Shown here: positions 1-64,000 of the stretch, piece after piece | Layout of the letters: every line of letters begins with the position of its first letter | Numbering within the stretch: the first letter of the stretch is position 1 | DNA from: Curtobacterium sp. MCPF17_002 | GTDB taxonomy: Bacteria; Actinomycetota; Actinomycetes; Actinomycetales; Microbacteriaceae | Reading direction: 5' to 3' | NCBI RefSeq assembly: GCF_003234115.2 | Contig: NZ_CP126251.1 | Location: 2,108,001-2,172,000 of the forward strand | Length of the DNA: 64,000 nt | Program-made: the position numbers and the translations under genes | The notes under the pieces: model-generated | What the model was told of the DNA's origin: nothing | Seen by the model: the letters and a program-made list of their open reading frames with translations, nothing else | The model's database searches: none

Positions 1-193
1 CGCCCGGGGGCGCTGCTTTCGGAGTCGCAGGCCCTGCGGGCCCGCGTGTGGTGGACGATACGCCCCGTAACGTCGCCGTAACGACCCTAGCAGTCGGACA
101 CTGCGTGACCGGCGCGGATGACGGTCCGTCCGGACGGTCCCGCTGGACGCCCCGTCGCGACGCGCGTCGCGGCTCTGGACGCGACCGCAGACG
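1..193. other. Non-coding left edge with a possible response-regulator box
   Basis: No credible gene is visible between the window edge and the 3' end of whiA. In many actinobacteria a glycolytic gene set (gap, pgk) follows whiA; if that order holds here it lies left of the window. The pentamer GTAAC occurs twice in direct orientation at 67-71 and 78-82, separated by 6 bp, so the repeats are 11 bp (about one helical turn) apart. This spacing is typical of OmpR-type regulator sites such as those of MtrA or GlnR. No convincing promoter can be assigned. Confidence 0.4.
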
Positions 194-233
194 GACGGGA
201 GGCGCGGTGCCAGCTGGCACCGCGCCTCCCGTC
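194..233. repeat. Perfect 40-bp palindrome downstream of whiA (repeat family A)
   Basis: Bases 194-213 are the exact reverse complement of 214-233, giving a 20-bp stem with no loop. Each arm carries the word GACGGGAGGCGCGG, which recurs at many places in the window. It begins 22 bp beyond the whiA stop codon, so it may act as a transcription terminator for the whiA run, although no T-tract follows it. The repeated word suggests it is a member of a dispersed palindromic family rather than a terminator unique to this locus. Confidence 0.75.
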
Positions 234-254
234 AGAAGGGTCGACCGACCGCGA

Positions 255-1235
255 TCAGACGCCCTCGAGTTCCTCGGGGACGCTCGCCTCGGTGCCCGGG
301 ATCCCGAGGTCCGACGCGCGCTTGTCCGCCATCGCGAGCAGGCGGCGGATGCGGCCGGCGATGGCGTCCTTCGTCATCGGCGGCTCGGCGTGCTGGCCGA
401 GCTCGTCGAGCGACGCATCACGGTGCTGCAGCCGGAGCGAGCCGGCGTACTGCAGGTGGTCGGGGACCTCGTCGCCGAGGATCTCGAGCGCACGCTCGAC
501 CCGCGCGCACGCGGCGACCGCGGCCTGCGCGGAGCGACGGAGGTTCGCGTCGTCGAAGTTCACCAAGCGGTTGGCGGTGGCACGGACCTCGCGGCGCTGG
601 CGCATCTCCTCCCAGTCGGCGGTGGTGCGGGCGGCACCCATCACGGTGAGCATCTGGCCGATGGCCTCGCCGTCGCGGATGACGACCCGGTGCACCCCAC
701 GGACCTCGCGGCCCTTCGCGGCGACGCCGAGACGCGACGCGGCACCGACGAGCGCCATCGCGGCCTCGTTGCCGGGGCAGGTGACCTCGAGCGCGGCGGC
801 ACGACCGGGATCGGTCAGCGTGCCGGAGGCGAGGAACGCACCGCGCCAGATCGCAGCGAGGTCCTCGCGGTTGCCCGTGGTGAGGCGGTTCGGCAGCCCG
901 CGGACCGGACGGCGACGGGCGTCCATGAGGCCGGTCTGCCGGGCGAGGGTCTCCCCCGCCTCGAGCACACGCACCAGGTACCGGGTGCCACGACGGGCGG
1001 ACGCGGACGACCCCACCGACGCCTCGCTCCGCACGCCGTACAGCTCGGCGAGGTCCTTGCGCACACGGTGCACGATGATCCGGGTGTCGAGTTCGACCTC
1101 GACCGCGATCCGGCCCGAGATGACGTGCAGGCCGCCAGCGAACCGCAGGATGGTCGCGAGTTCGGCGGCGCGGACCGTGTTGCGGTTCACGACGACCCGG
1201 GCCAGTTCGTCCTTGACCTCGGCAGTCAACGGCAC
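255..1235 (-). CDS. whiA: DNA-binding regulator WhiA
   Basis: The 326-residue protein matches the WhiA family of Gram-positive bacteria in length and in its start ([14 protein letters not shown]). WhiA has an N-terminal LAGLIDADG-like fold that has lost endonuclease activity and a C-terminal helix-turn-helix; the C-terminal third here (around [20 protein letters not shown]) fits the latter. In Streptomyces it controls sporulation septation with WhiB; in non-sporulating relatives it is linked to cell division. The start is GTG with AGGA about 9 bases upstream. It is the last gene of uvrB-SDR-uvrA-uvrC-rapZ-whiA, and the rapZ-whiA pairing is conserved across Gram-positives. Confidence 0.95.
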
Positions 1236-1310
1236 AGCATCATTCCTAACGTTTCTTCTGGTGGGGTCCGCGTGCCCGGCGCACGGCGTGTGGAGCGGCC
1301 GGAGGGACGG

Positions 1311-2258
1311 TCACTCCCGGCCGAGATCTCGGTTCTTCACACGCACGGCGACGCCTGGCATCCCGCGGAGGATGTTCGCCAACTCGGCGACGATGGCGAC
1401 CGAGCGGTGCTTCCCGCCGGTACAGCCGATGGCGATCGTAGCGTGTCTTTTGTTCTCGCGCTGGTACCCCTCGAACACCGGCTCGAGCACGGAGGCGTAG
1501 CGGTCCACGAACGGACGGGCCCCCGGCTGTGCGAGAACGTAGTCCGAGACGGGCCGGTCGAGCCCCGTGTGCGGGCGGAGTTCCGGCACCCAGTACGGGT
1601 TCGGGAGGAACCGGACATCCGCCACCATGTCGGCATCGGCGGGCAGCCCGTACTTGAACCCGAAGCTCATCAGCGTCACCTGGACCCCCACGAAGTGGTC
1701 GTCGGCGAAGCGCTCGGTGACGGCGTTCGCGAGCTGGTGGATGTTGAGGTCCGAGGTGTCGATCACGAGGTCCGAGGCCTCGCGGAGCGCGGACAGCCGG
1801 GCACGCTCTCGGGCGATGCCGTCGAGCAGCGTGTCCTCGCCCTGCAGCGGGTGCGGTCGGCGGACCTGTTCGAACCGTCGGACGAGGACGGCGTCGGTCG
1901 CCTCGAGGAAGAGCACGCGGACCCGGGCCGACGTCGTCGAGCGGACCTGCTCGACCGCCTGCTCCGGGTTCGTGAAGAACCGGCCACCGCGGACGTCGAC
2001 GACGGTCGCGATCTTCGGGATCTTCTCCCCCGCGCGGTCGGCGAGCTCGGTGAGCGGCGCGAGCATCTGGGTCGGCAGGTTGTCGACGACGTACCACCCG
2101 AGGTCCTCCAGCGCCTTGCCGACGGTCGAGCGTCCGGCGCCGGACATGCCGGTGACGATGAGGATGTCGTGCTGCTGCGGCGATCGGGTCGATGCCTGGT
2201 CGCGATCGTTCTTCGGGCCGTCGTTCATCGGGCCGTCGTCCATCGGGCTGTCGTTCAT
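1311..2258 (-). CDS. rapZ: RapZ/YvcJ-type nucleotide-binding protein
   Basis: The 315-residue protein has a P-loop GMSGAGRS at residues 37-44 and the conserved C-terminal [11 protein letters not shown] at about 277-287, both diagnostic of the RapZ (YvcJ) family. In E. coli RapZ controls the small RNA GlmZ; in Gram-positives the biochemical role is less clear, but ATP/GTP binding is conserved. The first 20 residues are a low-complexity repeat ([15 protein letters not shown]) encoded by 15-bp tandem units at about 2213-2258, so Met1, Met6 or Met11 could all be starts. It lies between uvrC and whiA in one leftward run; the gap to uvrC is 138 bp. Confidence 0.93.
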
Positions 2259-2373
2259 CGGGCACCGTCGGTCATCTGGGAGTGGGCTCCGTCGTGGCGG
2301 CCCGGGCGCGTCGCCCGGGGGAGGTCTCGGCTGCGGGACAGTCTCGGTTGCGGGACAAGGGTATCGCCCAGGG

Positions 2374-2457
2374 GCGGACGGGAGGCACGGGTTCCGTCAC
2401 GACGGGAGCTGCGGCCCGTCCGGGGTCACCTGTGGGAGCCGCACCGCGCCTCCAGGG
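2374..2457. repeat. Family A repeat arms flanking the uvrC stop codon
   Basis: The word GGACGGGAGGCACGG ends at 2390, just beyond the uvrC stop, and its approximate inverse CCGCGCCTCCAGG lies at about 2444-2456 inside the last codons of uvrC. Together they form an inverted pair that spans the uvrC stop. The same words occur as a tight palindrome at 194-233 and elsewhere in the window. Confidence 0.6.
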
Positions 2458-4532
2458 ATCGCCCCGGCACCCTGCAGGGCGGTGTCCTGCAGGGTGGTGT
2501 CCAGCAGGGTGGTGTCCTGCAGGGTGGTGTCCTGAAGGGCGTCGGGCTGGTCCTGCGGGGCGTCGTCGGGCTGGTCCTGCGGCGCGTCGTCGGGCTGGTC
2601 CTGCGGGCTGGCCGGAGTCGGCCCTGCGGGTGCGCTCAGGGGCGTCTGGGCGAGTTTCGTGACCACCGCGGCCGCGGTCGCGGGCCCGACGCCGGGCACC
2701 TCGCCGATGGCCTCCGCCGTCGCCTCGCGCAACCGTGCGACCGACCCGAAGTGCTTGAGCAGCGCGCTCACCCGCGTCGGGCCGAGTCCGGGGATCTCGG
2801 ACAGCTGGGAGCGCACGTCGCGCTTCCGACGGGTCCGCTGGTGCGTGATGGCGAACCGGTGCGCCTCGTCGCGGATCCGCTGGATGAGGAACAGCGCCTC
2901 GGAGTTGCGGGGCAGGATCACCGGGAAGTCGTCGTCCGGCAGCCAGAGCTCCTCGAGCCGCTTGGCGATGCCGACGAGCGCGATGTCGTGCACCCCGGCC
3001 TCGTCCATCGCACGCTTCGCCGCCTGCACCTGGGGCTGCCCACCGTCGACGATGAGCAGCTGTGGGCGGTACGCGAAGCGCTTCGTCGGCTTCGAGCCCT
3101 CGACGACCTCGTCGCTCGTGACGTCGGGGACGTCCGGAGCCGTGGCGTCCTCGTCGAGGCGCGCCAGGCGCCGCGAGAGCACCTGGTACATGCTGTCGGT
3201 GTCGTCGGTGGTCTCGGCGATCGTGTACCGGCGGTACTGGTCCTTGCGGGGCAGGCCGTCCTCGAAGACGACCATCGACGCGACGACGTTCGTGCCCTGC
3301 AGGTGCGAGATGTCGTAGCACTCCATCCGCAACGGAGCCTCGGTCATGCCGAGGGCGTCCTGGATGTCGGCCAGTGCTGCCGAGCGGGTGGTGTAGTCGG
3401 CCGAGCGCTTCGTCTTGTAGAGCATCAGCGCCTGCGCCGCGTTCTGCGCGGCGGTGCGGGCGAGCCCGGCCCGGTCCCCGCGCTGCGCGGTGCTGAGCTT
3501 CGTGCCGCGGCCGCCCCGACGCTCGCTGAGCCACTGCTGCAGCGCCTCGGCGTCCTCGGGGAGTTCCGGCACGACGACCTCGCGCGGGGGTTCCTCCGTC
3601 GTCGCGTACTGGCCCTGGACGATCTGCTCGACGAGGTCGCCCGTCGAGATGTCGAGCTCCTTGTCGACCACCCAACCGCGGACACCGCGGATGCGACCGC
3701 CGCGCACGGAGAACAGCTGCACGGCGGCGGCGAGCTCGTCCTCGGCGATGCCGAACAGGTCGAGGTCGACGGAGTCGCGGAGCACCACGGCGGACTTCTC
3801 CAGCACCGCTTCGAGCGCGCCGACCTGGTCGCGGTACTTCGCCGCCCGCTCGTACTGCATCGCGTCGGCGGAGGCCGCCATCCGCTGCTTGAGCTGTGTG
3901 ATCACCCGGCGGTCGTAGCTCGCCATGAACCGGACGAACTCCTCGACCAGGGCACGGTGCTCGGCGATCGTGACCTTCTGCGAGCACGGGCCACCGCACT
4001 TGCCGATCTGCCCCGGGAAGCACGGCTTGCCCGTCTGCATCGCCTTCTTGTACGACGAGTCGGAACAGGTGCGGATCGGGAACACCTTGATCATCAGGTC
4101 GATGGTGTCGTGCACCGCCCAGATCTTCGGGTACGGACCGAAGTACTTCGCTCCCTTGATCTTCCGGTTCCGCGTGACCATCACCCGGGGGGATTCCTCG
4201 CCCAGGGTGATCGCCATGTACGGGTACGACTTGTCGTCGCGGAACTTGACGTTGAACGGCGGATCGAACTCCTTGATCCACGTGTACTCGAGCTGCAGCG
4301 CCTCGATCTCCGAGCCGACGGTGGTCCACTCGACGCTTCGTGCCGTCAGGACCATCCGCCGGGTGCGCTCGTGCAGCGTCGGCAGCGGGGCGAAGTAGTT
4401 GCTCAGCCGTGCGCGGAGGTTCTTCGCCTTGCCGACGTAGAGCACCCGCCCGGCCTCGTCACGCCACCGGTAGACGCCGGGGTCGGTCGGGATCTCCCCC
4501 GCCTTCGGTCGCCACGAGACGGTGTCCGCCAC
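2397..4532 (-). CDS. uvrC: Excinuclease ABC subunit C
   Basis: UvrC makes both incisions around a DNA lesion after UvrAB loading. The 711-residue protein has an N-terminal GIY-YIG nuclease domain (GVYRW near residue 19, [12 protein letters not shown] near 32), a UVR segment near 210-240, an RNase H-like half and a helix-hairpin-helix pair ([22 protein letters not shown]). The last 60 residues are an unusual repetitive tail, QDQPDDAP three times then LQDTT-type pentapeptides, coded by 24-bp and 15-bp tandem units at about 2465-2610. The start is GTG and directly abuts the uvrA stop (TAGGTG), indicating tight coupling. Confidence 0.97.
2465..2610. repeat. Tandem repeats in the uvrC 3' end (15-bp and 24-bp units)
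   Basis: About five units of a 15-bp word (like GTCCTGCAGGGTGGT on the plus strand) occupy 2465-2540. They are followed by about three units of a 24-bp word (GTCGTCGGGCTGGTCCTGCG plus 4 bases) to about 2610. Both periods are multiples of three, so copy-number change keeps the uvrC frame and only alters the C-terminal tail. Confidence 0.85.
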
Positions 4533-7571
<3,039 letters not shown>

Positions 7572-7619
7572 CGTCGTCGATTCTACGAAGCGGCACCGAC
7601 ATTCGCCTGCGATGGACGG

Positions 7620-8562
7620 TCAGACGAGTGCGTCGAGAGCGAACGCGACCCCGGAGGCCCGCTCGCTGGCGGTCCAGAGCCGGGCGGCCTCGGTCCGGTC
7701 GTGCGCCCTCGGCTCAGCACGGACGACCGCCGCGCGGCCCCGCAGCTGCATCCACCCCGACGGGCCCCAGTACTCCCCCGACCGGACACCGGGGGCGACC
7801 GCGGCGTGCACGAGCGGCTCGGCACCGGCGTCCTTCCCCTGGGCGTACAGCCGCTGCCCTGCTCGGGTCCAGGCGGGCTCGGAGCGCGAGGGGGCGATGT
7901 CCGGCCGCTCGGGTCCGAGCATGTCGAGCGAGAGACCGGGGTGCGCGACGACGCTCGACACCGGCGACCCGGCATCGGCGAGGCGTTCGGCGAGCTCGAA
8001 GCCGAAGAGCATCACGGCGAGCTTGCTCCGGCCGTACTGCCGGTGGCTGGAGTAGCGCCCCGCACCGAGGGGGTCGCTCCGGTCCAGCCGTGCCCACCGG
8101 TGCGCGATCGACCCGAGGTGCACGACCCGTCCGGCCCGCTGTTCGAGCACGGGCAGGGTCAGCGCGGTCCACGCGAAGTGGCCGAGGTGGTTCGTGCCGA
8201 TCTGCAGCTCGGTCCCCTGGCGGGTTGTCCGCTGCTCAGCCGCCCCCACCACACCGGCGTTGTTGACGATCGCGTCGACACCGTCGGGTTCGAGCTGCGC
8301 GAGTTCGTCCGCCGCCGTCCGCACGCTGTCGAGGTCGGCCAGGTCGAGGTGCAGGAAGGCAAGGTCGGCGTCGTGCACGGACCGGCGGATGCTGCGCTCG
8401 GCCGCCGCGGCCCGGGTGGTGTCACGCGTGGCGAGCACGACGCGGTGGCCGGCCGCCGCGAGCTGCTCGGCCGCGTGGTACCCGAGACCAGCACTCGCCC
8501 CCGTGAGGACGACGGTCCGACGGACACCGGCACCGCCCTCGGCCCCGGCCCCGGCCCCGGCG

Positions 8563-8573
<11 letters not shown>
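7620..8573 (-). CDS. Short-chain dehydrogenase/reductase
   Basis: The 317-residue protein is a classical SDR by sequence: the NAD(P)-binding TGASAGLG at residues 24-31, NNAG near residue 108 and the active-site YGRSK (Tyr-x-x-x-Lys). It resembles the retinol-dehydrogenase/WW-oxidoreductase-like SDR group, but the substrate cannot be told. The first 16 residues are Gly/Ala repeats coded by a GGCCCC hexanucleotide run. Its start overlaps the uvrB 3' end by 11 bp and its end lies 48 bp before uvrA, so it is transcribed inside the uvr gene run. A role in DNA repair is not implied by its family. Confidence 0.85.
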
Positions 8574-10647
<2,074 letters not shown>

Positions 10648-10804
10648 GTCCTCAACGGTAGCCGGGACCCCTGACACAGCAGCCCTCTGCTCGCCCTCGG
10701 CGTATCGTCCACGGCAAGCTGCTTCCAAGTCGCCTGATAGCGACCCGGAATAGCCTCCGATCCGTTCAGCAAACCGAATCGTTCTCACTCCCCGAAGAGG
10801 CCCC

Positions 10805-12133
10805 ATGACGACGGCGACCCCCGCCGCACCCACGAAGGGCACCCCGATCCGCGGACGCATCCGCGGCCGGGTGCTCATCCTGCTGTGCTTCATGTACGCG
10901 ATCTCGTACATCGACCGCACCAACATCTCCACCGCGCTCCCGCACATCACCGAGGACTTCGGCTTCAACGAGACCACGGCGGGACTCATCGTCTCGGCCT
11001 TCGCGCTCCCGTACGCCCTGCTCCAGGTCTTCGGCGGCACCATCGCGGAGAAGTTCGGTCCGCGGAAGGCGTTGTTCGTCATCACGGTCGTCTGGGGCGT
11101 GGCCACCCTCTGGACGGGGTTCTCGGTCGGCTTCTGGACCCTGTTCGCGGCGCGGGCGCTCCTCGGCCTCAGCGAGGCGGCGGCGTTCCCGGCGGCCACG
11201 CAGGCGATGAGCCGCTGGATCCCGCGGGACCGGAACGGCTTCGCCCAGGGCGTCGTGCACTCGGCGGCACGCCTCGGCAACGCCCTCGCACCGCTCCTGG
11301 TCGCGTGGGTCATCGGCGCGACCGGCAGCTGGCGCTGGGCGTTCTTCGCGACCGCCGTGCTCTCCATCGCGTGGGCGATCGTCTGGTTCGTCTGGTTCCG
11401 CGACAAGCCCGAGGACACCGCCGGCATCAAGCAGGTCGAGCTCGCCGAGCTCCCGCCGGTCGAGACCCGTGCGACGCGCCCGCCCGTGCCCTGGCGCACG
11501 CTCGCGCGCCAGATCCTGCCGGTCACGTTCGTCGACTTCGGCTACGGCTGGGTCCTGTGGGTGTTCCTCACCTGGATCCCGACCTTCCTCAGCTCGACCT
11601 ACGGCCTGCCGATCAGCCAGTTCGCGCTCTTCACGACGCTGGTCCTGCTCGCAGGCGTCGTCGGCGACACCGTGGGCGGCATGCTCAGCGACCGGCTCAT
11701 CCACCGCGGCGGGAACACCCGCAACGCCCGGCGGATCATCCTCGTCATCGGTCTCGGCGGCTCGCTCGTGTGCCTCATCCCCCTCGTCATCGGCCAGGGA
11801 CTCGTCGTCGCGACGATCTCGCTCGCGCTGTCGTTCTTCTTCCTGGAGCTCTGCAACGCCAACCTCTGGGCGATCCCGATGGACGTCGCCCCGCAGTGGT
11901 CCGGCACCGCGTCCGGCTTCATGAACACCGGGTTCGGCATCGCCGGGGTCGTCTCGCCGATCGTCTTCGGTGTCCTGATCGACACGACCGGCTGGCAGAT
12001 CCCGTTCGCGCTCTCCTGCGTCCTGCTCGGCGCCGCCGCGGTGGTCGCGTGGTTCATGAAGCCGAAACGGCTCACGATGACGAACGGCGTCCTCGAGATC
12101 GGCACGCCGAAGGCGGAGCAGCAGCCCGCCTGA
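10805..12133 (+). CDS. MFS transporter, anion:cation symporter (ACS)-like
   Basis: The 442-residue protein has about 12 hydrophobic segments and the YIDRTNIS signature after TM1 that marks the ACS branch of the major facilitator superfamily (hexuronate, glucarate, phthalate and similar organic-anion symporters). A second conserved motif follows TM2 ([13 protein letters not shown]). The exact substrate is unknown. An AGAGG ribosome site lies 5 bases before the ATG. It is the only plus-strand gene in the left 23 kb, is monocistronic, and is followed at once by a strong hairpin terminator. Confidence 0.88.
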
Positions 12134-12145
12134 GCGGTCCGACTG

Positions 12146-12179
12146 CGAACGGCCCGCCCCTCCTGGGGCGGGCCGTTCG
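12146..12179 (+). terminator. Hairpin terminator after the MFS gene
   Basis: A perfect 15-bp stem (12146-12160 with 12165-12179) and a TCCT loop begin 12 bp after the MFS stop codon. The stem is extremely GC-rich. There is no long T-tract, which is common for actinobacterial terminators. Confidence 0.8.
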
Positions 12180-12188
12180 TGCGCGTGG

Positions 12189-12738
12189 CCCGGCGCGCGC
12201 ACCGTGCGCACGCCGTCACCTGGTGCGAGGTTGCGTGCTCCGTGCGCGGCCACACCCCCCGCACCACGAACGGAACCCCGCACCGGACGACGCCCCTCGC
12301 ACCGTGCGAGGCACGCACCGGGCGGACTGAAGGCACGGTGCCAGGCCGCCCCGCGCCTCCCGTCCGCCACCCCGGCCGTCCAGAACGCGTGACCCGGCGC
12401 GCGCACCGTGCGCACCCCGCCACCTGGTGCGAGGTTGCGTGCTCCGTGCGCGGCCACAACCCCCGCACCACGAACGGAACCTCGCACCGCACGACGCCCC
12501 TCGCACGGTGCGAGGCACGCACCGTGCGGACTGGAGGCACGGTGCCAGACCGCCCCGCGCCTCCCGTCCGCCACCCCAGCCGTCCAGAACCCGCGACCCG
12601 GCACGCGCACCGTGCGCACCCCGCCACCTGGTGCGAGGTTGCGTGCTCCGTGCGCGGCCACCACCCCCGCACCACCAACGGAACCTCGCACCGGACGGCG
12701 GCCCACGCACCGTGCGCCCCTCGCACCGTGCGCACACG
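12189..12738. repeat. Composite 204-bp palindromic unit, about 2.7 tandem copies
   Basis: This 608-bp gene-free stretch between the MFS and acyltransferase genes is filled by a tandem repeat of period 204: units at 12189-12392, 12393-12596 and a truncated third from 12597 to about 12738. A full unit contains three hairpins. The first is GGTGCGAGGTT paired with AACCTCGCACC about 55 bp away (family B); the second is CCTCGCACCGTGCGAGG; the third is GGACTGGAGGCACGG paired with CCGCGCCTCCCGTCC (family A). Unit 1 has a few substitutions in the arms, units 2 and 3 are closer. No coding sequence is convincing here on either strand. Confidence 0.9.
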
Positions 12739-12741
12739 GCC

Positions 12742-14013
12742 TCAACGCCCGGCGCGCCGCCCCACGTCGTCCGTCTCGCCGACCAGCGCGTCGTCCGGCT
12801 CCACCGGTTCCGGCGACCGCTGCGGCACCGGCGCGGCAGACGCACGCTTCCGCGCACGCGCCTCACGCTGCCCGCGCGAGGCGAGCGACGGCCGACCGGT
12901 GAGCGGCACGCTCAGCGGGGTCCAGCGGAAGAGCTCCGTCGCCGCGACGGACAGGCCGAGCACGAGCACGTACGTCACGAGCGTGAGCCACGGCTTCGGC
13001 ACGACCTGCTCGAGCCAGCTGTCGCCGTACAGCAGGATCCAGATCATGAACGGGTGGCTCAGGAAGATGCCGAACGAGCGGTCCGAGCCGTAGTCGATGA
13101 AGCGGGCGAGGGGGCTCCCCGGGCGACGACGGTCCGCCCACCGGGCCCCGATAGCGAGGAAGCCGACGAAGACCGCGCTGCTCCAGATCACCTGGTCGGG
13201 TTGCAGGGGCGTGCCGGCGGCGTACAGCGACTGGCCGAGGCCGACCTGCAGTGCCCACACGCCGAGGGTGAGCACGCCGACGCCGGCGAAGCCCCACAGG
13301 ACGGCGGCGCGGTGCACCCGGATGAAGCGGAGGAACCCGTCCGCGTGGTCGGCCGCGACCGCTCCGGACACGATGAAGAACACGTACGAGAAGAAGAACT
13401 GCTTCTGGTACCCCTGCAGCCACGCGTCGCTCGCGGGGTAGTACTTGTAGCCGGCGAACACCACGAGCTGCACGACGAGCGTCACGACCAGGAGCGTCAC
13501 GTGGTGCCGACGCGTCTTCCGGACGAGCCACGTGATGACCGGCAGCAGCAGGTACACCTGCATCGTGACGAGCAGGAAGTAGAGGTGGTACCACGAGGTC
13601 CCGGTGACGACGCCTTCGGCGAAGGTGCGGACGAGGTCGGGCACGTCACCGCGGCGGGTGCTGTCGAGGAGCCACGACGACAGGACGTAGACGAAGGACC
13701 ACGCCAGGTACGGCACCCCGACGAGCAGGAAGCGCTTCGGCCAGAACTGCGCCATCGGGCGGGGCCGGAGCGTGTAGCTGTAGACGAGGACGAACGCGGT
13801 CAGTGAGAAGAACACCAGGCGCGTGAAGTGCAGCAGCCCGAGCAGCGCGTTGAGCGGGACGTCGTCCGTGGCGACGGTGTGGCTCGTGGTGTGCACGCCG
13901 ATGACGCACGCGAACGTGAGGATGCGGAGGACGTCGACCTCGTACAGGTGCCGGGGCTTCCCGGCAGCCGTGCGGGTCGGCGTCTGCTCGCCGGCGGCCG
14001 TGCTCGTGCTCAC
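12742..14013 (-). CDS. Acyltransferase family 3 membrane protein
   Basis: The 423-residue protein has about ten hydrophobic segments and the N-terminal pattern of acyltransferase-3 (OafA/YrhL-like) proteins, including EVDVLRILTFACVIGVH with the conserved Asp, Arg and His. Such proteins O-acylate sugars, peptidoglycan, lipids or small molecules at the membrane. The C-terminus is a basic and proline-rich tail. The GTG start overlaps the stop of the upstream ligase gene (GTGA), so the two are co-translated and may act on the same product. The acceptor cannot be predicted. Confidence 0.85.
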   Translation of the reverse strand: MSTSTAAGEQTPTRTAAGKPRHLYEVDVLRILTFACVIGVHTTSHTVATDDVPLNALLGLLHFTRLVFFSLTAFVLVYSYTLRPRPMAQFWPKRFLLVGVPYLAWSFVYVLSSWLLDSTRRGDVPDLVRTFAEGVVTGTSWYHLYFLLVTMQVYLLLPVITWLVRKTRRHHVTLLVVTLVVQLVVFAGYKYYPASDAWLQGYQKQFFFSYVFFIVSGAVAADHADGFLRFIRVHRAAVLWGFAGVGVLTLGVWALQVGLGQSLYAAGTPLQPDQVIWSSAVFVGFLAIGARWADRRRPGSPLARFIDYGSDRSFGIFLSHPFMIWILLYGDSWLEQVVPKPWLTLVTYVLVLGLSVAATELFRWTPLSVPLTGRPSLASRGQREARARKRASAAPVPQRSPEPVEPDDALVGETDDVGRRAGR

Positions 14014-15518
14014 GCGTGCTCCGCCATGGTGCGCACCTTCGCCCGCTGGACCTTCCCGGTGGGCGCGCGGGGCAGGTCGGGGACGACGACGATCTCGACC
14101 GGTCGGCGGAAGCGGGTGAGCCGGGCCTCGGCGCGCGCAGTGAGGTCGGAGACGAGTGCGTCGGCGTCGATCGTCTCGCCCGGTTCGGTCGGCTGCGCGA
14201 TGACGTACGCGATCGGCACGGCGCCGAGGACGTCGTGCGGGCGGCCGACCACGACGGCTTCGAGCACCCGGTCGTCGCCGAGCAGGACGTCCTCGACCTC
14301 GGACGGGTAGACCTTCTCGCCGCCACGGTTGATGACGTCGTCGGAGCGGCCGGCGAGCGACACCCAGCCGTCCTCGGACACGGAACCGACGTCGCCGGTG
14401 CTGAGCCAGCCGTCGGCGTCGAAGCGTTCGGAGGCGCGGCCGAAGAGGTAGCTGTGCACGATGCCGTCGCCGCGCACCCACAGTGCGCCGACCTCGCCGG
14501 CGGGCAGGACGGAGCCGTCCTCACCGCGGACCTGCACCTCGGAGCCGACGGGGACACCGACCGTGCCGACGCGTGCGGGCGCACCGAGCGGCGTCGCGGT
14601 GATCTGCGAGGCACCCTCGGTCATCCCCCAGCTCACCACGAGCGGCACGTCGCCGAGCGCGGCGCGGACCGGGTCGGGCAGCGGCGCCGAGGCACTCCGG
14701 ACGAACCGGAGCCCCGGCGGGAAGTCGAGCGGACCGGTCTTCGCGAGGACGGCCAGGATCGCGGGCACGGCGTTCAGCCAGGTGATGCGGCGTTCGGCCA
14801 GCAGCTCCCAGAACCCGGTCCGGCTGAAGCGGCGGTCGAGCACGAGGGTCGCGCCGGCGACGAGGGTCGCCAGCAGTCCGACGACCTCGGCGTTCACGTG
14901 GAAGAGCGGCAGCGAGTTGAAGCCGCGGTCCTCCGGCGTCAGGGCGTTGTGCCGCGCGACGGCACGGGCGACGAAGAGCAGCTGCGACTCCGGCAGCTCG
15001 ACGCCCTTCGGCGTGCCGGTCGACCCGGAGGTGAAGAGCACCACGGACCCTTCGCCCGGTGCGTCCGGGCTCTCCGACGGCAGGTCACCGTCACGGACGC
15101 CGGCCGGGAGGAACGTGGCCGCGTCGATCCCGCTCGCGGGCGCTCCGGGGATGGTCGCGTCCACGGCACGGTCCGACACCACGATGGAGGCACCGCCGAG
15201 CAGGTCGGCGAGCCGGCCCGGCTCGGTGGTCGGCTGTCCGGTGTCGACGGGGACGGCTCGTCGACCGGACGCGATCGCGGCGAGGTGCACGACGGCGAAC
15301 GAGAGCGGGTCGCCGAGGTCGACGAGGACCGCACCGGACGGGGCGACGCCGATCGCGTCGAACGTGGCCGCCCACGCGGTCACCGCGTCGTCGAGCGCAC
15401 GGTAGGTGAGGACGCGGCCACTGCGCGCGTCCTCGAGGTAGCCACGCCCGTCGTCCTGCGCCGCCCGGGCGCTGATGATCGAGCGCAGGTCGGTTCCTGC
15501 TTCGCCTGCTTGCTGCAC
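14010..15518 (-). CDS. AMP-forming acyl-CoA ligase-like enzyme
   Basis: The 502-residue protein belongs to the adenylate-forming ANL superfamily. It shows the phosphate-binding loop LFTSGSTGTPKG, the SWGMTEGAS motif, the hinge region DGWLSTGDVG and the C-terminal catalytic-lysine motif PTGKVQRAK. It is most like stand-alone acyl-CoA synthetases; no carrier-protein domain is attached. The GTG start is chosen because the frame upstream has no family character. It overlaps the acyltransferase gene by 4 bp downstream. Together they suggest activation of a carboxylic acid followed by acyl transfer, but this pairing is an inference. Confidence 0.85.
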   Translation of the reverse strand: MQQAGEAGTDLRSIISARAAQDDGRGYLEDARSGRVLTYRALDDAVTAWAATFDAIGVAPSGAVLVDLGDPLSFAVVHLAAIASGRRAVPVDTGQPTTEPGRLADLLGGASIVVSDRAVDATIPGAPASGIDAATFLPAGVRDGDLPSESPDAPGEGSVVLFTSGSTGTPKGVELPESQLLFVARAVARHNALTPEDRGFNSLPLFHVNAEVVGLLATLVAGATLVLDRRFSRTGFWELLAERRITWLNAVPAILAVLAKTGPLDFPPGLRFVRSASAPLPDPVRAALGDVPLVVSWGMTEGASQITATPLGAPARVGTVGVPVGSEVQVRGEDGSVLPAGEVGALWVRGDGIVHSYLFGRASERFDADGWLSTGDVGSVSEDGWVSLAGRSDDVINRGGEKVYPSEVEDVLLGDDRVLEAVVVGRPHDVLGAVPIAYVIAQPTEPGETIDADALVSDLTARAEARLTRFRRPVEIVVVPDLPRAPTGKVQRAKVRTMAEHA

Positions 15519-15540
15519 GAACTCAGGGTATTGCGCTTTC

Positions 15541-16572
15541 CTATGTCCGTTCGGAGGGGAACCGGTGGAGCAGCCACTGCCAGAGCGGGAGCATCCGGGG
15601 CGTGCCGTCCGGGCCGAGCGGCGTCGAGTCCTTGATGATCCGTGAGTGCGACTCCGCTGGCGTCCCGACCCGGATGTCGGTGAGGATGGCGTGCGGATCG
15701 CCCTCGGTGCCCGGTGGCGCGGTGTCCGTGCGGAAGGGACCGTTCTCGCCGTCGAGTCCGAGCACCCGCCACGACCCCCGGATCCGCGGGCCGAACACGT
15801 CACGGACGTCGTCGATCGCGTACATGCGGTCGACCGGGGTCCGGCCGGGCTTGTCCATCCACGCCGCGTGCTCGGCACCGAGGGACTCCACCGGCGAGGA
15901 GAACATCAGCGCTCCGTGCACCGACCGGATGTGCGCGATGTACGCCGCTTCCCCGCCGCCCTGGGAGTGCCCGGCGACGACGATGTCGCTCCAGGCGATG
16001 TCCTGGTCGTCCCGGACGAACCGCCCCCAGCCGCCGTCGGGGTCGTGGTCCTCGAGGTAGCCGATGCTGTCGCGGAAGCGGGACACGATCGACCCGGACG
16101 GCCGCACCGAGCTGAACGCCGACGGTCGGCTGCCGTCGAAACGGTTCCGCTGGACCTGGCCGTAGCAGTGCGGGTCGGCTTCGCAGGTGCCCGAGAGGGT
16201 CTTGCCGAGGTTCCAGTAGTCGAGGCCGAGCACGTGGTACCCGTCCTGCAGCGCCGTGTTGAGGAACAGCTGGTAGTCGGCCGGCCGCGCGCGGGTGGCC
16301 GGCAGGAAGAGCAGCAGCGGTCCCTCGGCGTCGGTCCGCGCGGCGAAGTCGTCACGGTTGGGTTCGAGCCGCTGGCCGTTGATCGTGCCGAGTCGGAACC
16401 GGTGGAACTCGCCCTCGGGTCCGTGCTGATCGCCGTGTGGACGGTCGGCGGCGGCCACCCGACCGTGCTGCTCGACGCGCTGTCCACCGAGCACGTTCGC
16501 CGCGACGAGGGTCGCTGCACCGATCGCGACCAGCAGGACGGCGGCGAGGACGAGAAGGACCCGGTGCTTCAT
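15541..16572 (-). CDS. Membrane-anchored or secreted alpha/beta hydrolase-like protein
   Basis: The 343-residue protein begins with a basic N-terminus and a strong hydrophobic segment (VLLVLAAVLLVAIGAATLVAANV), with no lipobox cysteine, so it is probably anchored to or exported across the membrane. The body carries the nucleophile elbow GHSQGG expected of an alpha/beta hydrolase serine. Cys residues in LSGTCEADPHCYG could form a disulfide outside the cell. The substrate is unknown. Its ATG overlaps the coaE stop (ATGA), and the ligase and acyltransferase genes follow closely, so it may be part of that accessory module. Confidence 0.8.
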   Translation of the reverse strand: MKHRVLLVLAAVLLVAIGAATLVAANVLGGQRVEQHGRVAAADRPHGDQHGPEGEFHRFRLGTINGQRLEPNRDDFAARTDAEGPLLLFLPATRARPADYQLFLNTALQDGYHVLGLDYWNLGKTLSGTCEADPHCYGQVQRNRFDGSRPSAFSSVRPSGSIVSRFRDSIGYLEDHDPDGGWGRFVRDDQDIAWSDIVVAGHSQGGGEAAYIAHIRSVHGALMFSSPVESLGAEHAAWMDKPGRTPVDRMYAIDDVRDVFGPRIRGSWRVLGLDGENGPFRTDTAPPGTEGDPHAILTDIRVGTPAESHSRIIKDSTPLGPDGTPRMLPLWQWLLHRFPSERT

Positions 16573-17171
16573 CGAGTGATGCGCTGCCAGACGGCGTCGG
16601 CCGAACGGATCGTCTCCTCGAGACTGCCGGTGGCGTCGACGACGTGGTCGGCCAGCGCGAGCCGTTCGGCGTCGCTCGCCTGGGACGACACCCGGCGTTC
16701 GGCCTCGTCGCGGGCCATGCCGCGGTGTTCCACGAGCCGCTCGATCCGCTGCGCGGCGGGGGCGTCCACCACGACGACCGAGTCGAAACGGAGCGGCCGG
16801 CTCCCCCGTGCCTCGGCGAGGAGCGGGACGTCGTACACGACGACGGCCTCGGGGTCGGCTGCCGAGGCGGCGTCGAACGCCAGCTGGGCGAGTCGCCAGA
16901 CCTCGGGGTGGGTGATGGCTTCGAGGTCCTTGCGTGCGGCCGGGTCGGCGAACACGATCGTGCCGAGGGCCGGCCGGTCGAGCGATCCGTCGGCCGCGAT
17001 CACGCCGGGGCCGAACCGCTCCGCCACCTGTGCGAGACCGGGGCTGCCGGGGGCGACGGCGTCGCGGGCGAGCCGGTCGGCGTCCACCACGACGGCGCCG
17101 TGCTCTGCCCATCGAGCGGAGACCGTCGACTTGCCCGCGGCGATGCCGCCCGTGAGACCGATGATGCGCAC
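16569..17171 (-). CDS. coaE: Dephospho-CoA kinase
   Basis: CoaE phosphorylates the 3'-hydroxyl of dephospho-CoA, the last step of coenzyme A synthesis. The 200-residue protein opens with the P-loop GLTGGIAAGKST and has normal family length. Many mycobacterial CoaE proteins have an extra C-terminal UPF0157 domain; it is absent here. The GTG start (VRIIGLTGG) is fixed by the position of the P-loop. rpsA lies upstream across a terminator hairpin, matching the conserved rpsA-coaE order. Confidence 0.95.
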   Translation of the reverse strand: MRIIGLTGGIAAGKSTVSARWAEHGAVVVDADRLARDAVAPGSPGLAQVAERFGPGVIAADGSLDRPALGTIVFADPAARKDLEAITHPEVWRLAQLAFDAASAADPEAVVVYDVPLLAEARGSRPLRFDSVVVVDAPAAQRIERLVEHRGMARDEAERRVSSQASDAERLALADHVVDATGSLEETIRSADAVWQRITR

Positions 17172-17206
17172 GGCGTCCAGCGTAGCGAGCGCACCTGCCC
17201 GAACGG

Positions 17207-17248
17207 CCGGAAGCCCGGCACCCCTTCTCAGGGATGCCGGGCTTCCGG
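17207..17248 (-). terminator. Hairpin terminator between rpsA and coaE
   Basis: A perfect 14-bp stem (17207-17220 paired with 17235-17248) with a 14-base loop lies 19 bp past the rpsA stop and 36 bp before the coaE start. It probably ends most rpsA transcripts, while read-through or a nearby promoter would serve coaE. Confidence 0.8.
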
Positions 17249-17266
17249 AACGGACGAGCCGCTCGA

Positions 17267-18730
17267 TCAGTTGGTCGAGCTGAGCTTCTCGCGGAGCGCC
17301 GCGAGCGACGCGTCGTCGGCCAGGGTGCCCGGGCCGTTCGCCTCGCTCTGGAACGACGGCGACGTCGAAGCGCTGGCCGGGAGGTCGAAGCCACCCTGCG
17401 CCTCGTCGGCGATGGTCTTCGCGACCTGCGCCTTGTGGGCTTCCCAACGACCCTGGGCGGCCGCGTACTGGCCCTCCCACTCGGTGCGCTGGGTGTCGTA
17501 GCCCTCGAGCCACTCGTTCGTCTCCGGGTCGAAGCCCTCGGGGTACTTGTAGTCACCCTTGTCGTCGTACTCGGTCGGCATGCCGTAGAGCGCCGGGTCG
17601 AACTCGGTGCTCTCCGGGTCGACGCCCTCGTTCGCCTGCTTGAGGCTGAGCGAGATGCGGCGACGGTCGAGGTCGATGTCGATGATCTTGACGAAGACCT
17701 CGTCGTTGACCGAGACGACCTGCTCAGCGAGCTCGACGTGCTTGTTCGAGAGCTCCGAGATGTGCACGAGGCCCTCGATGCCGTCGGCGACACGGACGAA
17801 CGCACCGAACGGCACGAGCTTCGTGACCTTGCCCGGTGCGATCTGGCCGATCGCGTGGGTGCGGGCGAAGACCTGCCACGGGTCTTCCTGCGTGGCCTTG
17901 AGCGAGAGCGACACGCGCTCGCGGTCCAGGTCCACCTCGAGGATCTCGACGGTGACTTCCTGACCGACCTCGACGACCTCGCTGGCGTGCTCGATGTGCT
18001 TCCAGCTGAGCTCGGAGACGTGGACGAGACCGTCGACGCCACCCAGGTCGACGAACGCACCGAAGTTGACGATCGACGACACGATGCCCTTGCGGACCTG
18101 GCCCTTGTGGAGGTTGTTGAGGAAGGTGGTGCGCGACTCGGACTGCGTCTGCTCGAGCAGGGCGCGGCGCGAGAGGACCACGTTGTTGCGGTTCTTGTCG
18201 AGCTCCAGGATCTTCGCCTCGAGCTCCTGGCCGAGGTACGGCGTGAGGTCGCGGACGCGGCGCAGCTCGATGAGCGAAGCCGGGAGGAAGCCACGGAGGC
18301 CGATGTCGACGATCAGACCGCCCTTGACGACCTCGATGACCGTGCCGGTCACGACGCCGTCGGACTCCTTGATCTTCTCGACGTCGCCCCACGCACGCTC
18401 GTACTGCGCGCGCTTCTTCGACAGGATGAGGCGGCCTTCCTTGTCCTCCTTCTGGAGAACCAGGGCCTCGACCTCGTCGCCGACCTCGACGACCTCGTTG
18501 GGGTCGACGTCGTGCTTGATCGAGAGCTCGCGCGAGGGGATGACACCCTCGGTCTTGTAACCGACGTCGAGGAGGACCTCGTCGCGGTCGATCTTCACGA
18601 CGGTGCCGGAGATGAGATCACCGTCGTTGAAGAACTTCAGGGTCTTCTCGACCTCGGCCAGGAAGTCATCAGCCGAACCGATGTCGTTGATGGCGACCTG
18701 CTTAGGAGCCTTGGTCGTAGTGGTTGTCAT
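17267..18730 (-). CDS. rpsA: 30S ribosomal protein S1
   Basis: The 487-residue protein contains four S1 RNA-binding repeats (for example GDLISGTVVKID, GVVTGTVIEVVKGG, GQVRKGIVSSIVNFGAFVDL, GQIAPGKVTKLVPFGAFVRV), the usual actinobacterial number. S1 helps mRNA bind the 30S subunit. The frame opens 8 codons earlier, but the internal ATG (MTTTTTKAPKQVAI) has GGAG ten bases upstream and the earlier ATG has no ribosome site, so the shorter start is used. The C-terminal region is acidic and variable. It is transcribed from its own promoter with a leader of about 100 bases. Confidence 0.97.
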   Translation of the reverse strand: MTTTTTKAPKQVAINDIGSADDFLAEVEKTLKFFNDGDLISGTVVKIDRDEVLLDVGYKTEGVIPSRELSIKHDVDPNEVVEVGDEVEALVLQKEDKEGRLILSKKRAQYERAWGDVEKIKESDGVVTGTVIEVVKGGLIVDIGLRGFLPASLIELRRVRDLTPYLGQELEAKILELDKNRNNVVLSRRALLEQTQSESRTTFLNNLHKGQVRKGIVSSIVNFGAFVDLGGVDGLVHVSELSWKHIEHASEVVEVGQEVTVEILEVDLDRERVSLSLKATQEDPWQVFARTHAIGQIAPGKVTKLVPFGAFVRVADGIEGLVHISELSNKHVELAEQVVSVNDEVFVKIIDIDLDRRRISLSLKQANEGVDPESTEFDPALYGMPTEYDDKGDYKYPEGFDPETNEWLEGYDTQRTEWEGQYAAAQGRWEAHKAQVAKTIADEAQGGFDLPASASTSPSFQSEANGPGTLADDASLAALREKLSSTN

Positions 18731-18838
18731 GTAGAGATTGCTCCGAACGGACATGAGTCGGGCCGTGGCGGCAAGGGGTTCGAGCCCCGGGGATCGCCGC
18801 CGTGGCGATTGATTGGGTGGCGCGGATTGCGCCGCACA

Positions 18839-18868
18839 AGTCTAACCGGAGTGAGCGAGGGCCCACAA
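18839..18868 (-). promoter_or_regulatory. Probable rpsA promoter
   Basis: On the minus strand TTGTGG (18868-18863) and TAGACT (18844-18839) are separated by 18 bp, a good match to a housekeeping actinobacterial promoter. Transcription would begin about 100 bases before the rpsA start. The leader holds short inverted repeats (ATCGCC/GGCGAT and GGGG/CCCC near 18775-18815) that could fold, which would fit S1 autoregulation, but this is not shown by the sequence alone. Confidence 0.55.
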
Positions 18869-18892
18869 CCGGGTGCGTCGGGCGTGTCGCGC

Positions 18893-20572
18893 TCAGTCGA
18901 GGAGGGCGCTCCGCAGCGTGTCGAGCCCGATGCTGCCGAGCGCGAGCGCACGGTGGTGGAACGCCTTGAGGTCGAACGACGAGCCCTCGCGTGCGGCGAC
19001 CTCGTCGCGGATCGACTCCCAGACGCGCTGGCCGACCTTGTACGACGGCGCCTGTCCCGGCCACCCGAAGTAGCGGGCCACCTCGAACTGCACGAACGCG
19101 TCGGACATGTTGACGTTCTGCCGCATGAAGTCGAGCGCGTACTCCCACGTCCACGCGCCGCCGTCGGGGTTGGTCTTCTGCAGGTGCACGCCGATGTCGA
19201 GCACCACGCGGGCGGCACGCATCCGCTGCCCGTCGAGCATGCCGAGGCGGTCGCCGTCGTCGTCCAGGAACCCGAGCTGCTCCATGAGGCGCTCGGCGTA
19301 GAGCGCCCAGCCCTCGACGTGTCCGGAGGACCCGGACAGCTGGCGCCGCCAGGTGTTCAGCTCGCCGCGGTTGTAGACGCCCTGGCTGATCTGCAGGTGG
19401 TGTCCCGGGACGCCCTCGTGGTAGACCGTCGTCTTCTCGCGCCAGGTGCCGAACTCGGTGACGCCCTGCGGCACGGACCACCACATCCGGCCGGCACGCG
19501 AGAAGTCGTCGGACGGACCCGTGTAGTAGATGCCACCCTCCTGCGTGGGGGCGATCCGGCACTCGAGGCGCTTGATCGGGTCGGCGATGTCGAAGTACTT
19601 GCCGTCCATCTCGCGGATCGACTCGTCGCTCGTCTCCTGCATCCACCGCTGGAGGGCGTCGGTGCCGTGCAGCACCCGCGCCGGGTCGGTGTCGAGCACC
19701 TCGATGGCGCGGGCGACGCTCGCACCGGACTCGATCCGGTCGGCGATGCGCTCCTGCTCGTCGCGCATCCGGGCGAGCTCCTCGATGCCCCACGCGTACG
19801 TCTCGTCGAGGTCGACGACGGCGCCGAGGAACCGGCGGGAGTGCAGCTCGTACGCCTCGCGGCCGACGGCGTCGACCGGGGTGGCGAGCGGGAGCAGCTC
19901 GTGCTCCAGGAACTGGCCGAACGACCGGTACGCCGCGGCCGCGACCTCGGCCCCGCGGGCGAGCTCGGCGCGGAGCGCGTCCGGCACCTGCCCGCCGTCG
20001 TCGAACGCGGCAGCGTCGACGAGCTGCCGGAACACGCCGTCCTCAGCGCCGTTGCGCGCGGCCTGCTCGGCGATGAGGGCGACCTGGCGCTTCGCCGGGG
20101 TGACGTCCTCGCGGGTGCCCTCGAGCAGGGTCTCGCGGATCCCCTCGAGCGCGTCCGGCAGGGCGTTGAGGCGGCTGGCGATGTCGTGCCAGTCAGACTC
20201 GTTCCCCGTCGGCATGAGGTCGAGGACCTCGCGGACGGCCTGCGCGGGGCTCGCGATCACGTTGAGGTCACGCAGGTGGAGCTTCCGGTCGTACGACTCC
20301 TGCACGAGGTCGAGCTCGGCACCGAGGTCGGTCTTCGTGACACGGTCGACGGCGTCCAGCGGCTCGGCGGCGTCGAGCGCGCGCTTCGCGGCACGGGCGG
20401 CGTCTGCCGTCGCGGCGGCACCGGCCGGCGAGGTGTCGCCGTACTCCCCCGTTCGTCCCGGCACGCCGATGTACGTGGCGACGGTGGGGTCGAGGTCGAC
20501 GAGGGTGGTCACCCAGTCCTCGGCGACCCGGTCGACGGCGGAGGGCTGGCGGACAGGACGGTCTTCGGTCAT
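18893..20572 (-). CDS. DUF885 family protein, putative metallopeptidase
   Basis: The 559-residue protein belongs to the DUF885 family, which resembles zinc-dependent carboxypeptidase-like enzymes. The key motif HEGVPGHHLQ lies at residues 385-394, an HExxxHH-type site. A conserved helical region HVEGWALYAERLMEQLG follows at about 418-434 and may supply the next metal ligand. There is no signal peptide, so it is probably cytoplasmic. The biological substrate is unknown. It lies between rpsA and polA on the same strand but is not tightly coupled to either. Confidence 0.85.
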   Translation of the reverse strand: MTEDRPVRQPSAVDRVAEDWVTTLVDLDPTVATYIGVPGRTGEYGDTSPAGAAATADAARAAKRALDAAEPLDAVDRVTKTDLGAELDLVQESYDRKLHLRDLNVIASPAQAVREVLDLMPTGNESDWHDIASRLNALPDALEGIRETLLEGTREDVTPAKRQVALIAEQAARNGAEDGVFRQLVDAAAFDDGGQVPDALRAELARGAEVAAAAYRSFGQFLEHELLPLATPVDAVGREAYELHSRRFLGAVVDLDETYAWGIEELARMRDEQERIADRIESGASVARAIEVLDTDPARVLHGTDALQRWMQETSDESIREMDGKYFDIADPIKRLECRIAPTQEGGIYYTGPSDDFSRAGRMWWSVPQGVTEFGTWREKTTVYHEGVPGHHLQISQGVYNRGELNTWRRQLSGSSGHVEGWALYAERLMEQLGFLDDDGDRLGMLDGQRMRAARVVLDIGVHLQKTNPDGGAWTWEYALDFMRQNVNMSDAFVQFEVARYFGWPGQAPSYKVGQRVWESIRDEVAAREGSSFDLKAFHHRALALGSIGLDTLRSALLD

Positions 20573-20601
20573 GCTCTCGACCCTACCGAGCCACCGTGCG
20601 C

Positions 20602-23274
20602 TCAGTGCGCCGCGACTTCCCAGTTCGGGCCGACGCCGACGGACACGTCCAGCGGGACGCTCAGCTCGGCTGCGGCGCCCATCCTGGTGCGGAGGATGTC
20701 CTCGACCCGGTCCTGCTCGCCGGGCGCGACCTCGAGGATGAGCTCGTCGTGGACCTGCAGCAGCAGGTGCGACGCGAGGTCGCCCTCGCGCAGGTCCTCG
20801 GCGACGCCGAGCATCGCGATCTTCATGATGTCCGCGGCGGAGCCCTGGATGGGCGCGTTGAGCGCGGCACGCTCGGCGTTCTCGCGCAGGACCCGGTTCG
20901 GGCTCTTGAGGTCCGGGAACGGGCGACGACGACCGAAGATCGTCTCGGTGTAGCCGTCCTCGCGCGCCTGCTCGACGACGCCGCGGAGGTAGTCGCGGAC
21001 CGCGCCGAACCGCGCGAAGTACTCGTTCATCAGGGTGCGCGCCTCGGACTGCTCGATCCGGAGCTGCTTCGACAGGCCGAACGGGCTGAGGCCGTACGCC
21101 AGGCCGTACGACATCGCCTTGACCTTGGTGCGCATCTCCGGCGTGACCTCGGCCGGCTCGACCGAGAACACCCGGGCGCCGACGAAACGGTGCAGGTCCT
21201 CGCCCTCGTTGAAGGCCTGGATGAGCCCCGGGTCGCCGGACAGGTGCGCCATGATCCGCATCTCGATCTGCGAGTAGTCGGCGGTCACGAGGGTGGTGTA
21301 CGGCTCGGCCACGGCGAACGCCGACCGGATCCGACGCCCGACGGCGGTCTTCACCGGGATGTTCTGCAGGTTCGGGTCGGTCGACGAGACGCGGCCGGTG
21401 CTCGTGCCGGTCTGCTCGTACCGCGTGTGGATGCGTCCGTCGACGACCGCGGCGTCGAGGGTGTCGACGATCTGGCGGAGCTTCGTGGCGTCGCGGTGCT
21501 GCAGGAGCAGGCCGAGGAACGGGTGCGGGTGCTGGTCCTGCAGGTCGGCGAGGCTCGCGGCGTCGGTCGAGAACCCGGTCTTCGTCTTGCGGGTCTTCGG
21601 CATCGCGAGTTCGGTGAAGAGGACTTCCTGCAGCTGCTTCGGGGAGCCGAGGTTCACCTCGTGCCCGATCTCGGCGAAGGCCTGCTGTGCCAGCTCGGCG
21701 GCGCGCTCTCCCAGGTCGTGCGAGAGCCCGGTGAGCACGGGCCGGTCGATGCCGACGCCGATCGTCTCCATGCCCGCGAGGACCGGCACGAGCGGCAGCT
21801 CGATGTCGTCGAGGACGGTGAGCGACGACTCGTCCATCCGCGCCCGCAGGGCCGTCGTGACGCGGAGCACGAACCAGGCGTGCACGCCGACGTTCACCGG
21901 GTCGGTCTCGGGGACGAGCTGGTTCGGGTCGCCGGTGGGCAGCTCTTCGCTGAGCTCCTGGTAGACGAGGTCGGCGAGCGGCTGGCCCTGCTTGCCGGGC
22001 TGCGCGAGCCAGCCCATGATCCGCGCGTCGCCGGCGACGCCGTTCACCTGCAGGCCGACCGTCGCCAGCGCCTTGATCGCGGCCTTGGCGTCGTGGAAGT
22101 GCTTCGGGGCATCGGAGGCGAACCACGCCGCCAGCTGCTCGTAGTCCTTCGCGCCGCTTCCGCCCGGCACCATCACGGCGTCGTCGTGGGTGGCGATGCC
22201 GATGGCGCTGAGCCGCCCGTCGATGACCTCGACCGCGACGCCGTAGCCGTTCGCCGCGTCGGACGCGTTGCGACGCTCGAGCCAGTAGCCGAGCTCTTCG
22301 TCGATGAGGGTCTTGACGGGCGGCGGGGTCGGCGCACCGTTGTCGACCGTGCCCTCGACCGCGGACGCCTCGGACGGCTCGCCGGTGCCGGCGACCTTGA
22401 AGACGCGGTCGAGCAGCGTGCGGAACTGCAGCTTCGCGAAGAGCTCGCGCACGGCGTCTTCGTCGAGGGGACGGAGCGCCACGTCGGCGGGGCCGACCGG
22501 CAGCTCGACGTCGTTGACGAGTCGGTTCAGCTTGCGGTTCCGGATCGCCCGGTCCTTCTGCTCGCGCAGGTTGTTGCCGACGACGCCCTTGATCTCGTCG
22601 GCGTGCTCGAGCACGGCGTCGAGCGAGCCGTACGCCGTGACCCACTTCACCGCGGTCTTCTCGCCGACCTTGTCGATGCCGATGAGGTTGTCGCTGGTCT
22701 CGCCGACGAGTGCCGCGATGTCGGGGTACTGGTGCGGTTCGATGCCGTACCGCTCGTAGACCTTGTCGCGGTCGTAGCGGGTGAGCTCGGAGACGCCGCG
22801 GACCGACGGGTAGAGCAGCGTGACGTCGTCGTTCACGAGCTGGATGGCGTCGCGGTCGCCCGAGACGACGTACACCTGGTAACCCTGCTCGGAGCCCTGC
22901 CGCGCGAAGGTGGCGAGGATGTCGTCGGCCTCGTAGTCCTCTTTCGTGACGGTGGTGATGCCCATCGCCTCGAGCGCCTGCTGGAGGAGCGGGATCTGGC
23001 CCTTGAACTCGGCCGGGGTCTCGGAGCGGGTGCCCTTGTAGTCCTCGTACTCACGGGTGCGGAACGAGAACCGGGAGATGTCGAACGCGACCGCCAGGTG
23101 GGTCGGCTTCTCGCGCTGGAGGAGCATGAGCAGCATCGAGATGAAGCCGTGGATGGCGTTCGTGTGCTGCCCGTCACGGTTCACGAAACTGTCGACCGGC
23201 AGCGCGTAGAAGGCCCGGAAGGCGAGCGAGTGGCCGTCGATGACCATGAGGGTAGGCTTTGCGGAGTCCGACAC
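20602..23274 (-). CDS. polA: DNA polymerase I
   Basis: The 890-residue protein has the 5'-nuclease domain at the N-terminus (VIDGHSLAFRAFYALP, YEADDILAT) and a family A polymerase domain with motif A DYSQIEMRIMAHLSG, motif B KAMSYGLAYG and motif C QVHDELILEV. The middle segment lacks the acidic DEDD exonuclease residues, as in other actinobacterial Pol I enzymes, so it probably has no proofreading. It fills gaps in excision repair and removes RNA primers. The start is GTG. It diverges from the thioesterase gene across 58 bp. Confidence 0.96.
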   Translation of the reverse strand: MSDSAKPTLMVIDGHSLAFRAFYALPVDSFVNRDGQHTNAIHGFISMLLMLLQREKPTHLAVAFDISRFSFRTREYEDYKGTRSETPAEFKGQIPLLQQALEAMGITTVTKEDYEADDILATFARQGSEQGYQVYVVSGDRDAIQLVNDDVTLLYPSVRGVSELTRYDRDKVYERYGIEPHQYPDIAALVGETSDNLIGIDKVGEKTAVKWVTAYGSLDAVLEHADEIKGVVGNNLREQKDRAIRNRKLNRLVNDVELPVGPADVALRPLDEDAVRELFAKLQFRTLLDRVFKVAGTGEPSEASAVEGTVDNGAPTPPPVKTLIDEELGYWLERRNASDAANGYGVAVEVIDGRLSAIGIATHDDAVMVPGGSGAKDYEQLAAWFASDAPKHFHDAKAAIKALATVGLQVNGVAGDARIMGWLAQPGKQGQPLADLVYQELSEELPTGDPNQLVPETDPVNVGVHAWFVLRVTTALRARMDESSLTVLDDIELPLVPVLAGMETIGVGIDRPVLTGLSHDLGERAAELAQQAFAEIGHEVNLGSPKQLQEVLFTELAMPKTRKTKTGFSTDAASLADLQDQHPHPFLGLLLQHRDATKLRQIVDTLDAAVVDGRIHTRYEQTGTSTGRVSSTDPNLQNIPVKTAVGRRIRSAFAVAEPYTTLVTADYSQIEMRIMAHLSGDPGLIQAFNEGEDLHRFVGARVFSVEPAEVTPEMRTKVKAMSYGLAYGLSPFGLSKQLRIEQSEARTLMNEYFARFGAVRDYLRGVVEQAREDGYTETIFGRRRPFPDLKSPNRVLRENAERAALNAPIQGSAADIMKIAMLGVAEDLREGDLASHLLLQVHDELILEVAPGEQDRVEDILRTRMGAAAELSVPLDVSVGVGPNWEVAAH

Positions 23275-23332
23275 CCGGACAGCCTACCGAGCGCCCCCGA
23301 CAGGGCCGCGCACCCAGCGAAGGGCCCACGCA

Positions 23333-23764
23333 GTGACCGACGAGCAGACCCTGACCGGCTCCCCCGAGGGCGTCGCGAAGCTCGCCGAACGCGGCATGGG
23401 CGAACTCGCCGAGAAGATGGGCATGGTCATCACCGAGCTGTCCGCCGAGCGGGCGGTCGGCACCATCCCCGTCGAGGGCAACCGCCAGCCGGTCGGCCTC
23501 CTGCACGGCGGCGCGTTCGTCGTCCTCGCCGAGAGCCTGGGGTCGATGGCGGCCACGGTCCACGCCGGTCCCGGCCGGTACGCGGTCGGCATCGAACTGA
23601 ACGCCTCCCACTCACGGAGCGCCACGAGCGGCCTGGTGACCGGTACCTGCACGGCACTCCACCTCGGCAACACGCTCACCACGCACGAGATCGTCCTCAC
23701 CGACGACCAGGGGCGGCGCTGCTCCACCGTGCGCATCACCAACATGATCCGCGAAGCCCGCTGA
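23333..23764 (+). CDS. Hotdog-fold thioesterase (PaaI/MenI type)
   Basis: The 143-residue protein has the hotdog thioesterase signature VGLLHGGAFVVLAESLGS, where the HGG and the following acidic residue form the active region of PaaI/YdiI-type acyl-CoA thioesterases. The substrate may be DHNA-CoA (menaquinone pathway) or a phenylacetyl-type CoA; the sequence does not decide. The GTG start is preceded by GAAGG about 12 bases upstream. It is divergent from polA and is followed 52 bp later by a VOC protein on the same strand. Confidence 0.88.
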   Translation: MTDEQTLTGSPEGVAKLAERGMGELAEKMGMVITELSAERAVGTIPVEGNRQPVGLLHGGAFVVLAESLGSMAATVHAGPGRYAVGIELNASHSRSATSGLVTGTCTALHLGNTLTTHEIVLTDDQGRRCSTVRITNMIREAR

Positions 23765-23816
23765 CGCGAGCGCTCCACCGAGCCACTGCGCACCGGGCCG
23801 TCACGAAGGAGTGACC

Positions 23817-24200
23817 ATGCCCATCAGCGACTGGAAGATCGAGCTCATCATGGTGCCGGTCAGCGACGTCGACCGAGCCCGCGACTTCTACGAGCGCATC
23901 GGCTTCTCGATCGACCACGACCAGCGCGTCTCCGACGAGCTCCGGTTCGTCCAGGCGACCCCGCCCGGGTCCGCCTGCTCGATCGCGTTCGGCGAGGGGA
24001 TCATGTCCCCGGACGTCGTACCGGGTTCCCTGAAGTCCGTCCAGGTCGTCGTGCCGGACGCCGACGAGGCACTCGCGCACCTGCAGGGCCTCGGCGTCGA
24101 CGCGGTCGGTGTGGACGAGCTGGCGTGGGGCCGGTTCGTCTTCTTCACGGATCCGGACCAGAACGCCTGGACACTGCAAGAGCTCCCGAAGCGCGGCTGA
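23817..24200 (+). CDS. VOC (glyoxalase/bleomycin-resistance fold) protein
   Basis: The 127-residue single-domain protein begins with WKIELIMVPVSDVDRARDFYERIGF, the usual first strand and helix of the vicinal oxygen chelate fold, and ends with GRFVFFTDPDQNAWTLQEL, a typical last strand with the metal-ligand Glu. No specific activity can be given. A GTG lies 6 bases upstream, but AAGGAG overlaps it and is well placed for the ATG at 23817. It is convergent with the GNAT gene, only 9 bp away. Confidence 0.85.
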   Translation: MPISDWKIELIMVPVSDVDRARDFYERIGFSIDHDQRVSDELRFVQATPPGSACSIAFGEGIMSPDVVPGSLKSVQVVVPDADEALAHLQGLGVDAVGVDELAWGRFVFFTDPDQNAWTLQELPKRG

Positions 24201-24209
24201 AGCGCCGGC

Positions 24210-24680
24210 TCAGTCCTCCGGCGGTCGCTGGAGGAGCAGGCGCACATCGCCGAACCCGAGCCGCCGGTAGAGCGTCTCGCCCTCGCTGCTCGAGTGCACC
24301 GACGTCCGCTCGACGCCGAGCTCGTCGGCGACGTCGAGCAGTGCGGTGACGAGCCGCTTCGCGACCCCACGGCCGCGCAGTTCGGGGTGCACGTAGACGG
24401 TCTGCACGTCGGCCGTCAGCCGCCCCCGCGGCCGGTCCGGCGTCGGCGGCCGCGGGACCAGCCCGAGCCACGCCACCCCGAGCACCCGCCCGTCGCGTTC
24501 GGCGACGACGCACCGGTGGGTCTCGGGGTGCGCCGCGGCGAAGGCCGTCATCGCGTCGCGGTAGGCGTCCTGCGTCGCCCCCGGCGTCGCGCCGCCCTCG
24601 TCGACGCTCCACCGCCACCGCAGGTCGGCCACCGCGGGCATGTCGTCCGGCCTGGAGGCACGGATCACCACATCGTCCAT
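24210..24680 (-). CDS. GNAT family N-acetyltransferase
   Basis: The 156-residue protein has GNAT hallmarks: an N-terminal VIRASRPDDMPAVADLRW and the acetyl-CoA-binding loop VHPELRGRGVAKRLVTALL. Substrate unknown. The start is set at the ATG where homology begins; the frame extends upstream only through the repeat-rich intergenic DNA. Codons for RASRPD in the N-terminus coincide with the family A word (24647-24663), although these residues are also common at this position in GNAT proteins. Confidence 0.85.
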   Translation of the reverse strand: MDDVVIRASRPDDMPAVADLRWRWSVDEGGATPGATQDAYRDAMTAFAAAHPETHRCVVAERDGRVLGVAWLGLVPRPPTPDRPRGRLTADVQTVYVHPELRGRGVAKRLVTALLDVADELGVERTSVHSSSEGETLYRRLGFGDVRLLLQRPPED

Positions 24681-24742
24681 GCCGTCAGCCTGCCAGACGG
24701 CCGGCCTGGTCAGCCCGGTCGAGCGCTTCGTGCGACGTCCCA

Positions 24743-24851
24743 CCAGTCGATCGACGCGTGAGTCGTCGGCTGATGCGCCCGCATGAGATGCGTGCGCATG
24801 CTTCGACATCGCACCTGTCGATCGACGCGTGCAGTGTCGGTCGATGCACGC
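24743..24851. repeat. Family C palindromic repeat, diverged pair
   Basis: The segment from about 24794 (GCGCATGCTTCGACATCGCA onwards, with GATCGACGCGTG inside) aligns with the 56-bp repeats at 52305-52431. A partial second copy (CGATCGACGCGTG then TCGTCGG and GATGCGC) lies just before it at about 24743-24782. The rest of 24681-24875 shows no gene. Confidence 0.65.
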
Positions 24852-24875
24852 GCTGGACTGTCGGTCTGGCAGCGA

Positions 24876-24909
24876 CGAACGCCGCCTCCCCGAGGGAAGA
24901 CGGCGTTCG
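24876..24909 (-). terminator. Hairpin terminator after the ANTAR response regulator
   Basis: CGAACGCCG at 24876-24884 pairs with CGGCGTTCG at 24901-24909, with a further CTCCC/GGGA pairing in the loop. It begins about 20 bp beyond the regulator stop codon on the minus strand. Confidence 0.65.
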
Positions 24910-24928
24910 GCGGAGCGTCGGTGAGCGA

Positions 24929-25534
24929 CTACTTCTTGGCGCTGAGCTGCTCGATGATCGCCTTGGCGACGTCGTGCATGGTGAGGCGGCGGTCCATCGA
25001 GGCCTTCTGGATCCAGCGGAACGCCTCGGGCTCGGTGAGGCCCATCTTCTCGTTGAGCAGGCCCTTGGCCCGGTCGACGAGCTTGCGGGTCTCGAAGCGC
25101 TCGACGAGGTCGGCGACCTCGGCCTCGAGCGTGATGATCTGCTGGTGCCGCGAGAGGGCGATCTCGATCGCGGGGAGCAGGTCGTTCGGCGTGAACGGCT
25201 TGACGACGTAGGCGAGGGCGCCGGCCTCGGTCGCGCGCTCGACGAGGTCCTTCTGGCTGAAGGCCGTGAGGAGGACCACCGGAGCGATGTGGTTCTTCGA
25301 CAGCTTCTCGGCTGCGGAGATGCCGTCGAGCTGGGGCATCTTGACGTCCATCACGACGAGGTCGGGACGGAGGTCGGTCGCGAGCTGCACGGCGGTCTCG
25401 CCGTCACCCGCTTCGCCGACCACGTCGAACCCGTTGTCGCGGAGGATCTCCACGATGTCGAGGCGGATGAGCGACTCGTCCTCGGCGACGACGACGCGAC
25501 GGGGTGCTGTTGCAGTTGCTTCTGTGTCACTCAC
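24929..25534 (-). CDS. pdtaR: ANTAR-domain response regulator (PdtaR-like)
   Basis: The 201-residue protein joins a receiver domain (acidic pocket AEDES at 18-22, phosphoacceptor Asp63 in VVMDVKMP, conserved Lys in VVKPFTP) to a C-terminal ANTAR domain (about 145-195, LVDRAKGLLNEKMGLTEPEAFRWIQ). ANTAR proteins bind paired RNA stem-loops and act as antiterminators. The order near polA and rpsA matches Mycobacterium PdtaR, whose kinase PdtaS is coded elsewhere. The GTG start (VSDTEATA) is where homology begins; ribosome site weak. Confidence 0.93.
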   Translation of the reverse strand: MSDTEATATAPRRVVVAEDESLIRLDIVEILRDNGFDVVGEAGDGETAVQLATDLRPDLVVMDVKMPQLDGISAAEKLSKNHIAPVVLLTAFSQKDLVERATEAGALAYVVKPFTPNDLLPAIEIALSRHQQIITLEAEVADLVERFETRKLVDRAKGLLNEKMGLTEPEAFRWIQKASMDRRLTMHDVAKAIIEQLSAKK

Positions 25535-25592
25535 AGGATGCAGCCTACTAGACGACAGCCGTTTGTCCTGAACGGGACTGGCTTGCGATGTT

Positions 25593-25680
25593 CCGTGAGC
25601 ATCTGTTGTACGAGTGGCGGGACGGCGGGTGCCGGTACTGCCCCGAACGCCGTGAGCATCTGTTGTACGAGTGGCGGGAC
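25593..25680. repeat. 31-bp direct repeat duplicating the tRNA-Leu 3' end
   Basis: The same 31 bases occur at 25593-25623 and 25650-25680. Each copy contains the last 15 bases of the tRNA gene (T-arm 3' half, acceptor stem and discriminator) plus 16 bases downstream of it. The copies are 57 bp apart. Duplicated tRNA 3' ends are the usual trace of site-specific integration, but no integrase or island lies between the copies, so this may be a scar or a slippage duplication. Confidence 0.85.
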
Positions 25681-25747
25681 TTGAACCCGCACGCCGTGAG
25701 GCAGAGCATTTTGAGTGCCCCGTGTCTGCCGATTCCACCACACTCGC
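25666..25747 (-). tRNA. tRNA-Leu (anticodon CAA)
   Basis: The minus strand from 25747 gives a full class II tRNA of 82 nt. The acceptor stem GCGAGTG pairs with CACTCGT (with one G-U), followed by a D-arm, an anticodon stem GGGCA/TGCTC around loop CTCAAAA, a long variable arm typical of leucine tRNAs and a T-arm CGGGTTCAAGTCCCG. The anticodon CAA reads UUG. The discriminator is A and CCA is not encoded. Confidence 0.95.
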
Positions 25748-25801
25748 GAGGAGGCCAACAGTACCAGCCCGACCCGCGCCTCCAGGCCGTCACCGACCCG
25801 C

Positions 25802-26989
25802 TCAGCGACCTTCGAGCACCTCGATCGCCGCCACGAGACCGGCCCGTCGCGGCGACCGCCGCGGCAACGCCGCCAGCAGCGCGCGCAGCACGCGCGCATC
25901 CGTGGAGCCGTCCGCCGTCCGGGACCACGCCAGGAGCGCGTCGACGCCGCCGTCGGCGACGACGGCCTCGCGGAACCGGCCGCGCACCCGGTCGCGGAGT
26001 GCGTCCACTCCCGGTGCCGCCGACCCCGGCAGCACCGGACCGGCGTACCGGTCGACGGCCTGGAGGCGCGCCCCGCGGTCGAGCGCGGACAGCACGCCGT
26101 CGACGTCGGTGCGGAGACCGGACACCCGGTACGGGCGCGAGGTCAGGGTCACGCCCGGCGCGGCCGCGGCGAGGACCCGACGCAGGCGGACGACCTCCGC
26201 GCGGAGCGTGACCAGCGCACCGGGGTCGCCCCAGACCGCGAGGGCGAGGTCCTCGGCGGCGAGGCCGTCCGGGTGCGCCGCGAGGACCGCGAGGACCTCC
26301 GAGTGGCGGGCCGAGAGCTGGACGGTCCGGTACTCGGTGCGGAGGGTGGCGACGTCGGTGCCGAGCAGTCGCAGCTCGGCGACCGCGTTGTCCAGCCGCT
26401 GGCCCGCGTGCGGGTGCGCCCCGGGCGGACGGAGCGCGGCGAGGGCGATCTCCGCCTCGGCCGCGGCGACCGTGGCGGTGAGGAGCGGCAGGGTGTGCCG
26501 GTCCACCGCGCGGTCGTCGCCGGTGACGTCGAGCACTCCGACCACCGTGCCGGCTCGGTCGTGCACGGGGACGGCGCTGCAGGACCAGCGCTTCACCGCG
26601 TTCGCGTAGTGCTCCTCCGACCGGATCTGCACCGGGCGGTCGATCCGGAGCGCGGTGCCCGGGGCGCTCGTGCCGACGTGCTCCTCGGCCCAGTCGGCCC
26701 CCGGCACGAAGCCCATGTCCTCGGCGGCACGACGCGCTCCGCGGGCGCCGTCGACCCAGACGAGCCGGCCACCGGCGTCACCGACGGCCACGACGCAGTC
26801 CGCCGACCGGGTCTCGTCGAGGAGGAGCCGGCTGACGACGGGCAGCAGCACCGCGAGCGGACCATCGCGCCGTGCGGCGTCGAGCTGGTCGTGGTCGAGT
26901 GCGAGCGTCGGGACACCGTCCGGGTCGACGCGGGCCGACCGTTCCCAGGACGCGGCGACGAGCGGACGGAGCGACCCGGGAGCGCGCAT
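25802..26989 (-). CDS. GAF-domain transcriptional regulator of aldehyde metabolism
   Basis: The 395-residue protein has an N-terminal sensor region with GAF character (about 60-190: WVDGARGARRAAEDMGFVPG, VPVHDRAGTVVGVLDVTGDD) and a C-terminal winged-helix-like region (about 225-285: ARHSEVLAVLAAHPDGLAAEDLALAVWGD). It resembles the GAF regulators that sit beside aldehyde dehydrogenase and DUF779 genes in actinobacteria, although it lacks the AAA+ domain of AcoR. It follows the DUF779 gene by 77 bp and is probably the local regulator. Part of the family A word lies inside the gene at about 26055-26069. Confidence 0.8.
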   Translation of the reverse strand: MRAPGSLRPLVAASWERSARVDPDGVPTLALDHDQLDAARRDGPLAVLLPVVSRLLLDETRSADCVVAVGDAGGRLVWVDGARGARRAAEDMGFVPGADWAEEHVGTSAPGTALRIDRPVQIRSEEHYANAVKRWSCSAVPVHDRAGTVVGVLDVTGDDRAVDRHTLPLLTATVAAAEAEIALAALRPPGAHPHAGQRLDNAVAELRLLGTDVATLRTEYRTVQLSARHSEVLAVLAAHPDGLAAEDLALAVWGDPGALVTLRAEVVRLRRVLAAAAPGVTLTSRPYRVSGLRTDVDGVLSALDRGARLQAVDRYAGPVLPGSAAPGVDALRDRVRGRFREAVVADGGVDALLAWSRTADGSTDARVLRALLAALPRRSPRRAGLVAAIEVLEGR

Positions 26990-27066
26990 GCGTCCTCCGT
27001 CCGCGTCGCCCGCCGCACCGTCGCGTCGGGGTGGTCGGCCGCGTCGTCGCGGTCGTCGCGGTCAGC

Positions 27067-27461
27067 CTACGTCCGGCGCACGGCCGGGACCAGACCGAGA
27101 TCGGCGAGCTCGGCGTCGTCGAACATCCGCGAGCGGGTGAGGAACCGCTTGCCCTCCGGGACCTCGAGCGAGAAGCCGCCGCCGCGACCGTCGACGACGT
27201 CGATCGTCAGCGCCGTGTACTTCCAGTACTCGAACTGCGACTTCGACATGTAGACCTCGACGGGGGCGATCCCGTCGACCTCGAGCGCCCCGAGGAGCAC
27301 GTCGCCGGGGCCGGTCAGGAACATCCCGACGGGGTAGCACATCGGACTCGAGCCGTCGCAGCAGCCGCCCGATTGGTGGAACATCAACGGCCCGTGCCGT
27401 GCGGCGAGGGAGCGCAGGAGCTCCCCCGCCGCCGGCGTGACGGTGACCCGGTCGGTCGTCA

Positions 27462-27462
<1 letters not shown>
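27067..27462 (-). CDS. DUF779 protein paired with aldehyde dehydrogenase
   Basis: The 131-residue protein is a DUF779 member with the conserved cysteine cluster HQSGGCCDGSSPMCYP (Cys near residues 34, 35 and 42), suggesting metal or thiol chemistry. The family is very often encoded beside acetaldehyde-type dehydrogenases. Its ATG shares one base with the dehydrogenase stop (TGATG), so the two are translated together. The exact role is not established. Confidence 0.88.
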
Positions 27463-29003
<1,541 letters not shown>

Positions 29004-29130
29004 GGTGGACACCTTTCGACGACTCTGTCGGGGCGCTGGATCCGCGCCTGCCCGCACGCTACGTCGGCGGACGTTGCATCCGGTTGCGCGGTACCGTCGA
29101 GACGAGCAGTTCCGACAGGGAGGGGTGCTC

Positions 29131-29670
29131 GTGGATTCTCGTGCCGTCCGGACCTTCCGGGTGTTCGTCGTCGTCACCGCCGTCGTGGCCATCGCCCTCG
29201 GAGTCGTCGCCATCTGCTGGCCGCGCCCGTCGCTCGTCGTCGTCGCGCTGCTCTTCGGCGTCTACCTCGTCGTCGCCGGTGCCCTGCGCGTGTTCGCCGC
29301 CGTCCGCGGGCACGGCACGCCGCCGGCCTGGCGATGGACCTCCGGCGTGGTCGGAGCCCTCGTCGGGGTGGCCGGACTCGTGACCCTGCTGGACCCGGCC
29401 GTGCCGCTCGTGTTCTACGCCGTCCTCGCCGGCATCGGCTTCATCGTCGAGGGCATCGCGTCGCTCGTCGGCGGGTTCGTCGGACACCCGGGTTCGTCGC
29501 GCATCCCGACGGTCGTGAGCGGCGTGCTGTCGATCCTCGGCGGGGTGGTCGTCCTCGTCGCGCCGGGTCTCGCGCTGACGGTCTTCATGGTGTTCTCGGG
29601 CATCGCGCTCATCGTCGTCGGAGCCGCGGCGCTCCTGCTCCTGCCGCCCCGGGCAGCGGTCCGCCGCTAG
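29131..29670 (+). CDS. DUF308 (HdeD-like) membrane protein
   Basis: The 179-residue protein has six hydrophobic segments arranged as paired helices, the pattern of the DUF308/HdeD family, whose E. coli member is linked to acid resistance. The GTG start has AGGGAGG ten bases upstream. It is divergent from the aldehyde dehydrogenase gene and its last 4 bases overlap the 3' end of the convergent VIT1-like gene. Function unknown. Confidence 0.8.
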
Positions 29671-30746
29671 GCGTTCCCCGTCCCGAACAGCAGCCCGAGC
29701 CCGTAGGTGACCGCGGCCGCACCGAACCCGATCGCGAGCTGCCGGAGCGCACGGCGGAGCGGCGAGGCGCCGCTGAGCACCCCGACCACGGCGCCGGTGC
29801 CGAGGAGCGCGATCCCGACGAGGACCGCCGCGACCGTGATCGCGGGCCAGCCCTCGAGCCCCAACAGGTACGGCAGCACCGGGATGATCGCCCCGGAGGC
29901 GAAGAAGCAGAAGCTCGAGATCGCCGCGCTCATGCCGTTGCCGATCGCCTCGTGCTCGTCGACCGGTGCCGTGCTCGTCGTCACGGTGCCGCCGAGGACC
30001 TCGGCCGCGTGCGCCTGCGCCTCCCACTCGCTCATGCCCCGCGCCCGGTAGACCAGTGCGAGCTCGTTGGCGTCGACGTCGAGGTCGGCCACGGCGCTGC
30101 CGGCTTCCGGGTGCGGCGCCGAGGCGGTCAGGAGCTCGCGCTGCGACCGCACCGACACGTACTCCCCCGCCCCCATCGACAGCGCACCGGCCAGGAGCCC
30201 GGCGATGCCGCTCAGCAGGACGAAGTGCCGGTCCGCGCCCGATGCGCTGATGCCGATGATGAGCGCGAGGTTCGACACGAGCCCGTCGTTCGCGCCGAAC
30301 ACCGCCGCGCGGAACGTGCCGGACAGCCGCATCCGGCCGCGGTTCGCGAGGCCGCGGACCACCTCGCCGTGGATCCGCTCGTCGGCCGCCATCCGCGCGG
30401 TCGCGTCCTCGTCGTCGGCGTACGGCGAGCGGTCCTCGGCACGCTGCATGAGCGCGAGCACGAACACCGACCCGAACCGCTTCGCCAGGACGGCGAGCAC
30501 ACGGGTGCGGAGGCTGCCCCGCTGCGGACGCCCGGCATCGTCGCCCAGCAGTTCGAGCCAGTGCTGTTCGTGCCGCCCCTCGGCGTCGGCCAGGGCGGAG
30601 AGGATCTCGCGCTCCTCGCCGTCGCGTCGGGCGGCGAGGTTCCGGTAGACGGCGGCCTCGGCGCGTTCGTCGGCGAGGTACCGCCGCCATCGGCGCACGT
30701 CGGCGCGTCGGGTCGGGGATCCGGTCTGGAGGCTCACAGCACCCAT
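29667..30746 (-). CDS. VIT1/CCC1-type metal transporter with ferritin-like domain
   Basis: The 359-residue protein combines an N-terminal ferritin-like helical domain (about 15-140) with a C-terminal VIT1/CCC1 membrane domain (about 145-359; FGANDGLVSNLALIIGISASG, SMGAGEYVSVRSQRE). The N-terminal part has acidic/histidine motifs EGRHEQHW and DERIHGEVV expected at an iron site. Such proteins are thought to export or sequester iron or manganese. The start is near a short intergenic region before the pyk terminator; the gene appears monocistronic and its 3' end overlaps the DUF308 gene tail to tail by 4 bp. Confidence 0.88.
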   Translation of the reverse strand: MGAVSLQTGSPTRRADVRRWRRYLADERAEAAVYRNLAARRDGEEREILSALADAEGRHEQHWLELLGDDAGRPQRGSLRTRVLAVLAKRFGSVFVLALMQRAEDRSPYADDEDATARMAADERIHGEVVRGLANRGRMRLSGTFRAAVFGANDGLVSNLALIIGISASGADRHFVLLSGIAGLLAGALSMGAGEYVSVRSQRELLTASAPHPEAGSAVADLDVDANELALVYRARGMSEWEAQAHAAEVLGGTVTTSTAPVDEHEAIGNGMSAAISSFCFFASGAIIPVLPYLLGLEGWPAITVAAVLVGIALLGTGAVVGVLSGASPLRRALRQLAIGFGAAAVTYGLGLLFGTGNA

Positions 30747-30832
30747 CCTGCCGTCTCCGGACGACAGCGGGTCACCGCCGGAGCCGCCTGTGGACCACCG
30801 ACGTCGGGTCGCGACCTGTGGAGGGAGAACGC

Positions 30833-30895
30833 GACAGGGCGCGGACCGGAGGCGACGTGCGCGTGGCGCGCCGTGCCTCCAGTCCGCGCCCTGTC
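30833..30895 (-). terminator. Long hairpin after pyk, built from family A arms
   Basis: Bases 30833-30853 pair with 30875-30895 over 21 bp with one mismatch, and the loop holds further inverted bases (GCGCG/CGCGC). The inner arms read GGACCGGAGGC and GCCTCCAGTCC, the family A word. It starts 18 bp past the pyk stop and probably terminates pyk transcription. Confidence 0.75.
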
Positions 30896-30913
30896 GGACG
30901 TCGGACGCTGCGG

Positions 30914-32359
30914 TCAGTCGCGCACGTAGGCCGGCGCGGCCTCGGCGTGGGCGTCACCGACGCGGTGCACGCGGAGGTCGTTCGTCGATCCCTCGATGCC
31001 GGGAGGGGACCCGGCCGTCACGATCACGCGGTCGCCGGGAGCGGCGAGGCCGTTGCCCAGCAGGACGTCGTCGACCTGCGAGAACAGCTCGTCGGTGTGG
31101 GTCTTCCGCTCCACGAGGAACGAGCGGACACCCCACGTGAGCGCCATCCGGCGACGGGTCGCCTCGTTCGGGGTGAACGCGATGATCGGCAGGCCGTGAC
31201 GGAGCCGGGACATGCGGCGGGCGGAGTCGCCGGACTCGGTGAACACGCAGAGGTACGAGGCCTCGGTGAACTCCGCGATCTCGACGGCGGCGAGCGTGAT
31301 GGCTCCGCCGAGGGTGCGCGGCTTGGTGCCGAGCGGGGCGATGCGCTCGAGGCCGTGGTCCTCGGTGGACTCGACGATGCGGGCCATCGTGCGGACGGTC
31401 TGCACCGGGTACTCACCGACGCTCGTCTCACCCGAGAGCATGACGGCGTCGGCGCCGTCGAGGACGGCGTTCGCGACGTCGGAGGTCTCGGCACGGGTCG
31501 GGATCGGCGACGAGATCATCGACTCGAGCATCTGCGTCGCGACGATGACCGGCTTGGCCATCCGGCGAGCGAGCTCGACCGCACGCTTCTGCACGATCGG
31601 GACGGCTTCGAGCGGGAGCTCCACGCCGAGGTCACCACGGGCGACCATGATGCTGTCGAAGGCGTCGATGATCTCCTCGAGCGCGTCGACCGCCTGCGGC
31701 TTCTCGACCTTCGCGATGACCGGGAGGCGCTTGCCTTCCTCGTCCATGATCTCGTGGGCCCGCACGACGTCCGAGGCGTTCCGGACGAACGACAGCGCGA
31801 TGAGGTCCGCGCCGATGCGGATCCCCCAGCGGAGGTCCGCCTCGTCCTTCTCGCTCAGCGCGGGGACGTTCACGGCGACGCCGGGCAGGTTGATGCCCTT
31901 GTTGTTCGAGACGGTGCCGCCGACGACGACCTCGGTGCGGACGCGGACGCCGTCGGTGTCGAGCACGCGGAGCCGGACACGGCCGTCGTCGATGAGCAGC
32001 GGGTCGCCCGGCTTGACGTCCTGCGGGAGGCCCTTGAACGTCGTGCCGCAGATCTCCTTCGAGCCGGGGACGTCCTCGGTGGTGATCGTGAAGACGTCAC
32101 CGACCGCGAGCTCGTGCGGGCCGTCGGCGAACTTCGCGAGGCGGATCTTCGGACCCTGCAGGTCGACGAGGATCGCGACGGGCTTGCCGAGCTCCTCGGC
32201 GGCGCGACGGACGTTGCGGTAGTTGGCCTCGTGGACGCTGTAGTCGCCGTGGCTGAGGTTGAGGCGGGCGACGTCGACGCCTGCCTCGATGATCTCCTTG
32301 ACGGTCTCGTACTCCGACGTTGCCGGTCCGAGCGTCGAAACGATCTTTGCGCGTCTCAA
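30914..32359 (-). CDS. pyk: Pyruvate kinase
   Basis: Pyruvate kinase converts phosphoenolpyruvate and ADP to pyruvate and ATP. The 481-residue protein begins RRAKIVSTLGPATS and contains LNLSHGD, the catalytic-lysine region ITVIAKVEK-like (PVIAKVEKPQ) and the signature IMVARGDLGVELP. The start is TTG: AAGGA lies 7 bases upstream in GAAGGAATCCATTG and no ATG or GTG fits the conserved N-terminus. It is separated from gltD by a strong terminator hairpin, so it is its own unit. Confidence 0.96.
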   Translation of the reverse strand: MRRAKIVSTLGPATSEYETVKEIIEAGVDVARLNLSHGDYSVHEANYRNVRRAAEELGKPVAILVDLQGPKIRLAKFADGPHELAVGDVFTITTEDVPGSKEICGTTFKGLPQDVKPGDPLLIDDGRVRLRVLDTDGVRVRTEVVVGGTVSNNKGINLPGVAVNVPALSEKDEADLRWGIRIGADLIALSFVRNASDVVRAHEIMDEEGKRLPVIAKVEKPQAVDALEEIIDAFDSIMVARGDLGVELPLEAVPIVQKRAVELARRMAKPVIVATQMLESMISSPIPTRAETSDVANAVLDGADAVMLSGETSVGEYPVQTVRTMARIVESTEDHGLERIAPLGTKPRTLGGAITLAAVEIAEFTEASYLCVFTESGDSARRMSRLRHGLPIIAFTPNEATRRRMALTWGVRSFLVERKTHTDELFSQVDDVLLGNGLAAPGDRVIVTAGSPPGIEGSTNDLRVHRVGDAHAEAAPAYVRD

Positions 32360-32423
32360 TGGATTCCTTCGTGGTGGTGGATGGTGCTGGGGTTTCCGCG
32401 CTGTGGGGCCGCGCGGAACGGAA

Positions 32424-32461
32424 CGAGGCCACCAGCACCCTATCGAGTGCTGGTGGCCTCG
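32424..32461 (-). terminator. Hairpin terminator between gltD and pyk
   Basis: A perfect 15-bp stem (32424-32438 with 32447-32461) and an 8-base loop lie about 40 bp after the gltD stop codon, in the direction of transcription. It should end the gltB-gltD message before pyk. Confidence 0.85.
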
Positions 32462-32502
32462 CACTCACGGGACGGTGAGCATCTGGTGGTGACGATCGGT
32501 CA

Positions 32503-33960
32503 TCAGATCGAGATGGCGTGGTCGGTCGCCTTGACCGGCGCGGGCAGGATCGTCGAGCCCTCGAGGTACTCGTCGACCTTCGCGGCAGCGGCACGGCCCT
32601 CGGCGATCGCCCAGACGATGAGCGACTGCCCACGGCCGGCATCACCGGCGACGAACACGCCCGGCTCGTTGGTCGTGTAGTCGGCCTGACGGGACACGGC
32701 ACCCGAGACGGTGGACGGCAGGCCGAGCTGCGGCTCGAGCGTGTCGGTCTCCGGCCCGGTGAAGCCCATCGCGATGAGGATGAGGTCCGCGGGGATCTCG
32801 CGCTCGGTGCCGGCCTTCGGGACACGACGGCCGTCGAGGTACTCGGTCTCCGCGACGCGGAGTGCCCGGACCTCGCCGGCGGCGTTCCCGAGGAACTCGA
32901 CGGTCGACGCCAGGTAGTGCCGCTCGCCGCCCTCCTCGTGGGCGCTCGTGACCTCGAACACGGTCGGGAACATCGGCCACGGCTGCTCGGACGGACGCTC
33001 CAGCGGCGGCTGCTTGCCGATCGCCAGGTTCGTCACGCTGAGCGCGCCCTGCCGGTGCGCGGTGCCGATGCAGTCCGCACCGGTGTCGCCGCCGCCGATG
33101 ACGATGACGTGCTTGCCCTCGGCCGTGACCTGGTTGTCGACCTTCGTGCCGGCGTTCGCCTTGTTCTGCTGGACGAGGTAGTCCATCGCGAAGTGCACGC
33201 CCTCGAGGTCGCGCCCCGGGATCGGCAGGTCGCGGGGCACCGTGGCACCGGTCGCGACGACGACCGCGTCGTACCGCGACTTCAGGTCGTCCCAGGTGAT
33301 GTCGCGACCGATCTCGACGCCCGCACGGAAGCGGGTGCCCTCGGCCTGCATCTGCGCGAGACGCGCGTCGATCTGGCGCTTCTCCATCTTGAAGTCCGGG
33401 ATGCCGTAGCGGAGCAGACCGCCGATGCGGTCGTCGCGCTCGTAGACCGCGACGGTGTGGCCGGCACGGGTGAGCTGCTGGGCGGCGGCGAGGCCGGCCG
33501 GGCCGGAACCGACCACGGCGACGGTCTTGCCGGTCAGACGCTCGGGCGGGTGCGGGGTGACCCACCCGTTCTGGAACGCCTCGTCGATGATCGAGACCTC
33601 GACCTGCTTGATCGTCACCGGGGGCTGGTTGATGCCGAGCACGCACGACGACTCGCACGGTGCCGGGCAGAGCCGCCCCGTGAACTCCGGGAAGTTGTTC
33701 GTCGCGTGCAGTCGCTCGATCGCCTGGCGGCCCTCGCCGCGCCACATCAGGTCGTTCCACTCCGGGATGAGGTTCCCGAGCGGGCAGCCCTGGTGGCAGA
33801 ACGGGACGCCGCAGTCCATGCAGCGGCCGGCCTGCCGCTTGAGCGCGCCGGACTCCTGCTGCTCGTAGACCTCTTTCCAGTCCATGAGCCGCACGGGAAC
33901 GGGTCGGCGGGGCGGGAGCTCGCGCTCCTGCACCTTCAAGAAGCCCTTGGGGTCAGCCAC
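32503..33960 (-). CDS. gltD: Glutamate synthase small subunit
   Basis: GltD is the FAD/iron-sulfur subunit that passes electrons from NADPH to the large subunit. The 485-residue protein has N-terminal cysteine clusters for Fe-S binding (CMDCGVPFCHQGCPLGN and CPAPCESSCVLG) and two dinucleotide-binding motifs (VAVVGSGPAGLAAAQQL, VIVIGGGDTGADCIGTA). The GTG start has GGAGGT seven bases upstream. It lies 86 bp downstream of gltB in a short operon; that gap contains a nested duplication. Confidence 0.96.
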   Translation of the reverse strand: MADPKGFLKVQERELPPRRPVPVRLMDWKEVYEQQESGALKRQAGRCMDCGVPFCHQGCPLGNLIPEWNDLMWRGEGRQAIERLHATNNFPEFTGRLCPAPCESSCVLGINQPPVTIKQVEVSIIDEAFQNGWVTPHPPERLTGKTVAVVGSGPAGLAAAQQLTRAGHTVAVYERDDRIGGLLRYGIPDFKMEKRQIDARLAQMQAEGTRFRAGVEIGRDITWDDLKSRYDAVVVATGATVPRDLPIPGRDLEGVHFAMDYLVQQNKANAGTKVDNQVTAEGKHVIVIGGGDTGADCIGTAHRQGALSVTNLAIGKQPPLERPSEQPWPMFPTVFEVTSAHEEGGERHYLASTVEFLGNAAGEVRALRVAETEYLDGRRVPKAGTEREIPADLILIAMGFTGPETDTLEPQLGLPSTVSGAVSRQADYTTNEPGVFVAGDAGRGQSLIVWAIAEGRAAAAKVDEYLEGSTILPAPVKATDHAISI

Positions 33961-34046
33961 CAGTTACCTCCGCGATGTTGATGCGTACTGCCGGTTCCCG
34001 GCCCGAGGGGATGTCGATGCGCACTGCCGGTTCCAGGCTCGAGGGG

Positions 34047-34068
<22 letters not shown>
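33938..34068. repeat. Nested duplication at the gltB/gltD junction
   Basis: Read in the direction of transcription, the junction has the order A-B-B'-A'. A (GGAGGTGACCGGTGGCTGA) ends gltB, and A' (GGAGGTAACTGGTGGCTGA) is the gltD ribosome site and start. Between them lie two copies of about 36 bp (B, B') that share the core GGAACCGGCAGT and CGCATC.ACATC. Copy A still contains a ribosome site and GTG overlapping the gltB stop. Confidence 0.85.
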
Positions 34069-38642
<4,574 letters not shown>

Positions 38643-38699
38643 GGGGAACCGTCCTCACGAGGAAGTGGAACAGGGACAGCGGTGGCCCGGTGGTGCGTT

Positions 38700-38715
38700 C
38701 CGCCCGAACGGGCGG
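38700..38715 (-). terminator. Short hairpin between lgt and gltB
   Basis: CCGCCC (38700-38705) and GGGCGG (38710-38715) form a 6-bp stem with a GAAC tetraloop in the 182-bp gap downstream of lgt. It may terminate the trp-lgt transcript, but the stem is short and the DNA very GC-rich. Confidence 0.35.
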
Positions 38716-38824
38716 GACTGGTGCCCGTGCCCGCCGTCAGTGCGTTGGCCTGGCGGCGTGCGAGGTGTCGGACTCGCTTGTGGCGGGTCCAGAGGAGGTG
38801 CTGCTGCCGCGGGAGGGGTGCTTC

Positions 38825-39823
38825 CTAGACGCGGCCGGTCGCGGTCGTGGTGACCGGATCGGAGTCGGTGACGGCCGCCGGAGCGTCGTCGTCGTTCTCC
38901 GACCAGGTGTCGTCCGAGTCTACATCGGACTTCGAGCGCGGCTCGCGACCGGGCAGGTACGGACTCGGCTCCTTGCCGAGGTGCCGCTTCGACTGCACGA
39001 GGAAGATGATGATCCCGAGCAGGATCGCGGCGAAGGCGACCCAGACGTTCGTCCGGATGCCGAAGAACGTCTCGCTCGTGTCCACGCGGATCGACTCGAG
39101 GAACGCACGGCCGGTGCCGTACCAGACGAGGTACAGCGCCATCACGCGGCCCCACTGCAGCCGGAACTTGCGGTCGAGCAGCAGGATCACGACGACGCCG
39201 AGGACGTTCCAGATGATCTCGTAGAGGAACGTCGGGTGGAACAGCGTGCCCTCGGGCAGGCCCTTCGGGTACGCCGCGTTCGAGGACTCGATCTGCAGAC
39301 CCCAGGGCAGGCTGGTCGGCATGCCGAAGAGCTCGTGGTTGAAGTAGTTGCCGAGACGGCCGAAGGCCTGCGCGAGCAGGACACCCGGGGCGACCGCGTC
39401 GATGAACGCGCTGAACCGCAGACCCACCTGGCGGCAGCCGATCCAGGCGCCGACCGAACCCAGGATGAGGGCGCCGAAGATCGCGAGCCCGCCTTCCCAG
39501 ATGTAGAGGAAGGACAGCGGGTCACGGCCGGGGCCGAAGTAGTCGCTGACGTGCGTGAACACGTGGAACAGCCGACCGCCGATGATGCCGGCGGGCACCG
39601 CCCAGATCGCGATGTCGATGATGATCCAGCGCTCGACACCGCGCGCGTTGAGGCGGCGGTTCGCGAGGACGACGGCGGCGACGATCCCGAGGAGGATGCA
39701 GATCGCGTAGGCGTGGATGCGGAAGTCGAGCGGCAGCGACCAGCCGAACACGTCGCGCAGCCAGGCCGTGAGGTCGAAGTACTGCCAGGCCGTGCTCGGG
39801 CTCGGGATGCTCAGGAGGGGCAT
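38825..39823 (-). CDS. lgt: Prolipoprotein diacylglyceryl transferase
   Basis: Lgt adds the diacylglyceryl group to the lipobox cysteine of lipoproteins in the membrane. The 332-residue protein has seven or so hydrophobic segments and the family signatures GGLAIFGALILGSVGAWI and FGRLGNYFNHELFG. The C-terminal 60 residues are a charged cytoplasmic tail (acidic plus basic) of the type common in actinobacterial Lgt. It follows trpA by 183 bp, matching the conserved trpA-lgt neighbourhood. Confidence 0.95.
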   Translation of the reverse strand: MPLLSIPSPSTAWQYFDLTAWLRDVFGWSLPLDFRIHAYAICILLGIVAAVVLANRRLNARGVERWIIIDIAIWAVPAGIIGGRLFHVFTHVSDYFGPGRDPLSFLYIWEGGLAIFGALILGSVGAWIGCRQVGLRFSAFIDAVAPGVLLAQAFGRLGNYFNHELFGMPTSLPWGLQIESSNAAYPKGLPEGTLFHPTFLYEIIWNVLGVVVILLLDRKFRLQWGRVMALYLVWYGTGRAFLESIRVDTSETFFGIRTNVWVAFAAILLGIIIFLVQSKRHLGKEPSPYLPGREPRSKSDVDSDDTWSENDDDAPAAVTDSDPVTTTATGRV

Positions 39824-39943
39824 GGAGGTGCTGTCGCCTTTCGGTGCTGGCTGGGCGTGCCGACGTGTCGTCGGACCCGCTCACTGTAGCGCGGGACACG
39901 ACCTGGTCTGGAACCGAGGGACCGGTCCTGTGGAAACTGTGAC

Positions 39944-40027
39944 CGACGGCCGAGCGGCGCTGGGCGTCGGCCGACGGCCGAGCGGCGCCGAGCGTCGGCC
40001 GACGGGTCAGCGGCGCTGGGCGCCGGT
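39944..40027. repeat. 28-bp tandem repeat, three copies, at the trpA 3' end
   Basis: Units at 39944-39971, 39972-39999 and 40000-40027 share CGACGG then AGCGGCGC. The third unit includes the trpA stop codon and last residues; the other two look like duplicated copies downstream of trpA in which the stop triplet has changed. Confidence 0.85.
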
Positions 40028-40846
40028 GGTGAGGTCGGCCGCCCGGTCGGCGACGCCCTGGACGCCGAGGTCGGCCAGCGCACGCACGAACGCGGAGCCG
40101 ACGATCGCGCCGTCCGCGTAGGCGAGGACCTCGCCGACCTGTTCGGCCGTCGAGATGCCGAGTCCGACACAGGTGCGGTCGACACCCGCGTCACGCAGAC
40201 GGGACACGACGGTCTTCGCTGCGACGTCGACGCCCACACGGGCACCGGTCACGCCCATCGTCGACACTGCGTAGACGAACCCGCGGCTCGACTGCACCGC
40301 CTGGCGCATCCGCGCATCGGTCGACGACGGAGCCGCGAGGAAGACCCGGTCGAGGCCGGTTCGCTCGGAGGCGGCGATCCACTCCGCGCCCTCGTCGGGC
40401 ACGAGGTCCGGCGTGATGAGCCCGGCGGCGCCGGCGGCGACGAGGTCGTCGGCGAACCGCTCCACGCCGTAGCGGAGCACCGGGTTCCAGTACGTCATCA
40501 CCAGCACGGGGACGTTCGCCCGCTCGGTGATCTGGTGCACGGCGTCGAACACCTGCGCGACCCGGAAGCCGTTCGCCAGGCTCTCCTCCGCCGCACGCTG
40601 GATGACGGGGCCGTCCATCACGGGGTCGGAGTACGGCAGGCCGAGTTCGATGACGTCCACGCCGTTCTCGGCGAGTGCCACCGCGGCGTCGATGCTCGTC
40701 TGCACGTCCGGGTAGCCGGCGGGCAGGTAGCCGACGACGGCGCCCGCGCGCTCGGCGTTGGCGGTGTCGATGGCGCTCGCGACGGTCCGGCTCGCGCTCG
40801 TCTTGTCCGTGCTCGTCTTGTCCGTGCTCGTCTTGTCCGTGCTCAC
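40007..40846 (-). CDS. trpA: Tryptophan synthase alpha chain
   Basis: TrpA cleaves indole-3-glycerol phosphate and passes indole to TrpB. The 279-residue protein has the catalytic Glu67 and Asp78 in [16 protein letters not shown] and the late barrel motif [11 protein letters not shown]. The N-terminus carries an extra repeated peptide STDKT three times (residues 2-16), coded by 15-bp tandem units at about 40799-40845. The GTG start overlaps the trpB stop (GTGA), showing coupling. Confidence 0.96.
40799..40845. repeat. 15-bp tandem repeat at the trpA 5' end
   Basis: Three nearly identical 15-bp units (GTCTTGTCCGTGCTC on the plus strand) encode the pentapeptide repeat STDKT at the TrpA N-terminus. 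Gain or loss of a unit would leave the frame intact. Confidence 0.85.
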
Positions 40847-42057
40847 AGTTGCACCGCGTTCTCGTCGAGGATGCCGAAGTAGCGACTGGCGGACGCGACG
40901 TCCTTGTCGCCCCGGCCGGACAGGGACACGAGGATGACGCCCTCGGGGCCGAGCTGCTTGCCGAGCTTCATCGCGCCGGCGAGGGCGTGCGACGACTCGA
41001 TGGCCGGCAGGATCCCCTCGGTGCGGCTGAGCAGGCGGAACGCCTCCATCGCCTCGCTGTCGGTGATCGGCTCGTACTTCGCACGGCCGATCGACGCGAG
41101 GTAGGCGTGCTCCGGCCCGACGCTCGGGTAGTCGAGCCCAGCGGAGATGCTGTGGCTCTCGATCGTCTGGCCGTCCTCGTCCTGCATCAGGTAGGACTTG
41201 GTGCCCTGCAGCACGCCCTCGCGCCCGAGCGTGATGCTCGCGGCGTGACGGCCGGTCTCGACACCGTCGCCCCCGGCCTCGAAGCCGTGCAGCGCAACCG
41301 ACTCGTCGTCGAGGAACGCCTCGAAGATGCCCATCGCGTTCGAGCCCCCACCGACGCAGGCGGCGACCGCGTCCGGCAGCCGGCCGACCTTGTCGAGGAC
41401 CTGCTGACGGGCCTCTTCACCGATGACCTTGTGGAACTCGCGCACCATCTCGGGGAACGGGTGCGGACCCGCCACCGTGCCGAGCAGGTAGTGCGTCGAG
41501 TCGACGTTCGCGACCCAGTCGCGGAGCGCGTCGTTGATGGCGTCCTTGAGGGTGCGCGACCCGGTCTCCACCGGGATCACCTCGGCGCCGAGCAGCCGCA
41601 TCCGCGCGACGTTGAGGGCCTGGCGTTCGGTGTCGACGGCGCCCATGTACACGACGCAGTCCATGCCGAACAGCGCCGCAGCGGTCGCCGTGGCGACGCC
41701 GTGCTGACCGGCACCGGTCTCGGCGATGAGACGGGTCTTGCCGAGCCGCCGCGCCACCAGCGCCTGACCGAGCACGTTGTTGATCTTGTGCGAGCCGGTG
41801 TGGTTGAGGTCCTCGCGCTTGAGGATGATCCGCGCACCGCCGGCGTGCTTGGCGAACCGCGGCGCCTCGGTGATGATCGACGGACGCCCGGTGTAGTCGC
41901 GCTGGAGCGTGTCGAGTTCTTCGCGGAACGCCGGGTCGGCCCACGCTTCGCGGAAGGCGGCTTCGAGTTCGTCGAGCGCGAGGACGAGCGACTCGGGGAC
42001 GAAGCGTCCGCCGAAGTCGCCGAAGTACGGCCCGTGCAGGTCACGGAGTGAGGTCAC
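40843..42057 (-). CDS. trpB: Tryptophan synthase beta chain
   Basis: TrpB condenses indole with serine. The 404-residue protein has the PLP-binding Lys91 in HTGSHKINN and the phosphate-cup motif GGGSNAMG. It is the TrpB1 (complex-forming) type. The GTG start ([19 protein letters not shown]) has GGGAG about 10 bases upstream. It follows trpC by 100 bp and overlaps trpA by 4 bp. Confidence 0.97.
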
Positions 42058-42090
42058 GATGGGTCTCCCGGGACGAGCCCGGCGGACCGG

Positions 42091-42150
42091 GCTGGGATGG
42101 GCGTCGGCTGGAATGGGCGTCGGCTGGGATGGGCGTCGACTGGAACGGGC
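42091..42150. repeat. 16-bp tandem repeat between trpC and trpB
   Basis: About three and a half copies of GGGATGGGCGTCGGCT with small changes fill most of the 100-bp gap before trpB. The period is not a multiple of three, so it is unlikely to be coding. Confidence 0.85.
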
Positions 42151-42157
42151 CTCTGGC

Positions 42158-42952
42158 TCAGCCGCGGTCGGCGGCTGCGATGAAGGACGCGAGTGTGGCG
42201 GCGGGGTCGTCGCCCGTGACGAGCGCCTCCCCCACCAGGACGACGTCGGCGCCCGCGGAGCGGTAGTACGCGACGTCGGCGGGGACGGCGACGGCGGACT
42301 CGGCGACACGGACGACCCCGTCGGGGATGCGGTCAGCGAGCGATCCGAACAGGTCACGGTCGAGCGAGAAGTCGGTGAGGTCGCGGGCGTTCACACCGAG
42401 GATGCGCGCGCCGGCGTCGAGCCCGCGCGTCACCTCGTCGGCGGAGTGCGCCTCCACCAGCACCCGCATGCCGAGCTCCTCGGCCAGGGTGTGGAGTTCG
42501 ACGAGCTGCTGCTGCTCGAGCGCGGCCACGATGAGGAGCACGAGGTCGGCTCCCGACGCCCGTGCCTCGATCACCTGGTACGGGTCGGCGATGAAGTCCT
42601 TGCGGAGGACGGGTACCCCGACCCGTGCCTTCACGGCTTCGAGGTCGGCGAGACTGCCGAGGAACTTGCGCCCCTCGGTGAGCACGCTGATCGTCGATGC
42701 CCCACCGCGCTCGTAGTCGGCGGCGAGGGACGCGGGGTCCGCGATGGTCGCCAGCGGCCCGCGGGACGGGCTCGCACGCTTGACCTCGGCGAGGATCTTC
42801 ACCCGTTCGCCCGGCGCGAGGAACGCCAGGGCGTCGAGCGGGGACGACACACGGTCGAGGTCGCGTTCGACGTCCGAGTACGGACGGTCGATCTTGCGGG
42901 CCGCGGCGTCCTCGAGCGCGCCCGCGACGAGGGTCTCGAGCACGTTCGGCAT
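42158..42952 (-). CDS. trpC: Indole-3-glycerol phosphate synthase
   Basis: TrpC closes the indole ring. The 264-residue single-domain protein has the active-site motifs [19 protein letters not shown] and [11 protein letters not shown]. It is monofunctional; no TrpF domain is fused. It follows the small HGxxPAAW membrane protein by 7 bp. Confidence 0.96.
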
Positions 42953-42959
42953 GCCGGAC

Positions 42960-43199
42960 CTACTCGGAGTGGTGCTTGGGGACGAACTTCGGACCGTCGA
43001 CGCCGTAGCCCGCCTTCTTCATGACGGCACCGGCGATGAGGCCGATGAGCACCACGCCGGCGGAGACCCAGACGCCCCACGGCTGGTCGAACCAGAAGAA
43101 CAGCGTGCCGGCCGCGAATCCGATCAACATGATCACGACGGCGGTCCAGGCTGCCGGCGAGTGGCCTTCGCCGAGTTCTGCGGGCTCAGTGTTGCTCAC
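42960..43199 (-). CDS. HGxxPAAW family small membrane protein
   Basis: The 79-residue protein has the motif GHSPAAW near residue 12 and two hydrophobic helices (WTAVVIMLIGFAAGTLFFW and VWVSAGVVLIGLIAGAVM). Proteins of this type are conserved between trpE and trpC in actinobacteria. The role is unknown. Its GTG overlaps the 3' end of the upstream membrane-protein gene by 4 bp (GTGA). Confidence 0.85.
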   Translation of the reverse strand: MSNTEPAELGEGHSPAAWTAVVIMLIGFAAGTLFFWFDQPWGVWVSAGVVLIGLIAGAVMKKAGYGVDGPKFVPKHHSE

Positions 43200-43957
43200 G
43201 GTGCTCCTCGTTCTGCTTCGGCGCCGTCGTTCGACCGGCGCCCCTTCGATCCTACCGGGTCCTCCCCGGGTGCCACGGCGGCCTCGCCGCCGTTCGCGGC
43301 CTCGTCCTCGACGACGGGTTCGACCCCGTCCCCGGCGTCCACCGCAGCGCGCTCGGTGGGGTCGACCCCGGCGCTGAGGTCGTCCCAGTCGACGACGGCA
43401 TCCCGCTCGACGGGTGCCGCGGCGCGGGCCTGGGCGGCGGCGCCGCCGGTGGCCGCGCCGTACTTCCGGCTCGGCCCCGGCCACGAGCGTTGCACGACGA
43501 GCACGACGACGCCCAGGAGCACGGCGAGCACGCCCCCGGCGATGCCCACCGCGGGCCACGCGGACACGTCGACGGTGTCGACGACCCGGCGGACCGCGGT
43601 CAGGTCACTCACGCCGGCGACCTCGCCGACGGCACCCTTCGCGGCCGCGATCGGGTCGCGAAGCGCCGAGATGCCCGACACGACGACGCCCAGGCCGAGC
43701 AGGACCTCGACGCTCGCGAGCACGATCCGGACGACCCGTCCGGCGATGGTCATCGCGAGGAACAGGGCCAGGCTGGCGATGGCCAGGGCGGTGTACTGCG
43801 GCACGACCGCCGCCCCGTCGGCGTCGACCCGTGCGGTCACGGCGGCACCGGCGTGCAGGTGCACCGTGAACCAGGTCTGCGTCCACGCGAGCATGATGAT
43901 GCCCGCGACGGCGAGCCCCGCGACGACGACGAGCGGGCGGGAGCGACGGGCGTTCAC
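43196..43957 (-). CDS. Trp biosynthesis-associated membrane protein
   Basis: The 253-residue protein has about four hydrophobic segments (from 9, 50, 75 and 135) and an acidic low-complexity C-terminal tail after residue 175. It fits the actinobacterial family of hypothetical membrane proteins always found in the trp operon. A transport or regulatory role has been suggested from context only. It overlaps trpE upstream and the HGxxPAAW gene downstream, each by 4 bp. Confidence 0.85.
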   Translation of the reverse strand: MNARRSRPLVVVAGLAVAGIIMLAWTQTWFTVHLHAGAAVTARVDADGAAVVPQYTALAIASLALFLAMTIAGRVVRIVLASVEVLLGLGVVVSGISALRDPIAAAKGAVGEVAGVSDLTAVRRVVDTVDVSAWPAVGIAGGVLAVLLGVVVLVVQRSWPGPSRKYGAATGGAAAQARAAAPVERDAVVDWDDLSAGVDPTERAAVDAGDGVEPVVEDEAANGGEAAVAPGEDPVGSKGRRSNDGAEAERGAP

Positions 43958-45498
43958 GAGCGCACCTCGCGCATCCGGTTGGCGGTCGCCACGGCACGGA
44001 GCGGCGCTGCGGCCTTGTTCACGGCTTCGACGTGCTCGGTCTCCGGGTCGGAGTCAGCGACGAGTCCGGCCCCGGCCTGCACGCGGGCGACGCCGTCCTT
44101 GATGAGGGCGGTCCGGATCGCGATCGCGAGGTCGGCGTCACCGGCGAAGTCGAAGTAGCCGACGACACCGGCGTACGCACCACGCTTGGCGGGCTCCAGC
44201 TCGTCGATGATCTCGAGCGCGCGGGGCTTCGGCGCACCGGACAGGGTCCCCGCGGGGAACGTCGCCCGGAACACGTCGATCGCCGACGCGTCCGGTCGGA
44301 TCGCACCCTCGACGCTCGACACGAGGTGCATGATGTGGCTGAACCGCTCCACCGTCATGAACTCGGTCACGGCGACGGTGCCCGGCTCGCACACCTTCTG
44401 CAGGTCGTTGCGGGCGAGGTCGACGAGCATGAGGTGCTCGGCGCGCTCCTTCGGGTCCTCGAGGAGGTCCTCGCCGAAGCGGACGTCCTCCTCCGGGGTC
44501 GCCCCACGCGGACGTGACCCGGCGATCGGGTGCGTGATGGCCCGGCCGGCCTGCACCTTCACGAGGGCCTCGGGCGAGGCGCCGACGATCCAGAAGCGCT
44601 CGTCGGCGGTGTCGGCCAGCGACAGGAAGTACATGTACGGGCTCGGGTTGAGCGTCCGGAGCACCCGGTAGACGTCGAGCGGTTCGGCGGTCACCTCGTG
44701 GTCGAACCGCTGCGAGATGACGACCTGGAAGACGTCGCCGTCGCGGATGAAGCCCTTCGAGCGTTCCACGGCGGCCATGTACTCGGCCGGGGTGGAGCGG
44801 TGCGTCGGCGTCGGCTCGGCGATGTCGAACGCCTCGGCCACGGTCGCGATGCTCGGCACGACGAGGTCGCCCTGCATCCGGTCGAGCCGGGCCTGCGCAT
44901 CCGCCCAGAGCACCTCGGCGTCGTCGGTGCCGTCGTTGAGGACGCTCGCGACGAGGAGCACGAGCCCCGTGCGGTGGTCGAGCGCGGCCATCTCGGACAC
45001 GAACGCGAGCGACTGCCCGGGGACGTCGAAGTCCGCCGGGGGCACGTTCGGCAGGTGCTCGAGCTGGCGCACTGCTTCCCATCCGATGAACCCGACGGTG
45101 CCGCCGACGAGCGGCGGGGTGCCGGGGATCCGCGGGGTCGCCCAGCGCTCGTGCAGGCGCGCGAGGACCTCGAGCGGCTCGCCGTCGAGCGAGTCCACGG
45201 CGCGCGACGCGGGGATGCCGGTGTCGATCCACGCGGCGCGGTCGCCGTCCTGGGTGAGCACGCCGAAGCTCCGCACGCCGACGAACGACCAGCGCGACCA
45301 GAGGCCGCCCTGCCCCGCCGACTCGAGCAGGAACGAACCGGGACGGCCGTCCGCGAGCTTCCGGTAGACACCGACCGGCGTCTCGCTGTCCGCGTAGAGG
45401 GCGCGCACCACCGGCACGACGCGGTGGTCGCCGAGCAGGCTGTCGAACTCCGGCCTGGAGGTGGTGTGCGGCTGGTCCGAGAGCGTCGCGGTGGTCAT
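43954..45498 (-). CDS. trpE: Anthranilate synthase component I
   Basis: TrpE converts chorismate to anthranilate with ammonia from a glutaminase partner. The 514-residue protein carries the feedback-inhibition element FLLESAG near residue 55 and the chorismate-binding signatures [22 protein letters not shown] and [14 protein letters not shown]. No trpG or trpD is present nearby; those functions must be encoded elsewhere. The ATG overlaps the hisI stop (ATGA), so the his and trp genes are physically joined. Confidence 0.96.
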
Positions 45499-45893
45499 CG
45501 GGTCGGCTCCACTGCCACACCGGCCGGGGCAGACGCGGTCACGGGATCGAGGGGGTCGACGTCGAAGCACCGGTGTGCACCGGTGTGGCAGGCCGCACCG
45601 ACCTGGTGCACGGTGACGAGGAGCGTGTCCGCGTCGCAGTCCAGCGCGGCGCCCCGGACGTACTGGGCGTGACCCGAGGTGTCGCCCTTCCGCCAGTACT
45701 CGTTCCGTGAGCGGGACCAGAAGGTCACGCGCCCCTCGGTGAGGGTGCGGCGGAGGGCTTCCCGGTCCATGTAGCCGAGCATGAGGACGTCCTTCGACGA
45801 TTCCTCCTGCACGATCGCGGGGAGCAGCCCGTCCGCACCGAACCGCGCGCGGTCGAGGACCGCGTCCGTGCTGGTACTGGTGCTGTCGGTCAT
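45495..45893 (-). CDS. hisI: Phosphoribosyl-AMP cyclohydrolase
   Basis: The enzyme opens the adenine ring of PR-AMP in histidine synthesis. The 132-residue protein has the zinc and active-site motifs [20 protein letters not shown] and the cysteine in HTGAHRCFD. It is monofunctional; the PR-ATP pyrophosphohydrolase (HisE) is a separate gene here. It lies 7 bp after hisF and overlaps trpE. Confidence 0.96.
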
Positions 45894-45900
45894 GAGACTC

Positions 45901-46683
45901 CTAGCGTACGGGCTGGCCGGCCGCGCGGAGCGCGGTCTTCACGTCGCCGATCGTCAGCTCGCCCCGGTGGAAGACGCTCGCGGCGAGGACCGCATCCGCG
46001 CCCGCCTCGACGGCGGGGGCGAAGTGCTCGAGCCGACCCGCGCCTCCGGACGCGATGACCGGCACCGAGGACACCGCACGGACGGCGGCGACGAGCTCGA
46101 GGTCGAACCCGTTCTTCGTGCCGTCCGCGTCGATGGAGTTGACCAGCAGCTCCCCCGCCCCGCGCTCGACGGCCTCGCGTGCCCACGCGACGGCGTCGAG
46201 GTCGGACTCGGTCCGACCGCCGTGCGTCGTCACCACGAAGCCGGACGGCATCCGTTCCGAGCGCTTGATGTCGAGGGACAGCACGACGGCCTGCGCACCG
46301 AACCGGTCCGCGATCTCGCCGACCAGGTCGGGGCGGGCGATCGCGGCGCTGTTCACGCCGATCTTGTCCGCGCCGCACTGCTGCAGCCGGGAGACGTCGT
46401 CGACGCTCCGGACCCCACCACCCACGGTGAGCGGGATGAAGACCTGCTCGGCGGTGCGGGTCACGGTGTCGTACATCGTCGAGCGGTTCTCGACCGTGGC
46501 GCCGACGTCGAGGAACGTCAGCTCGTCCGCGCCCTGCTCGTAGTAGCGCGCCGCGAGCTCCACCGGGTCACCGGCGTCCTGCAGGTCGAGGAAGTTCACG
46601 CCCTTCACGACCCGGCCGCCCTGCACGTCGAGGCACGGGATGACCCGGACCGCGACGCCGTCGTTGGTCACGGGCGTCGTCAC
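45901..46683 (-). CDS. hisF: Imidazole glycerol phosphate synthase subunit HisF
   Basis: HisF is the cyclase subunit that works with the glutaminase HisH. The 260-residue beta/alpha barrel has catalytic Asp19 ([14 protein letters not shown]) and Asp138 (VLSLDIK). hisH and hisA are not in the window. The GTG start overlaps the hisG stop by 4 bp (GTGA). Confidence 0.96.
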
Positions 46684-47519
46684 AGACGTGCGGCGTGGAT
46701 CGGGCTGACGAGGATGGCGCGGGCGCCGAGGTCGTACAGCGCGTCCATGATGAGGTTGGCGTCGTCGCGCGGGATCATCACGCGCACCGCGGACCAGTCG
46801 CGGCCGTGCAACGGCGACACCGTCGGCGACTCGATGCCCGACGCGACCGCGGTGGCCTGTTCGAGGAGCGCCGTCGGGATGTCGTAGTCGAGCATCACGT
46901 AGCCGCGCGCCACGAGGACGCCCTGCAGCCGGCGACGGAGGACGTCGATGCCCGGGATCGACTCGTCGGTCGAGATGAGGAGCGCGGTCGACTCGAGGAT
47001 CACCGGGCCGAAGATCTCGAGCCCGGCGGCACGGAGGGTGCTGCCCGTCGAGACGACGTCGGCGACGGCGTCGGCGACGCCGAGTCGCACGGCGCTCTCC
47101 ACCGCGCCGTCGAGCTTGACGAGCGTCGCGGTCACGCCGTGGTCCGCGAGGAAGGCACCGACGAGCCCCGGGTAGCTCGTCGCCACCCGCACCCCGTCGA
47201 GGTCCTGCAGCGAGCTGTAGCGCCCGGGGGTACCGGCGAACCGGAACGTCGAGTCGGCGAACCCGAGCGCGTCGACCTCGTGCGCCGCCGACCCGGAGTC
47301 GAGGAGCAGGTCGCGGCCGGTGATGCCGACGTCGAGCGCGCCGGAGCCGACGTACGTGGCGATGTCGCGCGGCCGGAGGAAGAAGAACTCCACCCCGTTG
47401 CGCTCGTCGAGGAGGTGGAGGGCCTTCGGGTCGCGACGACCGGCGTACCCGGCCTCACGCAGCATCTCGGAAGCGGTCTCGGAGAGGGAGCCCTTGTTGG
47501 GCACGGCGATGCGGAGCAT
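46680..47519 (-). CDS. hisG: ATP phosphoribosyltransferase, long form
   Basis: HisG catalyses the first and regulated step of histidine synthesis. The 279-residue protein is the long form: a two-lobe catalytic part ([32 protein letters not shown]) and a C-terminal ACT-like allosteric domain for histidine feedback ([26 protein letters not shown]). It follows hisE by 63 bp. Confidence 0.96.
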
Positions 47520-47582
47520 CAGGGGGTCTGCTTTCTGTGGGAGAGGTCCGGGACGGTCGGGGCCGGCGCGGGACGCGCCGTC

Positions 47583-47951
47583 CTACAGATGTCGCCAGAC
47601 GTCCGCCGGGGTCAGGCCCTTCGCGATCATGAGGACCTGCAGGTGGTACACGAGCTGCGAGATCTCCTCGGAGGTGCGCTCGTCGCCCTCGTACTCGGCC
47701 GCCATCCAGACCTCGGCTGCCTCTTCGACGATCTTCTTGCCGATCTGGTGCACGCCGGCGTCCAGTTCGGCGACGGTGCCGGAGCCCTCGGGGCGCGTGC
47801 GCGCCTTCTCGGTGAGCTCCTGGAACAGGTCGTCGAACGTCTTCACGCCGACCAGGCTACCGTCACCGGCCGACTCCGCCGACGTACCGTCCGGACGGGA
47901 GGCGCGGCTCGCCTCCGCGACGCCGGTCACGTCGACCGCATCGTCCGTCAC
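47583..47951 (-). CDS. hisE: Phosphoribosyl-ATP pyrophosphohydrolase
   Basis: HisE removes pyrophosphate from PR-ATP using a MazG-like helical fold; the metal-binding acidic residues lie in [20 protein letters not shown]. The usual family length is about 87 residues, which corresponds to a GTG start at 47846 (VKTFDDLF). The ATG at 47951 gives 122 residues and overlaps the rpe stop (ATGA), and no good ribosome site precedes the inner GTG, so the longer form is favoured. The extra 35 residues are poorly conserved and include codons for SRASRPDGT that coincide with a family A repeat (47891-47907). Confidence 0.93.
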
Positions 47952-48610
47952 GACCGCGCGGCCGCTGCCGCCGCCTCGCGGAGGTCCGCGATCCGGGCCG
48001 CCGGCTCACCGCCGTACACGGCCGACCCCGCCACGAGGGTGTCAGCGCCGCTCCGCACGGCCTCGGGCACCGTGTCCACCGCGATGCCGCCGTCGACCTC
48101 GAGCCACACGTCGAGGCCCGAGGCGTCCACGGCCGCGCGGGCGTCGGCGAGCTTCGGCATCACCGACGGCATGAAGGACTGGCCGCCGAACCCGGGCTCC
48201 ACCGTCATGAGCAGGATCATGTCGTACGCGTCGAGGTGGTGCAGGACCTGCGTGATCGGGGTGCCGGGCTTCACGGCCACGGCCGCGCGGGCACCGTTCG
48301 ACCGGATCGCCGCGGCCGTCGCCACCGGGTCCACCGCCGCCTCGAAGTGGAAGGTGACGCTCGACGCACCGGTCTCGGCGTACTTCGGGGCCTCGGTGTC
48401 GGCGTCCGTGATCATCAGGTGGACGTCGAGCGGCACCGGCGACACCTGCTGCAGGCGCTGCACGATCGGGAGCCCGAGCGTGAGGTTCGGCACGAAGTGG
48501 TTGTCCATCACGTCGACGTGCACCAGGTCGGCGGTCTCGATGCGGTGGAGCTCGCGCTCGAGGTTCGCGAAGTCGGCGGACAGGATGCTCGGCGAGATAC
48601 GGATCGTCAC
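47948..48610 (-). CDS. rpe: Ribulose-phosphate 3-epimerase
   Basis: Rpe interconverts ribulose 5-phosphate and xylulose 5-phosphate in the pentose phosphate pathway, feeding histidine and tryptophan precursor supply. The 220-residue barrel has the motifs [27 protein letters not shown] (metal-binding His/Asp) and [10 protein letters not shown]. The GTG start is followed by [10 protein letters not shown]-type homology. It overlaps hisE by 4 bp. Confidence 0.96.
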
Positions 48611-48647
48611 CGCACAAGCCTACCGGCGCGCACCTCGGCCAACGCGT

Positions 48648-48755
48648 GGTGCGGGGTTGCGTTCACCGTGCAGGTCTCGGTCGCCCGCACCGAGTCCGGA
48701 ACCTCGCACCGCACCGGACCAGGCCGCACCGCACCGCACCGCACCGCACCGCACC
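48648..48755. repeat. Family B hairpin and GCACC microsatellite upstream of rpe
   Basis: GGTGCGGGGTT at 48648-48658 pairs with AACCTCGCACC at 48700-48710 (one G-U), the same arms as in the 204-bp unit at 12189-12738. It is followed by a run of about six CCGCA pentanucleotides to 48755. The 171-bp gap between rsmB and rpe holds no gene. Confidence 0.8.
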
Positions 48756-48781
48756 GGACCAGGCCGGACCAGACCGACCCG

Positions 48782-50365
48782 TCAGGCGACACGACGGAAC
48801 AGCGCGATGAACATCGCGTCCGTCCCGACCCGGTGCGGCCAGAGCTGCGCGGTGTTGCCGTCCGCCACCTGCGGGTCGCGGGCGGCGACCGAGCGCACCA
48901 CCGACGCGGTGTCGACCTGCTCGAGCACCCCGCCGTGCCGCGCCATCAACGCGTCGACCTGCCCCCGCGTCTCCGCGAGGTGCGGCGAGCACGTCACGTA
49001 CGCGAGCGTCCCGCCCGGCGCGAGCACGCGCACCGCGGCGTCGAGCAGCTCGGCCTGCAGCGCGACGAGCTCGGGGATGTCCTCGGGCTGCTTCCGCCAG
49101 CGGGCCTCGGGACGACGACGGAGCGCGCCGAGCCCGGTGCACGGGGCGTCGAGGAGGACGCGGTCGAACGTGACACCGGAGCCGTCACGGCCGTACCGGC
49201 GCCCGTCGCCCTCGACCACGGTCACCGTGTCGTCGAAGCCGGCGAGGGCCTTCCGGACGAGGCCGACCCGCGCGTGCACGAGTTCGTTCGCGACGAGGGT
49301 GGCGCCGGACCGCGCGGCCTCGGCGGCGAGGAGCGCGGCCTTGCCACCGGGTCCGGCGCAGAGGTCGAGCCACCGCTCCCCCGCGCGGACCTCGGACGAA
49401 CGGCTCAGCGCGAGTGCCGCCAGCTGCGACCCCTCGTCCTGCACACGCAGCCGTCCGGCCGCGACACCCGGCACCCGTGCCGGGTCGCCGGTGATGCCGC
49501 GGATCCCGACGGGCGAGACGGGCGGGTCCGGGACGTGGTCGCCCCCTCGGACGGGAGGCGCGGCCTCCGTGTCGACGTCGGTCTCGGCTCCCGGGTCGGT
49601 CGGCGCCGGCTCGGCGGTCGGCCCGTCCACGACATCGGTCAGGTCCACGACGGGGGACGAGGAGTCGTCGTCGGACGAGGACGCGTCGTCGGGAGCGGCG
49701 GCACGAGCGGCCGCGGCCTCGATGTCCTCGGCGGTCGCGATGCCCGGGAGCGCCGCGAGCTGCACGCGCGGCGCGACGTTGTCGGCGGCGAGCAGCGCGG
49801 CGAGTTCGTCCCGGGAGCGCTCGGCGGCGAGGGCGTCCCGGAGCGCGGACACGACCCAGACCGGGTGCGACCAGCGCGCGGCGAGCAGGGCGTCCCCGCC
49901 GCGGCCCTCGGTGATGAGCGCGTCCCACTCGTCGTCGGTGCGGGCGCCGACCTTGCGGAGGACCGCGTTGACGAACCCGGTGGCACGGTGGGCGCCGACC
50001 TCGCGGGCGAGCTCGACGGTGGCGGACACGGCGGCGTGGACCGGGGTGCGCATGCCGAGGAGCTGGTGCGCGCCGAGCCGCATGACGTCGAGCACGTCGG
50101 ACTCGATGTTGTCGATGCGGCGGCCCGAGGCGAGGGCCACGATGGCGTCGTAGCGGCCGAGCATCCGGATCGTGCCGTAGGTCAGCTCCGTCGCGAAGGC
50201 GGCGTCGCGGGCGGTGAGCCCGGCACGCCGGATCCGCGTCGGCAGCAGCAGGTTCGCGTAGGCGTCGTCGACCTGCACGGCGCGGAGCACGTCGAAGGCG
50301 ACCCGGCGTGCGCTCGTCTGGCGCGGCCCGTGGTTCCGGCGCTGCGCGGTGTTGGAGCTGCTCAT
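48782..50365 (-). CDS. rsmB: 16S rRNA m5C967 methyltransferase
   Basis: RsmB (Sun/Fmu) methylates C967 of 16S rRNA. The 527-residue protein has an N-terminal NusB-like RNA-binding domain (about 15-150) and a Rossmann methyltransferase domain with the SAM site LDLCAGPGGKAALLA, motif IV DAPCTGLGALRRRPE and the catalytic YVTCSPH. Between them (about 225-285) is an acidic, low-complexity insert not expected in the family, which contains a family A word at 49548-49563. The ATG overlaps the fmt stop (ATGA). Confidence 0.95.
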   Translation of the reverse strand: MSSSNTAQRRNHGPRQTSARRVAFDVLRAVQVDDAYANLLLPTRIRRAGLTARDAAFATELTYGTIRMLGRYDAIVALASGRRIDNIESDVLDVMRLGAHQLLGMRTPVHAAVSATVELAREVGAHRATGFVNAVLRKVGARTDDEWDALITEGRGGDALLAARWSHPVWVVSALRDALAAERSRDELAALLAADNVAPRVQLAALPGIATAEDIEAAAARAAAPDDASSSDDDSSSPVVDLTDVVDGPTAEPAPTDPGAETDVDTEAAPPVRGGDHVPDPPVSPVGIRGITGDPARVPGVAAGRLRVQDEGSQLAALALSRSSEVRAGERWLDLCAGPGGKAALLAAEAARSGATLVANELVHARVGLVRKALAGFDDTVTVVEGDGRRYGRDGSGVTFDRVLLDAPCTGLGALRRRPEARWRKQPEDIPELVALQAELLDAAVRVLAPGGTLAYVTCSPHLAETRGQVDALMARHGGVLEQVDTASVVRSVAARDPQVADGNTAQLWPHRVGTDAMFIALFRRVA

Positions 50366-51297
50366 GCGAGGACCTTCCCGTCGAGTTCGCCGAGACCACG
50401 GGCCCAGGCGGCGGCGTCCATCGCCTTCTTGCCGGCCGGCTGCACCTCGACCAGCGTGAGCGGCACGTCGGCGGTGCCCACCAGGAGACGGCCGTCGGCG
50501 AGTGCCAGTGCACCCGGGGCGAGGGACGGGGCGGGGGCGGGGGTGCCTCCAGTCCCGCTCGTGCTGCGGAGCAGCTTCACGCGGGTCTCGCCGAGGTGGG
50601 CGTACGCGCCGGGCTCGGGGGTCACCCCGCGGAGGCGGGCGTGCACGACGGCCGCGGGCGCGGCGAAGTCGATCCGGCCGTCCTCGATCGTCAGCTTCGG
50701 GGCGAGCGTGGGCTCACCGGACTGCTCGGTGGCGACGGCCGTCCCGGCGGCGATGTCGTCGACGACCCGCGCGACCACGTCCGAACCGACCTCGGCCATC
50801 GCGGCGAGGACCTCGCCGGCGGTCGCCTCGGGGTCGATGTCGAACGGCTCGCTCGCGTAGACGGGGCCGGCGTCGAGCGCGGCGACGAGCTGGAACACCG
50901 TCGCGGCGGTGCGGGTGTCGCCGGCCATCACGGCACGCTGCACCGGAGCGGCGCCGCGGTACGCGGGCAGGTCGGAGAAGTGCAGGTTGATCCAGCCGTG
51001 GCGGGGCGTGTCGAGCGCCGCACGGCGGAGGAGCGCGCCGTAGGCGACGATGACGCCGAGGTCGACGTCGAACTCCGCGATGCGCGCGGTGACCTCGTCG
51101 TCGACCCGGGACGCCTCGATGACGGGGATCCCGAGTTCCGCGGCGACCTGCGCGACCGGGGTGGGCGTGAGCACGCGCTTGCGGCCCTGCGGGGTCGCCG
51201 GACGGGTGAGCACCGCGGCGATCTCGTGCTCGGACGCCGCCAGCCGGCGGAGGGTGGGGACGGCCGCAGCGGGGCTGCCGGCGACGACGAGACGCAT
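50362..51297 (-). CDS. fmt: Methionyl-tRNA formyltransferase
   Basis: Fmt formylates initiator Met-tRNA. The 311-residue protein has the N-terminal formyl-transfer domain with catalytic Asn and His in INLHFSDLP, followed by AYRGAAPVQRAVMAGD, and a C-terminal OB-like domain. The usual SLLP loop reads SDLP here. A non-conserved segment near residue 255 (SGTGGTPAPAP) corresponds to a family A word (50542-50555). It precedes rsmB with a 4-bp overlap, as in other actinobacteria. Confidence 0.95.
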   Translation of the reverse strand: MRLVVAGSPAAAVPTLRRLAASEHEIAAVLTRPATPQGRKRVLTPTPVAQVAAELGIPVIEASRVDDEVTARIAEFDVDLGVIVAYGALLRRAALDTPRHGWINLHFSDLPAYRGAAPVQRAVMAGDTRTAATVFQLVAALDAGPVYASEPFDIDPEATAGEVLAAMAEVGSDVVARVVDDIAAGTAVATEQSGEPTLAPKLTIEDGRIDFAAPAAVVHARLRGVTPEPGAYAHLGETRVKLLRSTSGTGGTPAPAPSLAPGALALADGRLLVGTADVPLTLVEVQPAGKKAMDAAAWARGLGELDGKVLA

Positions 51298-51456
51298 GGG
51301 TTCGATCCTCCCACGTCCGCGCCCGCCGGTCGTGCCGGGCGGTCGTGCCGGTCGGTCGTGCCGCCGGCTGTCCCGAGCGCGCGGGCGTGCCCGTTCCCTG
51401 TGCAACTCCGGAGAGCGGCCTGCGTAGCGTCTGGCGACACCGACGGAAGGAGCACC

Positions 51457-51789
51457 ATGACCGACCGAGAACTCCCCATCCCGGACTTCGACCACGTCCC
51501 GCTCGGCAACCTGGCGGAGCACCTGGTCCCGCTCGACCGCGACCAGCTCGGCGTCCTGCTCGAGCACGAGACGGCGCACGGCGGTCGTCTCCCCGTGCTG
51601 GAGCTCCTCCGGCACCGGATCGAGGCACTCGACGCCGGTGCGGAACCCAAGGGCTCCGTGCCCGCCGACCTGCCCGAGGTGTCCGGCGGCACCCCGGCTC
51701 CCGCCGAGGTCTCGCCCGCGACCGCCGGACCGAAGATCAACCCGCCCTCGCAGGGCGTGCCCACCAACCCCGCGCAACCGCGCCGCTGA
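51457..51789 (+). CDS. Hypothetical protein with helical N-terminus
   Basis: The 110-residue protein starts MTDRELPIPDFDHVPLGNLA. Its first 60 residues look like short amphipathic helices (VPLDRDQLGVLLEHETAHGGRLPVLELLRHRIEAL); the rest is proline/alanine-rich and probably disordered. There is no signal peptide. GGAAGGAG lies 6 bases before the ATG, supporting expression. It precedes a DUF4383 membrane protein by 15 bp and may form a two-gene unit. I do not recognise a function. Confidence 0.75.
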   Translation: MTDRELPIPDFDHVPLGNLAEHLVPLDRDQLGVLLEHETAHGGRLPVLELLRHRIEALDAGAEPKGSVPADLPEVSGGTPAPAEVSPATAGPKINPPSQGVPTNPAQPRR

Positions 51790-51804
51790 ACCACAGGAGA
51801 CACC

Positions 51805-52266
51805 ATGAGCGACGTCACCACCTCCACCAACCGCTACGCGGGATCCGCGATCCAGAAGGTCACCCTGGTCGTGGGCATCGTGTTCCTGCTCGTCGGGATC
51901 GCCGGGTTCATCCCGGGCCTGACGACCGGCGACCTCGCCGGCGCCGGGCACGAGTCGATGGCCATGCTGCTCGGGGTCTTCCAGGTCTCGGTGCTGCACA
52001 ACATCGTGCACCTGCTGTTCGGCGTCGTCGGGCTGCTCGCGGCGCGACGTGCCACGGGATCGCGGATGTTCCTCGTGATCGGCGGGATCGTCTACTTCGT
52101 GCTCTGGATCTACGGCCTGTTCACCGCGGGCCACAGCTCCGGCGCGAACTTCGTGCCGCTCAACAACGCGGACAACTGGCTGCACCTCGTGCTGGCCGTC
52201 GGCATGGTCGCCCTCGGCGTCGTGCTGCCGCGGGAGCGCCGCCGCCCGGTGGGCCCGGTCGCCTGA
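51805..52266 (+). CDS. DUF4383 membrane protein
   Basis: The 153-residue protein has four hydrophobic segments and the conserved middle LGVFQVSVLHNIVHLLFGVVGL with histidines in the second helix, typical of DUF4383. The family occurs widely in actinobacteria; function unknown. AGGAG lies 8 bases before the ATG. It is downstream of the hypothetical gene at 51457 and convergent with priA across a repeat-filled region. Confidence 0.85.
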   Translation: MSDVTTSTNRYAGSAIQKVTLVVGIVFLLVGIAGFIPGLTTGDLAGAGHESMAMLLGVFQVSVLHNIVHLLFGVVGLLAARRATGSRMFLVIGGIVYFVLWIYGLFTAGHSSGANFVPLNNADNWLHLVLAVGMVALGVVLPRERRRPVGPVA

Positions 52267-52304
52267 CCGCACGCGGCCCGCGCGGCCGGTTGTCGCGCGG
52301 AGTC

Positions 52305-52431
52305 GCGCATGTTGCGACATCACACGCGACGATCGACGCGTGGATCGTCGGAACATGCGCAAGCAGAGGGTGCGCGCGCATGTTGCGACATCACACGTGA
52401 CGAACGACGCGTGGATCGTCGGAACATGCGC
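52305..52431. repeat. Family C palindrome, two tandem 56-bp copies
   Basis: Copies at 52305-52360 and 52376-52431 differ at only a few bases and are 15 bp apart. Each begins GCGCATGTT and ends AACATGCGC, and inside has CGACGATC with GATCGTCG (second copy slightly changed), so each can fold into one long hairpin. A diverged pair occurs at 24743-24851. Confidence 0.88.
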
Positions 52432-52528
52432 ACGCCGACACCCAGCCTGGAGGCGCGGGGTGCGTCCGGTGCGCAGGGCACCTCGCACGGCACCTCGCAC
52501 CGTGCGGGGCCCGACGCCGCACGGCCAC

Positions 52529-52547
52529 ACCTCGCACGGTGCGAGGT
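52529..52547. repeat. Short palindrome ACCTCGCAC-G-GTGCGAGGT (family B core)
   Basis: Nine-base arms flank a single G. The core CCTCGCACSGTGCGAGG also appears at 12295-12311 and near 12499-12515 in the 204-bp tandem units. It lies 22 bp beyond the priA stop and may aid termination. Confidence 0.65.
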
Positions 52548-52568
52548 ACGCGGGGACGAGCGCGCTGG

Positions 52569-54551
52569 TCAGACCTCGCTGAAAGGCTCGGCGTCGTCGA
52601 GGCGCACCCGGAGCGACGGCGCCGCCCGACGCCGGTTGCCGCCGGGGAGCACGCGCCGGGTCGAGGACCGCCGGATCACCTCGGCCTTGAGCGTCGCTGC
52701 GACCTCGGCCCCGTGCGCGTAGGGGAAACGCACGATGGCGCGGACCGTCCCCGGGAGCGCGTCGTCCAGGGCAGGCACGGGTCCGAGCACGGGACCTGCC
52801 GTCGCACCCTCGAGGGCCTCGACCGCCGCGGTCACCGCTTCGTCGGTGCCGGTGAGCGTCGCCACCCGCACCGCCGGCGGGAAGTGCAGCTCGCGCCGGT
52901 CCGCGAGTTCGTCGTGCGCGGGGCCGTCGAGCCGCCACAGTGCCATCGCCGTCGCCAGCTTCCCGCCGATGCCGACGAGGTAGGTCTCCGCGCCCGGCGC
53001 ACCCTTCGCGGCGGCGTTCGTCCAGAAGCGGAGGACGTCCTCCTGCACGCGGAGTCCCTCGCGGGCGAGCATGCGCTCCCCGTCGAGGAGCAGCACGCAG
53101 GCGTACCCGCCCGGGACCGACGGCTCGGCACTACGGGTGGCGACGACGACGGACGGTCGCGCCGGCACTTCGTCGAGCGGCCGGGAGCCGTCGGCGACGA
53201 CGATCCGGGTGCCAGGGAAGGCCCGACCGAGTTCGTCTGCGGTGCGTTGCGCACCCTGCCCGACCGGCTTCACGGTGCCGTTGCCGCACGTCGGGCAGCG
53301 GAACCCGACCGCGAGGGCGCCGCAGAACCGGCACTGCGGGGTCGCGCCTCGGTGCGGACTGCCGAGCGGGCCGCCGCAGATCCGGCAGTGCGCCCGCTCG
53401 CCGCACTCGGCGCAGACCAACCCGGTGCCGAAGCCCGGGCTCGCGACCTGCACCAGGACGGCGCCGTGCTGACTTGCTTCACGGGCAGCCCGCCACGCCG
53501 AGCTCGGGATCCGGGCCTGCGCGGCGTAGCCCTCGGCGCCGGTCTGCTGGATCGTCGGGATGACCTTCGGGGTCTTCGCCCGGTACGGGGTGACCTCCCG
53601 CAGCCAGTGCAGCTCGACGAGTCGCTGCACGTCGGTGCTCCGCGCGTGCGAGACGAAGAGCAGGGCGGCGCCGGACTGCGCAGCCCGGACCAGGGCCACG
53701 TCGCGGGTGTGCACGTACGGGGCGCGGGGCTCGATGAACGAGGCATCCCCGTCGTCCCACATCGCGATGAGCCCGAGCTCGGTCGCGGGTGCGTACATCG
53801 CCGTGCGGTTCCCGATCGCGACGACCGGGTGGGTCCGAGCCTGCAGGAGTGCCTTCGCCCGCTGCCCGTTCGTCTGCTTGGCGTCGAAGCGGACGACCCG
53901 TTCCGGCGGCAGCAGGGCGAGGAGTGCCCGCTCGAGGTCCATGACGTCGCGGAAGTCGGGCACGGCGACCACCGCAGACTGCTCGGCGGCGACGGTCCGC
54001 GCTGCCGCCTGCGCGAGCGTCGCGGCCCACCCCGGAACCCACACGGGCGCGTCGTCGTCACCCAGGTCGACGGGGTGGGGGACGGCGGCGACCGCAGCCC
54101 GACCGTGGTCGGCGACCAGTGCCTCCAGGACGCCGTCGGCGAAGCCGGTGACGGGCGGAGCGGTGACCGCGGGAGGCGACCACGCCGTGTCACGGGCCAA
54201 CCAGGCCTTCTCGGCGCGGACCTGCCGGGTGGGCACCGCCAGGCGCAGCACGTCGGACGCGACCCCCGCCGCTCGGTCGGCGACCGCGCGCGCGAGCGTC
54301 CAGATCTCCGGCGCGAGGACCGGCACCGGCGACAGCACGGTCTCGATCTGGCTGAGCTCCCCCGGGTACGTTCCTTCGGTGACGATCTCGACGACGTACG
54401 CGTCGGACATCCGTGCACCCGTGCGGAGCGGGACCTTCACGCGGACCCCGGGCACGCAGTCGTCCTCGAGCCCGGCCGGCACCCGGTAGTCGAACAGACG
54501 GTCCAACTGCGGGAGCGGCGAGTCGAGGACGACGCGCGCGACGGTGGTCAC
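52569..54551 (-). CDS. priA: Primosomal protein PriA, probably helicase-inactive
   Basis: PriA restarts stalled replication forks. The 660-residue protein has the N-terminal 3'-binding domain (ARVVLDSPLPQLDRLFDYRVP) and the zinc cluster CAECGERAHCRICGG ... CRFCGA ... CPTCG. There is no Walker A GxGKT, and the DEAH box position reads WDDGD, so ATP-driven unwinding is unlikely; this loss is typical of actinobacterial PriA. The GTG start lies 9 bp after metK, with GAGG overlapping the metK stop. Confidence 0.94.
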   Translation of the reverse strand: MTTVARVVLDSPLPQLDRLFDYRVPAGLEDDCVPGVRVKVPLRTGARMSDAYVVEIVTEGTYPGELSQIETVLSPVPVLAPEIWTLARAVADRAAGVASDVLRLAVPTRQVRAEKAWLARDTAWSPPAVTAPPVTGFADGVLEALVADHGRAAVAAVPHPVDLGDDDAPVWVPGWAATLAQAAARTVAAEQSAVVAVPDFRDVMDLERALLALLPPERVVRFDAKQTNGQRAKALLQARTHPVVAIGNRTAMYAPATELGLIAMWDDGDASFIEPRAPYVHTRDVALVRAAQSGAALLFVSHARSTDVQRLVELHWLREVTPYRAKTPKVIPTIQQTGAEGYAAQARIPSSAWRAAREASQHGAVLVQVASPGFGTGLVCAECGERAHCRICGGPLGSPHRGATPQCRFCGALAVGFRCPTCGNGTVKPVGQGAQRTADELGRAFPGTRIVVADGSRPLDEVPARPSVVVATRSAEPSVPGGYACVLLLDGERMLAREGLRVQEDVLRFWTNAAAKGAPGAETYLVGIGGKLATAMALWRLDGPAHDELADRRELHFPPAVRVATLTGTDEAVTAAVEALEGATAGPVLGPVPALDDALPGTVRAIVRFPYAHGAEVAATLKAEVIRRSSTRRVLPGGNRRRAAPSLRVRLDDAEPFSEV

Positions 54552-54560
54552 GCCGTGGCC

Positions 54561-55775
54561 TCAGACGGCTGCGGTGACGAGCCCTGCGGCAGCGCGGAGT
54601 TCCTCGACACGGTCGAGCTGCTCCCAGGTGAACCCGGGGAGCTCGCGGCCGAAGTGCCCGTACGTCGCGGTCTTGGCGTAGATCGGGCGGAGCAGGTCGA
54701 GGTCGCGGATGATCGCGGCCGGCCGCAGGTCGAACACCTGGCGGATCGCGGACTCGATCACGGCGTCGTCGACGTGGCCGGTGCCGAACGTCTCCACGTA
54801 CAGCCCCACCGGCTTCGCACGGCCGATCGCGTACGCGACCTGCACCTCGAGCCGGTCGGCGAGCCCGGCCGCGACGGCGTTCTTCGCGACCCAGCGGAGC
54901 GCGTAGGCGGCCGAACGGTCCACCTTCGACGGGTCCTTGCCGCTGAACGCGCCGCCACCGTGACGGGAGGCCCCGCCGTAGGTGTCGACGATGACCTTGC
55001 GACCGGTGAGGCCGGCGTCGCCCTGCGGGCCGCCGATCTCGAAGCGGCCGGTCGGGTTCACGATGACGTCGACGTGCGACGAGTCGAGGTCGACCAGGTC
55101 GAGCACCGGACGGATCACGTGCTCGGTGATCGCCGCGGTGAGCTCGTCGAGCGTCACGGACGGTGAGTGCTGCGTGGAGAGGACGACGGTCTCGACGGTC
55201 TTCGGCACGACGCCGTCGTACCCGACGGTGACCTGGGTCTTGCCGTCGGGACGGAGGAACGTCAGCAGGCCGGTCTTGCGGACCTCGGCCAGGCGCTCGG
55301 CGAGGCGGTGCGCCAGCCAGATCGCGACCGGCATGTACTCGGGGGTCTCGTTCGTCGCGAAGCCGAACATGATGCCCTGGTCGCCCGCACCCTGACGGTC
55401 GAGCGGGTCGACGCCGGCACCGGAGCGCGCGTCGAGGGACTCGTCGACGCCCTGGGCGATGTCGGGCGACTGCGCGCCGATGGAGACCTCGACGCCGCAG
55501 GTGTGGCCGTCGAAGGAGACCTCGGACGAGTTGTAGCCGATGCCGGTGATGACGTCACGGACGAGCTTCGGGATCTCGACGTAGCCGGAGGTGGTGACCT
55601 CGCCGGCGACGTGGACGAGCCCCGTGGTGACCATCGTCTCGACGGCGACGCGCGCGTGCGGGTCGACCGTGAGCAGCGCGTCGAGGATCGTGTCCGAGAT
55701 CTGGTCACAGATCTTGTCGGGGTGCCCCTCCGTCACCGACTCGGACGTGAAGAGGCGCAGAGCAGCTGCAGTCAC
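54561..55775 (-). CDS. metK: S-adenosylmethionine synthase
   Basis: MetK makes SAM from methionine and ATP. The 404-residue protein has [28 protein letters not shown] and [16 protein letters not shown], all diagnostic. The GTG start ([19 protein letters not shown]) lies 5 bp after the rpoZ stop. In many actinobacteria coaBC sits between rpoZ and metK; it is absent here. No SAM riboswitch is visible, as expected for an operon-internal gene. Confidence 0.96.
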
Positions 55776-55780
55776 CGCGG

Positions 55781-56044
55781 TCAGTCGGCGGGCTGCTGCT
55801 GCTTGGTGACGGTGAGCTTGTCCTCGTTGATCTCGTGCAGAGCCACGGAGAGCGGCTTGTCGTCGATCGTCGAGTCGACGAGCGGACCGACGTTGTCGAA
55901 GAGCGAGCCCTCGTGCAGGTCGGCGTAGTAGTCGTTGATCTGGCGCGCACGCTTCGACGCGAAGATGACGAGCGCGTACTTCGACTCGACCTTGCTGAGC
56001 AGGTCGTCGATGGGCGGGTCGATGATGCCCTGGGGGTTGGCCAT
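55781..56044 (-). CDS. rpoZ: RNA polymerase omega subunit
   Basis: The 87-residue protein has the omega core [24 protein letters not shown] split across residues 14-37 and the downstream [10 protein letters not shown]. Omega helps RNA polymerase assembly. GAGGAG lies 8 bases before the ATG. It follows the gmk fusion gene by 27 bp, matching the conserved gmk-rpoZ order. Confidence 0.95.
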
Positions 56045-56071
56045 GGTGTCTCCTCGAAGTCAGTGCACCCG

Positions 56072-56986
56072 TCAGGGCGCAGTGAACAAGTCTACGACCT
56101 CGCGTGCCGCCGTGCCGACATCTGAGTTCACGATGCGCACGTCGAACTCGTCCTGGGCGGCGAGTTCGACCTTCGCGGTGTCGAGTCGGCGGGCCTGTTC
56201 CTCGGCGGACTCGGTGCCGCGGCCGATCAGCCGGCGGACGAGTTCCTCCCACGAGGGCGGCAGCAGGAACACCAGGACGGCCTCGGGCATCGCGTCGCGG
56301 ACCTGCCGAGCACCCTGCAGGTCGATCTCGAGCATCACCTTGTCGCCGGCGTCGAGCGCGCGGTCGATCGGGGGGCGCGGGGTGCCGTACCGGTACGAGT
56401 TGTGCACGGTCGCCCACTCGAGGAGCTCGCGGTCACGGATCATCCGGTCGAACTCGGCGTCGTCGACGAAGTAGTAGTGCACGCCGTCGACCTCGCCGGG
56501 GCGGGGCTTCCGGGTCGTCGCCGAGACGCTGAGGTTGACGTCCGGGTACTGCTCGCGGATGTGGGCGCTCACGGTGCCCTTGCCGACGGCCGTGGGTCCG
56601 GCGAGGACGACGAGCTTCGAGGTGCCGCGCTTGCGGCCCCTGGCGGCGAGCCAGTCGGCGAGCTCCGAGCGCTGTCGGGTGCCGAGGCCGCCGAGGCGCT
56701 TGGACGGTGCGATGCGCAGGTCTCCCATGATGCTCTCGGCGCGGGCCGGGCCGATGCCGGGCAGGCTCGTGAGCAGGTCCCGCACGCGCAGCGACTTCTC
56801 GGCGGGGGCGTCGTCGTCCGACCACGCGGTGCGGGCGACCTCGAGCGCGGACCGCTCCCCCGACGCGACGGCGGCCTTGACCGCTGCGCGGGCACGACGT
56901 GCTGCCACGGCGGCCTGTGCCGCGGCGACCCGGTCGACCTCGGGCGGGTTGCGGTGTGCGGGCAGGGCGTCGCGGTCGTCGCTCAC
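56072..56986 (-). CDS. gmk: Actinobacterial IHF domain fused to guanylate kinase
   Basis: The 304-residue protein has two parts. Residues about 20-118 match mycobacterial integration host factor (mIHF), with [20 protein letters not shown] and the DNA-binding [20 protein letters not shown]. Residues about 123-304 are a complete guanylate kinase with P-loop GPTAVGKGT (130-138) and [19 protein letters not shown]. In Mycobacterium these are separate adjacent genes (mihF, gmk). Here one frame covers both with no stop and no internal start with a good ribosome site. The GTG start overlaps the pyrF stop (GTGA). Confidence 0.94.
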
Positions 56987-57869
56987 GCGGCGGCCCCCAG
57001 CGCGGCCCGGATCCGCTCGGCACGGTCGGCGACGAGCGCCGCGACACCGTCGGGTCCGTCGGCGAGGAGGCCCCGCGACTCGCTCACGAGCACCTGCTCG
57101 GCGCGGGCGCCGTACAGCGCACGGAGGTCCTCGATGCGGGCACCCTGGGCACCGAAGCCCGGGGCGAGGACCGGCGCCGAGCCGATCGTGTCCGCGTCGA
57201 TGCCGAAGTCGGCGAGGTCGAGGGTCGCGCCGAGCACGAGCCCGACGTCCCCGAGGGACTGGTCCCGGTTGTCGTCTGCCACGTCCAAGACGATACCGGC
57301 AGCCACGGACCGTCCGGCCCACGGGCCCTCGGCGAGGACCGCGGTCTGCAGCACGCGGGCCTCCGGGTTGCTCGTCGCTGCCAGCACGAAGACACCGGCA
57401 CCATTCCGGCGCGCGAGCGCGACCGTCCCGGCGAGCGACCCGTACCCGAGGTACGGCGAGACCGTCATCGCGTCGGCCGCGAACGGCCCGTCACGGTCCA
57501 GCCACGCGAGCGCGTAGTCGTCCCCCGTCGTCCCGATGTCGCCCCGCTTGACGTCGGCGACGACCAGGAGGCCCGCATCACGTGCCCGACGGATGGTCGC
57601 GTCGAGTGCACGGTAGCCCGCGACCCCCGCGGCCTCGAAGAAGGCGACCTGCGGCTTCACGATCGCGGCGCGGCCCGCGGCCGCGTCCACCAGAGTCGCT
57701 CCGAAGGCCGTCAGGCCGGCCTCGTCGCGGCCGAGCCCCCACGCCGCCAGGGTGGCGGCGTGGGGGTCGATGCCGACGCAGAGGGCGGAACGCGACCCGA
57801 TGGCGGATGCGAGCCGGACGCCGAAGGAGGCCGTGCCTCCAGTCCGGACCGTCTGCACGTCAGCGGCCG

Positions 57870-57873
<4 letters not shown>
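56983..57873 (-). CDS. pyrF: Orotidine 5'-phosphate decarboxylase, type 2
   Basis: PyrF makes UMP, the last step of de novo pyrimidine synthesis. The 296-residue protein is the longer type 2 form with the catalytic ADVKRGDIG (Lys109, Asp112) and [11 protein letters not shown] near residue 32. Residues 8-15 (TVRTGGTA) ahead of the conserved fold are coded by a family A word (57831-57847). The GTG start overlaps the carB stop. Confidence 0.95.
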
Positions 57874-61147
<3,274 letters not shown>

Positions 61148-61148
<1 letters not shown>

Positions 61149-62347
61149 CAGTTCGCTTCCTTGGTGATGTCGGCTGCCGGGGTGGTGGCGTCGGCGGTGG
61201 CCGCGTCGAGCGGCGTCCCGTCACGTCGCGCGCGCACAAGGTCCGCGAACCGGTCGAAGAGGTACATGCTGTCGTGCGGACCCGCAGCGGCCTCGGGGTG
61301 GTACTGCACGCTGAAGGCGGGCACGTCGAGGGCGCGGAGGCCCTCCACCACGTTGTCGTTGAGCGAGTAGTGCGAGACCTCGACGCGACCGAAGCCGGCC
61401 GGGGACTCGAGGACCTCGCCGAGCGGCGCGTCGACCGCGAAGCCGTGGTTCTGGCTCGTGATCTCGACCTTGCCCGTGGTGGTGTCGAGCACCGGCTGGT
61501 TGATGCCGCGGTGGCCGAACGGCAGCTTGTAGGTGCCGAAGCCGAGCGCGCGACCGAGCAGCTGGTTGCCGAAGCAGATCCCGAAGAACGGCCGGCCGGT
61601 GCGCAGGCTGTCCTGCAGCAGTTCGACCTGCGCGTCCGACGCGGCGGGGTCGCCGGGGCCGTTCGAGTAGAACAGGGCGTCCGGTGCGAGGGCTTCCAGC
61701 TCCGGGGCGGAGATGTCCTGCGGCACCACGTGCACCTCGAAGCCGCGGGCGGCGAGGTACCGGGTGGTCGAGGCCTTCACGCCGAGGTCGAGCACGGCCA
61801 GGGTGCCGATCTGCTCGCCGACGGCGGGGACGACGTAGGTCTCCGGGGTGGACACGACCGCCGAGAAGCTCGCGCCGGCCATCGTCGCCTGCGACACGAC
61901 CGCGTCCAGCTGCGACTCGGCGGGGAGCGCGGCGTCCGCGCCGCTGAACACGCCGCCCTTCATCGCACCGGCGTCGCGGATCCGGCGGGTGAGCGCACGG
62001 GTGTCGATGCCGGAGATGCCGACGATGCCGTCGCGGACGAGGTGCTCGTCGAGCGAGGCGTTCGCGCGGTGGTTCGACACCACGCGGCTGGGGTCGCGCA
62101 CGACGTACCCGGCGACCCAGATGCGACGGGACTCGGGGTCCTCGTCGTTCACACCCGTGTTGCCGATGTGCGGCGCGGTCTGCACCACGATCTGTCCGGC
62201 GTAGGACGGGTCGGTCAGTGTCTCCTGGTACCCGGTCATGCCGGTCGCGAAGACCACCTCGCCGAGCGTGCGCCCGCGGGCGCCGTAGGCCCAGCCGTCG
62301 TACCGGGTGCCGTCCTCGAGGACCAGTACGGCCCGTTCGCGTGTCAT
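61148..62347 (-). CDS. carA: Carbamoyl phosphate synthase small chain
   Basis: CarA supplies ammonia from glutamine. The 399-residue protein has the N-terminal CPSase domain ([19 protein letters not shown]) and a class I glutaminase domain with Cys258 (FFGICFGNQ), His350 and Glu352 (QYHPE). The ATG shares one base with the stop of the upstream membrane-protein gene. Confidence 0.97.
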
Positions 62348-62889
62348 CAGTTCGTCCCTTCGCCCGCGGTGTGCGGGTGTTCGTGCTTCGTCGACAGTCC
62401 CTGCAGGGCGACGAGCGCTGCTGCGTCGCCCTCCGGGAACCGGAAGTAGGTGTCGAGTTCCGTCGCTCCTGCGGCGCCGGTCGCCGTCCATCGCAGTCGG
62501 ACCAGTCCCCCGGGCTCGACCACACGGTCGATGGCCCACGTGGCGCGGTCGGCGCCGCGGACGTCGTCGGCGGCGATCCACCGGTCGGCGGTCCCCGCGT
62601 GGTGCAGGACCACGCCGGTCTCGTGGACGGTCACGCCGCCGCGGCCCCGGAACCCGAGACCGCCCGCCGTGATCCGCTCGAGCGGCTGGTCAGCGCGGGT
62701 CGTCGCGACGGTGAACCCGTCCCAGGAACCGGCCGACGGTGACAGGTCGGTCGGCACACTGACTGGAGGCACGGCTTCCGCCTGCTTGCCGGCCCGCGTC
62801 CGCCAGGTGCGCACCATGGCGACGAACAGGGCGACGACGAGGGCGAGGATGATCCCGCCCTCGAGCCAGCGCAGCCCGTCACCGCTCAT
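62347..62889 (-). CDS. Conserved membrane-anchored protein of the pyr operon
   Basis: The 180-residue protein starts with a hydrophobic helix ([17 protein letters not shown], residues 13-29) and has a globular part (about 55-165) of beta-rich appearance that may resemble a PH-like domain. Proteins of similar size occur between pyrC and carA in other actinobacteria, where the function is also unknown. Residues EAVPPVSV just after the helix are coded by a family A word (62761-62775). It overlaps pyrC by 4 bp and carA by 1 bp. Confidence 0.82.
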
Positions 62890-64000
62890 GCCGTGGCCCC
62901 GATCCGGGTCGCACGGGCGTGCGCCGCCACGGCGTCGGCATCGACGAGCCGTCCGTCGAGGAGCGTCGGGTACCCGTGGTGGAACGTCGCGACGACGCGT
63001 CCGGGGAGCCGCATGCCGAGGTACGGCGAGTTCTGCGACTGCCCGGCGAGGTCGGTGACCGCGTACTCACGGCTCGCTGACGGGTCGTACAGGGTGATCT
63101 CGGCCGGTGCGCCCTCGGCGATCCGCTGGCCGTGGCCCTCGACCTGCCCGATCGTCGCCGGCGCCTCGGAGAGCACCCGGGCGACGTCGGCCCAGTCGAG
63201 CTGCCCGCTCTCGACCACGGCGGCCTGCACGACGCTGAGCGCCGACTCGAGGCCGACCATGCCGTTCGCGGCCGCGGGCCACTCGCAGCACTTCGCCTCG
63301 GCGGTGTGCGGGGCGTGGTCGGTCGCGACGATGTCGATCGTCCCGTCGGCCAGCGCACCGCGGAGCGCGTCGACGTCCTCGCGGGAGCGGAGCGGCGGGT
63401 TCACCTTGTACCGGGCGTCGTACCCCGCGGCGCCCTCGTGACCGGCGATGAGGTCCTCGGTGAGGATCAGGTGGTGCGGCGTGACCTCGGCCGTGACGTC
63501 GATGCCGCGGGACTTCGCCCAGCGGATCACCTCGACGCTGCCGGCGGTCGAGACGTGGCAGACGTGCAGCCGGGCCCCGACGTGGTCGGCGAGCAGGACG
63601 TCGCGGGCGATGATCGCCTCTTCGGCGACGGCCGGCCAGCCCGCGAGTCCGAGTTCCGACGACAGCCGGCCCTCGTTCATCTGCGCGCCGATCGTCAGCC
63701 GGGGCTCCTGCGCGTGCTGCGCGAGCACCCCGCCGAAGCCCTTGATGTACTCGAGCGCCCGGCGCATGAGGAGCGGGTCCGACACGCACGAGCCGTCGTC
63801 CGAGAACACCCGGACCTTCGCGCGCGAGGTCGCCATCGCACCGATCTCGGACAGGTGCGTGCCCTGCAGCCCCTGCGAGACCGCGCCGATCGGGCGCACC
63901 GTGACGTAGCCGGCGTCGTCGCCGAGCGCCTGCACCTGCTCGACGACGCCCGCGGTGTCCGCGACCGGGCTGGAGTTCGCCATCGCGTTCACGGCGGTGA
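62886..64000 (-). CDS. pyrC: Dihydroorotase, 5' end cut by the window edge
   Basis: PyrC cyclises carbamoyl aspartate. The visible 371 codons include the DDGSCVSDP and HHLILTEDLIAG regions, the second metal site (VCHVSTAGSVEVI) and the catalytic DIVATDHAPHT. The N-terminal metal motif (DxHxH) and the first 60-90 residues lie beyond position 64000; the frame is open to the edge. It is upstream of carA-carB-pyrF and is the first pyr gene seen here. Confidence 0.95.
   Translation of the reverse strand, partial: TAVNAMANSSPVADTAGVVEQVQALGDDAGYVTVRPIGAVSQGLQGTHLSEIGAMATSRAKVRVFSDDGSCVSDPLLMRRALEYIKGFGGVLAQHAQEPRLTIGAQMNEGRLSSELGLAGWPAVAEEAIIARDVLLADHVGARLHVCHVSTAGSVEVIRWAKSRGIDVTAEVTPHHLILTEDLIAGHEGAAGYDARYKVNPPLRSREDVDALRGALADGTIDIVATDHAPHTAEAKCCEWPAAANGMVGLESALSVVQAAVVESGQLDWADVARVLSEAPATIGQVEGHGQRIAEGAPAEITLYDPSASREYAVTDLAGQSQNSPYLGMRLPGRVVATFHHGYPTLLDGRLVDADAVAAHARATRIGATA

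Follow-up and report, generated by a model that had tools for sequence, protein, structure and literature searches.

Tandem arrays of the tRNA's own 3' end behind tRNA-Leu(CAA) and other rarely used tRNA genes of Curtobacterium

We report that a short repeat directly downstream of tRNA-Leu(CAA) in Curtobacterium sp. MCPF17_002 is the shortest form of a tandem array built from the tRNA's own tail. Such arrays gain and lose copies behind several tRNA genes of low use. The analysed stretch of 64,000 nucleotides, referred to below as the window, belongs to a genome of 3.82 Mb assembled as a single contig. What is unusual is the recurrence of such arrays at four tRNAs within one genus. We consider it probable that they are minisatellites anchored to tRNA genes, which arose by tandem duplication and unequal exchange and most likely have no function.

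The repeat and its unit behind tRNA-Leu(CAA)

The window contains two identical 31-nt copies that start 57 nt apart and leave a gap of 26 nt, exactly as the initial annotation had described them. Its division of the repeat into a tRNA end and trailer bases also agrees with ARAGORN and Rfam, by which 15-16 of the 31 bases belong to the tRNA and the rest to the trailer. The features of the locus are as follows.

25593..25623, minus strand: distal copy of the 31-bp repeat (repeat search)
25650..25680, minus strand: tRNA-side copy of the 31-bp repeat (repeat search)
25665..25747, minus strand: tRNA-Leu(CAA), the parent gene (ARAGORN; Rfam RF00005, 51.4 bits, Rfam bounds 25666-25747)
25657..25700, minus strand: parental stretch of 44 nt, consisting of variable arm, T arm, acceptor 3' strand and 8-nt trailer (sequence; boundary from a second repeat family, 25686-25700)
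25600..25656, minus strand: one extra array unit, 57 nt (repeat search, locus comparison, alignment)
25593..25599, minus strand: truncated start of the next unit, CTCACGG (sequence; the motif begins most units in relatives)
25769..25789, minus strand: dispersed repeat CGGCCTGGAGGCGCGGGTCGG, just upstream of the tRNA (near-identical 25-40-nt matches)

In 5' to 3' direction along the minus strand, the tRNA and its 8-nt trailer are followed by the 57-nt unit, which consists of CTCACGGCG (a copy of the variable arm), the 5' half of the T stem, a GC-rich insert in the place of the T loop, the 3' half of the T stem with the acceptor strand, and an identical 8-nt trailer; the truncated CTCACGG comes last. 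A second repeat family matches at 14 of 15 bases between 25642-25656 and 25686-25700. Since similarity to the tRNA resumes past the 31 bp, the duplicated part is the entire 3' third of the tRNA with its T loop altered. The 31-bp repeat is real but is only the visible part of a larger unit, so that the initial annotation describes it incompletely. By our own arithmetic, the chance of 31 identical bases with a set spacing is ~1e-16, even if 0.3 is allowed for each base, and this figure, together with the recurrence of the arrangement in relatives, excludes a chance repeat.

Other repeats also occur in the window. The dispersed repeat CGGCCTGGAGGCGCGGGTCGG has near-identical matches of 25-40 nt at many places in many Curtobacterium genomes and one exact copy in the window, and two matches with three mismatches fall inside a 204-bp tandem repeat (2.7 copies, 92%) at 12182-12732.

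Copy number and uniformity of units among relatives

The stretch from tRNA-Leu(CAA) to the next gene, which encodes an ANTAR response regulator, was read in 41 Curtobacterium genomes (G000-G035 minus G023, which is without a tRNA match, plus six from the family sample). The number of extra tandem units ranges from 0 to 7 per genome, with at least one unit in 15 of the 41 genomes and no intact extra unit in the other 26. There are seven extra units in G021 (a count that takes in shortened units of 46 and 17 nt), five in G026 and G015, four in G016, three in G013, two in G014 and G017, and one in seven others including the window genome; G005 has at least three, divided between contigs. Altogether, 2-7 extra units at a regular period are present in 8 of the 41 genomes, and three further genomes (G018, G163 and G315) carry, as judged by eye, a decayed half unit without the tRNA end. 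Unit length is mostly 46-57 nt. G001, G011 and G033 have a tail without units, and in G005 the units sit precisely at the junction of this tail with the tRNA end.

Outside the genus, five Leu loci of the sister genus g26 have identical gene order and no unit. When a collection of 84,980 species' genomes was scanned for the two-copy pattern, 18 stretches were found (two of them from one assembly), of which 17 bear a Curtobacterium title and one that of "Microbacteriaceae bacterium PS02332"; part of this restriction follows from the pattern itself, which is specific to the sequence of tRNA-Leu(CAA). A DNA search of 299 family genomes gave a tRNA match in 288, and 30 of those loci were read. A covariance model of the unit, scored on just 19 candidates per genome and hence a weak test, found the unit in 1 of the 299 family genomes, namely the window genome itself. 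The gene tree is poorly resolved: parsimony requires 10 state changes, the number imposed by well-supported branches is only 3, and equally low values arise in 23 of 500 shuffles.

That the array is an assembly artefact or a chance repeat is extremely improbable. The assembly of G005 is indeed broken by the array at Leu, but arrays are also present in the single-contig assemblies G000, G015, G017 and G026, the two-copy array is seen in 17 assemblies of the genome collection, and the units differ by substitutions and length changes that assembly error would not produce.

Pairwise identity of units is 0.936 within genomes (54 pairs) as compared to 0.790 between genomes (231 pairs, 22 genomes), and because units are closer to each other within than between genomes, the Leu(CAA) array shows concerted evolution. 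Between species, identity by column is 0.944 in the tRNA-derived blocks, 0.460 in the linker and 0.535 in the insert. The constancy of the tRNA-derived blocks may reflect either the sequence they have in common with the adjacent functional tRNA or selection, and the data fit both.

From these patterns we infer a probable course of events. In an ancestor of Curtobacterium, a tandem duplication would have copied the 3' third of tRNA-Leu(CAA) together with some bases of its trailer, and the T loop of the copy would have been exchanged for a longer insert. Unequal recombination between these identical blocks of tRNA origin, or replication slippage between them, would then have added and removed units. 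Units of one genome would thereby stay alike, and the linker and the insert would be free to diverge from species to species. Being under selection, the intact tRNA would keep resupplying one constant end sequence. Of the explanations in the initial annotation, the slippage event fits.

Arrays behind other tRNAs and the question of integration

In the window genome, 48 tRNAs were checked over 350-600 nt downstream of each. Besides Leu(CAA), three extra units were seen by eye at Lys(TTT) and three at Arg(CCT). Gly(TCC) has no array in this genome, its array being known from relatives, and Glu(CTC) was set aside as a candidate because it is an ordinary duplication of the full gene. Two other Curtobacterium genomes were surveyed at 32 tRNAs each, which are those on the 30 best-scoring loci and the known Leu locus, deliberately added: G026 has arrays at Lys and Leu and a 47-nt array at Gly(TCC), and G017 has arrays at Lys and Leu. 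Among 32 tRNAs of G121, which is outside the genus, there is no own-tail array, and 32 tRNAs of G145 from a sister genus include one array of a different type, in which a terminator is flanked by copies in direct and inverted orientation. At the Leu, Lys and Arg loci of outgroups, 2 of 42 tRNAs have a match of at least 12 nt, one of which is merely another downstream tRNA gene.

In the genus sample, downstream copies of the tRNA tail are found at Lys in 15 of 25 genomes, at Arg in 10 of 25 and at Gly in 7 of 24, where the thresholds for Lys and Gly are loose (3 mismatches in 15) and the counts take in degenerate single copies; the upstream control gave 1 of 25, 0 of 25 and 1 of 24, respectively. 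The Lys array of the window genome scored 2 in this sample due to a deletion in one unit. Periods are 60-66 nt at Lys and 44-64 nt at Arg. The Arg unit of G019 is 64 nt long and includes more of the tRNA, compared to 44-51 nt elsewhere, and this difference points to a separate origin. The process outlined above for Leu(CAA) would likewise have begun separately behind tRNA-Lys(TTT), tRNA-Arg(CCT) and tRNA-Gly(TCC).

All four array-bearing tRNAs read codons that are rare in the six counted window genes. The codons that these tRNAs match exactly occupy, as a set, ranks 7, 8, 11 and 12 from the bottom of 43 (rank-sum p 0.017), in a count of 4,117 codons from these six genes only that was looked at post hoc, when the arrays had already been found. 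In the trailer of a tRNA that is seldom used, an array may cause little harm, which would explain why the arrays persist.

Some individual loci show other arrangements. At tRNA-Gly(TCC) of G020 (L339), the tRNA is separated from a degenerate copy of its tail by several repeats of a short sequence that resembles a linker. At tRNA-Met of the sister-genus genome G145 (L238), the tRNA 3' end and a terminator hairpin are duplicated, and an inverted copy of the tRNA end follows the second terminator, which suggests template switching at hairpins. At tRNA-Leu(CAA) of G350 (L115), direct and inverted copies of the tRNA end lie within ~160 nt downstream.

The 3' ends of tRNA genes are classical attachment (att) sites, and the repeat in the window includes such an end. 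The initial annotation had raised an empty or collapsed attachment site. In a fuller form of this reading, the copies would be attL and attR of a lost or almost fully deleted mobile element, or the units would be att sites on which an integrase works in trans. We regard such an integrase scar as quite unlikely at Leu(CAA), where the 26 nt between the copies contain no mobile DNA. No insertion or mobile element was found in the 40 genus loci with a measurable distance; from tRNA to gene start this distance is at most ~500 nt, and the longest stretches are array. The 16-nt core of the repeat, sought in the whole window genome with up to one mismatch, occurs only at the two known places. With no mobile element seen at this locus and no further copy of the core, the reading is unsupported, and the scar was rejected for want of both an insertion and a distant partner. 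Moreover, an attP would restore the tRNA, which the unit with its destroyed T loop could not do. Searches of phage and plasmid collections yielded partial matches only, up to 54% of the query; many phage matches are annotated tRNA-Leu genes and others have no annotation beneath the match. Of 13 viral contigs with the 17-mer, 8 have it within a called tRNA-Leu and 5 without a called tRNA over it, and no clear attP was found among them. The comparison of related strains suggested in the initial annotation has a divided outcome: no island was ever found, whereas the same two-copy arrangement is not present in all relatives, given the variation in extra units.

Integration does occur at other array-bearing tRNAs. 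In G009, tRNA-Lys(TTT) carries 3.7 kb of inserted DNA with a Phage_integrase protein (E 9e-27) and tRNA-Arg(CCT) carries 12.5 kb, with unit-like copies at the far end of these insertions; at Arg, an array-type unit instead of a plain copy of the tRNA forms this far end. G008 has a 23-nt copy of the tRNA end 1.6 kb behind tRNA-Lys. The G009 insertions at Lys and Arg indicate that some array-bearing tRNAs double as integration sites.

L252:3092-3931 (G009): tyrosine recombinase at the end of the 3.7-kb insertion behind tRNA-Lys(TTT) (Pfam)

Possible function and comparison with known systems

The gene next to the array encodes a response regulator that we take to be of the PdtaR type.

24929..25534, minus strand: response regulator with an ANTAR RNA-binding domain, GTG start at 25534 (Pfam Response_reg 8.3e-27, ANTAR 1.2e-21)
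25542..25550, minus strand: conserved TAGTAGGCT, candidate -10 element of the ANTAR gene (sequence; kept in most genus loci)

Pfam was run on 24929-25531, the ANTAR gene alone among the window genes, and the GTG start was taken from the sequence and is conserved in relatives. TAGTAGGCT sits ~7 nt before this GTG (a leaderless start), with the array upstream of it. Its position and conservation are compatible with a possible -10 element; a promoter scanner found no sigma-70 consensus.

The units could alternatively be a functional RNA or regulatory array which, as pre-tRNA trailer, tunes 3' processing or termination of the tRNA, or acts on the ANTAR regulator. In all genus loci read as far as the ANTAR gene, any array present is located between this gene and the tRNA. 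The persistence of one unit type over much of the genus, and its conserved position ahead of a regulator gene, could be a sign of function, as could the rare codons served by the parent tRNAs and the T stem retained by most units. We nevertheless consider a function of this kind unlikely. The T-stem complement is retained in 94.7% of cells, but no compensatory changes were found in the T stem of the aligned units, and pairing kept in this manner is no evidence for or against neutrality. The many genomes that manage without an intact extra unit also count against function, and the DNA that follows the arrays at Lys and Arg bears, by eye, no relation to the start of the ANTAR gene. On the tRNA strand the window has no terminator-like site. 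Eight of nine units fold no better than shuffles, the exception being L040 (z -3.3), and in the window an Rfam scan at a loose threshold placed no family other than tRNA at or above its gathering score. ANTAR-target RNAs are described in PMC8164766 as two hairpins with hexanucleotide loops that have A at position 1 and G at position 4, joined by a linker of up to 25 nt. Among 41 trailers, the dual motif was found in none and one such hairpin in 5. The idea of an ANTAR-bound RNA, prompted by the neighbouring gene, was consequently rejected.

A broader proposal is that minor-tRNA tails are recurrently copied, in a genus-specific manner, into hypervariable arrays used as trailers of variable copy number that tune the output of rare-codon tRNAs or as decoy landing sites that divert integrases from the tRNA, and we think it improbable. 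Under the preferred reading, that of minisatellites anchored to tRNA genes, a tRNA 3' duplication need not be the integrase footprint for which it is usually taken but can be a tandem array that renews itself, and programs that search for islands should be warned against false att calls. Four tRNAs that behave alike in one genus offer a natural series for studying how arrays start and stay uniform beside an essential gene, as well as whether trailer length affects minor tRNAs, and the arrays may be usable as strain-typing markers.

A literature search covering open-licence papers turned up none evidently describing these arrays in Curtobacterium. Integrase attL/attR at tRNA 3' ends resemble the window repeat in including the tRNA 3' end and trailer bases; the array differs in having no element or integrase at the locus, tandem units, an altered T loop and concerted evolution. 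Bacterial minisatellites (VNTR) have variable copy number and homogenised units as the Curtobacterium arrays do, whereas here one block of the unit matches the adjacent functional tRNA gene and is constant between species. The closest known case is that of the E. coli tyrT/tyrV repeats, named "rtT", which are likewise direct tandem copies of the tRNA's own 3' end just downstream of it. In our re-measurement, exact copies of the final 19 nt of tyrV lie at +159, +337 and +515 in E. coli K-12, with a period of 178, next to the annotated rttR and tpr. The E. coli unit is thus 178 bp long with 19 nt of tRNA, occurs at one tRNA locus, and is accompanied by an annotated sRNA (rttR) and a small ORF (tpr). 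The window unit, in comparison, is 57 nt long with no Rfam family besides tRNA, and most Curtobacterium units are ~44-66 nt (some 17 or 18 nt), largely tRNA-derived, and present in 0-7 extra copies at four different tRNAs of one genus. We therefore group the Curtobacterium arrays with those at E. coli tyrT, from which they differ by their much shorter units and their recurrence at four tRNAs, and not with att sites.
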